Below are positions 1 to 64,000 of a DNA stretch of 64,000 nt, one piece after another. A program made the translations under genes and the position numbers. Within the stretch, counting starts at the first letter, position 1. Each line of letters opens with the position of its first letter. The notes beneath the pieces are model-generated. The model made no database searches, was not told the origin of the DNA, and saw nothing but the letters and a program-made list of their open reading frames with translations. Source of the stretch: Biscogniauxia marginata (lineage: Eukaryota > Ascomycota > Sordariomycetes > Xylariales > Xylariaceae). The stretch is from contig MU404097.1 in assembly GCA_022695795.1 (NCBI GenBank), positions 186,001 to 250,000 on the forward strand. Reading direction: 5' to 3'.

Positions 1-2090
1 CACGATAACGATCCACATGATCCACGCGATTCGGTGCCAGTGGTGAAGTCTCTTCAGGGTACTTTCGTCGAATGGGTGCCGAATGTCGTCCAGACTTAAT
101 TTTGATGGTGAGAGTGGTACTGATATCTTCCCACTAGCAGTTCCTGACTTCTCCGGATCGGACGAGTCCGGATCCTGATCTGATTCAGGAGATGTGTCAA
201 TAACTGAGCAAACATTCTGGGAAACCTCAGCCTCTCTTTTATGAGGCGCAGTAGAAGATTTGATGTTCTCGGGATGTATCGGTGCCTCTTCTGCAAGTTC
301 GATACGGAGGAACTCCCGCCAATCGAACTTGTACGGTTTGTATTGCGAAATCACCACAGAGTAGAGAGCAGGCGAGAAGAATGATCCGATAGCCCCGTAT
401 AGCGCTGGCAAGCCTTGCTCGGTAGTGGTCAAGGTGATTTCTCCGTATAGTGATTTCGCAGTAGTAAGCCAAATGGTTATCCCGGTTATGAAACCAAGTA
501 TTGGGGAGACGATGGCTGCCGTTCGTGTCTGACCTGACCATAGGAGGGTGAGAGCCAGAGGAATGATACCGGGACACGAGAGAATAGGTCGGAAATATCC
601 AATCCAAGTCATGTCTGCTCCGCCATAATTAAGCGCAAGGGATATTCCGGTTATGAACACGGCATGTATCACGACCGCAATGTGACTGACACTGACAAGT
701 TTTTTGTCCGAGGCCTTGGGATTGATGTAGGTCTTATAAACATCAAATGATAAGATGCTGCTGACAGCGATCATAGACGATGATATCGTACTTGTTAAAG
801 CCATGAAGAGCAGCACAAAGAAAGCGACGATACCTTGATCGCCAATAAGTGCTTTCACTGTGTAAGGCATGACCAAACCTGCATTCACTTGTGCCGGGGT
901 GAATTCACCTGGATAGGTAGGGAATATGGGAGTGTTGTGTATAGCTCTGGCCGTCAACCCAACAACAGTGCCTAATCCCCACGGTATACCGAAGATTGCC
1001 AAAGCAGCTAGATTGTATCCCGGGACTGTAGCATTAATCTCTGTCGCAAAAGACTTTTGCCAAAACGCGGTATCCTTCAGGCGGAGGATTTTGGTTAGTT
1101 GTGGTTACATCGAACGTGTGAAACGGCTTGAGTTCACTTACCATCACAACTAGAGCAAGGTTTCCAAATTTCAGTATCAAGCCCCATATGATAGCCTCTC
1201 TCGACTTCATCGTCAACAGCGATCCCTCATAATTGCCAGCGATGAAGTTCTCAGAGGCTGTTGCCATCACTTTGTCATAGAGCCCGCCGAGCCCACCAAC
1301 AGCGTCATGTGTCAAAGTAGCAAATGTGAAGTATATAATGAGGATTAAAGCCACAAGAGTGTGGAGATAGTCTGTCAGGAAGGTGGCTTTGAGACCACCA
1401 ACTGCCGTGTATAAGACAACTAGAATAATGGTTAGCTTCATTCGGTTTCGTTGTTTTATGGTTACTTGCCTCCTAGCGGGATGAGAAGGGTAGCGGCGAC
1501 AAAATGCATTCCAGAAACTCCATAAATAAGTTGAGATCCAGTCAATATCATGGACGCACATCCGAATACGTTGTTACAGAGATTCAATACAATGAAGACA
1601 AGATGGCCGATTCTCCCATAGCGTATTCGTATTATCTCTAGAGAAGTATGAGCATACGGAACTCGGATCTTGGCCATTACACCAAGGGCAGCCATCATAG
1701 CAATTTGGAAAGAGAGCCCGGTTGCCCACCACTGTATTGTGCATTTTGCACTGTTAACAGTGTCCAGCACTGTGATGATTATAAAGATGGAGAAGCAAGT
1801 CAAATACGAACCAAGGGAACTGCTAATCCAAAGCGATAACACATTGCGGCAGAAAACACCGTCTCGTTTATCCACATCCAAGAAGAGAACACCGCAGACG
1901 CCGTCAGCCCTATGCCAACCGACCGATTGGCAACCATGAACATTTCCGATGTTCCAGAATCCTCGGCAAGGTAAGCCTTCTGAACCTTGACGGCTATCAG
2001 AATGACCGCACAAAAGAGGATGCCTAGACCGATGAGCAGGCCATAAGCTGTCCCCTGTGGGACTAGATTCAGTCCTGATACATGCGACAT
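1..2090 (-). CDS. DUR3: DUR3-like urea/polyamine:sodium-solute symporter (3' end beyond window)
   Basis: Plasma-membrane permease of the sodium:solute symporter family, closest in pattern to fungal DUR3 urea/polyamine transporters. Spliced exons on the minus strand are 2090-1812, 1731-1470, 1419-1142 and 1074 to past base 1. Joined, they give DUR3-like blocks: TSEMFMVANRSVGIGLTASA, YRFGLAVPLWWATGLSFQI, then IPLGVVLYTAVGGLKATFL and LTDYLHTLV across and after intron 2. Later membrane segments include a stretch with GIPWGLG and a TSTISSSMIAVSS block. Introns are 1732-1811, 1420-1469 and 1075-1141. The second has a GC donor (GCAAGT), which restores the family sequence exactly. The last exon stays open to the window edge, so the C-terminus is missing. 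The start at 2090 fits a short extracellular N-terminus. It is divergent from the flavin monooxygenase at 2852. Family membership is firm; the exact substrate is inferred. Confidence 0.88.
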
Positions 2091-2851
2091 GGCGATGGTG
2101 TCTTGGTACGTGGGTGGAAATGGGAAACACTAGAAGAATCAAGCTTCGAAGAACCCGACGCCGTGGGCTTGGCCGTTATTTCTATCTGAAGTGTTATCAA
2201 AACCCCCCTTTACGTCTTGTCCCCATTCGCACCACAAAACTTCCTAATCCCAGGGGTACCAGTGCGTGTGTGGAGCGATCGCCTATATATACGTCACGTC
2301 ATCCTCCTCTGGGATCACGTTTGGAGATACAAGTTCAGCCATTGGAACACAAAACCACAGGATATCAATGCTCCGATAAGCCTTCATAGGAACTCATGCG
2401 CTCGAGCATTATCGCAAAGCTACCTATGCTTACCTGAATCAACATGTAGCAGTCTTGCTAATCAACGGCCGGCTTCGGCGTGTTATACGTGCACTTAGTG
2501 CGATATGGCGAGACCGGCTGGGGTTTCAATTCCGCACGGCGAAATTGAAAGCAACGTTGACTGCGTCCCTATGTCCTGGCTTGGAACTCGCCCGTAATGA
2601 TAATTGATTCGGAGGTCGGCTCCGGACCGGCATCCCATCGGAATCGAGAATGCGTATGATGTGATGGGTCACACATATGAGATCAGACCTGCGTGTAGTG
2701 CAGTTGGAGATAGGCTTGATATAGTCGACCATTGCTGATAACCCCGCGTAGTTTCCCAGTGGAATAATGCTCTCCTCTATGCTGGCTTGTATCTGAGATC
2801 TGCCTCATTTGTTACCTCGGAACTAGTCAGAAATCATAGGGCAAATTAACC
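2091..2851. promoter_or_regulatory. Shared divergent promoter with GATA sites
   Basis: This 761-bp spacer lies between the start codons of the DUR3-like permease (minus) and the flavin monooxygenase (plus). HGATAR-type sites, the binding consensus of AreA/NIT2 nitrogen regulators, occur at 2374-2379 (CGATAA), 2409-2414 (TTATCG, CGATAA on the minus strand), 2708-2713 (AGATAG) and 2736-2741 (TGATAA). The sites are seen in the sequence; nitrogen control is inferred. Open frames inside the spacer are short and have no recognisable content. Confidence 0.5.
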
Positions 2852-4321
2852 ATGGCTCAAGACACGCAAACACCCGCAGACGGGCAGGCTGGAAATGGCA
2901 AGAAGCAAATAATTCTAAATGCCTTTGTGATGAATACGCCGGGTCACTTAGCCCCAGGGCTATGGCGACACCCACGCAACAAGACCGATCAGTACAAAAA
3001 GTTATCGTTCTGGACGGACTTGGCGCGGCTGCTTGACGAGGCGAACTTCCACGCCATGTTCATCGCCGACACACTTGGGCCGTACGACGTGTATAAAGGG
3101 CCTAGGAACGTTGTGCCTGCTCTGGCGGCGGGAGCGCAATTTCCAGTCAACGACCCCCTGTATCTAGTCCCGTCTATGGCCGCAGCAACAAAGAATCTCA
3201 TCTTCGGCGTGACCGCTAGCCTGACTTATGAGAAACCCTACTCACTTGCGCGCCGTCTCTCCACGGTGGATCACTTGAGCGAAGGGCGCTTTGCGTGGAA
3301 CATCGTGACGTCGTACCTCGACAGCGCAGCGCGCAACCACGGCCTGAAGGAGCAGATCCCCCATGACGAACGCTACGCTATTGCGCACGAGTACCTGGAG
3401 GTTCTGTACAAGCTGTGGGAAGGGAGTTTTCGGGACGACGCTGTTCTCGCGGATCGCGAGAAGGGTGTGTACATTGCCAGTGACGCAGTCCGCCAGATCC
3501 ATCACAAAGGGAAGTACTTTGAGGTGCCTGGGCCTCACTTTTGCGAACCATCTCCGCAGCGCACACCCTTCCTGTTCCAAGCTGGCGTCTCGGAAGCCGG
3601 CAACGGCTTTGGGGGGAAGCATGGCGAGGCGATTTTTATCGGTGGTCAGCTCCCCGAGATTGCTCGTGGGACAGTAGACAATATTCGGGCCGTGGCGGCC
3701 AAGGAGGGCCGGGACCCGAGTCACATCAAGGTCATCGTGGGAATTGGCATCATCGTCGCGGCGACAGACGAAGAAGCATGGGCCAAAAGGGAAGACTACC
3801 TTAAATACGCAGATCAGGAGGGAGCATTGGCGCTCTTCGGGGGGTGGACGGGTATCGACTTATCGACGTACTCAGACGATGAGGACTTCCGCATCTCCGA
3901 TGCCCCACGTGTGCGCTCAATTGTGAAGAGGTGGTCCGAATCTGTGCCCGGGACAGATAACCTTCCATGGACGAAAAGGAGGATCGTTGAATTCATAAGT
4001 GTGGGTGGGCTGCAAGCCAAGGTAATAGGTAGTCCAACCACAGTGGCGGACGAACTAGAACGTTGGGTAGAAGTTGCGGGGGTAGATGGCTTCAACGTGG
4101 CTCATATCACCAATCCGGGCTCATTCGAAGATGTCATAGAGTACTTGCTGCCTGAGCTTCAGCGTCGAGGCGTTTTTAGAAAAGGGGTCGAGAAGGAGGG
4201 TGCAACAGCAAGAGAGGTTTTCTTGGGAGAGAGAAGGCTCCCAGCCGATCACCCGGGCAGTAAATACAAGTGGCGGGCAGGTGAGAAAGTTCCGGAGTAT
4301 CAGAGTGAGAGTTCAGCATGA
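2852..4321 (+). CDS. FMN-dependent monooxygenase, NtaA/SnaA/DszA family (nitrilotriacetate monooxygenase component A-like)
   Basis: A single-exon, 489-residue flavin monooxygenase of the luciferase-like fold. The N-terminus has the subfamily hallmark NAFVMNTPGHLAPGLWRHP. It is followed by the LSFWTDLARLLDEANF and MFIADTLGPYDVYKG blocks and, near residues 145-155, SEGRFAWNIVTSY. Length is normal for the family (about 430-500). These enzymes take reduced FMN from a separate reductase and insert oxygen into substrates such as nitrilotriacetate, pristinamycin precursors or dibenzothiophene sulfone. The substrate here cannot be read from sequence, and no partner flavin reductase is in the window. 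The ATG at 2852 is chosen because the hallmark starts about 25 residues downstream and nothing similar lies upstream. It diverges from the DUR3-like permease, which suggests a scavenging function. Confidence 0.92.
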   Translation: MAQDTQTPADGQAGNGKKQIILNAFVMNTPGHLAPGLWRHPRNKTDQYKKLSFWTDLARLLDEANFHAMFIADTLGPYDVYKGPRNVVPALAAGAQFPVNDPLYLVPSMAAATKNLIFGVTASLTYEKPYSLARRLSTVDHLSEGRFAWNIVTSYLDSAARNHGLKEQIPHDERYAIAHEYLEVLYKLWEGSFRDDAVLADREKGVYIASDAVRQIHHKGKYFEVPGPHFCEPSPQRTPFLFQAGVSEAGNGFGGKHGEAIFIGGQLPEIARGTVDNIRAVAAKEGRDPSHIKVIVGIGIIVAATDEEAWAKREDYLKYADQEGALALFGGWTGIDLSTYSDDEDFRISDAPRVRSIVKRWSESVPGTDNLPWTKRRIVEFISVGGLQAKVIGSPTTVADELERWVEVAGVDGFNVAHITNPGSFEDVIEYLLPELQRRGVFRKGVEKEGATAREVFLGERRLPADHPGSKYKWRAGEKVPEYQSESSA

Positions 4322-7005
4322 AGAACATAATTTTCTCCCAACCGGGGCTATATTTCTTTTCGGTTGGGTTCTTAATTCATTTCCAATGTAATGGATAGTT
4401 ATAATATTGATGAGAAGGTGCGAGAACTAATTGGAATCAAATACGTAAGCACCACCTGTTAAGCCAGCTTATGAGTGGGTTACAGCAAAATACATGTAAG
4501 GGAAGGATGTTGTAAGTATTTTACCCTTCCAGACTCCTATTCAGGCCGGGTTGGCGTCGTCATACGGGGTTATCTCCTCGAGACGCATTCTCCCCAGGCC
4601 TAAGCCCGAATCAACCCCCGTCCCCTTAAATTGCGAATCATACCCAATTCCCTCCTAACCCCAACTCAGGCGTCGGCAAGCGATGATGGCAGTAAGTCAA
4701 AATATATAACTCTATAATGCTATCATACCAACACCGGTACTAGGAGGCTTCATACCTAATATAAGAGCTAAGAAGAGGTATGAACAAAGGGAGGAGAGGA
4801 TGTATTCATATATGGGGACATGAATTTAACGACTACTCGATTTAGTCTAATGTGAACAAACCAACCACTCCATTGATAATTGCCTGAGTTCGTCTAGATT
4901 AGAATGAGAACTTACGACCCCTAAGAATGAAAAGGGGTAATATGGAAGGTAGCACAGTTAAAAGATATCCAGTGGATTATCTGCCAATACCAAACCAATG
5001 ATATAGACATAATTCTATCCCTTAGAGATACATCTTCTACATCCCTTTCTCTCCCTATTTGATTAGAGTTATGAAGTAAGGAGAGTCAGTCGTAGTGTAA
5101 CAGCCAGTGCGCTCAAGCTATCAGGTAACTAGGAATACATGTTCTCTATAAGTAGGTCAGCCCGTTGTACACCACTCGATTCTATATACCACAGTAACAC
5201 AAAAAGATATAACACTACGTTCCAGTCAAAACTATACCGTAAATGTAGCCTCAACACTAGACACCCAACTACGCCGGCAGGACCGGAGAAGGCCTCGTAT
5301 CTATACCACGCATTATATAACGCCAACAAACTACCAACATATTTAGACCCTATGCCCAAGTACCAACCCCTATACATTATCAATGCGCATGGCCTAATAT
5401 AAATTTCCTCATAACTGACTGCGCGCCCCTGTCCGGAATGGAGTTTATCTCCGCCGAGCCGACGAAAGAGCTAATTATGTACATAGACACCTAGTTTTTA
5501 CGTTCGGCAACTAGGTATTGTACCTAGAGCCTCGGGCCGGTTTTTTTTGGGGGGGAGGGTTTCTTTTCTTGCTAACCCGCCTACCCTGGAAATTTTGTCT
5601 CGGCACGGATGTCAACCTCGGCGGAGATAAGCGTGGAAAAGAACTATCCCTGACCTGGTTGTGTATTCATGCATGCGTGCTTGCGCGCGTGTGTGGAGGA
5701 GAGAAGGGGAGGGGGGGTGGAAGCTCGGGACACAACGCTCTCAACTCAATATATAGCTTACGGAACATAATGGATAGGTGTTGTGTAAAACGGAAAGCTG
5801 ACTAACGTAATTGGCCCCCGGGTTTATATCTGCATACCGTGGCTAGCAAAGGTGAGAAGAACAAGAAAAAACATGATAGAGGAGGGCGTGCTTGTTTGAT
5901 TATGTCGTATTCAACGTCTTAGAATGATGTATCATAATTGTCATCATTTGTTGTTGTATGCAGAGTATACGAATATCAAGGACAGATCTTGGAAATTAAA
6001 GATGTCGCGCATAGACATGAGTAGCTAATATGTAGACACGTAGCCCTATATAGCCCAGCGAATACAACAGTAACTTTATGAAACATGTATTCAACGTACA
6101 GTATTGGTCAGTATACGAGGCCCGTTGTATATCTAGACCTAGGTTGTACAGGTGCACTTCGGATCGCGTCTTTGAGCTGGGTTCGATCGATCGCTATGCG
6201 CCAAGGGGTATGTACTCAAGATAAATAGTTTATACGACACCACTTACGTCGAGCATGAGAAAAGGGGAGCATATTAATTGTCTGAGCACGCGTGTTGGAA
6301 TGTACATAATATGTAGGTGTAAAACAAACCCCAATCTTGATAAGTTATACGTGTCAGTGCTAATTAGGAGACTGGAAGATCTCATAAGGTCACTTATTCG
6401 TGTAAGTGGGCCAATGGCCTTTTTCTTTTTCTTTTCATTTCTTACCCCGACTCACTACCCACGGCCTCATTTATCAAGCATCCTATTAGAAAAGCAGTGT
6501 AGGTAGATGTACTTGATCTAAGTGCAAGAAGTATCCCCCGTAGAAGGAATGCGGAGAGACACGTACGGATATCCCCAGATACGGATTTATCGTTGTCAGC
6601 TTGCGGCAGCAGTAATGACAGTTTGAGTGACTACGACAAGGCTGATATCTCCCACGACCACAAGAGCTTGCTAGCTTGTACCTGAAACTACCGAGGAGAT
6701 TATGCAGGTATACTTATAAGCATACATACAGGTATGACGTTACCTACTATTATATTTCAGATACGGAATATTCCTCGGCTGAATTAGTGATAAAAAGGGG
6801 GGGAGGATAGTGGATGACAGCCACTTAAAAACCCCCCCCCACATCGCATGGTTGATGAACATAACTTAATAATAATCTTCAACCCAGTCATATATCAATC
6901 AATCAGCACATTTGTACGCACCTACTGGGGAGAAGGTAGAAAACTTGATGCCGAACCCCGATCTCAAAGGAAGAAGGACATTAAAAAACCCTAGCCGGCT
7001 ACACA
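4322..7005. other. Gene-free spacer, AT-rich
   Basis: I see no gene in these 2.7 kb. Open frames are short, lack domain-like composition and often use non-ATG starts. It holds homopolymer and low-complexity patches (G-run near 5548-5556, CT tract near 6420-6445) and a G-run/C-run foldback at 6797-6840, listed separately. Confidence 0.6.
6797..6840. repeat. Composite stem-loop: G7 and C9 runs around an AGTGG/CCACT inner stem
   Basis: A run of seven G at 6797-6803 and a run of nine C at 6832-6840 can pair. Between them AGTGG and CCACT form an inner stem around a 7-nt loop. It lies about 165 bp upstream of the HAD-hydrolase start codon. The pairing is read directly; any function is unknown. Confidence 0.45.
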
Positions 7006-7830
7006 ATGTCGTCTCAAATCCCGGGCCCCCTCAAGGACATTAAAGCTCTGACCTTTGACGTATTCGGCACGGTCGTCGACTGGCGCTCTACCGTGCACGG
7101 GCAGCTCGTTAGTCGAACCCGGGCGAAGATCCGGTCCCCTAGCTTCGGAACGCTCCCCGACGCGCTAAAGAGCCGGCTCAGGGCCACGACGGACGACGAT
7201 TGGGCCAGGTTCGCCCAGGAATGGCGGGACAGCTACATGGAGTTCACCAGGTCCTTCGTGCCGGGGGAGTCAGAGTGGAAGGACATTGACACGCACCACT
7301 ACGATAGTCTCGTCGAGCTCCTAAGTAGGTGGGAGCTCGCCGGGGTCTTCACCGACGACGAGGTCCGCTCGCTTAGTCTAGTCTGGCATGACCTGAAGCC
7401 GTGGGATGACGCCCCGACTGGTATCCGGATCCTCGGGACTCGGCTCGTCACGTCTACGCTTTCAAACGGAAACCCGTCCTTGCTACATGATCTAGACCAG
7501 CATGGCGGCCTTGGTTTTCGGCGGATTATGTCTACCGCCGAATTTGGCACATATAAGCCTCATCCAAGTACATACCTGGGAGCTGTTAAGGCCCTCGAAT
7601 GTCGGCCCGAGCAGGTGGCCATGGTCGCCGCACATCTTGGGGATCTCCAAGCGGCGAGATCGCACGGGCTAAGGACGATTTACGTGGAGAGACCCCAGGA
7701 AGAGGCGTGGGGGCGCGACGAGGACCGTTACAAGGACGCTCGTAGCTGGGTAGATCTATGGGTTGGTGAGAAGGAGAATGGCTTTGTTGAAGTGGCAAGA
7801 CGACTTGGCATATCCGAGGGCCAAGATTGA
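7006..7830 (+). CDS. HAD-superfamily hydrolase, haloacid dehalogenase type II-like
   Basis: A 274-residue, single-exon soluble hydrolase of the L-2-haloacid dehalogenase branch. Motif I is FDVFGTVVDWR with the nucleophile Asp18. Motif II is TSTLSNGN (Ser153-Asn154). Motif III is the KPHPSTY block with Lys184. Motif IV is AAHLGDLQAARSHGLRT with Asp213. Length fits the family (about 230-280). Bacterial enzymes have Ser and Asn just before the motif IV Asp; here they are replaced within AAHLGD, so true dehalogenase activity is doubtful. Fungal members are mostly uncharacterised phosphatase or dehalogenase-like proteins. It is isolated, with over 2.6 kb of gene-free DNA on each side, and clearly richer in G+C than its flanks. 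The start is the first ATG, 11 codons before the beta-strand leading to motif I. Confidence 0.9.
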   Translation: MSSQIPGPLKDIKALTFDVFGTVVDWRSTVHGQLVSRTRAKIRSPSFGTLPDALKSRLRATTDDDWARFAQEWRDSYMEFTRSFVPGESEWKDIDTHHYDSLVELLSRWELAGVFTDDEVRSLSLVWHDLKPWDDAPTGIRILGTRLVTSTLSNGNPSLLHDLDQHGGLGFRRIMSTAEFGTYKPHPSTYLGAVKALECRPEQVAMVAAHLGDLQAARSHGLRTIYVERPQEEAWGRDEDRYKDARSWVDLWVGEKENGFVEVARRLGISEGQD

Positions 7831-10500
7831 ATTTGTAATAAGCGATAATTATGTTCCTCATTGCTGCCATCAACTAATAAACTTGAGATGCTCAAGTACT
7901 TTTTCTATAATTTTTGCCGCTGCGGGTTAATGGCTGTAGACGTCTTCTCAACCGATAGATGATCTATCAAAGAGAAATATCATGAATGTGGATAGCCTCA
8001 ACGAGGATTAGCTAGGCTTGGTAGACCATACCCGGAATGCCCCACGCAATCAGCCACTGTCGCAATCGGAATCGCAACGCTATGGCGGTGTCTAGTCATT
8101 CAAGGAGTAGCGGTGATGCTGTCAAAGGTGATATGATACGTAGGTAGGTAGGTAGGTGCGGAATTGCACAATTAATCCCGGGGGTCCACGTGCAGCTCGG
8201 ATGGAGTGGGATCTTACATTTCATGGGGTATCCTGAGTTCTGTACGGTAAATAGCCACCCTCGGGGGTCTGGATGCAGAATTGATTGTGGCGCCAAATGT
8301 GAAATTGCGATGCCTATTTGCTCCTCTGTTATGAAGGCGACGCAACACGACCGAGGTTCCATATTATGTACCTAGGTCAACCAGGCCGGTGCCGCCGCAT
8401 CGATATTCTACCTAGTAATACGGGAGCGGCGCCGAGCTGGCGAGAAGGCTAAGAATTTGAATCTAACTGAGGAATAACTCTGAACCGGAAGTAGAGTAGA
8501 GCATGTTGCCTAGCTAGTACTATGACACCGTGGTAGGGTGGCTTGGGTGGTTAGAATTTCGTTATTTTCAAAACTGATGCATTGCCTCCTTACTACATGC
8601 TCGGGAAGCTAGCATCTGCAAGGTGGACTGCATGGTGAAGGTTCCGAAGCCGAGAAGGACTGATCAGATATTGACATGGCTAAGTGGGAGGTTTCTTGCG
8701 ACTCGTCACGTCACCGCGCTCACACTGGCAAGGTTATGGGACAAACGCATAGGGCGCCAGCGGCCTAGTGTCCGGTATGCCGCTACGACAAGCCACTAAA
8801 GCTTCTATTTCAGGGAGCCGATCCCATTTGTCGAGACGAACTCGCGGAGGGCGTTTGAACGCCGCGCCCTTCTTAGTCCGCTATGCCGGCACAGCACGTT
8901 AAGCGCCGCTGCAATACAGATATGAAAGACGCAGGATCCGGTCACAGCGCATAGAGGGACGATCGTCGGGAATGAAGAGTGTGCTCTGTACTCCGTACTA
9001 GACCGACCGAGACAACGACGGGTAGTCGTAGCCAGGAAGCACACGAGCTACGCTGAATGGATTTGGGTATGCTAACTATTATCAGGGTCCAGGTCCACTG
9101 ATGATGGCGGTAGCTAGGGTATTTATGTTACAAACGTGTAATTGCAACTGACTGGCACGAGAACGGGCGTCTAAGTTGAGATACCGAGTGGCTGTTTGAT
9201 GTTAGTATGCTGGCCGGCTGTTGAGGCGTAGGCATCATTGGTTCTTGGCTACTTTGCTATGATGACCAACACCAGCACAAGACTTTGTTTTCGCAGACTT
9301 GATTACAGTTGCGAAGCTGGGTGACGTTGGCAGACAGTCCATCGGATGTCCCTCGACTCTCGTCCGTCAACATTCCCAGCGCTCCGGGAAACCAACCAAC
9401 CATCGGGACGGACAAACCGCGCTGGAGAATGTGATAGAATGCACCGTTGATCCTATCACCCCCGCTCAGATGCCATGTATTTCTGCAGGCATCGCGGCCA
9501 TATGTCGAAAATGATGCGCTGTAGCAACCCGGTCAGCCGGTCTGGATCTCGGAGTTGTTTGAGGTTGGCCATTGCTGCTCTGGAGCCGCTGCATGATGGC
9601 AGATGAAGATGCCGGACGAGGGTCTCGACACAGCAACAAGGCCTCGTAGTCATGTTATCAATGTGTCTTCTTTCTGCTAGCATAAATGCTGCAAGAAGAC
9701 GATCGACCTGTCTGCTATGACATGCACAGTCCAGAGCGACATGTCGCATCCGACAGATACAATATATTAAGAGATAACAAGGAAGGTGGATTGCTTGGGC
9801 TTCATGCACAATGCATTCTGATGGATATGAAGCTGTGATGAAGAAGCTGGAGGGAGTGCCGGCAAAGACAGACTGGGGGTGGTAGGGATTCTGGGATCTG
9901 ATAATTTCTGAAAGCTGGGGAAAATCAGAAAGAACCTGGATGATAAATGATTATAATTTCAATTGGCAAAATGCTTAAAAGGGACCTCAATGAATAATCC
10001 ATCATTTGTCATAGAGCCCGCCCTAGTGACCTATAAAGTTAGGTACCTAGGTACTTGTACTCCGTACCCTCAGAATTAAAGATGTCCATATGCCCATATG
10101 TGCGTACCTATGTACATACGGACATAAGTACAGTGCACTACCTACTTAGGTAGCCTGGGGGTACATTCATGTCATTGTCAATGCGAGCCCTAGAGCGAGG
10201 ACATAGCACTGTATGATCCCTCCTCATAAGGCGTTCTAGCCCTCTAGCTGTCCCAAGTTTATCCCTAAAATAGCCCCAGAATAGGAAAGGATCTAACAAC
10301 CTCTGATCTAAATAACTCTTGCATTTCCGGCTATCAATCGTATCTCGTTAGGTACCTACCTCCCTATAATCTTCAACGATGAAAACTGTATGTATGTATG
10401 CGTGTGTGTAGTACATATGTACCCACGTAGGCAACCAGCTACATAGCATCTAATAGGCCTCCTACAAGTGCAACCTCTACAAGCATTGGTCTTCATTTAT
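7831..10500. other. Gene-free spacer
   Basis: No supportable gene. It contains a TAGG tandem run (8141-8157) and several copies of the dispersed TACCTA/TAGGTA and TACTCCGTA words (for example near 8990 and 10060). Open frames such as those near 9299-9514 and 9456-9809 have no recognisable domain. Confidence 0.5.
8141..8157. repeat. (TAGG)n microsatellite
   Basis: Four tandem copies of a TAGG unit. It belongs to the TAGGTA/TACCTA word family scattered through the intergenic DNA of this window. Confidence 0.8.
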
Positions 10501-12043
10501 ATTCACAAGTGCTAGGTTAGGTGCCTAGTTAACAGAAAGAGAGAGAGAGAGAGAGAAAAACACCACATGATATCTTTTTTTCAGGTACGGACGTACCTTT
10601 CTTTCTTACTCTCTCACCCACCCCTCTGCCTCCGCTTCCCTCCCCCCTTCCCGGTCGCCGAGATCCAACGAGATCCCATAGCTACAACCCTAATCAGCTA
10701 ATTCTACCGAAACTTCGCCCTTTTCTCTTTCTTTCGTTTCCTCTTCTCTCTCTACCTATCTTCCTACCTATATTGGAATCCTCTACCTATATCCGGTTTT
10801 AAAAACCTCGATTTCTTCTTCTTCCCTTCGTTTCCCTTCCCTTTTGTATCGCTGTCAACACCGACAGTGCCGACTTTGAGATCATTCAACTCTAGCAACG
10901 AACGCTGGTACTGTGTGGGCTTGGCGAGAATTCACCTCTTCCGGATGTCCTATCCAAACTCCACCTATCCCTACATATCCCTCGCTATCTATCTGCTCGT
11001 TCGTCCATTGGTTAAACGTTGATAGTCGATAGCCGCCTTCTCATCGGCGGCGCAATCAACTTCACAGCTTCTTCTTTTTTTTCTGTGTTCTTTTTTCCCT
11101 CTCTTTCGCTGTTGTTGTACATGCAATTATCCCGACCCAGCTCTCTGCAGCAGCTTAGCTTGTCTTTCTCTATAAAGAAAAAGGAAGAAGAGAGGAGGAG
11201 GAAATAAGAGAGAGAAAAAGATTATTCAAGAAATTCTTCTATTCCTTCGGCCTTCCATCTCCGCCACGCATTTTATCCCAGTACCTAAACACACCCAAAC
11301 ACCCAAACTCGTCATCCCAGGCCCCTCGCAGGCCCAGGTCCAGGTCCAGGTTCCGGACCAAGGTCCTAGTCAGCTAGTCCCTGTCGGCTACTTTCCTGCT
11401 ACTTCTACTCGTACATACATGCATATATACATACATACATGCATACCTACCTACGCACTTACACACTTTATTCTCTCTGCCGCTATCCTTGGCTAGCAAC
11501 AAACCACTACCACATACCTACCTTAGTGCTAAAAGTCGCCGGCTCCCAAAACCTACTACCTTACCTATCTCCATCCCATACCTACCTTAGTTGTCTGCAC
11601 CTCTACAACTACCATCTCTGCGATACTGGCGATAGTCGTTACGCTACCCTCGAAAGCTCAGACCCGCCCCAAAACTCGTTCTCCACAATCCACCACAACA
11701 ATCGGCCTACGCCCCCGTCCCTCCTCTTCTCCTTCCAATCAATCTCCGTTTCTTCTTGCGAGCGTACGCTGTGATCATAACCCGGCCAGAGGTCAACACC
11801 ACCACTGTCTCTCCTGTTCTCTACTCCCCATCTGCATCTCTCTTGTCTCCCGCTGGACCAGCTCTTCCCGACTTCCGATCCAGCTTCTGCCGCCTGGCCA
11901 CCCAGCCCTCGGCCCCCATTTCGAGCCTTTCCCCGGCCCTTTCGTCCACGCACCGCGCTCGCACTGGTCCGTTGTTTTGTCCCATCGCATCATCAACTCG
12001 GATAGGTCGTCTGGTCCCATCGCCGACCGTCCCTTAATTCAAC
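10501..12043 (+). promoter_or_regulatory. Pyrimidine-rich promoter/5' leader of the RAS gene
   Basis: About 1.5 kb ahead of the RAS start codon, strongly CT-rich on the coding strand (tracts near 10600-10640, 10725-10760, 10820-10850 and 11830-11990), as is typical of fungal core promoters and long leaders. It also holds a (GA)n tract at about 10538-10556, CATA-type repeats at 11412-11453 and a short CAGGTC-type tandem near 11335-11350. Several upstream ATGs precede the main start. No TATA box or transcription start can be fixed from sequence alone. Confidence 0.4.
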
Positions 12044-12883
12044 ATGGCGGGCAAAATGGTGCTGTATAAGTTGGTGGTGCTCGGCGACGGAGGTGTTGGC
12101 AAAACAGCTTTAACTATTCAATTGTGTCTACAACATTTCGTCGAAACCGTACGTGCCCCCCCTTTCTCTCCGTCTCTCCGTCTCTCCGTCTTTCCGCTCT
12201 TCTACTCTCTCGGGCCCAGCGCCGTCGCCGCCCCTCGCCGTCCCCTGTCAGCCACCGCTAACTAGGCCCGATAGTATGACCCGACAATCGAGGACTCGTA
12301 TCGAAAGCAAGTTGTCATAGATGGCTCGGCGTGTATGCTCGAGGTGTTGGACACGGCTGGCCAAGAAGAATACACAGCCTTGCGAGACCAGTGGATTCGG
12401 GACGGCGAAGGTTTCGTATTAGTATACAGCATCTCGTCGCGGTCATCGTTCTCCCGGATCAAGCGGTTCCATCACCAGATCCAACGAGTCAAGGAGTCAT
12501 TCAATTCCTCGCCAACCTTCCCTGGCTCGCCGATATCTCCCAATCCCCTACCCCCGAGTGCCGTACCCATCATGCTGGTCGGCAACAAGAGCGATCGCGT
12601 GACAGAAAGAGAGGTGTCGACGCAGGAAGGTCATGCTCTGGCACGGGAGCTCGGCTGCGAATTTGTCGAGGCATCGGCCAAGAACTGCATAAACGTCGAG
12701 AAGGCATTTTACGACGTCGTTAGGATACTGCGCAGGCAACGAGAAGCTGCCGCACGGCCGTTGCAACAAAGTGGCCGTCAGCGTGCCCAGAACGGAGATC
12801 CTCATCCACATCGGGATCCTGGCGATGGACGCAGAAAGAATCGCGCTGGCCGCGGTGGTAGCGGGCGCTGCGTGATATTATAA
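12044..12883 (+). CDS. ras2: Ras-family small GTPase, fungal RAS-2 type
   Basis: A signalling GTPase of the inner plasma membrane. Exons are 12044-12148 and 12275-12883, with intron 12149-12274 in phase 0 between T35 and Y36. The 237-residue product has the P-loop GDGGVGKT (15-22), switch I YDPTIEDSY (36-44), DTAGQEEY (61-68), NKSD (139-142) and EASAKN (167-172). An extra Ser/Pro-rich loop of about 20 residues lies before the NKSD strand, as in fungal RAS-2 proteins and unlike RAS-1. A hypervariable basic tail ends in the CaaX box CVIL. A terminal Leu favours geranylgeranylation over farnesylation by the general CaaX rule. RAS-2 proteins feed cAMP and MAP-kinase control of hyphal growth and conidiation in related fungi. 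No neighbouring gene is close enough to suggest co-regulation. Confidence 0.95.
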
Positions 12884-15553
12884 ACAAATTTCCTTTTCCA
12901 TAATACGACAGTTACTTTGCAAGCTTGCGCACGCTTGAACGATACCTCGGCAGCAATCATTCTTATTCGGTTCATGTGTATTGTGTCCAAAAAAAAAAGA
13001 CAGCCTTCTATGCCCCCATTGCCGTGAGAAGGGCACCGTCGATCAAAAAAAGCTTCATGCGTCGGTGTTTGCTGTGTTCATACACATCAGAGTTATATCC
13101 TATCTCGTCTCTGCATTGCTCTTCGGGCATCAACAACCGGCTTCCAATCTGGCGAACGGCGTACGAACTAAAAAGCGGCATCATTGGGCGCAAGTACCTA
13201 GGTTTATTTTCCTTGCACGGAGGGAGAGGGAGGAAGAAGAGATGCGTTTCTGAGGAGAAGGAGGGCGGGTAGTAGGTTGGTGTTCTGGAATCCTGAACCA
13301 TACCTCCCTGCTCCAGATCAAGATTTGATTTCCTCAATCTATCACATGCACATTGCTTCGAGATGTCCATAACTGTTGGATCTTAGTCACGAATGGTCAG
13401 TTTCTTGTTGGAGGTCTTGCAAAAAAAAAAAGAAAAGCGCAGGGTCTGATGGAATTGGGGTTCCGGGGTTCTGATACTTTTGTTTTCCAACCTCGTGTCG
13501 TAGGTAGTTAACTATCCTACCGAAACCTCTCAAGAGAGCCTAATGCTCAGCCGAAATGGTCCATCTACTCTTCATGATCCTTGCCGGTGTTCTCGTCATA
13601 CTAGACTATTCTATCATCTATTAAATTTGTCTTCGGGCTAGTAATATTTATTTTGTTCCTTAAGCCTTGGTCCTCGCAACCATGACACTCACTTTGTTAC
13701 TCCTTGAGCTCAAAACCTAAGACTCCCTCACCATATCGGGAGACCATGTTCTTTTTTCCCACCTTTTCATCGCAACATTCGAAAGTCTGAGGCAAAGCTA
13801 GCGAGAGCCGGACCGGGGTCCGAGGATCACCATGCCTTATCCATTATAACATGCTCCACCGGCCGAGCGAGAGCCTGTGCTCGCATCGCTTGTCAACCAG
13901 AGCAACGGGTGGGCGACAGGGAGCCCGCAAGCTAGGTATTTTATCAGGCGATTCCTTGCAGTGTGCCTGCCTATCTACTCTACACTAACGTGGGTACGGG
14001 CGACGAGTTGGCATCACATCCTCCTTTTAGTCACCCGTTCCTTCGGGACCGGTATCTCTCTGTTTTTTCTTTTTCTATTTTTTTTTACTATAGCTACCTA
14101 AGGTACCTAACGGAGTGCGATAGCAGGTAGGTAGCGAAGTTATGTATATAGAAAATTGAACTGAGGGGCCTTCTAGGAATGGGGGACTTCGACCATCCTA
14201 GATACTCTATTACTATCCCATCTCAGCGATCTTTTTGTTCCCCTATAAATTTTTATTTTTTTTATTTGTTGTCGCCCCTTGCTTACCTCACGCGCGTACG
14301 TGTGCGCTTCGACTGACTCCACAGATTTATTATGATTACTACTACCTACGTGTACTACTATGTACTTTTTTTTTTCTTCAACGCTCGTTTCGGGATAATA
14401 AGATATTGAGGAGTTCCAAACTTGGTATCGCGCCTGTTATAGGTATCAACTAATTGGGAATCGGGAGGTGGGGGAGAGACCTACCTGCTTGCCTTAGTAC
14501 CTACCTTAGCTACCTACATACCTACCTATACATGCTTGCCTAGGTACGTTACCTAGCTATCTGAAGTAATTGCGTGGGGTTTTCTTCCTCTTGGCTTATA
14601 ACGTAGCTTGCGCATTGCTGCTCAAGCTGCTCTGCTAAATGGCACGTAGTGAGTGTAAAGAGGGAAAAGCTCGACCTCCCGTACATATACATATTTCTTT
14701 CCTACCACGTACCAAATTTGAACGCCATGTGGTCCGATGCTACTTTCTACTTACTACTACCTACCACCTACCTCCTAGTGGACCTTACCTATGCGTCGCA
14801 CGTTATTATTCCGCATGGAAATATGCCCGCATGCGGCCCGAAGCGGCAATGATAATAAACGAACAGCTTGAAGTAAAAGTAAAAAACCCGCAGGGCTGGG
14901 ATGGGAAATTCTCGAAGGGTACCCTATGGAGATGGAGTGCAGCACGTACGTGCGGAACTCTCTCTATACAGTCAAGTCACTTACCTTATACACACTGAAG
15001 TGTCAACTATGGATCGATGCAACTTGCTGCTGCTGCCACTACTGCACAGCACGCCTACGTACCTAGCTACCGCTACTGGACCTCCCCGGGTACTAGACAT
15101 ATCATTGGATATCGCTAGGTTAGTTCATTGTCACACAATTCCGCCGAGCCACCAGGGCAAAGCGGAACGGCAGCTCCATGCCGACGGTATCGACGACGTT
15201 CGTGGGCTAGAACGAGACTTTTGCCCATAGGCAGATAGCCCACTAAAATGCAACACAAATCTATCTATAAAGTGTCATTGGTTTTTCCTTCTTCTAGAGG
15301 GGTTTCTTTGTCATACAAGTGCATGTAGAGCTCACCTTGGGCCACGGCAGAGCATATTAATGGTCCCTACATGGTAGTCACACTAAAAGTTTTGACCAAT
15401 CACCTCTCGTATACGGCTACTTTTCTTCCTAATAAGTGCAAAAAGCCTCATTTAATACATACATCATCGTACAGGTTACCTTAGACATCCTCAGGGTCCA
15501 TTTTCATGTTAGAGACATTACATAAGGTTCTTTCACTTGACTAATCTAGGTAG

Positions 15554-15574
15554 TCTCTCTCTCTCTCTCTCTCT
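15554..15574. repeat. (TC)n microsatellite
   Basis: Ten TC units, uninterrupted, in gene-free DNA. Confidence 0.9.
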
Positions 15575-16397
15575 TAGAAACCTTCTTCTCCCTTGTGTGC
15601 AAAGTTGATAAGAAAAAATCACAGAGAACCTTTCAACCGGGATCGACAAAAGAGGAAATTCGATGCGAAGTTTAGAAGGGCTTGGCCGATCCTAAGGCTC
15701 GATTATTTACCATGGCAGCATGGGCTGGGCAATCCCAAGGAACAGGTAGCGCATCGGAAGACGAGATAAAAGAAAGATAGTCGAAACTATAACATCAATT
15801 AATAAATACCAAATAATCAAGATTTGAAAGCAGAGGATAAATAAGTAAAGGTGCTCGGGAGTGCTTGTAGTATATGTATTACACACTACATTCATACCCC
15901 GTACCGAGGGAGCGGATTCGTCCACCGGTAAGAGTAGTACATAGGAGGCCAGCAAGGTGGAAGGAAAGAGGTACAAATGTACACGAAGAGGTGTTTTATC
16001 GTGGTTCTCTATACCTTGTCGTTTCTGTCACCTCTATCTCTTTTCTTATTCTCCCCCGTCGCCCTATTTCCCGGTCCCAGTGTCATAATGAAACTAGGTT
16101 ACCCATGCTAGAGAATCGGATGCCTAGACTAACCAGGTAACTTACCTAAACCTGCAATGTAAACTATAGGTAGAGCTGCCTACATACATGATACATAGCT
16201 ATAATTAACTATTACGATATATTCGAGAGCATAGATATATCGTATAAATATACTCCCCCTCTAGAGCTATGTAATATGTATAGCAATCGCTATATACTTG
16301 CTGCTACTGCTGTTACTTGTGACATGAAGCTTGCCAGTTAGCACTGATATATACACTACCTAATAGATCCCCACATCGCCCACCCGCACTGCGCCGC

Positions 16398-16420
16398 ACG
16401 CACACACGCACACACACACT
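16398..16420. repeat. (CA)n microsatellite
   Basis: CA-rich tandem tract with one interrupting CG dinucleotide, in gene-free DNA. Confidence 0.85.
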
Positions 16421-17330
16421 TATACATGACCTTGACCCTGTTAAATCTGCAGAACCTAACCTAGTAACTAACTACATATGCAAAGTTTAGGTATTTGCAT
16501 AAGGCGCAACAAGCACTAGAAGACGAAGAAGAACCACATTAAATGCATTGGTATTCGCAGGTAGCATTGTAGTAGACGGAAATTTAAGAGCACTCTATCT
16601 CTATAGTATATGTGGTCTCGTAGGTAGGTACTCCCAAGTTTAAAGAATTCGAAATTCGAAATTTTTTGGCTTTGGATTGAGATATTTCTTATAAAATTTG
16701 CTTTGATGTCGTCCATGGCCTTTCCTCGGTGCCCCGGCGTCGAACGTCACGTCGTCCGAAATGATAAAAGGAAAAAAAAAGAAACCTACATGCATCATAC
16801 ATATCTATACATATACATATGCAAAATGCATGTCTTACACGTTAGTTTTCTTCTTCCCTTTTCGTGCACTAATTAGGTAAGTACATACATACCAGGTAGG
16901 TAGGTATCGATTATTTAGTTTTCTAGTCGGCAGTAGGTAAACTTAGAGAATTAAGGAGGGTCCATCTTAAAAAAAAAAACAAAAAACAAAAAAAAAGGGC
17001 GACCGGTACGCTTGCCGTTGCCCGCCGGACGCCTACCCGGGGCAGCGTATTGTAGCACGTTGAAGCTAGTTGGCTTATTAGTTCGTATGCTTTTAGGTAG
17101 TTGGTTGGTTTTTAGCTAGGCAAGTAGTCTGGTAGGCTTATTACATGTAACATGGGCGGAACGTTTAGTTAGGATATGGACAGATGTAGAATAGTTGGTA
17201 AGGTACTATGTTAGGCCTACGCTAGGATGTCTTTTGTGTCGTTCCCGCAAGGTTCAGGGCGCAAGGTAGGTTAGGTTAGGTATGCCAGACGGCAACGGGA
17301 CAGGCGCCGCGACTACGGTCAGCATTCAAT

Positions 17331-17380
17331 TTCTTCTTTCTTCTTCTTCTTCTTCATCTTCTTCATCTACATCTACATCT
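17331..17380. repeat. TTC/ATC trinucleotide tract
   Basis: A run of TTC units that grades into CATCTT and CTACAT units. It is not in an open frame I can support. Confidence 0.85.
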
Positions 17381-18335
17381 CGTCATTTTGACTCTGCTCT
17401 TACAGATTCATTACTTTAAGTCATGTCCATTGAGGGGAACTACCCAAGTATTGTTGATTCCTTTCTAATCCCCTTGCTGTCACACTATCTAATTATTACT
17501 CCTTACTCTATCCCATCTTATCTTAAAAACTACCTAGGTACTTTAAGCTTGAAGTTGCTTTTAGGTACAAATACGGTTTAATTATTTTCGACCCCATTTA
17601 TTAAGAGGATCTACATAACCCGTACTTGGAACGTGCGTTACACAGACAATACCTATCTAAATCTTTAAGGGGGAACGGTTGTCGTGAGAATATTCGTAAA
17701 TTGAGCATTTACTTACTTACTTACACACAACATGAAACCCTTGAGTGGTGTAACCTATGTATGTTTGTAATGCACCTCGCTTGTCGGCAATGATGGGTCT
17801 CTCTCTTCGCTTCGCTGTACATGGCGGCAGAGCTAGGTAGCAAATCTTCTTACGGGCAGGGGAGAGAGAAGAAAAATAGGCTAGGCTAGGGAAAGGAAAA
17901 CGCTCCCTCGTGTCTTTGTTACCGCTCATGATGCCATTACCGGGGGAGGGTGAGGGGGGGGAGTGGACATCGAGACCCAGTGTTCTCAGTCACTTTCCCG
18001 CGCGCACGTACCCTCGAGGTTTATTTAACAAACGACCTCCTCTCACTAAACAACACTAGTGTTGTAGAAACTTGAGGGTTACGCGGTAGAGCGAATTTTA
18101 GGGCGAACGTTCGGCATAGGAATCGAACCACGCCGTCCTCCCTTTAATCTGTACTTACCAGAAAAACGATTGCCGGAATGGAGATGCTACCAACAGGGTG
18201 GTGAATTACGTACATTAGGTACAGCACGGCCTATGTATGTACGAAGAACTAGGATAAGGTAAGGGGGGAGGGATAGGAAAGAAAAAAAGAAAAAAGAAGC
18301 CGACACCAAGGATTCGGTTCCATACATTAATTGCT

Positions 18336-18354
18336 TTCCCTTTCCCTTTCCCTT
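18336..18354. repeat. (CCCTTT)n tract
   Basis: Three tandem CCCTTT units. This is not the fungal telomere unit TTAGGG/CCCTAA. Confidence 0.8.
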
Positions 18355-18500
18355 GTCTGATTCTCTAGGTACTTACCCTTTTTTTCACATCCTCCTTCTA
18401 GAAGATTTCTATAGGTAACGACGGCCATACACTTACCTATTGTACCTATATATCGTGGCCTTCGTGTGTTAGTGTGTGTATGAGCCGTGTCCTGGGGTTT

Positions 18501-21500
18501 TGGCCTTTTTCATAATACCTAATAAATGTTTAATGTGTTGATTGCTTTCTGGGTCTGTCGGAAACCGGAATGCGTACCCGGGCCTCGACTTTGGCCTGGT
18601 CTTGGTTCGTGCTTGCGTGCAGTAGCACCAGCAGCGCAGGCCGGACCAAGGTCAAGGCGTTGCGTCTCGAGTCGAGTCTCGGCTGCTGTGCCACGAGGGA
18701 GCACGACGGGAATGACTGACAGCAGCTGGGCTGGGCTGTCTTCCGGTAGATATTACATATCATATCGCGGCAGCCTGTCAGCAGGGTTGGCCGGCCGTTT
18801 CGATAAACTGATACGGTCCGTTGCTACGACGGCGGCGAGTTCCTATTAAACCCAATCGACTATCGTGTCTTTCGACAATGGCATTTTTATTTTGTTTTAT
18901 TTTATTTAATGTCATTCGTTTAATTACCTAGGCGTTGCGCTGTCATAGCTTGTCGTCGGCCGTCTCCGCAAATCTAAAGCAGACGGGGTCTAGATTAGGA
19001 CCTTTGACTTGAGACTCATTCATTTTAAAGTACTGTAGATATGTATATCAAATTATAAAAACGGTCACAGCTTCAATCTAGTAGGACCACTCGGGCTGCG
19101 TTGCTGCTCATTAGCCCGTTTCGAGACTCGTCTCCGGAGATACTCGGCCCGAATGATTAATGGTGGTGGAAATCCCGTAGGTATCCTCTCGGCAATATCC
19201 AATGCTGACAAAACGATTACATAAGTTGTCAGCTCCAGGAAGCACGAGCCACTTAAAGTCTCGGGAGGGGGGTTGGGGGAACCGGGGGAAGCTTGCTCGG
19301 CTGCTTGTCGCCATATCGTACCAACATAACGAGTCGTTGCGTCTCCGTTCTTATATTGTTCTTACCTCGATCCGACGCTGGTGGCGAGTCGGCATCGTAC
19401 ATGCTATCCTGAAGGGATGATCCTAATTTTGAAATGGTTCTCAATGTCTCCTGAATACAACTCGAGGATCGAATATAACGTTTCACCGACATCCCTAAGC
19501 TACCTACCTACTCTATCATCAGAACAGCTCCATACATCATCCTACGGTAGGTAATATGGTATTCTAGATGGAGACATCAGCCAAAGCGGAAGGTAGAAAT
19601 ACTCCTTCCCAAGTATCAAACTTTCAACTTTTGGCAAGACGGGTCTTGATCATCAGCCCTATGACGAATAAGAGTATAGCATCAATTCTTACTCCTAATA
19701 GTAACCGAAGCAGCGCTTAACGAGACAAAAACAGGCCCCACGACCTACCTACTTCAAAGCTTCCATAGGTAGGCAGTAGCTTACATAGTCTGCCTTAGCA
19801 TCCAAGGCTAAGTCACATAGCTCTCCAGACTACTTGCTAGGCGTTGTCCATTCCCACATCGACAAAGCCGCGTTGCTGCACACTAAGTATGCAGTAGTGC
19901 ATGATAGCAACGTAACTACACTAGAAGCGCATCTGATGAACCCCCCATTGTGGGTTGTTGCCGTCAAGAAAGGCAAATCGTCCAAACCGGCAACCACTAC
20001 GATTGTCCTCTCTGTTTTCTCGCAGGTCTTAGCGCCGATCAGTATGCGGAAGTCATATGCTTCATTTCCATACTCGTCTAGACTTCGGTAGACGTCAAGT
20101 ATCCGCCGCTCGACGGCTCTTCGTAGCCTTATTTACAGAGTCGTGAACGGAACTGACCCCCACAGCTGACTATACCTCGTCCCACGACATGCTTTTACTT
20201 TTACTGGTTTATTTCCATAATGACTGTACGTACGCTCAACCCCACAGCCGGGACTTACCAATGCCATGGCCACGGTTTGATAATAGGCCGATACGCTTCT
20301 GCCGACAAGGCCATGGATCGTATTCCTCCTCCTGTTTCTCTGATTCCCCTTGCGGTGTGATTGCCGTTTAAGCGCTGTAGTCGCCAATTGGTAGGTAGAT
20401 CTCGTCGTATTCTATTGCTGACTGCATGGTGTGCGGCAATCGCTTCCCGAAGAAAAAATATTTGCGTACCTATGCGATCCTATAAACCGAGGTCGATCTT
20501 TTCCGCTTTTTCGCCAGGCTTGTAGACGCAATACCTGTGTCCTATTGTCTATGTCTTAAGACCCATCGGCACATAGGTAACCGACGAAGCATATTGACGC
20601 GAGGCTTGGTTAGTGGTAGACCAAACCCGGCATTGCAACGTCAGCACGTGGGAGGGGGGAGCAGCATTCAAACGCATTCTCGGTGATTCCTGCAGCTGTT
20701 CTGTAGAACCTAGTTTGAACTCAATTGTTTCAACGCATTAGGTATTATATGAGAACACTCTGTTAACTTTTCTGGGGGAGAATTTGCCCCTCGAAGACTT
20801 TACTCCTTCCTGTCTCGGCCGGCCCGTCCCGTCAGGTCGCCACATATCTCCATCGGCGAACAGCATCGGCGTCTCCAGGGGGGCGTGATCCTTCCCGATT
20901 GCTAGCTCTTTGCTTGTCTGACAGCTCATCATCCACTGTAAATTATCTAGCGGTCTGTTCAAGAACTACCGTTCGCTAAGCTGCTGCCGTTATCACCTGG
21001 TCCTAGTGACTCGTCACTTACTTCCCAGTTTCATTACCAATCTGCTGTGATGATATCGTTGTCGTGTGGTTCAGGCTTGAGACTCGGTGTAGTAACCGGT
21101 GTGGCGTCTAAGAACTCTTCCACAGGCAAACGCCAGGCTCGAGGATGTACCTGAGCCACACGTGGGAGGCGTGGGATGTCGATGTGCGTCGTGAAACCGT
21201 GGGGGGCCCTCTCCTTTTCGTCATGCAGTTAGTTTCATACAATTGAACTTGCACGTGTCAATGCCGTCGGCTAAGATTTCCTCTCTCGGGTTTCATCGGT
21301 GTCCATTTAGGACACTCAGTCTCTACGAGGATGAACTAGACTAATCAGATAGCAAGCGATCTATCCTACTTCTCGATTAGCTGGTTTTCCTGACAGGTTC
21401 GTCGAGGACGCCAGAAGTGTCGTATGAGGCTCGGAAACGAACCAGAAAAGATCGCCTACATTAATTTCTCCAGCGCCCTACCACATGGGAAACTGAAACC

Positions 21501-24500
21501 TAAAAAAGGACACTGCATTGCATAAAGTGGGCGCCCCGTAGCCCTGCACGTGTATCTGTCTATCTAACCATCACACTACAGAAGTAGGATGATTACTTAC
21601 CACCTTGACTTTCGCCTGCCGTTACAGCTATTCTTGAAGCAGATCGCTTTAAATATGGCAACAATGCGGATGGGAAATCAAAGGAATCCCCTTGAGTAAA
21701 AAGGTTGGTGTGGGGAGGACTCTCCCCTGTCTTCGAACTTCCATCAAAAATAGAAGATAGTATCGGCAAGCAACATACGAGGACACTGATTTTGCATTGC
21801 AATCATATGCAAGCAAGCGAATGGGGGTCGCAAGTTGTTTCCCTCGAAATATATTACCTACCCAGCGCTCGACAAGGTTTACCTAAGCCATCGTGTCCGT
21901 CGGAGTAACTCCCCTGCAGCTCCATGATATGCTCTTATTCAACAACCATTATTTATAGTCGTCCTTCTATATTAGACTACACATAAACCTGGGGGAGTCG
22001 AAGGTAAGTCTGAGGACTAACCTAGTTTTATCTGACTCCGCTTGTGCAGCGAAACGTCGAGGTTCTCTCTTTCTGTCTTGACTGATAGTTGCCTGAAAGG
22101 CTTATAACCATATTATAACCTTCTATACGTTACAGAGCGTGTGCGCGTAAGAGACGGGTTTAACACCATCAAGGTTGAGTGAAGCTATGGCCCAATAGTT
22201 TCAGAATGCGAGATAAGTTCACCGACGTCGTCTTGCTGCTCTCGTTTCGTTTAGAGGCCCCCTGTCGGTCTTGGTCGAATCTTGGCTTAGCCGACATCTA
22301 ATAGGCATCTAGATTGGGGGTCTCTGCTAAGGTTTGAGAGATAACCGAAGAGAAAGTATGCCAGAAATATATTAGCTTCAGAAGAAGTATAAGAAAAAGT
22401 TTTTCCTCGGAGACGGAATTGAGCGCCTATTTGGACGCTAGGGTAAAATAGGGTCTACTCAAGGTCCAAAGTCGACTAATGTTAGCTGATCGTCGTTGAC
22501 CCAACTTGTCGGGCGACCTATTAGTCTAAGGGGAAATAGACGGGTGGGCTATAATTATCTAGTTGTATCTTGCTGCTCACACTTGTAAAAGTTGATAATG
22601 AGGGGGGGGGACGGGGGAGGATACCTTCTGTAAGCAAAAACGTTCGTATGCTTAAGGTAGGTAGGTATCTGAGCAGGGCAGAAGTATATGTTAGTTATCT
22701 TGTCAAAGCAAACTCCTGTCAACTCACCCGTCATCTCTCACAGGAATACTGAGGGTATATTTCGTCCCTCAGTCTTGATCCTTTCTAACAACTGCCGAAA
22801 TAGCCTCTACCTCACTCCAGTCCATTTACCCCCCTTTTGTCAACTACTAGTTCTACTAGAACTAACTTCGCTTCCTCTTCCAGACAACCTATCACGTGTA
22901 CTGCATATTGCCTAACTAGATAAAGGAGGTGGGTAGGTCTGAATAGATCTGATTTGGTGTAGTCTAGAGATCTAGACGCGTAGCTATTTAGTTAGCTAGG
23001 CACTGGCCCTAGATCTTGGATCTGATCTGATGCCCAGACGCGATGTATCTAATATATCTAGAGATACATGGATTTCTTGCCAGGGCTAGAAGAACGAGAC
23101 CAAGCTAGATATACTCAAATCCCAACGAATGAATTTGTAACGTTTCTCGTTCGTCCGTCGACTACCTCCCTAGCTGGCCAAAGCTATTCGACTACGACGA
23201 GTAGTACTTTACCTCCCCTCCAGCTAACGGCATATTCCATTCCCCCACGCCTTAACCCCCAAACTATTCCATCCCCCGCCCCTATCCGTGTAATGCCTCG
23301 GCCAAGCTTATCATATCCATGCCGGAAAGCCGACGTGTATACCGAACTACACCACATCATGCCGCGCCGCGCCTTGCCGAGCCGAGGGCGTTATCATCCG
23401 CAACCCAATGGCTAAGTCCGAGGGGGTTACATGTGTTGCAACCAACGGGGAAAAATGGGGGAAAGGGGGTGGAGGGGAGAGATTAGGATAACCAACCAAG
23501 AGATATTGGCGTAAGAAGAAAGAAATACTTGACGGCTAACGCCGGGAACGTGCGTATCAAGAGTGCCTCATATCTGGGAGTCCTATGTACTTGAGTGCCG
23601 CAGTTTGAGAGTTATCCATATAGCTTTGCTCTTCAGGCATCGTGCCTGACTAGATAGGATATAATCGGACGAAATGGACGAGGCGGGGATACTGGCAGCT
23701 ATCCTGGTTGCATGTCTGTTTGGTCGAGTCTATCTTGGCTATCGGCACGCTCCGCTGGGACGTAGACCGTGCCAGACTTCGACTACCTAGGTTCGATGGT
23801 TGTATGGGCTCGACTTCCGTGACTATGTGCTATGTACATGATAAGGCTGTCTATCGAGGGTCTCTCAATGGCGATTGTCGGCCCGGGTTTACTTAGGGGC
23901 CAACTTCGATCAAGGCAGGTATGTTTCTACTGATATGCAACTGGCTCTGCGATTCTCTAGAGGCCTAATATCGTGTCTCTTGCTGGAATAGGTATCGAGG
24001 GCGTACCTGTCATGTACAGGTACAAGGCATTCCTAGCTGTAATGTGTATAAGGGACAGGCCCTCCTATTCTCTTCCTAACCAATCAACCTTGTGGTTATG
24101 TATTTCAACATTTCTGAGCTGGTAAAGAATGGGCATGTGTATGACCTTGACATAGATGGAGCGTGTAGGAGGAAACAGGAGTACAGTGATAATTCGTATA
24201 AGTATTCCGGGCCTATACTTGGAATAGGTAACAGGTATGTGAAAATTGATATTTAATTTGTAATGAGTAAACCATTATTCATTTTCTTATTTGATCATGT
24301 AGGAGATAGAATCGTTTCACTTGCCCTCTCTATCTATATACCCGTCATTAGGAATATCTATCTCCCCTCGTTGTGCTTACCTACTTCCCCTCTCAGCACC
24401 TCCCCCTTGTAGTGTAACTACATGTTTGTAAATCTAGCTCACTAACACCGGGAAACGCTTGAGTACAGTGGGAAGGCTCTGATAGTGTCACTCATTGCTT

Positions 24501-26679
24501 ACTCACTACAGCTTCCAACGACTCTACATTACCCCAGAATAGTATTAACGATGCTCGTGTCTACCTCATGACATTGAATATATGCCTGTGCCCGTTTAAC
24601 ATGTATACAACCTATTACGCGTGATAGGAATAAAAGATATCTTATTTGTCAGCTATTTATTTTATACGCGAGAGAGTGAAATAATATGACTAACTATCGG
24701 ATACATCCTCACGCAGCCCTATTTTAGAGAAGGCTTTAGTACTGGTGTTTTACGCGGGGAGTTGGACACAAAAGGTGCGATATATTAATCATACAATGAC
24801 CTATGATTTCTGGTAAGTATGATGGGATAGCTCTGTCTATCCGTGACAACTTAAGGCAAAAGTGTCTCCCCTTACTTCCTCACCTCCTCGCTAAGATTAG
24901 GAAAGAGAAAAGGAGAATAGGAACGCCCGTATAGACAGTCCAGTCCAGCATCGAGCTAAGTCTGCGTATTATTTGTAATTCTTTTCATCCTTAGGACAAG
25001 GAAGCAAGAACCTTGTGACATGCCGTGTCTTATAATGACTCTTTCTAACCTCTTTTTCTTCCTACCAACCTATTCCGTCCATTATTCCATAAATACATAA
25101 TCTTCGACCACTTGTATGCTCGTACACGTGTGTATTAGAAGAAAATAAAAGAATTTTTTATTCCCCCCCCTCCCTTCTTCAGATCTTTCAACAAGACCGA
25201 GATAACCGGAGACGCCGTCTGGCAACGGACTATGGTACTTCGTGATGGGTGGTGCTGGTGGCGATAGTTGCACGACAGCCAAAGCAGGCTGACCGGTATA
25301 TCCCTTACGTGTACAACCTATCTACACACCCACATCCACACCCACGCACCTAATCAATGTCCGTCCATACGAGATATGCAGTGCGTGTCGCGACGAGAAG
25401 TGTACATAGGATAAATCCCTCATCTACCTCCTATCCATCCATCCATCATTAGGTAAATCTACCTACATATACTTATATATCACGACTATCTCTCCCTCTT
25501 TCTCTCCACCGCGATATCATTTTCGTATGACGTAAGGGGGGGATTGATTATACCTGCAGAATCGACGAGGAAGAAATTGAATTGCATGATCTTGGGGGAA
25601 AAGTCGAGATGAAGAAGATATTTTCTGTGTGTTGAGACGAAAAGAAATAAGTACCTAGTGATACCTAACAGAATAGATACGCGGATAAGGGGGCCTTGAA
25701 TACCTGAATTGATAGAATACATGAGGTTCAGCCAATACATATAATGATTATGTTTCGTCTATCATTAATACGAGTTTGGTGTTACTCTAGAGAATATAAG
25801 AGTAGTAGCCTTAGATTAAGCGTTGTTCGGGATACAACAACCAAAATGGCAGGTCTACTACGCTGCTAAGCAGGTTGGAACGACAAAGTGCGTACATAGC
25901 CAGACAGTTTAGGCAAGGTAGGTAAGGAGTTTATGTACAATCATGGTCTGCTTCCTTCTTTTTCTTGATTTTTTTCTTTCTTCTCTCCTCGCCGGATAAC
26001 TAAGCGGCCTTTCTTCAAATGGGGACACCATCGCTAGATAGACACCTAGGTAGATATGACATCTCGCCAACCTTTCTTCCGCCTCTCGACAGTCCACCTT
26101 TCACACCCCTTTGCCTCTCCAAGCAAATCCCGCACCTTCTTTTCACTTCCGATCAACAAGCACATACATGTCGTCTCATTCAAGAGTAAACCCCCCCCCA
26201 CCCCCAAAGACGCCGTCCATTGAGAAGATGAAGACACCCGGTCCAGCGTCGCTCCTGTTGCGTATTGTGTCCTGTGGCTGAAGGAAAGAAGAGTATAAAC
26301 GACACGAAGGAGCATAATAACACAAAGCAAGACCAAGAGAGAAAAAAAAGAGAAATACGGAGATCGAAGTTGCTTGCGCAAGAAGGACCGAGGGGGAATA
26401 AATAGAAACAAGAAGGAGAGTTACCAAAACCCATATATTCTAGGTCGTCGTTCAGAAAGGTTTAAAAAAAAGAAAATAATTTCGGAAGGAAAGCCCAAAT
26501 CCGTGGCATCCAGAGCTATACGCAGATAAATAAGACAGACAGGCTAGATAGCCAGATAATAATAATAATAAGAACGTCCTGTAGTTTCCCGCATTTCTCG
26601 CATCTCGTCATGATTTGTACGAAATCATCATGTTAGATAGCAGCAGTCACTTTTTTTTGGTGTGAATCTGCTTGTCAAC
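18501..26679. other. Gene desert, right part
   Basis: No supportable gene. Open frames up to about 115 codons exist (for example 18526-18849 and 23068-23415), but they show low-complexity Ser/Thr/Pro or Ala composition and no domain. Small inverted repeats (an ATGTATCT/AGATACAT hairpin near 23044-23069) and a TAA microsatellite at 26556-26571 are present. The last few hundred bases probably include the 3' UTR of the Opy2-like gene on the minus strand. Confidence 0.5.
26556..26571. repeat. (TAA)n microsatellite
   Basis: Five TAA-type units just downstream of the Opy2-like gene (minus strand). Confidence 0.8.
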
Positions 26680-28029
26680 TTAATCTCGCAAGGCATTCTC
26701 ATCGCCGAACGGACTGGCTTCTCGTGACTGGTTTGAGCCCCCTTTCATCTTTCTCGTTGACTCCCTGATCAGTGAACTGATCGAGCTGTTCTTCTTGTGG
26801 TGACCCTTGGGTGGCGGGTCTGAAAAAGGGCCCTGATCAGTCTTCTGCGTGTCCTCGTTGCGCGGCCCCTCTTCCTTACGGGCCTCAGGCACCTGCTCTA
26901 GCGGCGTAGGGCTATCGGAATCCGAAACCACCACGGTTGGCGATGAGGCCTTGGATTTTAGACTGCCGACACGGACTATCTGGGGCCGCACAGCCGTTGC
27001 CGTCGCAGCATTGGCGTTCTTGAAGAAGGTGGCGCCAATACTAAAGGTCGGAGATGGAGGCGGCTTCTCATATTTATCGTAGTCGACGGCTGGTACGGGG
27101 GGTGTGGAATCGCCGCTGTTGCTGCTGGCAGCGCGTGACTTGACGCTGACAATGGACGGCTTGAGGAAGTTGCCTTTTTGGGCCGGTAGCGGAGATACGA
27201 CGACGTTTTTGCCATAGATGGTGGAAGCGACACTGGATCGTGGGGCGTAGGATGTTCGGGCGTACGAGGTGCGGTCAGTGTAGTTTGAGATACCGGAATA
27301 TGTGGAATCACGAAGGTCACCCGGGACGAAGAAGTGCTGCTCCTCGTACGGCGATGATTTGCCACTTTCGGAATGTGCCAGAGGAATTGGCGGCACAGGA
27401 GGGACCAGCAGAGTCGGAGAAGTTGGCGTAGCTCGGTTGGTGACGCCGGGGATGTAGGCGATCTGGATGATGTTGGAGGCGCGCGTGAGGACGGTAGAGG
27501 CAATCGAGTGTACGGTGTGTGTCGACTCCCGTTGTGATCGCCTCGAAGCAAAATCGGCCGTCATGCCCTCCTTGGTATGATGTATCGACTCCTCTTGCCA
27601 ACGCTCCTGCTCGAGCTGCTGTCTTTTATTCTTGATGCAGAACCTCCAAACCAGGTAAGTGATGATTGCGATCGCAGCCAGACCTCCTATCACACCACCC
27701 ACAATAGCCCCAACATTCGGACGGTCGTTGCTAGTCGCAGGCGACTCGTCTGCCGACTCGTCCTTCACGCAGATCGCCTGAGGGCATTCTTGACAGTTCA
27801 TCGGAATCGTTACTTGGCACCTCTCGTTATCGGCACATGCGGGACATTCCGGCGAGGCATCTAAACACTTGACACATCCATTCTGCCTCCTCTTCAACGG
27901 CGATGAGGTGTCTTCGTCTAGCGACCAGAGGGTTAGTTCCCTTATCTATAGACGACCGGGAGAAGGCCGAGCAGTCGGGATGCGAGACTTACCAAGGGCG
28001 AACCCGACGAAGCCCGGGAGAGATGCCAT
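26680..28029 (-). CDS. OPY2: Opy2-like membrane anchor protein
   Basis: A single-pass plasma-membrane protein that in yeast anchors Ste50 for HOG and related MAP-kinase signalling. Exons on the minus strand are 28029-27993 and 27917-26680, with intron 27918-27992 (GTAAGT donor, CTAG acceptor). The product is 424 residues. Eight cysteines at about residues 27, 30, 37, 40, 46, 54, 57 and 62 form the Opy2 extracellular cysteine module, which begins NGCVKC. A Gly/Ile-rich transmembrane segment follows at about 81-107, then a basic stop-transfer (KNKRQQ). The long cytoplasmic tail is rich in Ser, Pro and Tyr, as expected for phosphorylation and adaptor docking. The first exon is short but supplies the only good ATG. 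Module and membrane topology identify the family well; partner binding is inferred from yeast. Confidence 0.9.
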
Positions 28030-28800
28030 GGTGATCTCGCGATGAGGAGGGTAATGTTCTAGGCAGATGTCACAGTATGGATATGCTTCTTTGAGGCTTG
28101 TCTGAATCCCGCCTTATGCGTGGAGATCGACAAATGTGGTGAAGAAATGGGCTTGGGGCTAGATCGACCAGTGCTCTGCAGATCTTTCCGATTGGTGATG
28201 CAGCTAATGTCTATATTGGCAATTGACAGACGGAACGACAAGAACTTGGGGCGGAATCGACCTGGGCGATGATAGAATTCGTCTTCCGGTTATACGAGGG
28301 CGTGCTACGGCGAGAGGGAAAAGAAAAAATAGTCGTGAGGAGGGCTGTCGGGCGCGGGCGGGAGTGGGTGTGAGTGTGTGCTGGCGATTGATGGTTTGAA
28401 CAAACGAGTGACTGAGAGACTAGCTCAAAGAAAAGAAAAGGAATACTAATCGCGACCTATGCGGCGACTAGAAAAGACATGGGAAACATCGAGTATCCAG
28501 TGCGACGAGAACAGAAGTGCCAAGTGGTCGTCGAGTCGATGCGTGGCAGTGGGAGAATTGTGCGATACGTCGACGTGTTGTAGCTGAATAGAGAGAGAAT
28601 GGAAACGGGAACGGGGCCAGAGTTCCAGCAGAACGAGAGAGAGAGAGAGGGAAAGCAAGGCACCGGCAAGGCACAGGCCCAGGCACCGTCTTACCGTAGG
28701 CGGTTGATTTAATGAGGGATAATAGGCTGGGATAACCCCAGCACGGCACATCAGGAACAAGAGGGAAATCCACGCAGGAAACACAAATCGGGGGGTAGAA
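28030..28800 (-). promoter_or_regulatory. Promoter/5' leader of the Opy2-like gene
   Basis: The minus strand upstream of the Opy2 start is pyrimidine-rich, with a (TC)n tract opposite the GA run at 28633-28650. Overlapping open frames at 28446-28784 in all three minus frames reflect this biased composition and are not credible genes. Confidence 0.4.
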
Positions 28801-31800
28801 AGACTGGCACGTAAGGGCCTAGCGAAATGCCCAGGGGAAGTGCAGGAGGGGCGGAGGGTACGCTCTGCCCTCTCATTGGCCCGCCGAGGGGCTGATGGTT
28901 GCGTTGGGGAGGGGGGTGTCGGCGAGGGCGGGGGTGTGTCTAGACGCCTCGCAAAGGGACTTGCATGTATTACTGTAAGTCGTTCAGGATCTCAGGCGGA
29001 CTTAAACCTGAATCACTACCACAAAGTTGGCACTTGTTAAGCAACCCGGGTAATCTGATCTGATCTGATCTCTACTACAGGCAGCATCACAAAACCAACG
29101 GGCAAATAATTTTAAAAGCATTATCATCATTTGCTACTAATAAAAGCATTGTCGAGAAACAGACCTGCCGAGTTTGGATCTGCTCCTCCAAGCATCGAAG
29201 ACGACTGGCTGGGCGAGACCGTTTAGATCGGCAGAATGGCCCACAATCGGGACCACGCAGCCACGGTCAGGGCCACACTGGTTAATCCCTACATAGGGAC
29301 TTCCATGCCATATATAATCCCTCTGTTCGCCCTGTGCCCTCTCCTTATGTGAATCATTGCGATCCCGCTCTCGTGACAGTTCGCCATCGGTTTTGGTGGT
29401 GTCGGAAGCAATTTGAACGGGTAGCTTCATCTCCACCTCCACCTTGGAGTCTTGCGGGGTCCTTGGAGGCAAGCAAGGGGAGGGAGAAACCACCGCAGTT
29501 TGCGTCTTAGGGAGCGGCGATAACATAGCAGGTCAAATAGGCTGATGACGAATCACGTCGCGTCGTCCCCGCGTGTGGCTGCCCGTCGATATTGTTGTCT
29601 GCTACTGGTTGTCGTACCTGAAAAGTAAGAATGAAGAACACAATGAAATTCTTTTGCTGTTGGCTTGTTTCAAGCACCATATTACATCTTGTCCAGAAGG
29701 CCGGTTTGGCGCCATTGTTTCTCATCATATAGCAATTGGTTATTAGCACCAAAGAGTAGATTAGACGTTCGGGAGTCGTTGTCTTCCCGCTTCTCTCATC
29801 GGCTCGGTAGGTAGTTAATATGAGAGTATCCACCTAACCGGTTAGAATACTTGGTCCGATTTGAGGGGATATAATGCCATTCCCTATGGGTACCATACCA
29901 TGGATAAGCTTAATGAGAAATCGAAGTTATATACACGCACTCACCGAGCCAAAGAGGAGGAAGCCGTTCGGTTGTATATCAATGCTCAATGCTTCTTCTG
30001 CATATGCTTAACTGGAACCGAAACATATAACTAAGTGGCTAGTCTCTAAAGCACATAATGCTTGGGATGACAGACTGCGAGCTTTGTGTCATATCGCATA
30101 TGTCTACATCATGATAGTTCCTCAGCCATACTCTCTATATCTGCAGTTCACCTGAACTGATAGTGCTTCAGCCCCTCGGAATGGTGGGGTTGTGTGATTG
30201 ACTACCTACACAATAACATTGCTTAACCTCTTTCATAGCCAGCCAGCACGAGCTGTCATTCGTGGATTCGATACCTCCTGTATTCCAAGACAAGGGAATT
30301 GAGTTTTGTTATGTGAAGTTGGCAGTTTGTTCCGGGGGTTGACAGTTTTGAGCCCTACATGTATCGTTGAGAGAGAAAACTATATACCAAACCTGATTTT
30401 AATCTATTTGCAGCGTACATGATATACCTAGTACTCCGTCCTAAACTAGGTACATAAATGCCATCCTGCATCGTCCGAATCGTATAACCTACTACGCAGG
30501 TATCTAAGTTTGTTAGCTTTGTTGGAGTTAGTTCCTCTGATACCTATTAAAAGCGGTTTCTTGGCAATTTTCTCTTTTTGGTTGTCACGTTTTGTCTACA
30601 TAAATCTCGAGCTGGCCGGTTTCTGAGCTGCGCCGCGTTGATGTGTGATCGTAGGTATGCCTATACGGACGTATCTTTAGGTGAGGCTGATGCAAGGCTT
30701 GGGAAAGGTAGCGTGGGGAAAAGACGAAGACTCGCTAGTCCTCTCGCTTTTGGGAAGGTTTCCCGTATGATATTAGCAAGGAATTGAAATGGCGATGATG
30801 TGAGACACCAAGGCTCTTGGTGAGAGAAGGCTAGTATGCAGATGTTGTACCTCTTTAGTTGTTATTAGGTATGTAGGTAGGTAGTACATAGTAGGCTACT
30901 TCTGCGCAGGTGAAGAGAAACTTGTTCGATTGCACAGCCTCACTGCGTCCCCACTTATGTAGATGTGAAACCCCACAAAGGCTGAAGAGCCGGCGCACCT
31001 CCTTTTCTAGATATGGCATAGTGTGCTGATGATGCTTATGGGGATGCTATTTTTGTTTCTGGGCAAGTCCCTGATGTTCATTCTCTTCCCTGTTTGACGT
31101 TTGGAGGGCTGCATGACCTGCATATTTCCGGCATAGACAAATATCCTATACGAAGACAAGTCATCAGTTTGTATTTGTGCAGTTCCCCATCTTACCTCAT
31201 ATAGTTTCCCTTCAGCTATTTACTGGAACGCACTCTGTAATACATGGTTTGCAAGAGCTTTTGCTATTGCGACTTTAGTGGGATGGACAAGTAGCGAAAG
31301 ATATATCAATAGCCCCTTTATCCTCAATTCCAGTTTTGCTGTTTAAGGGACCAACCTTCAGGGATAGGGGCCGAGAAGTTTCAGGCTAAGGCACAGACGA
31401 ATACTTTTTGAGGTACAGAAATGTAGGTCACTTGAAAAAAAGGGAGAGGCTAGGTCTGGAGACATCTCAACGATGACAATGAATGAGGAATTTCTATTAT
31501 CACTTAGGAGATACAAGATATTTAATAAAGGGGTTATTTTATTTTTTACTTTTACACAGAGTAATATACATACATACATAGGTGTCTTCACCGATGCTTT
31601 CTTCGCATGTTGATGTATATCGCCCTCTCACCCACCGCCCCTTACCGCTGACATTAGTGTAGGTTATAGCTCTGCTAATTGCTGGAGAACATGCACATCC
31701 ATTTAATTGGTTTGGGTACCTCGGTACTTACTTAGTACGTAACTTGCTAAATTTCCAGGTTCCGGGGATTCATGCGATTCATGTGTGGCTGTGGCTGATG

Positions 31801-32759
31801 AAGAGGCTGGGCCAGTAGGATTGAATTTCATATTGTTCAGCGCCTCCTTCTTCCCGTCAGGTTCCCCTGCCTCCGCAACATGTCCCTTTCTGCTTTCCTT
31901 TGATAGAACTGACTAGGAGGTAGTGTAGGTTGGTATAGTTACATAGCTACTTAGCAGTTAAGCAACTTTGCAGCCAAAAATTCACATGACGTAGCACTAG
32001 GTAGGTATTGCTTGATATTATAGGTGAGAGAGTGTGAAAAAGGGTGAGGTAGGTAGCATTTCGTGGGTTACGCAGTGCCCAGGCGCATGGGTGATGGAAC
32101 CTAGCGAATGGCACCATCGGAGTCGGGAGATTGTTTACCTAGTGCACGCGACTCAAACTTTAGTGTTAGGTATGTAGGTAGGTAGTGTAGAACTCCCTAG
32201 CACCTGCAGCGCGTATCCCGTGGTGCTGCAGTGCGCTAGAAACAGAGCAGTAACGTATCTCTTAGGCGGCGTTGCTAAGCCACACATGGACCCGGCCCCA
32301 TCATCCTCAGCTCTGATTCGTCATTGCGAGGCCTCTCCTTTTTGCTCTTATTCCGACGCCGATCCATGCTACTAATCAGGAAGAAAAAAATACGAACCGC
32401 CATTTCTCTCGTCCTCCCCCCCTTCTCTGCCCTCAACTTCTGAAACCAACTAATTCACCACCGCTGATGCTTCTGACCAGCGGGTGATTCATCACATCGT
32501 AGTCTTCCCTTTCCCTTTCTTTCATCAATACTGATTTGCAGGCTAGCATTTCTCCTGCAAACAGTCCCTCTCGCTTGTTTTTAAACCGTCAAAGTTCTTT
32601 GTTCTTTCGTGGGGGACCCCTGATCCAAGGAAACTTGCCCTAGTTCTTCTGCCCAACCTTCCGCAACCAACGCTTGAAGAGCTCCCGTCTCTCCAGAATC
32701 GTCGCAAAGCACATTGTTCAACTCGATTTTGACGACGGCGCGTTCAGCCGACCGCAACC
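28801..32759. other. Spacer between the Opy2-like and chitin synthase genes
   Basis: About 4 kb with one weak gene candidate (29137-29526, minus, listed separately). Also seen are TGATC pentamer repeats (29054-29071), TAGGTA words near 30870 and 32170, and a CT-rich stretch at about 32330-32520 that probably belongs to the chitin synthase promoter and leader. Confidence 0.45.
29137..29526 (-). CDS. Hypothetical small ORF (doubtful)
   Basis: A 129-codon ATG-initiated frame on the minus strand, with balanced composition and no low-complexity bias. A possible upstream exon lies at about 29833-29636, and a splice-acceptor-like pyrimidine tract ending TTTTCAG sits near 29620-29640. I recognise no domain. 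It may be a real lineage-specific gene, a remnant or chance. Confidence 0.18.
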   Translation of the reverse strand: MLSPLPKTQTAVVSPSPCLPPRTPQDSKVEVEMKLPVQIASDTTKTDGELSRERDRNDSHKERAQGEQRDYIWHGSPYVGINQCGPDRGCVVPIVGHSADLNGLAQPVVFDAWRSRSKLGRSVSRQCFY

Positions 32760-35601
32760 ATGTCGCACAGTCCCTATGGGAATGAGTACGACGGCCATAG
32801 GCTCCAAGACATGCCTGCGGGCAGTACTGTAAGCTTGACCTACCTCATTTCCGATCCCTTTCACCCGCCGGGTTGCACGGCTGACCTGTTACTACCGTAC
32901 AGTACCATATTCCGCCCGGCGAGCAGGACGAAGATGAATCTCAGCGTCACCTTCTAGGCCAGACTCCTGGCAACCAGTACGAGCAGGATCGCTTGGGCAC
33001 CGGCACGCCTCCCGTTCGCCCAGTCTCCGCCTACAGTCTTACCGAATCATATGCATCCACTGCTCCTCCAACCACTGCCGCTCCGCAGTACAACCCCGAA
33101 TTTGGTGGAAGCTATGGAGGTGTCCAACTCGAGGATACCGGCTTCGGGTATGGCAGGCCAGCATCCACCGTCGACTCTGACGAGAGCTGGCTTCGTCGCC
33201 AGCAGCCAGGTGGCGCACCCGGTGGCTTGAAGCGTTATGCTACTCGAAAGGTCAAGCTCGTCCAGGGTTCCGTCCTCAGTGTCGATTACCCCGTGCCCAG
33301 CGCTATCAAGAACGCTGTCCAGGCCAAGTACCGCGATGCCGAGAGTGGCACCGGTGAATTCGTCAACATGCGCTACACGGCTGCCACGTGTGATCCCAAC
33401 GATTTCACCCTCAAGAACGGCTACGATCTGCGCCCAAGGATGTACAACAGACACACGGAGTTGCTGATCGCCATTACCTACTACAATGAAGACAAGCAGC
33501 TCTTTTCCCGTACCTGCCACGGTGTTATGCAGAACATCCGTGACATTGTCAACTTGAAGAAGTCCACCTTCTGGAACAAGGGCGGCCCCGCCTGGCAGAA
33601 GATTGTTGTCTGCTTTGTCTTTGATGGTATCGGCAACACAGATAAGGAGACCCTAGATGTGTTGGCTACAATTGGTGTCTTCCAGGATGGTGTTATCAAG
33701 AAGGATGTCAATGGCAAGGAGACAGTTGCGCACATCTTTGAGTACACCACTCAGCTGTCCGTGACGCCGAACCAGCAGCTCATTCGGCCGATGGATGATA
33801 GCCCCCAGACTTTGCCACCGGTTCAGATGATCTTTTGTTTGAAGCAGAAGAACACCAAGAAGATCAATTCCCATCGTTGGCTCTTCAATGCCTTCGGCCG
33901 CATTCTGAACCCTGAGGTCTGCATCTTGCTTGATGCCGGTACCAAGCCAGGCACCAAGTCGCTCCTAGCGCTCTGGGAAGGGTTCTACAATGACAAGGAT
34001 CTAGGCGGAGCTTGTGGTGAAATTCACGCCATGTTGGGCAAGGGCGGCAAGAAGCTGATCAACCCTCTTGTCGCCGTCCAGAACTTCGAGTATAAGATCT
34101 CTAATATTCTCGATAAGCCTCTGGAAAGTTCGTTCGGATATGTCTCTGTGTTGCCCGGTGCCTTCTCGGCCTACCGATTCCGTGCGATCATGGGCCGGCC
34201 CCTCGAGCAGTATTTCCACGGTGACCACACACTCTCTAAGATTCTCGGAAAGAAGGGTATCGAAGGCATGAACATTTTCAAGAAGAACATGTTCTTGGCC
34301 GAAGATCGTATTCTGTGTTTCGAGCTGGTCGCCAAGGCTGGTTCCAAGTGGCATCTGACTTACATCAAGGCCGCCAAGGGTGAAACCGATGTGCCGGAAG
34401 GAGCACCCGAATTCATCAGTCAACGTCGAAGATGGTTGAACGGTTCGTTCGCGGCCTCGCTGTATTCGCTTATGCACTTCGGTCGAATGTACAAGAGTGG
34501 CCACAACATCGTCCGCATGTTCTTCTTCCATGTCCAGCTCATCTATAATGTTGTCAACGTCTTGTTCACCTGGTTCAGTTTAGCCTCCTACTACTTGACT
34601 ACTACGGTTATCATGGATTTGGTCGGAAATCCTGATGACAATACGGGTAGACATGGATGGCCTTTCGGAGACACGGCTACGCCGATTGTCAATGTCATTC
34701 TGCAGTATCTCTACATTGCCTTCATCATCCTCCAGTTTGTTCTTGCGCTCGGTAACCGTCCGAAAGGTTCCAAGTGGCAGTACATTGCTTCGTTCGGTCT
34801 CTTTGGTCTTATACAGTTCTACATCCTCATCATGTCCGGTTACCTTGTCGTCTCCGCTTTCACCAACCCGGTGAACAAGGTAAATGGGGATGTTGGCGAC
34901 GCGCTTAAGCAAATGTTTACTGGAGAGTCCGAGGTTGCCATCATCATATTGGCTCTCTTGGCTACGTTTGGTCTGTACTATATTGCCTCGTTCATGTACC
35001 TGGACCCATGGCACATGTTCCATTCATACCCGGCCTACCTGATCCTGATGTCTACATATATCAACATCTTGATGGTCTACGCTTTCAACAACTGGCACGA
35101 TGTTTCCTGGGGTACCAAGGGTTCTGACAAGGCCGAGGCTCTGCCAACTGCTCAAGTTATAAAGGACGAGAAGGGTGAAGCGGCAATTGAAGAAATCGAC
35201 AAGCCTCAGGAGGATATCGACAGTCAGTTTGAACAGACGGTGAAGCGTGCTCTGACTCCCTTCAAGGCCGAGCCCGAGGATTCGAAACCGGATCTTGAGG
35301 ATTCCTACAAGTCCTTCAGAACTTCCTTGGTCATCTCATGGTTGTTCTCGAACATGGCTCTTATTGTTGGTGTGACTAGCGATAGTCTTGCGTTGTTCGG
35401 TATTGGTGTAAGTTCAGACTGTCGCGGGCGGGAAGCTGGTGCATATAAACTAACTCTTAATAGGGCAAAACCTCGGACAGAACTGCGCAGTACTTCAAGT
35501 TCCTCCTCATTGCCACAGCGCTGCTTGCGTTGGTTCGTTTCATTGGATGCTGCTGGTTCTTGGGCAAGACCGGAATCATGTGCTGCTTTGCGAGACGGTA
35601 G
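32760..35601 (+). CDS. chs: Chitin synthase, class III
   Basis: A plasma-membrane processive glycosyltransferase (GT2) that polymerises UDP-GlcNAc into chitin at hyphal tips and septa. Exons are 32760-32828, 32903-35407 and 35464-35601, with introns 32829-32902 and 35408-35463, both phase 0. The product is 903 residues, the usual length. The N-terminus is disordered ([16 protein letters not shown], about 57-72). The catalytic core carries LLDAGTKP (Asp367), AEDR (490-492) and the product-binding QRRRW (530-534). About seven hydrophobic segments follow, and the tail ends in CCFARR. The N-terminal pattern, [20 protein letters not shown] and the 903-residue size match class III (CHSB / N. crassa CHS-1 type) rather than class I or II. 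Without the last splice, the frame would run on into noncoding DNA to 35845. Class III enzymes matter most for polarised hyphal growth. Confidence 0.96.
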
Positions 35602-36367
35602 AGAACAGGGTTTATGTCCAGCGGCGCACATGTATGCACATGTATACACATCTCACTCATCTCCAGGACCTGGCGTCACCAACTCTATATTTGCACTGGA
35701 TAGATGGAAGGAGGGGTTGGTTCGGAAGATGGGAAGAAAACTACAGAAAAGTTGTATTGCAGCATTATGGCGATGGCGGGTTAGCTCGTCAAATGGAGTG
35801 GCATTGCTTCGGGCGTTCTCGAGACTTCTCCTTATATACTCTTAATGTCCTTAAACTGATTATTCAGCTCATCTTCAGATGTGTCTTTGTGGGTTTCTGT
35901 TCAATGCGAGAGCGTTGTTTGATTGCGTGCAGCTGAAACTATGCCAGCGATGTTTAAATACCATTACGTGTGAGGTTCGAATCGGACCGTGTAAGTGCGG
36001 TGGGAAGTACCTACATATATGGTGTTATCACGAGCCCCTTGGGATTGACCTACCCCTATTTCTAAGTGTTTTGTCCCGCCATGTTTGTACTTACGTAGCT
36101 ACGGCAGGTACCTAAGGTAGGTAGCTAAAGTAAGGCTAAATAAACTTACGTCACAGGACAGCACCACACCCACCGATTCACCCCACCAGGAAATAAACTG
36201 CAGCTTCTTTCCCCCACGTCCGTACCTTAAAAAGGATTGCTATTTTTCTTAACCCCTAGCATTACAGAAACGTTGGCACACTCGGTAGCAGAGCGCGAGA
36301 AGAACCTATCCGAGAAGACGATTTGTTTTACCACTTGTCCCTCTACCCATATATAACATCGACGGCC
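35602..36367. other. Spacer between the chitin synthase and OTU genes
   Basis: Probably the chitin synthase 3' UTR followed by the OTU-gene promoter. It contains a palindromic GGTACCTAAGGTAGG-type patch near 36108-36122, part of the dispersed TAGGTA word family. No gene is seen. Confidence 0.5.
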
Positions 36368-37471
36368 ATGGTGACGTTGGAGGATATGCAAAGCCGGCAC
36401 CGAAAGGAGCAGCGAGACCTACAATCGCGCGTCACCAACAAGAAGAAGAACGCGACCAAGAAGAACCGGAAGGGGATCAACGACGAGTGTGCCCAGCTCG
36501 AGCGTCAACTGAAAGAGAGACAGGAACAAGAGCTTGCCACGCTGAAAGGGGAGGTCAATACTACGGCAACGGAAGGCAACGACGAACCTGGGATAGAAAA
36601 CAAAGACGGAAGCACATCTACGACAAACATAGTCACGGAGAAACTAAGAGAAACCTCGATTTCCTTCGACTTACCGATATCGAGCTCGACAGAACCCGTA
36701 TCCAAAGAAGAGCAACAGCAGACAACGCAGGGACAGGGACAAGGGAAGAAGCGCAACCGGCAAAAGGAACGCATGGCACGCCGCGCCGCGGAGCAGGAAG
36801 CGGCGGCAGCGGCGGCCGAGGAGGAGGCATCGCACATGACGGACCACCGCACGCGCGAGCGCACGTACCTCGAGCGCGAGTTCCGGGCCCGTGGGCTCGT
36901 CGAGCGGGAGATCCGGCCCGACGGGCACTGCCTGTTCTCGGCGGTCGCGGACCAGCTGGAGCAGCAGGACGTGCCGTTACATCCCGGCCGTTCCACCAAG
37001 ACCAATACCGACGACGAAGCGGCGGGTGGGAAAGAGGAGGTGGAGGAGGTGGTGGTAGTGGAAAAGAAAAACGATACCCCACCGCCGTACAGGATCGTGC
37101 GCGGCGTCGCGACCGACTACATGTGGGCGCACCCGGACGACTTCGCGCCCTTCCTCGGAGACGACGAGGAAGAGGGGGGGCTGGAGAGCTATATAAAGAA
37201 GATCAGGGATACGGCTGCGTGGGGCGGGCAGATGGAGCTGCTCGCGCTGGCGAACGCGTACGGCGTCGAGATCAAGGTCATACAGGACGGGAGGACGGAG
37301 ACGATCGAGCCGAGTAGTAGTAGTGGTGGTGGTTCAGAGGTGAAGGACGAAGGGGAGGAAGAGGGGGGAAGCAGAAAAGAGGGAAGACGGAGGAGAACTA
37401 TCTGGCTCGCGTATTATCGCCATGGGTACGGGCTCGGCGAGCATTATAACTCGTTGCGGAAGGCGGCCTGA
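36368..37471 (+). CDS. OTU-domain cysteine protease (OTUD6/Otu2-like deubiquitinase)
   Basis: A single-exon, 367-residue deubiquitinase of the OTUD6B/yeast Otu2 type. The N-terminal quarter is a charged coiled coil (LEDMQSRHRKEQRDLQSRV onward), the hallmark of this branch. A Ser/Thr/Gln-rich linker and an Ala/Glu-rich helix follow. The OTU domain starts near residue 180 with IRPDGHCLFSAVADQL (Asp185, catalytic Cys188) and ends with HYNSL (catalytic His359) just before the stop. The frame is open upstream to 36323, but the first ATG in good context is at 36368 and starts the conserved MVTLEDMQSRH block. Homologues act on ribosome-associated ubiquitin and in translation control; that role is by analogy. 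The acidic insert around residues 215-235, with runs of Glu and Val, looks lineage-specific. Confidence 0.92.
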   Translation: MVTLEDMQSRHRKEQRDLQSRVTNKKKNATKKNRKGINDECAQLERQLKERQEQELATLKGEVNTTATEGNDEPGIENKDGSTSTTNIVTEKLRETSISFDLPISSSTEPVSKEEQQQTTQGQGQGKKRNRQKERMARRAAEQEAAAAAAEEEASHMTDHRTRERTYLEREFRARGLVEREIRPDGHCLFSAVADQLEQQDVPLHPGRSTKTNTDDEAAGGKEEVEEVVVVEKKNDTPPPYRIVRGVATDYMWAHPDDFAPFLGDDEEEGGLESYIKKIRDTAAWGGQMELLALANAYGVEIKVIQDGRTETIEPSSSSGGGSEVKDEGEEEGGSRKEGRRRRTIWLAYYRHGYGLGEHYNSLRKAA

Positions 37472-38107
37472 GAGGAAGGGGAGAGGAAGGGCTTCGTTCG
37501 GTTCGGAGCTGGGTTTGGGCTTTTGGTTTATAGAGTCGTGGGCGTTAAGATGCCCCGGGAGTAGGATATTTCAGCGTAGGGGTTCTTCGGAGATTTGATT
37601 ATGGGGTCGACACTTAGGCATCTTGATGGCATGAATACTAGAAATGACTATGCATCTGGTTTTTTTTTCCCTCGCAGTCCAGGTATATTTACTTAGGTCG
37701 GCGTCAAGTAGATGAAGAATATCCATCGATTTGTGTAACATATTACTTACGTATGGCCTCTATTACTTTGGTCCGTGGCTGTGTATCATGCAATCGATCG
37801 GCCAGTGGTACCCGAAGCTTAATACCACCCCAAATATGGTTTCTCCCTCCCCTTTCTTCCCCCTCTCGTCCCTCAAACTCTGGCTTGAAATCAGTTAACA
37901 TTGGTTGAGAATACTTCAGATGACATGGCCGATCCATTCGGAATAATCAGTGTCATCGGCGTCGCAGTTCGGATTGTTCAGATGAGCGTTAATTTAGGGT
38001 TGGACTGGAAAGATGCCCAGGACATGTGAAAGGCTTCCTTACAGAATATTCTGATAATCATATCAGCATCATTGCACAACAGCATAGTAGAACACGCCAC
38101 CGCTATT
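37472..38107. other. Spacer, nothing recognisable
   Basis: OTU-gene 3' flank and AT-rich DNA. I see no gene or structured repeat. Confidence 0.5.
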
Positions 38108-39246
38108 TCAATATACTCTTCTATCTACATTACCGTTACTATCAATTTTATGAATAAATTGCTGCTGTCCTGCCACCTCCGATACTAGTGGCCGGGAGCC
38201 TTGCAATTCTTGAAGCGGCGTGTAAGATGATTTAACTGACCCTGGAGCCTCAGAAATTGCGTGATCTTGTAGGACACCCGTCTCCGGGTGAGTCACTTGA
38301 TCAGCTTTTCGCCGTTCTAGCCTATAAAAATAAAATAGCATCAACGCAATTACCACAATAGTCACAACACCTCCAATCACAATTTCTCCGATTGCACCCC
38401 CTGAGAGCCGCGACGATGATGAACTGGTAGAGGATGACCCGGTTGAGTTTGTGCTAGATGTGGACTCATTCCTGCAGCGAGCCTTGGGGTTTTCAACAAT
38501 TGGTACCAGTGAGCTCTCAGACGTGGGATTAGCTTGCCATAATGTAAATTTATATGAGTCTAGGTCCACCATTAGACATGCAGCAGTGAGGAAATAGCGG
38601 CCTAGTGTTGCTGGTTGATCTGCCAAGGCGGCGATTAAGAGCTCGCGTTCTGTTGTATTGAATACACGAGAGCCGTTTAGGTCGATGTCGACATGGGGAA
38701 CTAAGAACTGACTATTGGGAATGCGTATATCTAGGCCAATAGATAGAGATATTGTCAAGTCACCATCAAAGCTGGAGAGGACAGAATTAATTAATCGAAT
38801 AGGTAGAAAATATTTGGTGTTGAAGTAGCATTGAGTAAAAGCACAACTTACGCATCAGTTGCATCATAAATAAATGAGCCCCAATGAAGACCGAAGGACA
38901 CTCCACGATTCAGCATACCTGTGGCCTTCTCGAAAGCTTCGACAACGGTCCCCGGTGCTTCAAGAAGAAGGTGGCGCTGTGGCACGATACATGTGTCGAT
39001 TGAGGTATTGGGAGGAAGTATTTCGACTTCATCGCCGTTGCGAACATTGAGCTTTATGCTTGAGATATGAACCTTCATACCAGTCCAACAACCGGTGGAG
39101 CTACTAAAGTCTAGTTGTTGAGTATAGTTCCGTCTAATAGTCTTCTGTTGATCAAACCCGCCAAAGACGATAAGAGCCGTCAAGAGCGTCGGCTTCGTCC
39201 ACCCACATGCGGCCCCAAAATATAGACCAAACTCGAGAACTGAGAT
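38108..39246 (-). pseudogene. 5'-truncated pepsin-like (A1) aspartic protease-family protein
   Basis: Exons 39246-38852 and 38771-38108 (intron 38772-38851, GTAAGT...CTCCAG) join in frame to about 352 residues. They correspond to the second half of a fungal A1-like protein: a LIVFGGFDQQK strand, then VVEAFEKATG, the typical LGRYFLTAACLMVDLDSYKF and TLWQAN end block, a Ser-rich stalk, one transmembrane helix and a cytoplasmic tail. The N-terminal lobe with the first catalytic DTG is absent, because only about 140 bp separate it from the divergent GH47 gene. The second active-site region reads SIDTCIV, where family members have DSS/DTG-like residues. A fragment resembling the middle of the domain (NAAGYTGEV) lies upstream in another frame. 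It could instead be an odd intact gene with unseen exons; truncation is more likely. Confidence 0.55.
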
Positions 39247-39385
39247 CTGCACATTAACTATTCTACTGATCGGATAATACCCTTGCTATCTGGATAGTTC
39301 TGGAATTGAATAAAACTTCCCCAGTGTAACCAGCAGCATTCCTCCCGGCTGCACTTCTGGCAATCCTAATGTAATAAGTTGGAGC

Positions 39386-41450
39386 ATGACGTTTGCAACA
39401 CCTAACCGACAATATTCTCGGCATATGCTTCGTATTTTCTGAAAATTACGGATCGAAAACTTATCTCTTCTTATTGCACTTTCAGGTGGGATATCAAAGA
39501 AATTATAGCGAACGTTGTACTTGGACCAACACTAAGACAGTCACGATACAGCGACCAAGGCGATTGGTGACATCTTTGGCTTTGATATTAGGGTTGTACA
39601 CCATTGCCCACCTTCACTCAAAATACGATAACATACCAAAGGTCCCTGGTTTCGCCTATGTGACGAGCAGTTTCGACTGGTCGAGACTACCACAGAAATA
39701 TCCTATTCCGGCTTCAGAGCTGACAGCACTACCAAAGGGCAAACCTCGAAAACTGCCTGCGGTCCAGTTTCCTTTCCGCGCCAATAACAAGGTGCGACAC
39801 CAAGCCCTCGAGTATCGGCGGGAGCAAGTGAAGGATGCATTTGTCAAGAGCTGGTCGAGCTACAAGATTTACGCGTGGTTGTTCGACGAGCTAGCGCCTG
39901 TCTCTGGTGAAGGTAAAAATACATTTGGGGGGTGGGCAGCTACTCTCGTCGATTCCTTAGACACACTATGGATAATGGGCTTAAAGGATGAGTTTTACAA
40001 CTCCACGGCCATCGTAGCGACTATCGACTGGTCTGATACAAAAGAGTCAGCTTGCAACTTTTTTGAAACGACCATACGCCATCTCGGGGGCTTGTTAAGC
40101 GCCTACGATTTAAGCCAGGAATCCGTGCTTCTCCGCAAAGCCATCGAACTTGGCGATATGTTATTTATGGCTTTCGATACGCCGAACCGCATGCCGCCAT
40201 TCTGGCTAGACTTCAACAAAGCAAAGGAAGGGCTCCTGAGACCCGGCACACATGATCCATCTGCGTCTGTTGCGTCCTCGTCACTGGAGTTCACCAGGCT
40301 TGCTCAATTGACAGGAGATAATAAATATTACGATGCCGTCGACAGGATAACGAGACTTCTAGACCAGACCCAGAATTCTACAAAGCTACCTGGAATGTGG
40401 CCAACATTCTTCGACATGGAAAATCTTGTATTCGACCAGGAGAACGGCTTCACACTTGGGGCTCTGGCAGACTCTTTATACGAGCTACTTCCAAAGACGT
40501 ACGCCCTCTTGGGGGGCCTCGAGCCAGTATACGAAAAGCTTTACCGTGATTATATGGAAGCGGTGACAAAATACCTTATGTTTAGGCCAATGGTTCCAGA
40601 TAATGCGGATATACTATTCACTGGCAATGCCTTCGTAAATGAAGATAGCTCGGTCGACTTGCAGCCCGAGGGTCAGCACTTAGCATGCTTCGCTGGTGGT
40701 AAGTTTCTATTAGGTAAATTTGACAGTATTTGTGGCCATAGATGTTGATTGAGCCAGGAACTTTCCAATTCCTTCTGATATCAGCGTTGTGCATAAAGTA
40801 TCAAGACTCGATATTCTAGCAGCAACTAATTTTGGCCTCGCCTAGGCATGTTCGGTCTTGGTGGCAAACTCTTCGGTATCAAAGAGCATGTTCATATCGG
40901 CGAGAAGATTACACGAGGATGTTTCTGGGCCTACGACGCTATGAATACTGGTATTATGCCTGAGATATTTGGCCTTATCCCATGTCATTCATTGAAGGCT
41001 TGTGCGTGGGATGAAGGAGAGTGGTTGGCCAAAGGCGACCAGTCCCTCAAGAAAGGATTTCAAAACGCCCGAGACCCTCGATACCTACTACGTCCGGAAG
41101 CAATCGAAAGCATCTTCCTTATGTATCGCATGACCGGCAATCCAGACTACCAGGAGATGGCTTGGCGGATGTTCAAGTTTATCCGCAAAGCGACAGAGAC
41201 TGAGCTAGCGTTCTCGGGAATCGCGGACGTTACTGTCAGCGGTGGAAAGACGCAGAAAATAGACACAATGGAGGTAAGCATTAGTTTTAACTCAATATTC
41301 CGTTGACGAGACCTGGATACTAAATGTGAGAAGAGCTTCTGGCTTTCCGAGACTCTGAAATATTTTTATCTAATTTTCTCCCCACTGGAGCTGGTCAACT
41401 TAAATGAGTATGTGCTCAATACGGAGGCTCATCCCCTCAAGCGCCCTTGA
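39386..41450 (+). CDS. Glycosyl hydrolase family 47 alpha-1,2-mannosidase
   Basis: Type II membrane protein of the ER/Golgi that trims mannose from N-glycans. The preferred model has exons 39386-39431, 39541-40698, 40846-41273 and 41334-41450, about 582 residues. An N-terminal signal anchor ([14 protein letters not shown]) is followed by the GH47 domain: [76 protein letters not shown] and the C-terminal [16 protein letters not shown]. The final [10 protein letters not shown] has the calcium-coordinating Thr. The last two introns (40699-40845, 41274-41333) are well supported. The first exon is uncertain: the frame is open upstream to 39393 but has no ATG, so a small exon with the ATG at 39386 or 39425 and a GTATTT donor is inferred. 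Confidence 0.85.
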
Positions 41451-41880
41451 AGAGAATTCGACAGTATAAGAGGAGTCGACAGATCGACACCATAGCTTCG
41501 AGATTGCTTGCCCACATTCAAGCAAAGGGATATTGAAGTCAAAACAAAAGACACCGGGCAACTTACTTAAAAGTAAGCTGAAGTGAGGGATATGTCCCTC
41601 AAGAGACTATCCCACAATGTAATCAACTCCTATTTGTTATGAGTAAAGAACGCCTGCCGAGCTGATGGCCACGACCATCTCGGAGGCATTACCGACACAC
41701 AATGGTATAAAGAGAACATACACGTATTCAATTAAATGTTATAAAACAAAACACATAATAATCATGTAAATAAGTGAGTAAGTTTGTTATTTTATTAATA
41801 TTCACGAACTTAAACCTAAGCCGAGCCGCGAGTGCTTATTATTAACTAGTATAAGCCGGGGAAGGGCAAAAAGATTCAAT
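41451..41880. other. AT-rich spacer downstream of the GH47 gene
   Basis: GH47 3' flank and AT-rich DNA. No gene is seen. Its right end holds the tRNA terminator. Confidence 0.5.
41868..41872 (-). terminator. RNA polymerase III terminator of the tRNA-Ile gene
   Basis: Five T in a row on the minus strand, 8 bases beyond the 3' end of the tRNA. This is the normal Pol III stop signal and supports a transcribed gene. Confidence 0.6.
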
Positions 41881-42010
41881 GGTCAGTATGAGGGTCGAAC
41901 TCATGACCTTCGCATTATTAGTACGACTAGGAGAAGTTAGTAATTTTTAGAACGGCGAAATTACACCACTTGTTGTTACATACCGCTCTAACCAACTGAG
42001 CTAACCGACC
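41881..42010 (-). tRNA. tRNA-Ile(AAU) split by a 57-nt spliceosomal-type intron between positions 26 and 27
   Basis: On the minus strand, 42010-41984 plus 41926-41881 make a 73-nt cloverleaf with every stem paired. The acceptor is GGTCGGT/ACTGACC and the D arm is GCTC...GAGC. The anticodon arm is TCGTA-CTAATAA-TGCGA with anticodon AAT after T33. The variable loop is AGGTC, and the T arm is ATGAG-TTCGACC-CTCAT. The A and B boxes are canonical. The 57 nt between (41983-41927) start GTATGT, carry TACTAAC at 41942-41936 and end CCTAG, the exact pattern of a fungal spliceosomal intron. Ordinary eukaryotic tRNA introns sit at 37/38 and lack such signals. A T5 terminator follows. Whether the intron is removed, and how, cannot be seen; if it is not removed, the gene is dead. 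Confidence 0.85.
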
Positions 42011-43384
42011 GTTGATTAGGTCCATCCCTAATTGAGTGGACACATGGGATGGAGCCAAATTAAGATCCTCTATTATGTCCTTCCCAGTAGCTATCACTAC
42101 CACTGCCACTGCCACTGCCGCTGCCGCCGCGGACCCCAACGCCAATGCCGATGCCGTAATTGCCGCTTTGCTCTTTATATCAGCCTCTGCACCGGCACTC
42201 TCATTATCGCTACTATCATTATCGCACCTGTACTACTGTTGATGACACAACGTCTTAATTCTCAATACCGATGCCGACTACACCAACTGTCTCTATGTCT
42301 TGCCTGCTCTACTGTATTAAACGAGTCAGATATAATTGGTCATTAGACTGGATATTGCCAAGCTAATCCGCCGTGGTGTTAGTAACCATCTACATTAAAG
42401 AAGGAGCAATAATAAACCGCTGACACAGATAAAGAAAAGAACACAGCGAGGTACCAATAGCGCTAACAGGAATCGAACCTGAACTCGCCGATAGTCCAAC
42501 TATAACCGGTTCATGCCGAGAAAGAAGACCAGAGAGGAAAGGTCCATGTGGATCATGTAACATTCTGGGGTCCAGACCATCGGTCGTAACCTATGTTCAG
42601 CTTCTCGCAGAATGAGTACTTACACGAACAACCCCAATCGTCCTACCACCGCATGCCGTTTAAGGAAACCTAGAAAGTTGCATACCTGACTGGCGGTAAC
42701 TGTAAGCCCACGGGTTGCCGTGATGGGCTCGCACAGATCAGTATGGCATAATGAATCTAGGGAGTGGTGTGAGAGTTTGTACGCCACTGGGATTTTGAAC
42801 CCCTCAAGATGTGAACGTTACAGTACAGACGGTGTTCTAAACACTTACTTGCCCCGCAGTGCAAGAAACATAATCTGAGCACAATACAAAGTATATTAAT
42901 AGTTGTTTAGCGTGAAGTTCAAGCTCATCGTTCGCGCATCTTACTGCAAGGTAACCATATCTAACTGTATTAGGATACTCTTTCTTCTACCTACCTACAT
43001 AGTATCTAGTAACGCGAGGATCTTCCCGTGATAGGCCCTGGAAAGTTTCACCCATCTAGGTGGATGGCCATTAGCAAGCCAATCATCGAATATACTATAC
43101 CCCCTGCGACGGGCCAGACACTATGATTGACAGGGCATGGTCTACTCCTCCCAGAAACGTGTTTGTGAGCGGATATGGCGTAATTGGCTCTTCACAGGAT
43201 AAAGTTCCGGCGGTTGGCGGAGTAATACAGGCCTCAAAGGCCTCAAAATGCGCATCTTCACTGCTTCGGTATTTAAACCAGCAGCCACCCTAACCCAGGA
43301 GTTACGAAAAGAGGACTCGATGCCGCTTGACTCTCTAGCGTGACAGTATCGGTGTTGACTTGCAGGGCCAAGTGATAGCCAAGA
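42011..43384. other. Spacer with tRNA-like relics and the OPT promoter
   Basis: Next to the tRNA is a (TGCCAC/TGCCGC)-type trinucleotide-biased patch (42095-42160). At 42455-42535 (minus) and 42783-42860 (minus) are sequences with T-arm-like blocks (CAGGTTCGATTCCTG; GGGGTTCAAAATCCC) but no full cloverleaf. The rest is unremarkable and ends in the OPT promoter. Confidence 0.4.
42455..42535 (-). other. Degenerate tRNA-like sequence (possible relic)
   Basis: The minus strand has a good T arm (CAGG-TTCGATT-CCTG) and a 5-bp anticodon-like stem CCGGT/ATCGG. That stem encloses a 12-nt rather than a 7-nt loop, and the acceptor stem does not pair. It is best read as a decayed tRNA or tRNA-derived element. 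Confidence 0.3.
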
Positions 43385-45931
43385 ATGTCTTCCCGCAACC
43401 CCAGGGGCAGCGATCCCGAGACGACTGAAGCCAAGTTTACTAGCGCATTGGCAACGACTGGGCATCCAAACACTGATAATATACACCAACGAGTAACTGC
43501 CTCGACTGACTTGGAGTCCGAAAAGAGCAAAGGCCCGGACGAAAGGGGAGACGCGAAACTGCCAGATTATGTGGGAGGAAAGCTTCTTGTTGAAGATGCC
43601 GTCGAAGTAGATGCAGATCTCGAGGCCGAGGACGACCCAGAAATCTCACAGATCCCTCCCGAAGTCAGGCGAGTCGTCAGTCTTCATGATGATACTAGTT
43701 TACCTACCCTAACCTTCCGGTACTTCGTCTTGTCCGTCATATTCGTCGTACCAGGTGCCTTCCTATCTCAGATGAACAGTTTCCGGACGACGTACGCCCC
43801 GTACTCGGTCTTCTTCGTCCAGATCGCATCTAACTACTTCGGCCTCTGGCTCGCCCGTGTTCTTCCGAACCGTCAGATCCGCATCCCCTTCACCACTTCG
43901 CACTTCAACATGAACCCCGGCCCGTGGTCCGTCAAAGAACATGTGCTGATAACTATCACCGCGGCGTCAGGCGCGACTGGCAATCTCGCCACGACGCCAA
44001 TCGCCGTCGGCGAGCTCTACTTCAACGAGCGACTCCACCCCGCGGCGGCCATCTTCTTCATGTGGTCCATTGACGCGACGGGGTACGCATTCGCTGCTAT
44101 CGCCCGCCAGGTGCTGCTCTACGAGCCCGCGTACCCGTGGTTCCAGGCGCTTTGCCAGACGGCGCTCTTCGAGACGCAGAACAAACAGAACAAGCACCCG
44201 ACGCCCGCTGCGCGCAAGCAAATGCGTGTTTTCTGGTTGGTGCTCCTCGGCATCACGCTGTGGCAGTTTTTGCCTGAATATGCCTTCCCGATGCTTTCCT
44301 CCATGGCTTTCCTCTGCTGGGTCGCCCCTCACAACGCCGTGGCCAACTTCATTGGCTCCGGCCTCGGCGGGATGGGTTTCCTGAACCTAAGCTTCGACTG
44401 GGCCAACATCTCCAACTACAACGCCGGCGTACCATTGTTCCTGAGCCCTTGGTGGTCGCAGGTCGTGCTGTTCTGCTCGTTCGTCATGAGCTGCTGGGTT
44501 CTGCTGCCCGCGGCCAAATGGGGAGGCTTGGGCTCTTACCATCATTGCTTAATGACGAATCGGGCTTGTACCGCAGGCGGGGAGAAATACCCCGTCTCTT
44601 CGCTAGTCACGGCCGGAAACGTCTTGAACCAGACTGCGTACGAGGAGAACGGGCCGATCTATGTAGGGGAGCACTACCTGTGGTCGATTTTCTTTGACTA
44701 TGCTTCCTACATTTCCGCATATTCCTGGATCGCATTCTTCGGCGCTTCGAAGATTAGAGAAGCCTACAAGAAGTTCCGCGCGAGGCGGAACAATCCGGGT
44801 CAGGGTATCAATCACCAATATACCGACCGACTCAATGTTCTCATGCGGTCCTATGAAGAAGTCCCGCTGTGGTGGTATGTGGCCCTATTCACGGCTGCTT
44901 TTGTGTCTATCATGACGATCGTGGGCTTGGATTTACTCTTTATTCCCTGGTGGACCTACCTCGTGGCCCTTGCGACAGGAGCAGTGGTTGTTATACCGCT
45001 AGGATGGCTCTATGCCGTGAGCAACTTCCAGTTGCCAATTGGTACTTTCAACGAATTGCTTTATGGCACTATGGTTCAAGGCCTAAGTCACCACCGAAAC
45101 CCTATTGGGGCCAGTGTGAGTAATTCTATTATGAAGGGTAGGACCATGTATAGACTAACACTACTTCCAGGTTTATGGCTCGATAGCTGGTGACGCATGG
45201 TATCGAGCACAATACATGCTCCAGGATCAAAAAATCGGACACTATCTACACGTCCCGCAACGAGCAGTTTTCTTCTCGCAGGTTTTCGGCATTACGCTCG
45301 GTGTACCTATAAACTATGCTGCTATGCGTTGGGTCCTTAACACCAAGTTTGACTATCTGACTGGTGCTGTCGAGGACCCAGCACATATTTGGACCGGCCA
45401 GAGTCTTGCGGGCTACTTGACGATGGGCGTACAATATGTTCTCATTGTAAGTTCTCCCACATCACCATCCCTCGCGGGGCAGAGATATAGGTCACTAACG
45501 CAACATGTCGTAAAAAGGGGCCAACAAAACTTTTCCAACAAGAGCAGTGGCGGCCGATCCCGTACGCTTTTCTCGTGGGCGCCCTCCTGCCGGCCCTCAT
45601 CTACCTACTACACCGGCTCTTCCCGCGCGCCAAGTTCCACCTCTGGAACACGACCATCTTCTTCAGCGGAGCATCGATCTTTTACGGGAACGTGTCGACG
45701 GGGTATGTCTCTCGTTTCATCGGCGGCTTTGTGGTCATGTACTGGGCCTACCGGTACCGGTACCAGGTCTGGGCCAAGTACAACTTCATCCTCGCTGCCG
45801 CCTTCGACGCCGGCTTCAACCTCAACATGCTCCTGATCTTCCTCATATTCGGCAGCGGCAAGGTCATCACGATGCCGAACTGGTGGGGTAACGATGCTCA
45901 GAGCGTCGAGAAGTGCTACGCCCTCGAGTAG
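43385..45931 (+). CDS. OPT-family oligopeptide transporter
   Basis: A plasma-membrane proton-coupled importer of small oligopeptides (OPT family, yeast Opt1/Opt2 and S. pombe Isp4 relatives). Exons are 43385-45115, 45171-45446 and 45518-45931, with introns 45116-45170 and 45447-45517, both phase 0. The product is 806 residues, normal for the family. After a charged N-terminal tail of about 100 residues come roughly 14 hydrophobic segments. Family blocks seen are SHFNMNPGPWSVKEH, QFLPEYAFPMLSSMAF, VPLGW-like VIPLGWLYAVSNFQLPIG, FNELLYGTMVQGL and, near the end, NWWGN-like MPNWWGNDAQ. The last exon restores the terminal VYWAYRYRYQVWAKYN-like region (VMYWAYRYRYQVWAKYN). The start ATG is the first in frame. 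A substrate such as peptides or siderophore-like chelates cannot be assigned more closely. Confidence 0.94.
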
Positions 45932-46821
45932 GGAGGATAGGGGTTATTAGAGCATGCTGGCCCGTAGCTTCTAGGCTTGTAGAGAACCTTTTATAATCAA
46001 TTAAGCATACGTAGAATTTCGGGTGTGTTGTGGTATGATTTACGAAACAACTTAACCTGTCTTGTTTCACTCGTGAATTGATAATTTACGTAGTATGTGA
46101 TCTGATGACTCTGACAACTAGCACGGGTTTGGACTTTTGATTGTCATGCTAGATCTTCGCATTTGTGCGTGACTACGGTTAACCCTGGATCCGTATTATT
46201 ATCGAATCTACGTAGCCTTCTTTTTTTTCCTTTGGGTCAAGTCACGAGTATCCCCTCCCTCCTTTCTACATAGCGTCCATCTGTTCCGATACTTCACTGA
46301 CGATAAAGCTCTATCGACTCGAGAAGACAACACATCCGACTCCTTCAGGAAAACTTTTCAGCACTAAACCTCTACAGCCCTCTCCTATTCGGGCAGGAGC
46401 ATCATCTTGTTTTTGTTTCTCCTTGGGAACTAAGTACCTATGTGGAAAGTCACTACACATCTCGTGAAAGCGGCTCTCAGCTGAGCATTATTATTCTATC
46501 ACGTCATCATAGCACGATGTCTTGCTACCACAGTGCCCCATCATCTGGGAAAGAGGCAAGGCTTTGTCTCTAGAAAATAGGTTAAACTTTTAATGATAGC
46601 CTCCGGTTCTAGTTCCAACACTGGATCCTCCCTTAAGTTCAACAGCGCGATAATCTTTCCTAGTTAACACCGATCTTTCTTTTTTGTGGACGCCTATCTT
46701 TGGAATCCCACATGTAAAATAAACAAATATTCCGATTCCAATAATGTAGAAAGTGACCAATTAGTTCGAACTAGTTGGTTTTCGGCATATTCGAAATTCA
46801 CTCCTACGTAGCTTCTTAATT
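45932..46821. other. Spacer, nothing recognisable
   Basis: OPT-gene 3' flank. No gene, and no structured element found by eye. Confidence 0.5.
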
Positions 46822-47103
46822 ATATTCTAGTCACTTGTCACACAGAGGGACACCTGTAGACGCCGCAAATGTCAGTTAGTCATGAGCCAGAAATGTTATT
46901 AGAGATAGATACTGATGTTGGATTTAATGGTACTAACGTGCATAAGATGAAGAATGCCCCAGGTAGATAGATTAAGTATAAATAAGCAGAGAATTCCTAG
47001 GGACCTCATAAATAAACTTAGACTCTTAAGTCCCTTGAGACTAAAGAGAATTATTAGATGAAATTGAATTATTATTCCGAGCTTATTAGCTCTCGTTACA
47101 TCA
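46822..47103 (+). repeat. Left copy of a degenerate inverted repeat (about 282 bp)
   Basis: It aligns by eye, end to end, with the reverse complement of 50813-51096. Shared blocks include AATGGTAC(T/C)AACGTGCATA, AAACTTAGACT, TAAGTCCCTTGAGAC, AGAATTATTAG and TTGTCACAC. Most differences are C/T or A/G, and this copy is the more AT-rich. The pair flanks the CorA-like locus. This may be a relic of a transposon end, a MITE or a solo LTR. Confidence 0.7.
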
Positions 47104-47241
47104 CTGTTATTCACACTAGAGATTCTAGTCGTAATCCTTTGATAGGTTCATTAAATATTAAATAGAAGACTTATTTACTCCTTCTAGACTAGAAGACCTA
47201 AATTATGGTGTTTTAGAGAAGTACGAAGTTTGTAAATTGTT

Positions 47242-49781
47242 CTATACTTCTTGAAATGGCGTTGTCTGCTTTTCATCACAGACCTCATGGCGTCGAGGTG
47301 AGTTTGCCCAGCCAAACCTATTCCAAAGCTCCCTAAACGTATGCAGCCTTTCCTCGTCGTGGACAACCCAGAGTACGAGACCAGAAACTATCCAAGTGAT
47401 AATCGCTATCAGCGCGGTAGATATCAAAAAGGAGGATTGGAATCGCTGTGGGTCATCGTGAAAAAAAATGTCCATGTTGAACAAGGACTAATGAAAATCA
47501 TCAGTTAAAAAGGACAACCCTGGCGAGGAAGAAGATGACTTACCGAAACATAGTTAAGCGGTAGATAAAATATCGTGACAAAGGTGAATACTAGAATATA
47601 TTGGTTTAAGACCGTCGCTCGAGAAGCCTCTCGGGCCGAGGTGGCGCTGAAGAGCTACATACAGTTTATTTATCAATTCTAAGCTCGTAGGTATAGTAGC
47701 GTTAAAGTTACACTTACCCCGTCTTTGTAGCTTTTTATCTCTTCATTCTTCTTTTCTATGCGGTCTAGGAGAGATTTTGAGGTAGCACTGTGAAAATTTA
47801 TGAGCTCCTCCCACGCGTCGTTGATCTCCTTCATGAACGGTGTCGAGGGTCTTTTCCCATTGTCTTCGCCGATAGCCCCCCTACGTTTATATTCAGGGTA
47901 CGCTATGGCGTTGTGATCGGATCTGAGACGCTCGAGCTCCCTTTGGCTTTCCTGGATCCACTCAGAAAAGACTCGTAAAGTCTCTAGGACCCGAAAGTAC
48001 AGACGGGATCTCTCAAACGTGCTGTCGAACATCGCACCCTCTTGCTCCGGGTTAAACAGGTCGTCAATCTGGAGATGTTAGTAAATATCATCGTAAGTAA
48101 TATTGATTCTTCATCACTGGCCTTGACCCCAACCAGGTTGTCCACCTCGTTGAGAGTGCCGACCCACTTGCGCTTCCACAAAGGGAGTATCGAACGCAGG
48201 AGCCTTAAGTATACCGCGATACTGGTAAATTGCCCGCGCGAGGGGATATCAAGGCTTCTCTCACTTTCAATAAATAGTTTGCGGTATCCCGAGTCGCTTA
48301 GGTAAACGATTGTGAAGATGGGCAACTCGTGATTCTGTGATGTCACCAAGGCTATGGCGAATCTCTCCTCGATGATCCCGAGGTCTCCGGTGCCGCCGAG
48401 AGAAGTCAGTCGGCCAGATACCCGTGAAGGACGTAATCCGTTATATGGACGTCGTTGGAACTCCTTAGACAGATACTTCTTCCCCATAGAGAGCACACGA
48501 AGGTGGAAATGGAAGTGAGTCCAGTTGGGAGAGACCCAAATTTCGTTGGTAGGCATAAAGCGCGGGCATTTCGACGAGTAGCGGCTGAGGAAGCGTAGGG
48601 CCTTCTTGTTCCCCATGATTCTCTGGCTAATATCGCCGGTGATACTCATTTGTGACAGAACCAGATAGATACAGGCAAAGCTTATCAAGCCCGTGTCATG
48701 GAACACCTGCCTGTATTGATTCCTCAGTGTTAGCTAGCTTTCGTAGACCGGGGGTTTAATTAACAGATTTGCTTGCTATATGCGACCAAAGACCTGCCGT
48801 TCCCAAGGACAGTTTCCACTTATAGTAAGCCGGTCATCACAAGGCTATCGCGTAGCGTTAGTCGTCATAGAAACTGTCTCAAACCACTTGTTGCGTTCTA
48901 TGGGCTCCCACCTGAAGTTGGCATAGAAGAGAGCGTTTCGGGCTGAGCCAAGGCTCTCGAGCGGTATGGGCCCCTGAGGAATCGTAAGTCGAGTGGTACA
49001 ATATCACCTTGGTGTCCGCTGGGCAGTCCAAGTAGAAAGGGTCGGCAAACTCGTCAGTTTCGAGCGAAACATCACTCTCGTCCTGTGCTCGTACCGGTCT
49101 ACTTTGCTGCAACCATAGCTCCCTTATCAACCACGCGACCTGGGCTACCCGCAGGGCGAGGTGTGGCTCTTTGGCCTGGTCGATGTAATTCCACGGTATT
49201 TCGATGTCCCTTCCATCGGCAAACTGAAGCACCAAGAAAGTATCTGCACTATCTTCGGGTTCCAAGCCATGCATATGGATAAGCTCAATTGGATCGTATG
49301 AACCAGATAGGATATGTGGTAAGCTATATTTCGCTAGGAAGAAGTCGCAGAGCCCAAGGGGATCAGGATGTACGGTTACTTGGAAGTATCTGTGTAAGGT
49401 AGAAGAAATTGATAGGTCAAAGGACGGTACGTATCGAGGAGTGCTTGGCTGTTTATAGAGGTTATCTGGAGTATTGCCCCAGGGAGGTGTCAATGCCACC
49501 AGCAGCTGTTCCTGTTTCAGGCTCATATAAGAAACTGCCTGCATTATAGCGGCGATGTCCTCTTTATTTGTGTCGTTTGCTGATAAACATTGCAGACTAG
49601 GGTTATTGTGAGTCGATGTTTTGGATGAGATGATTGGTCCTTTTCTGAAGGTTATGTGAACTTGACGTCGACTTTGTCTTAAATGTCGATGTTGGTTTAT
49701 TCGGTTTGTCCTTTGATGAGACTTCGCTCGAGTAGGACGTAGTCGCCTATCCGGCGACCTTGGTATGACGCCTCCCTCCAT
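47242..49781 (-). pseudogene. CorA-like divalent-cation transporter family protein, probably decayed
   Basis: The C-terminal exons 48068-47718, 47654-47544 and 47487-47242 splice in frame. They give a helical region starting IDDLFNPEQEGAMFDSTFER, then SAREASRATVLNQYILVFTF, VTIFYLPLNYVSSLFNM and a final transmembrane helix. This is the fungal CorA/ZntB-like C-terminus, with SLFNM where bacterial CorA has GMN. Exon 48710-48122 precedes them. The first block runs 49781 to about 48880. Three defects suggest decay. A one-base frame change near 48985-49003 is needed to continue from KVILYH into LTIPQGPIPLESLGSARNAL. The donor at 48121 is GCCAGT instead of GT. No clean donor joins the first block to 48710. 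The locus lies between two inverted repeats. It could still be an intact gene with unusual splicing or a sequencing error. Confidence 0.55.
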
Positions 49782-50812
49782 TTAAAGCGACCGATACTCC
49801 TCGAAATTCAATATGATTTACTTATGGATTTTTGATCTCCTCGTTTACTTTCGACCTTTTATTGATTCATCTCTGTCAATACAACACTTATAAATCTGTA
49901 GGATAAGCCTCAACCGGGGGCGGGAGGATCAAAAAGGGGTCAATTAAACATCTGAGGCAGCTGGGGTCGTAAAGTACTCAACACACCAGGGGCATTGATG
50001 TGCTTTTCATCCAATCACCATATGAGGTCAAGGGGCCAACCGCCAAACCACCCTGTCACGATGCATGTCAGGCTTACGAGGTATATTAATAGCAGGCTGA
50101 ATGAAGGCCCCCACCCTACAAATCAATATAGACTCTTCAAATGACTATTTAGGTAGGCAATATTTGTATCACGTATATCGCATTCATTGTCTCATACTCC
50201 AATTAATAATATGCCTAATAAAGCACCAGGCAAACTTCAATGGAGTTCATGGTGGGCAACAGAGCAAGAAGGGGCGAAGATAGGGACGACTATTTGACTC
50301 GGTTGATCGCTAAAGGAACCTCATCGAAATACTAATAGGTTGTCATAACATGTTGATGTACGTAATGTATGCACAATTTTGCCCCAAATAACCCTCTAGA
50401 GACCTTTGAACTTCCAGGCTATGTACTAGACCCTTGATAATACGGGAACGAAAAATTGGCTTACTGGTTGGTATTCGTTGAACAAAGGGAAAATAATGAG
50501 TACTATTAAAGACTAATACCATTTGCGTATAATACCCCGGTCTCTGTTATATACAGACATGAGTATATATGCGAATCCATACGTGGATGAGGACGGGAGT
50601 TCTCCGAGGAGACGTTCAAGGGGCCACCGGCTAGCCCTCGGGATTCAGAGACTAGGACACTTTTAGATGGATGCGAAGGAAAACTTGGTGTATATTGATC
50701 GTGACCGCTCGGAATACCTCGATGGATCCCCTGTCGATTAGTCTAAGTCCAATAATAACCAACAAATATATCCTTTCTTAGTCTACTGTGCTCCCTTTCA
50801 CTCTCTTGACAA
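49782..50812. other. Spacer inside the inverted-repeat pair
   Basis: AT-rich flank 5' of the CorA-like locus. No gene is seen. Confidence 0.5.
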
Positions 50813-51096
50813 AAGCTGTGACAAGGGCTGCTAGGCTTGGAACTAAGATTTAATTTCAACTAATAATTCTCCTTGGTCTCAAGGGACTTAGAAGTCTAAG
50901 TTTAACCCTGACTCCATCAAGGAATCTTCTGCGTATATATACACGTTATTCTCTGCCTGCAGCTATCGTCCTATGCACGTTGGTACCATTGCATCTTGCA
51001 CTCGTATCTATCCCCAATAGCCTTCAAGCTCATGATCAACTGGTCTTGGCGGCGTTTACAGGTGCCATTCCGTGTGACAAAAGCCTAGACAGAGCC
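50813..51096 (-). repeat. Right copy of the degenerate inverted repeat (about 284 bp)
   Basis: Reverse-complement partner of 46822-47103. It is the less AT-rich of the two and may be nearer the ancestral sequence. Similarity weakens beyond both ends; a few patches (CCAAATTAGTTGG) may continue to about 51155. Confidence 0.7.
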
Positions 51097-51820
51097 ATAT
51101 ATGCACGGCATCGGAAACACTTGTTCTAGAACCAACTAATTTGGTACCAAAATAATGCGAAAAGGACGATGCAGAGAAACAAGGAAGTCGTCAAGTTTAT
51201 TGGGACCTAATATGGGCGACGTTGGAAATGCTTCTAACATCACAGGAAATCAATAGGGTATAGCTGCCACCTCGCTTATTAAGAACGACAAGTTACCCTT
51301 TTTTCCCCTGCCTATTCACATTGTTACAGGTAGAGTGCAGATATATAGGCATTCATGTCACAACGCGACTAACACGGCACCTGAATCATCCCATCTAAAG
51401 GGTCGGCTAATCTTGACCACCTCACTCCCATCACGATCACACTCAAGTCACAAGTCACAATTATCAGATGATAGACAGTATATAAACGCAGCATATAGGA
51501 AACACACCCATTTTCCAAACTTAGGCTTGTTAGATAAACTAGGTATCTAAGGTGCCAACCGGGGATGTTGAAGTCCCTCGGGGAGAGACACCAGCGATGT
51601 TGAAATCCAAAAGGCTAGGTAGCTAGCCTAATGATAATGCTGGCGGTCAAAAGTAGAAGGCACAAAGTCCTTTCGAAGTAAAGTAACGCCAAGATGGCAA
51701 GCGACGAAGGAGCGAGTATGTGAGTGAAGACGTCGCGTAAATACATCAGACTCCCAAAGATATCCACTAACCTCACCTTCCAAGTTCCCTTACTCACGCC
51801 TCCCAAGCTCTGCTTATAAA
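51097..51820. other. Spacer, nothing recognisable
   Basis: Contains the INO1 3' flank (minus strand). No gene is seen. Confidence 0.5.
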
Positions 51821-53601
51821 TTAAAACAGTTTGTGCTCGAGCGTCATATCAGACTCGGGCTCGAGACCGACACAGGCGCGGAAGATGTTCGTCAGTGCGG
51901 CGCGCTGCTTGGCGAGGGCGTTGACGACAGGGGTTCCCGGAGGAGTCAGTGGCGCCTTGAGCATATAACTGAGGATGCTCAGGACGCTGTGGAAGCCTTT
52001 GTACTCGGCCCCGGCAGCGTTGCTCGGCCTCCACTGGATGCGCGTCATCATCTCGGCGACTAAGACGAGGTCGATGATCAGCGGCGAGGCCAGAAGAGAG
52101 TCCTCGCATACATTAAAGATACTGTGTATATAATTAGCATGAGAACAAGTTGAGTACTAGATAGCTGGCTAGGGGATGATACGACCGCGTGGGGAGGTCT
52201 AGGGAGGCTGCGCTACTTACGAGATAGTCTGGTGGCCGCCGAGGAAGATCTCGGCATAGTACTCATCGAGGGCGCGTTTGTTATCGCCAACAGCGGGCAT
52301 GTACTTGATAACTACGGTGTGATCTGGGTGCTCGCCATTCTTGTAGAGCACGTCGTTGGCCGCGACCATGTCGTCGACGACGTTGGACTTAGAGATCTCC
52401 TTAGACCGGAATTGCCGCTGTGAGCTTAGGTTTTTGCCGTCGTTGTTTCCTAGGTGGTTGTAGCTTGCGATCGACGTCAGCTTGATGCCCGCGCTAATTA
52501 GGAAGTCCACCAGTGCCGACTTCATCTTGGTCTGGCCCGACTTGAAATCGTCACCGCCGATGAAGGCCTCGTGCTTTGCGGCAAGGTCGATGGCACCCGG
52601 AACAAAGGTATTCTGTGGGGACCCATTGATAAATGGTGTGTTCTCGAGAATGCAGGCCACTGCGAAGACAGTCGAGGGAGAGACTTCTTCGTGGCCATGT
52701 TCGATGGCCTTGAGCAGGTTCTCTGCAGTGTCGTTGACACCGGGAATGATGTCAGCATATCGTTCAGTGTTAGCTGTCCACTGAACAATGACTTTGTCAA
52801 GATTATTCTGCGCCTTAAAGTCACTATATAATAGTCAGCATCGCCCTAAACTATAGAGATCTGACTTGTATCCTACCGAATGTCCTGGCGGATCTTCTCA
52901 ACATGGGCCATGCTGGCCTTGCTCCCAGGGATCACATTGTCCGCCCTGTCTTCCTGGTTCGCTGCGATGAAGTCGGGGTAGTAAATGCTAGGAAGAGGAA
53001 CCATCTGTGCCATCTCCTTCTTGACCTGTGTCTTTAACATCGGCTCAAGCACGGCGGCGCGATCCATGGCGTCGGCAAGATTCATGCTGCTGATATCCCA
53101 TCCGCCAATGACGAGATCGTTCGGATGAACCATAGGAAGCACATCATGGAACGGGATATTGACCTCCTTCATGGTCGTGGCATCTGCGCCGAGCTTCATC
53201 GTAGAGCCCATGACCACAGATCCATAGTAGTTAGCGGCACGAGGTCCCTCACGCGTCTCCCAGACCAAGCCTCGACGGTTGGCAATAATTCCAGCAGTGA
53301 CGGTCGTGCCATTGTTGCCGCCCCAGCCAACCAACATCATGCCAGTCTTGGGAACCTTGCGGTCGACTTTGAAATCGTATAAAGTTGCTCGGGGAGTAGC
53401 CACATACTTACCATTGGCATCCCGCGTGACGCTGGTGGTTCGATAAGTATACTTAGACAAGATCTCGTTGTCGGTGTAGGTCACATTAGGCGAGTTGACG
53501 GTAAAGAGGCTAGTGCCAGCTACCGGGTCGGTTGAGTTATGGCCATTGGTACGTCCATCACCGTTCGTAGAGCCCGTGTCTACCTCTGCATGCGGCGCCA
53601 T
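51821..53601 (-). CDS. INO1: Inositol-3-phosphate synthase
   Basis: A cytosolic NAD-dependent enzyme that turns glucose 6-phosphate into 1D-myo-inositol 3-phosphate, the first step of inositol and phosphatidylinositol synthesis. Exons on the minus strand are 53601-52877, 52823-52221 and 52121-51821, with introns 52824-52876 and 52122-52220, both phase 2. The product is 542 residues, typical. The NAD-binding loop GWGGNNGTT is at 92-100. The conserved blocks [26 protein letters not shown] and [14 protein letters not shown] carry the catalytic lysines and metal-site residues. After the last splice comes [20 protein letters not shown]. The Gly/Asn/Thr-rich N-terminal 30 residues are variable in fungi. 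The start ATG is followed by APHAEVD, a common fungal opening. The gene looks intact. Confidence 0.97.
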
Positions 53602-56158
53602 TTTGCACGTTTCTTTAGCTTGGGGTTGGTAGATTGTAGTTCTGTTGGTTCGAAATGCCCTTTACCTAGTAGGGGCTGAGTCCGCCGCACTCCCTGGAGA
53701 GGCAGAGCAACGGGCTCCGGCAAACGGGTGATGGACGCTGCGTGCGAAATCAGCACAGCTTCATTGTCAATCGGCTTTAGCAAAGAAGGAAGACATACGA
53801 GTTGAGGAGATTGGAAAACGTCTTGATGGTTTGGGTGACCGCGGCTCGAGAGCGCGATCAACTAGTCAAGCGGTTTGGATTGGGTGAAGAAGCTGGAAGA
53901 CTCTTCCAAGTTTCCAAGTCGTTGCAGTCCGTCACTGGTAGATAGATCACAATGCAACAGACAAGAGGAAATGTAGAAGAGAGAATCGTTCTAGTTTCTA
54001 GACAAAGGCGCAAGGGAGTGGGTTATGAAGGCTCTTATCGGCGGGAGCTAGGGCTACCTCGATCTTCAATTGTTGGGGCAAAAGACGAAAGACGGTGTGG
54101 TCTTCAACTACGTATACCTTAACATGTGTACAGGTTACATGGGAACCAATAAAGACTCACGATACCCCTTCGTAGGCGAGTGACCTGCAGCGATGTGCGC
54201 CCCGCCGAAAAAAAAAATTTAAATAAAAGACCCTGAAGGATGCACTCTGAGTTGTAAGCTGGTAGAGGGGTTGTCAATATTCTAATTGGTCAATTCACTT
54301 GATGGCGTATGTATGTACAAACTAGGGGTAATCCATGGCGTGGTTATAGGGCGATGTCGGCCAACACTCGCTTCACTTTCAAACGCACGTGTAGGGGAAC
54401 GCCGGCTTTGGTCGGTTAGGCGGATGTAAATTGGTCTGTGCCTTACAAACACATACATTAAGCATGTAATCTACGGTGTACGTAGGTATCTAGTCACCAT
54501 TGCCTATTACATGTAGTCCAGTGCCAATCATGAAATTTCATTATAAGAAGGCAGCAACATGTTGATTTACACAGAACCATTTTTAACTACATGTTCGTAA
54601 TCGAACTGACAAAATTATAGCGAAATCAGCAACACACCTAAGTCGTTACTGTCCCGTTCAGTACAGTCCACGTTCTGTTCATAACCTTCAAAACTTTGAG
54701 CTATTGCTGCCGAAGTCTCTCTACCGTATTGTAAAATTCGCTTGATGCTTCCAAGCTTCCAAGACCTTGATCTATTGAGGCTCGTAAATGGATACCTTGC
54801 GCTAGTCGAGCTCCTCGCCAGAAATCGTTAAGTTTGCTACTGATGCATGAGTCGTGCTACCAGCCTTGGCATCAACGTGTAATTATCTCCTCTTTCGGGA
54901 TGCGGCTAGTGATCCGACTCTTCCGATATTGCTTCTGTATTCTGTCTGTTGATTTCTTGTTGTTGTGTCAGAACCATCTTACGACGCTGCTTGATGAAAC
55001 TCAGAGTTCGACCGACCTTTCTTCTCTAAGTTGTTCCTCATATTATTAGTGAAAAGAGCGACGGCCACTGTTATATGTTCACATCCCAAATATTGTGACC
55101 AGTCTTTCCATTCATACTGGGCCCGGTAGAGCTGAGCATCTTGGTATCATGGATATCACGTATTAGTATCAATCCTATACTATATCTTTTTTCAAGTTCA
55201 AGCTATTTAATAAGGCTTACTGTGAGCCTCACGAATATGACACTCAATTTATTCGAGGGTAACCTTCGCTAAGGTGTAAATACTATAATAGCTGATAAAA
55301 CTCACCATTATTACGCTAGAGCAACATGATATATTGATATATGTCAGGAACCAAGCCGGTATAGGGGATCAAGGAGAACAACGCGATACGTACCTTTTTA
55401 GGAATAAAAAGACTGGAAACAGGTATAAAGACACGGTATCTCAGGCAGTTGTAGTTCTAGTCCTCCGCGCAACAACTATGTTATCACCTAATCCCATACT
55501 AAGTGCCTTTTGGCAGTATACCTATGTGAGGCTATACAATGGGGATTATAATAACGGAAAGTCACGGTTTCTGTCCTGTGGAATATTCCCAGGAAGGGAT
55601 TCACCCCCCAATATATCGCTCAACGTTTTTGTGGGAAGCTTTAGCCTAGTTTGAAGTATTGTGTATCAACTACTACGTAGCCCTATATCTTAGGGGCCAG
55701 TGTGATACGACGCACACTTGGGATCATCGTGTAATAGAAGAAAGGTCTTTCTAGGGACAAGACATTCCTATAAAATATTCGAATCTAGCTACGGATTTGC
55801 TTTCGATATATTTTACATGGAATAGTAAGGTCATCCTAAGTGCAACTTGATATCCGGTTAAAACCTTGTGCTGAAACTTGTGACGAACCTCCCTGTGTGT
55901 TCCTAGTCAGCTGACTTCACAGGTGAGTACGTACTGGGTTTTCTTGATTTGAAGGTAACAGTGGATTGAGATTGGTTCAAGAGATTCACAATGTTTTGTT
56001 CGTCAGAGAGATTTCAAGGTACTCTCACTATAGTGTCAAAGAGTGACTGTAGTCTTAGATTGATAGCTAAGGAACTAGAATGAATGACTAGATACATAGG
56101 AAATCTTATCCTTCTTATACTCCCTCCTACTGTCTGGGGTTCTTCCACTAGATGTAGT
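53602..56158. other. Gene-free DNA upstream of INO1
   Basis: The first few hundred bases are the INO1 promoter and leader (minus strand). Beyond about 54.3 kb the DNA is AT-rich with no supportable gene. The open frame at 55334-55654 has no recognisable content. Confidence 0.5.
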
Positions 56159-56189
56159 GATCTCGCGATCTCGCCGAGATCGCGAGATC
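56159..56189. repeat. Perfect 31-bp palindrome with two TCGCGA cores
   Basis: Arms of 15 bp (GATCTCGCGATCTCG and its exact reverse complement) flank a single C at 56174. It is very G+C-rich compared with its AT-rich surroundings. It could extrude as a cruciform or bind a dimeric regulator. Confidence 0.85.
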
Positions 56190-56199
56190 GCTGACCCGA

Positions 56200-56211
56200 G
56201 GTCACGTGACC
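56200..56211. promoter_or_regulatory. 12-bp palindrome GGTCACGTGACC (E-box)
   Basis: A perfect palindrome with a TCACGTGA core, the consensus class bound by fungal bHLH factors (Cbf1/Pho4-type sites). It starts 11 bases after the 31-bp palindrome. No gene start is close, so a regulatory role is uncertain. Confidence 0.4.
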
Positions 56212-59200
56212 TGAATCACCTGACCAGACAGGGTTGTAACAAAACTGCCAGAAAGTACAGGCAAGCACGTATAATAACAATTGGTAATATCCTCTATTCG
56301 ATTTGAGTAAAGAATCCATATACATTGATCTAGCAAAGTCGAATTTCAGTATGGCTTACCAATGGCACATTTTAAGACCAGCGAATCAGTTCTTTGAGCA
56401 TCAGTAGTCTCTATCAGATACTTCTCAAGAGAACCTGAAAGCACCGGTCAACTTCCAATATTTCGAGCATTTTGAGGACATCGAGAATCGTTCCCATTCA
56501 CTCTCAAAGTGACAAGCGAAGCATGCATGCAATATGCTGTTTTCGGTCTTTGCTCTGTTACGGCCGTCCGTGGGAAGATTTCAACCTCCGTACAATCAAC
56601 GGTCTCGGAAGGCCTTCTCGAAAGTAAAATTCCCACCCAGTAAGGTCTGCATGCAAGTATTCCAGTCTGGCAACACACCTGCGTATTACTTGTATGTGTT
56701 TATGAGTAAGTATGTAATATTTACATCGGGATCTAACTCTCCTTCTATGAAGTTCTCCCTTGCTGGTAATTACACGAGAGAGCCTGTTGATTCATAACTA
56801 GATATTAATTTCGGGCATAGGAAGCTGTTACATGGCTGGTGCAACTCATATACTCAGAGTTTAAATTCTAGTATAAGTGGTTGCCGATTTTCAGTAAGGT
56901 GATTTCTGTCGGTAAAAGGTGGGTTTTGCCTTATGTGACTTTTGTGAATAAGCACCAAAATAAGTACCTTAGCTAGAACCTATCAGTAGACAGGTCGAGA
57001 TGACCTGCAAAGTGAGGCCGCCTTCTGAACTAGTTTCTAACTTGTATGTCCACCATCATTCATTGCGAGCTCGTCGTTATATCAGCTTGTGAGCTATATG
57101 TATACTATTGACATTTTGGAAGGTCTAGATAATTCTGACAGGGAGTTTGATTAGAGTTCCACGGAGCATAGATGCGGCTACCAGTTGCTATTTCCTATCA
57201 ATATATATGATTCTAAAATGTTGATATATATACGTTAACGACTTTCTAAGCAGTATGTGGGCTATAGCTTATTATAACATTATAATGAGACTGGAAATAC
57301 TGAAGGTAATTTATTTAGGCAAGTTCATGAAGTCTAACTAGACTGGCCAAGTGAGCAACATGAATGAAAGGCAACGCCCAAATGATTTATTTAATCGAGA
57401 CTGAAGTTCTTTCGGGCCTTTCTCGTATACACTTAATTCGTTGGACTCTGGTTCACGTACGATCTCTACAAAGTCACTTGGTCAACCGGTGGAGAATGTT
57501 GCCGTCCATATATGGCGTCCAGTAAAAAGGAACTACGGAATACACTTCGGAATTTGGGTCGTTGTTCCAGATCTTTAATACCTTAGCGACATCAAGGTAG
57601 TACTATAGATCTACAACTTGAAGTACCGACCTCATATCTAGTAGATCATATGGAGACTCTACCTTGTTTAAGGCGTCAATAATTAAGCACATATGCCTAC
57701 GTGTATAGTCATGTGGCTTACCCATATACATCCGATTGGAATATCATGTCGGAGCCATGCATCGTCAATGCAGATGGCATGCCGGCTGAGAGCGTTGATC
57801 AGCTCGGCTGAAGCACAGACTCCGAGCTGCCGTGTCGCGGGTTGGTCGGGAAGAGCAACAAAAGATCTAGCCCCATGTCCGTGCTGAGATAAAGTTCTCG
57901 CAAGATAGGCTAGATAGGTAAGTGACTGCGATGCATGACGTGAGGGTGAAAGTATTCATCGAAAACTGGTATTCTCGCGTTTCATCCTCCTCACGCTTCT
58001 CCCCCCTAACTTACCCACCTGAGCAGTATCACAAACCGCTGCTGTGCTACGTATAATTAAGCGCCGTTCACTATGTTTAGTTCTCACCTGGGTCCTTATT
58101 TGGCGATGACGTCTAACAGCCTTCTGCGAAGCGCCGTAGAACATGATGAACAAGTCCACGTGCGGTAATGGGGGCGAGAGAAGTTTCATGTGATATTCCT
58201 GGACTTAAGGGATTGTTTGTTCATTTGTCATGCGGCTGTCCTTTCTAACAGCTAACACTATATCTTAGTATTCAACAACATCTTTTTGTCAGCATAAGCT
58301 CGAGAGGATGTAGGGACACGTAGGTAGGTGTGATGCTCACGGTAGGGATTCCTAAATAGGCACCATCCTCAGCAACTCCCTTTCTATCCATCTACCTACT
58401 TTATTGGATCAGAGTGCAACCCCACTCCCCCAAATGGCAAAGGTTCGCTCGCCAATGACGATCGTGATCCAACAGGAGTGCACATCGACACACGCACCAA
58501 CGTTCAGCCTCATTTCCCAGACCCCAATTAGCCAGGGGTGAGCTGCAAGTTTGGGGTTACTGCATTTTGGGGCTTGTGTGGTGACCACGGGCCACGAGTT
58601 CAGAAGTGTAATTGACCTCTTGCTGCTCTGTGCAGATAAGATGCTGACTGCGAATGTTTATTAGCATAGCTTACACAATGGATCTTCGCATCGCGTTGTG
58701 CTTTTTAGGTAAGAATCAGCTTCACATGGTGGTTCAAACTAGGTACACTACGGAGAATTTCCTTGGGAGCGTATTCTATCTTAGGAGATGTGGCGTCTTT
58801 ATTAACATCTTCATACCTCCCGCTTATGATGACTCGCGCCGAATCTAGGGTGCAGTCAAGACATCTGAGACAATGGCCTGAATGAAACTTCTCAGGGGAG
58901 AAAGAATTGAGAATTCATAGGCCTCGGGCGTATTTCTCTCTATTATCTCATTTGCTGTCACACGTTTTCCTTGGGTTGCACACCTATATCTTATATTACA
59001 ACCGTTACTTCTTGCCTTATATGCAACGTATTATAGGTGGTGGCTTGGATACTCATCCGTGATTTTGATATTTGCCTTTTTTGCATGCGCAGGTATCGTA
59101 TTTCCTTCCCATAGCTCGCTACAGATTAAACAACCGTGCTTTGAACCGTCTGAAGCCAAGTCTGCCAAGATGACCAGGATGACGATCATTTTAGATAACA

Positions 59201-61811
59201 TGGTCCCCTGGCTAGCAGGGGTCTATCGGCACCAAGGGCTGCTCGTCCAACACCACTGGCTTGAACGTGAACTGGAACTGCGGTTCAAGGTAGCCGAACG
59301 GCATGGCTGGACCAATACCTTCCCGAGCAATAGCGTGCTTCACATTTCTACGGGTCTAATGCACGAAATCTTATGTGGCCGCCTCGTGTCCTTCGATCAA
59401 TCCAGTTGCTCGGTAGACACATTCCCTATTTTGCAAAAAAGCCTCTCCAGGGCCGACCTGAGGTATCTAGGGCATCTTAACGGCATGAATGGACAATAAT
59501 CGCACGGCGCGGACCACCTGAGCAAAGGTCCACCGTCGCGTGATTACACTACACAGAAACAAGTTTAACCTGTTGCGAGCCGCAGCCAATCTTGAAAATT
59601 GATATTGCCGGACCCATTAACGCCCCATTTAGCAACTACCTAGCCATAGACGTGACTCTCGTGATAGGCAGAGATAGGGGTCCCGGGTATTTATGAGAAG
59701 CAACAGGCTAACAGACCTAGGTGAAATAACGAGGTGCAAAAATGACGTTCAATCTCGCAGTGGGCCTATCACGATGAACAGCGGGGGATGCCTTATTTGG
59801 CGTTTTGCAGTTAAGCTACTCCGCGATAGTAATAGAGATCTAGTTCCCGTGACAACAATTGTCATCTTATACCTACCTGTTGCATTGCCAATGACTAAAA
59901 TCCCGCTCTCTGCGAAGTCTGATTGGCGGTGATATTCTTTCTGTCCTCTTTGGCTGGTGTGTGTGTGGTAACATCGGCTCTATATGGAACACATAGTGAG
60001 ATATTAGCGACCGTTTTGGGAAAATACGTAGATGGAGGAAAGCTCAAAATGAGGTTTCGACGCTTCGTTCATATGAGCAAAAGGGGTTGGCTAGGAATTT
60101 CATTTGGGAATACAAGGGTCCCATAGGCTGTTCGATCCATATCTAGCAGCAACTCAAGTGGAGATGAGCTTGCCAGCACACGAATCACCGTTGGCTTCCG
60201 AGCTGGGAGCTGTAAGGCACCCGTGCCAGCCTGGACACTGAGCTGCGCTAGGGGATTTTAGTATGTGGAGGTCCCTGTCGATTGTTCTGTCTTACTGCGT
60301 AGTAGTGTACTATGGTACTGCGTAGGTAGTTTTAGTTATGTAGCTCGGATTTTGTCTGGGCGGCTCCTTGGTGCCTTGGTTTATCCCTACTCAGGGCTAC
60401 CCCTACTAACAACATACAGTGGCGTTCTTCATTCATTTCCAGCGCCCGCGGCGCTTCCCTTCAAAGCCTCTTCCGTTGCGAGAGAGGAATATGAACCGTT
60501 CTGCGAGACACATTGGAAGAGAGCTACAAAGATAGCTCCTGACCTAAAATGAGTAAAAAGAAAAAGAAAGGAATCATTCTCGAACATTTCCTAGAACTTG
60601 GTAAAAAAAAAGGAGCGCGGAACAAATCTATTCCTTCTTTCCTCCTCGTGATTCATATTGATGAATAGATTGATGAATCAATGAATTTAGTGAAGTTGGA
60701 TTTACAATAACTCCTCAGGTGACAGCAGCGCATCACAAGTCCTTGAAAGAGAGAACAAAGCGACACGGGTAAAGGCGATCTAACAAACAACTTAGCATAT
60801 ATCCGACCATTGTGTGGACATACATATCGTATCCTGCTGCCAACATACATATCCACAACTATTTTTATTAATTTTGCATGTATGCATGAATAGAAGAAAG
60901 GTAACCAGAAGTTAATATGACAGTAGCATGCTTCTTTTTTAATCCGTTTATCCCCAAAACTGACTGACGTTCAACTTTCCATCCGTTTTGTTATCTACCC
61001 CCCCCTTTCACATAAGTTACTCTTTACCCTCGAAGCTGATCGATGTAAGGAGTAGTATTCGCCTTGCAGGAATAATTCCGTACCCAGATACGACGAAGGA
61101 AAAAAGAAAATTCGCCAAGTAAGGCAAGACATACGAACTTCCCTGAAGGGGACACCCGCGCATATCAAAGGGGGTCTTTAAAAATCGCTGCTAGCCAGGG
61201 GTGGGCAGCACCTGTTGCAGGGGTAGTATTGACACCCTCCACCCTTTCGAGACGCTCTTCGCAACACCCGAAAGACTCCTCACCGACCTTTACACCTGAA
61301 TCCCCTCAGATCTCGTTTCCTCTCCACCAATTGCTCTTGTCGAACGAAAATCCTTGAAGCGAAGACCACCTGGCCGGCCCTCTCAAACCCCATTGTGCCT
61401 GCATGGTACCCTATCGCATAGCTCAAGAGCCCGAACCCATTGTTTCCAAAACACCCTCTGCGCTGGTGGGATTGTACACCCCAACATTCGTGGCACACCT
61501 CAGATCACAGCGGGGCATTGTTTTTCGACCTTTCACCGTCTCGATCAGCAGAGGAGGACAATCTTGAATCTTTCCAACATTCTATAACAAGGAGTAGACG
61601 CGGAAGAAAAATTGCCACCCAGGGAATACCGAGTCAACAACCATCAATTGACATTGTGATGTGTGGCAGAGATATAGTCTCTGGCTCTAAGTTCAAGAGA
61701 CGCGCCTAATCAAAGATTGGCGGATGCATGGAATAAAGCCTATCAACACTAGTTGAGAATAGGTGAGGGAAGGGTAAAAAGAGGAGGAAAACATAATAAC
61801 ACGAAGTCACG
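56212..61811. other. Gene desert upstream of the LIM gene
   Basis: About 5.6 kb without a gene I can support, apart from one weak frame at 59170-59499. The frame across 57690-57890 reads sensibly on the minus strand for about 45 residues (ALPDQPATRQLGVCASAEL), then breaks; it may be a gene relic. Bases 61.2-61.8 kb are probably the LIM-gene promoter and leader. Confidence 0.45.
59170..59499 (+). CDS. Hypothetical small ORF (doubtful)
   Basis: A 109-residue ATG frame, open a further 37 codons upstream to 59059 without an ATG. Composition is protein-like (WLAGVYRHQGLLVQHHWLER; AERHGWTNTFPSNS), and an acceptor-like TGCATGCGCAG precedes it at about 59082-59092. I recognise no family. It may be an exon of a small gene or a gene relic. 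Confidence 0.2.
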   Translation: MTRMTIILDNMVPWLAGVYRHQGLLVQHHWLERELELRFKVAERHGWTNTFPSNSVLHISTGLMHEILCGRLVSFDQSSCSVDTFPILQKSLSRADLRYLGHLNGMNGQ

Positions 61812-64000
61812 ATGACCGGGGAAACAAGGTTGTCGGTTTTCATGCCGACGATAAAATGTTCCAACTGTGGCAACCAAGTTGAGATATCAATGATGGGGGA
61901 TCATGTCTGTGGAAGCGCAAATACGGCACCCGCAGTCCAACGTTAGTGATGCGCATCCCTAGTTCTACGTCCACTCACTGACAGATTGAAAAAAGCAACA
62001 CCTGCACCAATGCCAGACCGGCTTGGCGGCGCGTTTTCTTCGCTGAAGGCGAACGTATTCGACAAGTTCAGTCGAGCACCGCCTTCAGTCGACACGAATG
62101 CAGCAAGTACGTTTTGTTCCACGTGGGACTCCTTGTTACTTGATACATTAGCTGACGATGTCTTAGATAAAGCGTTCATGAGAACAGATCAATTAACACC
62201 TTTAAGCGCTTCGACGGGATCTCACGCTATCTCGCCGAGGACACCCCTATTTGCACGACCTAGCACTAGTCACGGAGGAGATGACTATGCGCCAGCAATT
62301 GCGGGATCGCCGCGGAGACCTAGTGGATATGGAGGTTTCTCGACGGAATCAGAATCAGTAGATGTATACGGGACGAGTCCGAGCAAACAGAGCCTCCTAA
62401 CGAGGATGGACAATATTGCGCCGGGGCCCTTTGATCATAGACCGAGGTCAAAGAGTTCGTTTGGCCGGGAAACTAGCAGAGAGTATCGGCCGGTTTCGCG
62501 CGGTGACGACTCCTTGCGGGTGGAAGCCGCACTGGAGCGGCCCGGCACTTCGGCTTCAATATCATCGAACAATAGCGCGGGAGGCATAGCGCCGCCAAAG
62601 ATGCCCCGTAAGAATGGATATGGTGGGTTCGGGCCGCCGCAAAGGGAAGGGGGTGATGAGTTGGAGCCCCCGCCGCTTGGTCTGGGCAAGCGGTCGGAAA
62701 CTTTTCCGGAAAACTCGCTTAGGGCGGACGGCGATATGTATGAAGAGGCACCTGCGCGCGCTCCTTCGGCACCCGGCCCGAGGCCGGAGCGGTTACGAAG
62801 GCCGTCGAGCAATAGGGGAGACCAGCCAGCCATGATGGGCGAACGCTCACACCGACCGTCTTTCGGAATACGAGATACTACTAGGCCGCCTCCTCCGCGC
62901 AAGGGCTCGATACGGCCGTTGACCAGAAATGGCAGCAATCTTTCCGTCAACCTGGCAGAAGAGTTTGGCTCTAATAACCCTTACCACTCGCCTTCCGTAT
63001 CTCAATCGTCTAGTCACTCTGGCTTCAGCCATTCTTCGCAACCGAGCCACCCGAGCTCAACCACTAGCCCGGCTCGGTCAACGAAGTCTCAAGAGGGACC
63101 GCGACGGCCATCCGACACGAGCGGGCTCGACTCACTCATGGACGATATACAGAACTCAATGGAATTGCTGCAGCCGAAAGGGGCACCGCCCACTTCGAGT
63201 GTAGCACCCTCGAATGACAATACCCCTGATGCTCTCAGACCGGGTGGCAACCGCCGCACGCCTCCAGAGCCTCTTCGGTTGGACCCGGCCATTCAAAACG
63301 GAAGGGACGTGCGGATAGGACCGCCGATGAAATCGCCACTGACTCCGGGCCTTAATGGGGGCCGCCAGGATCCCGCGATACAAGGGCCTCGTTCGCCGCC
63401 CTACCAGCCTACGCACAACCGCCAGGCATCCAAAGACCAGCGCTCACGCGGCAAGTGCAAGGCGTGCGGGGAGCTGATCACGGGCAAGTCGATCTCATCG
63501 GCGGACGGGCGGCTCACGGGGCGGTACCACAAGGCGTGCTTCGTGTGCACGACATGCCGGAAACCGTTCACGTCGGCGACGTTCTATGTGCTGGACGACA
63601 AGCCGTACTGCGAGCAGCACTACCACAAGCTCAACGGCAGCCTGTGCGGGACCTGCCACCGCGGCATCGAGGGCCAGTACCTCGAGGACGAGGCCCCGCG
63701 CAAGTACCACCCGGCCTGCTTCCGCTGCGGCGACTGCGGCATCGTTTTGCGCGACGGCTACTTCGACGTCAACGGCCGCGCCTACTGCGAACGCGACGCC
63801 TGGCGCCGCCTGCAGTCCGCCTTCCACGCCCAGCAGCAACAGCAACAACAACAACAGCAGCCGCAGCAGCAAATGCCACCGCCGCCGCGTGGCATGATGC
63901 CGATGCCGCGACCGCCCCCGCTGGGCATGATGCGGGAGCCGCCGATGGGCCTGCCGACCGGTCCCGCGTCCTCGCTCAACCGCCCCTTCGGCCTCCCCTC
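61812..64000 (+). CDS. LIM-domain (paxillin-like) protein, 3' end beyond window
   Basis: An actin/polarity-associated adaptor type with at least two LIM domains. Exons are 61812-61941, 61996-62106 and 62167 to past 64000, with introns 61942-61995 and 62107-62166, both phase 1. The N-terminus has a small Cys/His finger, CSNCGNQVEISMMGDHVC (from residue 16). Next comes a disordered Ser/Pro/Arg-rich region of over 400 residues with several SP sites. LIM1 starts at Cys511 (CKACGELI ... HKACFVCTTC ... YCEQHYHK). LIM2 starts at Cys574 (CGTCHRGI ... HPACFRCGDC ... YCERDA). A polyglutamine/polyproline/Met tail follows. The visible part is 691 codons. Fungal relatives include S. pombe Pxl1 and large ascomycete LIM proteins; a role at septa or hyphal tips is inferred. 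The start could also be the in-frame ATG 10 codons later. Confidence 0.9.

Follow-up and report, generated by a model that had tools for sequence, protein, structure and literature searches.

Can an intron of the kind found in mRNA precursors interrupt a tRNA gene, and is such an intron removed by the spliceosome? The question is raised by a tRNA-Ile(AAU) gene of 130 bp in the window analysed here, a stretch of 64 kb (C43:186001-250000) from an assembly of 45.3 Mb and 229 contigs of Biscogniauxia marginata (Xylariales), which lives in wood. Direct reading placed the gene on the minus strand at 42010-41881 and showed it to be split between tRNA positions 26 and 27 by a 57-nt insert. Exon 1 (41984..42010, minus strand, as are all features of the gene) has 27 nt for positions 1-26 because the D loop has 9 nt, and it contains the A box, TAGCTCAGTTGG (42003-41992). 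The insert (41927..41983) begins with the donor GTATGT (41978..41983), contains the branch-site string TTACTAAC (TACTAAC at 41936..41942, with the branch A at 41937 and 10 nt from there to the intron end) and ends in TAG. Exon 2 (41881..41926, 46 nt, positions 27-72) comprises the anticodon arm with AAT, the T arm and the 3' strand of the acceptor stem, and the B box lies within it at about 41902-41892. Joined, the exons are 73 nt long and cover positions 1-72; the discriminator A73 lies outside them, at 41880, directly after exon 2. Direct reading also found TTTTT, the likely Pol III terminator, 7 nt beyond A73 (41868..41872). The gene is flanked on one side by an alpha-mannosidase gene, the match to which ends at 41447, and on the other by an open reading frame starting at 43379, which by eye we take to be an OPT-type transporter. 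The mannosidase reading frame shares 96% identity with a B. marginata protein, and the chitin synthase of the window shares 97% with proteins from Biscogniauxia sp. FL1348 and B. mediterranea.

The edges of the insert were fixed by a second gene. When the 130 bases were compared with the whole assembly, the matches were the Ile locus itself and C45:37152-37224, which has exactly these 73 nt without interruption (exon 1 corresponds to C45:37152-37178, and exon 2 is likewise identical). Because of this copy, the edges are set apart from a one-base ambiguity, and only one register gives GT-AG ends. The spliced 73 nt fold as tRNA-Ile(AAU) in ARAGORN. A preliminary description of this DNA had placed a 57-nt insert at 41983-41927 between positions 26 and 27 and had read its signals as GTATGT, TACTAAC with the branch A 10 nt before the end, and TAG; the direct reading, the fold and the intronless copy bear out each of these points, and one of 100,000 letter shuffles had signals as good. 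The search that it proposed for other tRNA-Ile(AAU) genes turned up this one intact intronless copy. A chance origin of the insert was ruled out by the identical uninterrupted gene together with the shuffles.

The interruption hides the gene from annotation programs. A default ARAGORN scan of the 64-kb window reported no tRNA, and Rfam gave no match at gathering threshold anywhere in the window, so that a group I or group II self-splicing intron was rejected as well. With its 57 nt, the insert falls below the size of group II introns and of most group I introns; small, degenerate group I introns with lengths of 56-81 nt have been described. When introns were allowed, ARAGORN miscalled the Ile gene as a tRNA-Val(AAC) with a 48-nt intron. 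Both Pol III boxes are intact, and with the insert at 26/27 they lie 90 nt apart, compared with 33 nt in the uninterrupted tRNA.

Further cases were sought across the assembly. An Rfam tRNA search gave 54 matches with 63 of 1528 candidates scored, and queries taken from the genome's own tRNAs added the locus L098 and other broken copies, some but not all of the full-length, low-identity matches being inspected. Because 63 of 1528 candidates were scored and later queries added genes, the tRNA inventory is incomplete. Among the broken copies inspected, a GT-AG insert was present in L098 only; L100 and L101 are decayed elongator Met genes, and L099, L102 and L103 are 3' fragments. L099 (C2:605155) is the 3' end of a tRNA-iMet followed by CCA and TATA, whereas L102 (C73:207726) and L103 (C2:222797) are 3' ends of tRNA-Leu followed by CCA and TATA and by CTA and TATA, respectively. 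No 5' half lies near any of the three, which resemble tRNA ends that were retroposed or primer-binding sites that were extended.

A pattern that combined a branch site, AG and a B box was not enriched over reversed controls (12 hits vs. 19, and 68 vs. 115 in a second scan). Seven loci taken from the hits included one tRNA gene, tRNA-Trp (L110, from the second scan of 68 hits), and one further hit was L059, a Lys gene already known from the Rfam search. The remaining hits were judged by eye from the string, and several were ordinary Glu or Ala tRNA genes. A query made up of tRNAs for Phe, Trp, Asn and Pro from other organisms had no match; as the real Trp gene escaped it too, this result is uninformative. 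The Rfam search, the queries with the genome's own tRNAs and this query, all of them limited, showed no nuclear tRNA-Phe or tRNA-Asn; these genes may have been missed, or they may also have unusual introns. Exact-pattern scans of prokaryote and viral collections returned no relatives, as expected for a fungal gene.

Two tRNA-Lys(CUU) genes, L057 and L059, were detected by the Rfam search with bodies broken in the T arm. Both are interrupted between positions 52 and 53, L057 by 58 nt (GTAAGT...CAG) and L059 by 62 nt (GTAAGT...AAG). With the inserts removed, 72 of 72 exon bases are identical to those of the intronless genes L005 and L006, and the spliced gene was recognised as tRNA-Lys(ctt) by ARAGORN. 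Since the last intron G takes the place of G52, GGTTCGACCC is preserved and the B box is readable with the intron in place. The intron of L057 (C4:104788-104848) also carries GCTTGCGGGTTCAATTC, a near copy of the exon string GGTTGCGGGTTCGACCC, which gives a second B-box-like string inside the intron. The relic L098 (C69:28083) is a third Lys gene with a GT-AG insert at 52/53; 10 of its 72 exon bases are changed, its splice signals are the poorest of all inserts scored, and its appearance is that of an unconstrained copy. Seven of the 10 changes are C-to-T or G-to-A, like those of repeat-induced point mutation.

A trailer of about 50 nt follows the tRNA in L005, L006, L057, L059 and L098 and consists of two hairpins and then a T run. 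Its first helix pairs the tRNA 3' end, GCATCGGG, with CCCGATGC, and its second hairpin has up to 7 bp and a stem that covaries. Over both helices, 5 of 15 pairs are changed on both sides, and 96% of cells are paired compared with at most 51% when slid. By eye, the trailer of L057 groups with that of the intronless L005 and the trailer of L059 with that of the relic L098, so either the intron was gained twice at one site or it was gained once and lost from some copies. The similarity of the introns fails to decide between the two: 29 of 59 aligned columns are identical in L057 and L059, and 539 of 1000 shuffles score as high. Since this is the level of chance, long maintenance of one ancestral intron is not supported.

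The tRNA-Trp(CCA) gene L110 shares its insertion site with the Ile gene. A 25-nt exon 1 is followed after position 26 by a 56-nt insert (GTAAGC...TTCTAAC...CAG), and downstream comes the Trp anticodon arm, whose loop holds an 11-nt intron; a run of eight T follows the gene. The B box, TGTTCGAATC, was found by eye, the B-box pattern having missed it. ARAGORN miscalled the unspliced gene as Pro; without the 56-nt insert it reported a tRNA-Trp(CCA) with the 11-nt anticodon-loop intron, a type of intron that it found in many genes of this genome. Searched together with the insert, the Trp gene matched only itself in the genome at E<=10. A pattern for the D-arm class of Trp, with one mismatch allowed, gave 11 strings and 10 in the reversed control; the 11 were three initiator Met, three Thr, one Arg, one Ala, two non-tRNA strings by eye and the intron-bearing Trp gene. 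An intronless tRNA-Trp was found neither in the genome search at E<=10 nor with the one-mismatch D-arm pattern, and splicing at 26/27 would therefore be needed for all UGG decoding. tRNA-Trp appears to be single-copy in the assembly. L110 could also be a decaying gene, because its spliced form contains one mismatch (A31-C39) and, in the acceptor stem, two G-U pairs; the true Trp gene would then be absent from the 229-contig draft or have a D arm that differs from the pattern by more than one base.

The U6 gene served as a control. In L060 (C41:126374-126530), a 57-nt intron (GTAAGT...CACTAAC...CAG) lies directly after ACAGAGAAGAT. One U6 gene was found with 47 of 2768 candidates scored; if it is the only one, splicing of the U6 Pol III transcript must work in this organism. 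A B-box-like string, TATTCGAATCC, is present inside the U6 intron, and in fission yeast U6 the B box lies inside the intron. No intron-like insert was seen by eye among 15 matches to 5S rRNA (47 of 2074 candidates scored). One 5S rRNA gene, L075 (C164:49369), has its 3' part replaced by unrelated sequence. An assembly artefact is an unlikely source of the Ile insert; the same pattern occurs at four further loci on four other contigs (C113, C4, C177, and C41).

The inserts were scored against a fungal consensus of donor GTRWGT, branch site RCTRAY 6-36 nt before the acceptor, and acceptor YAG (PMC5832005). The donor has no mismatch in Ile, both Lys genes and U6, and one mismatch in Trp (GTAAGC) and in the relic L098. 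The branch site is exact in Ile (ACTAAC at 10 nt) and U6 (ACTAAC at 11 nt), has one mismatch in Trp and both Lys genes, and has two in L098; in Trp and L059, the best RCTRAY match of the script is not the CTAAC site preferred by eye, each of the two sites having one mismatch. Acceptors are TAG in Ile and CAG in Trp, L057 and U6, the exception being AAG in L059, with one mismatch. In total, mismatches to the consensus number 0 in Ile and U6, 1 in L057, 2 in L059 and Trp, and 3 in L098, and the letter shuffles that matched as well, per 100,000, were 1 for Ile, 0 for U6, 9 for L057, 52 for L059, 33 for Trp and 624 for L098. The weak points are the branch site ATTAAT of L057, the acceptor of L059 and the donor and branch site of Trp. 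Overall, the inserts have the donor, branch site and acceptor of U2-type introns, with the mismatches listed. A strict donor-branch-acceptor string is not rare by itself: the 64-kb window contains five, the Ile insert included, and 10 Markov controls contained 0-4 (mean 2.2). What goes beyond chance is such a string exactly filling the gap in a perfect tRNA. The Pol III stop TTTT is absent from the Ile, Trp, two Lys and U6 introns, which is weak evidence and not significant, as 47-92% of shuffled inserts are also without it.

The preliminary description had left two readings open, that the spliceosome processes a tRNA precursor or that a recent intron or introner killed this copy of the Ile gene. 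Fungal introner-like elements are short spliceosomal introns, as the inserts would be, that were recently gained and form near-identical families. In contrast, the Ile, two Lys and U6 inserts each had only self-matches in the genome at E<=1, which was also the outcome of the proposed search for the Ile insert elsewhere, and the Trp insert matches only itself. Without a second copy, the inserts searched (those of Ile, Trp, the two Lys genes and U6) are therefore not recent introners, and an introner family was ruled out for these five. Pairwise comparison of five intron cores (Ile, two Lys, L098 and U6; n=10) gave one shuffle fraction below 0.05, that of L098 and U6 (0.016), which is not notable among ten tests; for the pair of good Lys introns the fraction was 0.539. 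Shared ancestry of the inserts was not supported by these comparisons.

A dead insertion, with the intronless copy doing the work, would fit the presence of the intact intronless tRNA-Ile(AAU) and the position of the third Lys insert in a decayed gene, L098. The lack of sister copies of the inserts searched argues against it, however, as do the unchanged exons of Ile and of two of the three Lys genes with inserts, the persistence of the Pol III boxes and T runs, and the insert in the only Trp gene found. We regard this reading as improbable; it is unlikely for Trp and Lys and is possible for Ile taken alone because one intact intronless copy exists. The part of the preliminary description that invoked a recent introner is set aside, and processing by the spliceosome is favoured by the Trp insert at 26/27, the two Lys inserts and U6.

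Another reading is that the tRNA endonuclease excises the inserts as ectopic introns, like those of Cyanidioschyzon merolae, and that their GT-AG ends are coincidental. Like the present inserts, introns described in C. merolae, the Guillardia theta nucleomorph and Crenarchaeota lie outside the anticodon loop (PMC3978253). In that account, however, they are treated as bulge-helix-bulge or endonuclease substrates, many G. theta ones being without a defined motif, and not as spliceosomal. A description of nucleomorph tRNA genes reports permuted tRNAs, and the parts of it considered here do not mention spliceosomal tRNA introns (PMC4494063). In a crude bulge-helix-bulge test (4-bp helix, 3-nt bulges), all four central pairs could be drawn for Ile, but only two for Trp and three for each Lys gene, with three for U6; the test decides nothing, because its two canonical-intron controls failed, with two of four pairs each. 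The donor, branch and acceptor signals in Ile, Trp, the two Lys genes and U6 are beyond those of the shuffles, and cutting by the endonuclease at these sites is very doubtful.

Transcription of the loci by Pol III is itself an inference, and the genome contains retroposed-looking tRNA 3' fragments that end in CCA (L099 and L102). Both would suit a reading in which the loci are Pol II non-coding transcripts or retroposed tRNA sequence, with introns spliced for other reasons. Against this, the tRNA bodies at these loci are complete, both Pol III boxes are present and T runs follow, no genomic CCA directly follows A73 of the Ile or Trp body, and the Lys trailer is common to intron-bearing and intronless Lys genes. 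Such an origin is exceedingly improbable. With the inserts removed, the Ile, Trp and Lys genes each have the cloverleaf, anticodon, A and B boxes and T run of a functional tRNA gene.

As judged from sequence, we assign a probability of roughly 0.83 to the reading that the 57 nt in the Ile gene are a true spliceosomal intron of the U2 type, that Pol III transcribes this tRNA gene, and that the fungus has several such cases. Pol III would be directed by the intact A and B boxes of the Ile gene and would stop at the T run, and the spliceosome would recognise GTATGT, the TACTAAC branch site and TAG, remove the 57 nt and join positions 26 and 27; the signals, the U6 precedent and the sibling genes are the basis for this proposal. 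While still unspliced, the Ile and Trp precursors did not form a cloverleaf in RNAfold, so the intron would have to leave before the RNA folds, or the RNA would have to be chaperoned. In tRNA-Trp, the 26/27 intron would be removed by the spliceosome and the 11-nt intron by the ordinary tRNA endonuclease. The inserts lie where the usual tRNA-cutting enzyme is not expected, and the spliceosome is therefore probably used. The predicted product of the intron-bearing genes is mature tRNA, and the spliceosome probably makes some of the tRNAs of this fungus.

The closest precedents are other small RNA genes. Like the tRNA genes described here, the U6 genes of Schizosaccharomyces pombe and other fungi are Pol III genes with an mRNA-type intron. 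The preliminary description had pointed to such introns in yeast U6, rightly so (PMC10484740), and the U6 gene of this genome has one too. The fission yeast intron is thought to have arisen by reverse splicing, and U6 is a part of the spliceosome whose intron lies near the catalytic nucleotides (PMC10484740). This is the usual explanation for the U6 intron, but it does not cover tRNAs because tRNAs are not spliceosome parts. Reverse splicing may nonetheless be a route by which tRNA introns were gained. Fungal U3 snoRNA genes, described as Pol III-transcribed, have introns of the form GTRWGT / RCTRAY / YAG, and paralogs with and without the intron occur in one genome (PMC5832005). The likeness to the present genes thus extends to a structured RNA, spliceosomal introns, and intron-bearing and intronless paralogs together. 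According to the same source, U3 and U6 are the only small structured RNAs in which frequent interruption by an intron is known, and tRNAs are not among them (PMC5832005, 2017). In the titles and abstracts of openly licensed literature that we searched, a spliceosomal intron was not reported for any tRNA gene; the known precedents are U6 and U3.

Canonical introns cut by the tRNA endonuclease also interrupt tRNA genes, and tRNA-Trp here has one. They lie at the eukaryotic position 37/38, whereas the inserts lie at 26/27 in Ile and Trp and at 52/53 in Lys and have GT-AG ends and a branch site. Eukaryotic tRNA genes are described as limited to one intron (PMC8450103), but the Trp gene has two.

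What began as a single unusual gene is now a group of tRNA genes, of which one is probably essential. For the lineage as a whole, it is rather likely from these gene structures that the spliceosome is an essential tRNA-processing enzyme, the sole Trp gene needing both the spliceosome at 26/27 and the tRNA endonuclease in the anticodon loop, with all UGG codons dependent on it. On this view, spliceosomal introns would have invaded tRNA families more than once: the exact 26/27 site was entered twice and, in Lys, the 52/53 site, and at both sites the A and B boxes stay readable. Genes of this kind can be missed or miscalled by tRNA finders, as ARAGORN did in calling Ile as Val and Trp as Pro. tRNA introns and mRNA introns are taught as separate systems, and a tRNA with a spliceosomal intron, or with both kinds, would break that division. 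It would open to test the action of the spliceosome on uncapped Pol III transcripts, the gain of introns in RNAs distant from the catalytic parts of the spliceosome, and the question whether splicing may become essential for decoding an amino acid.
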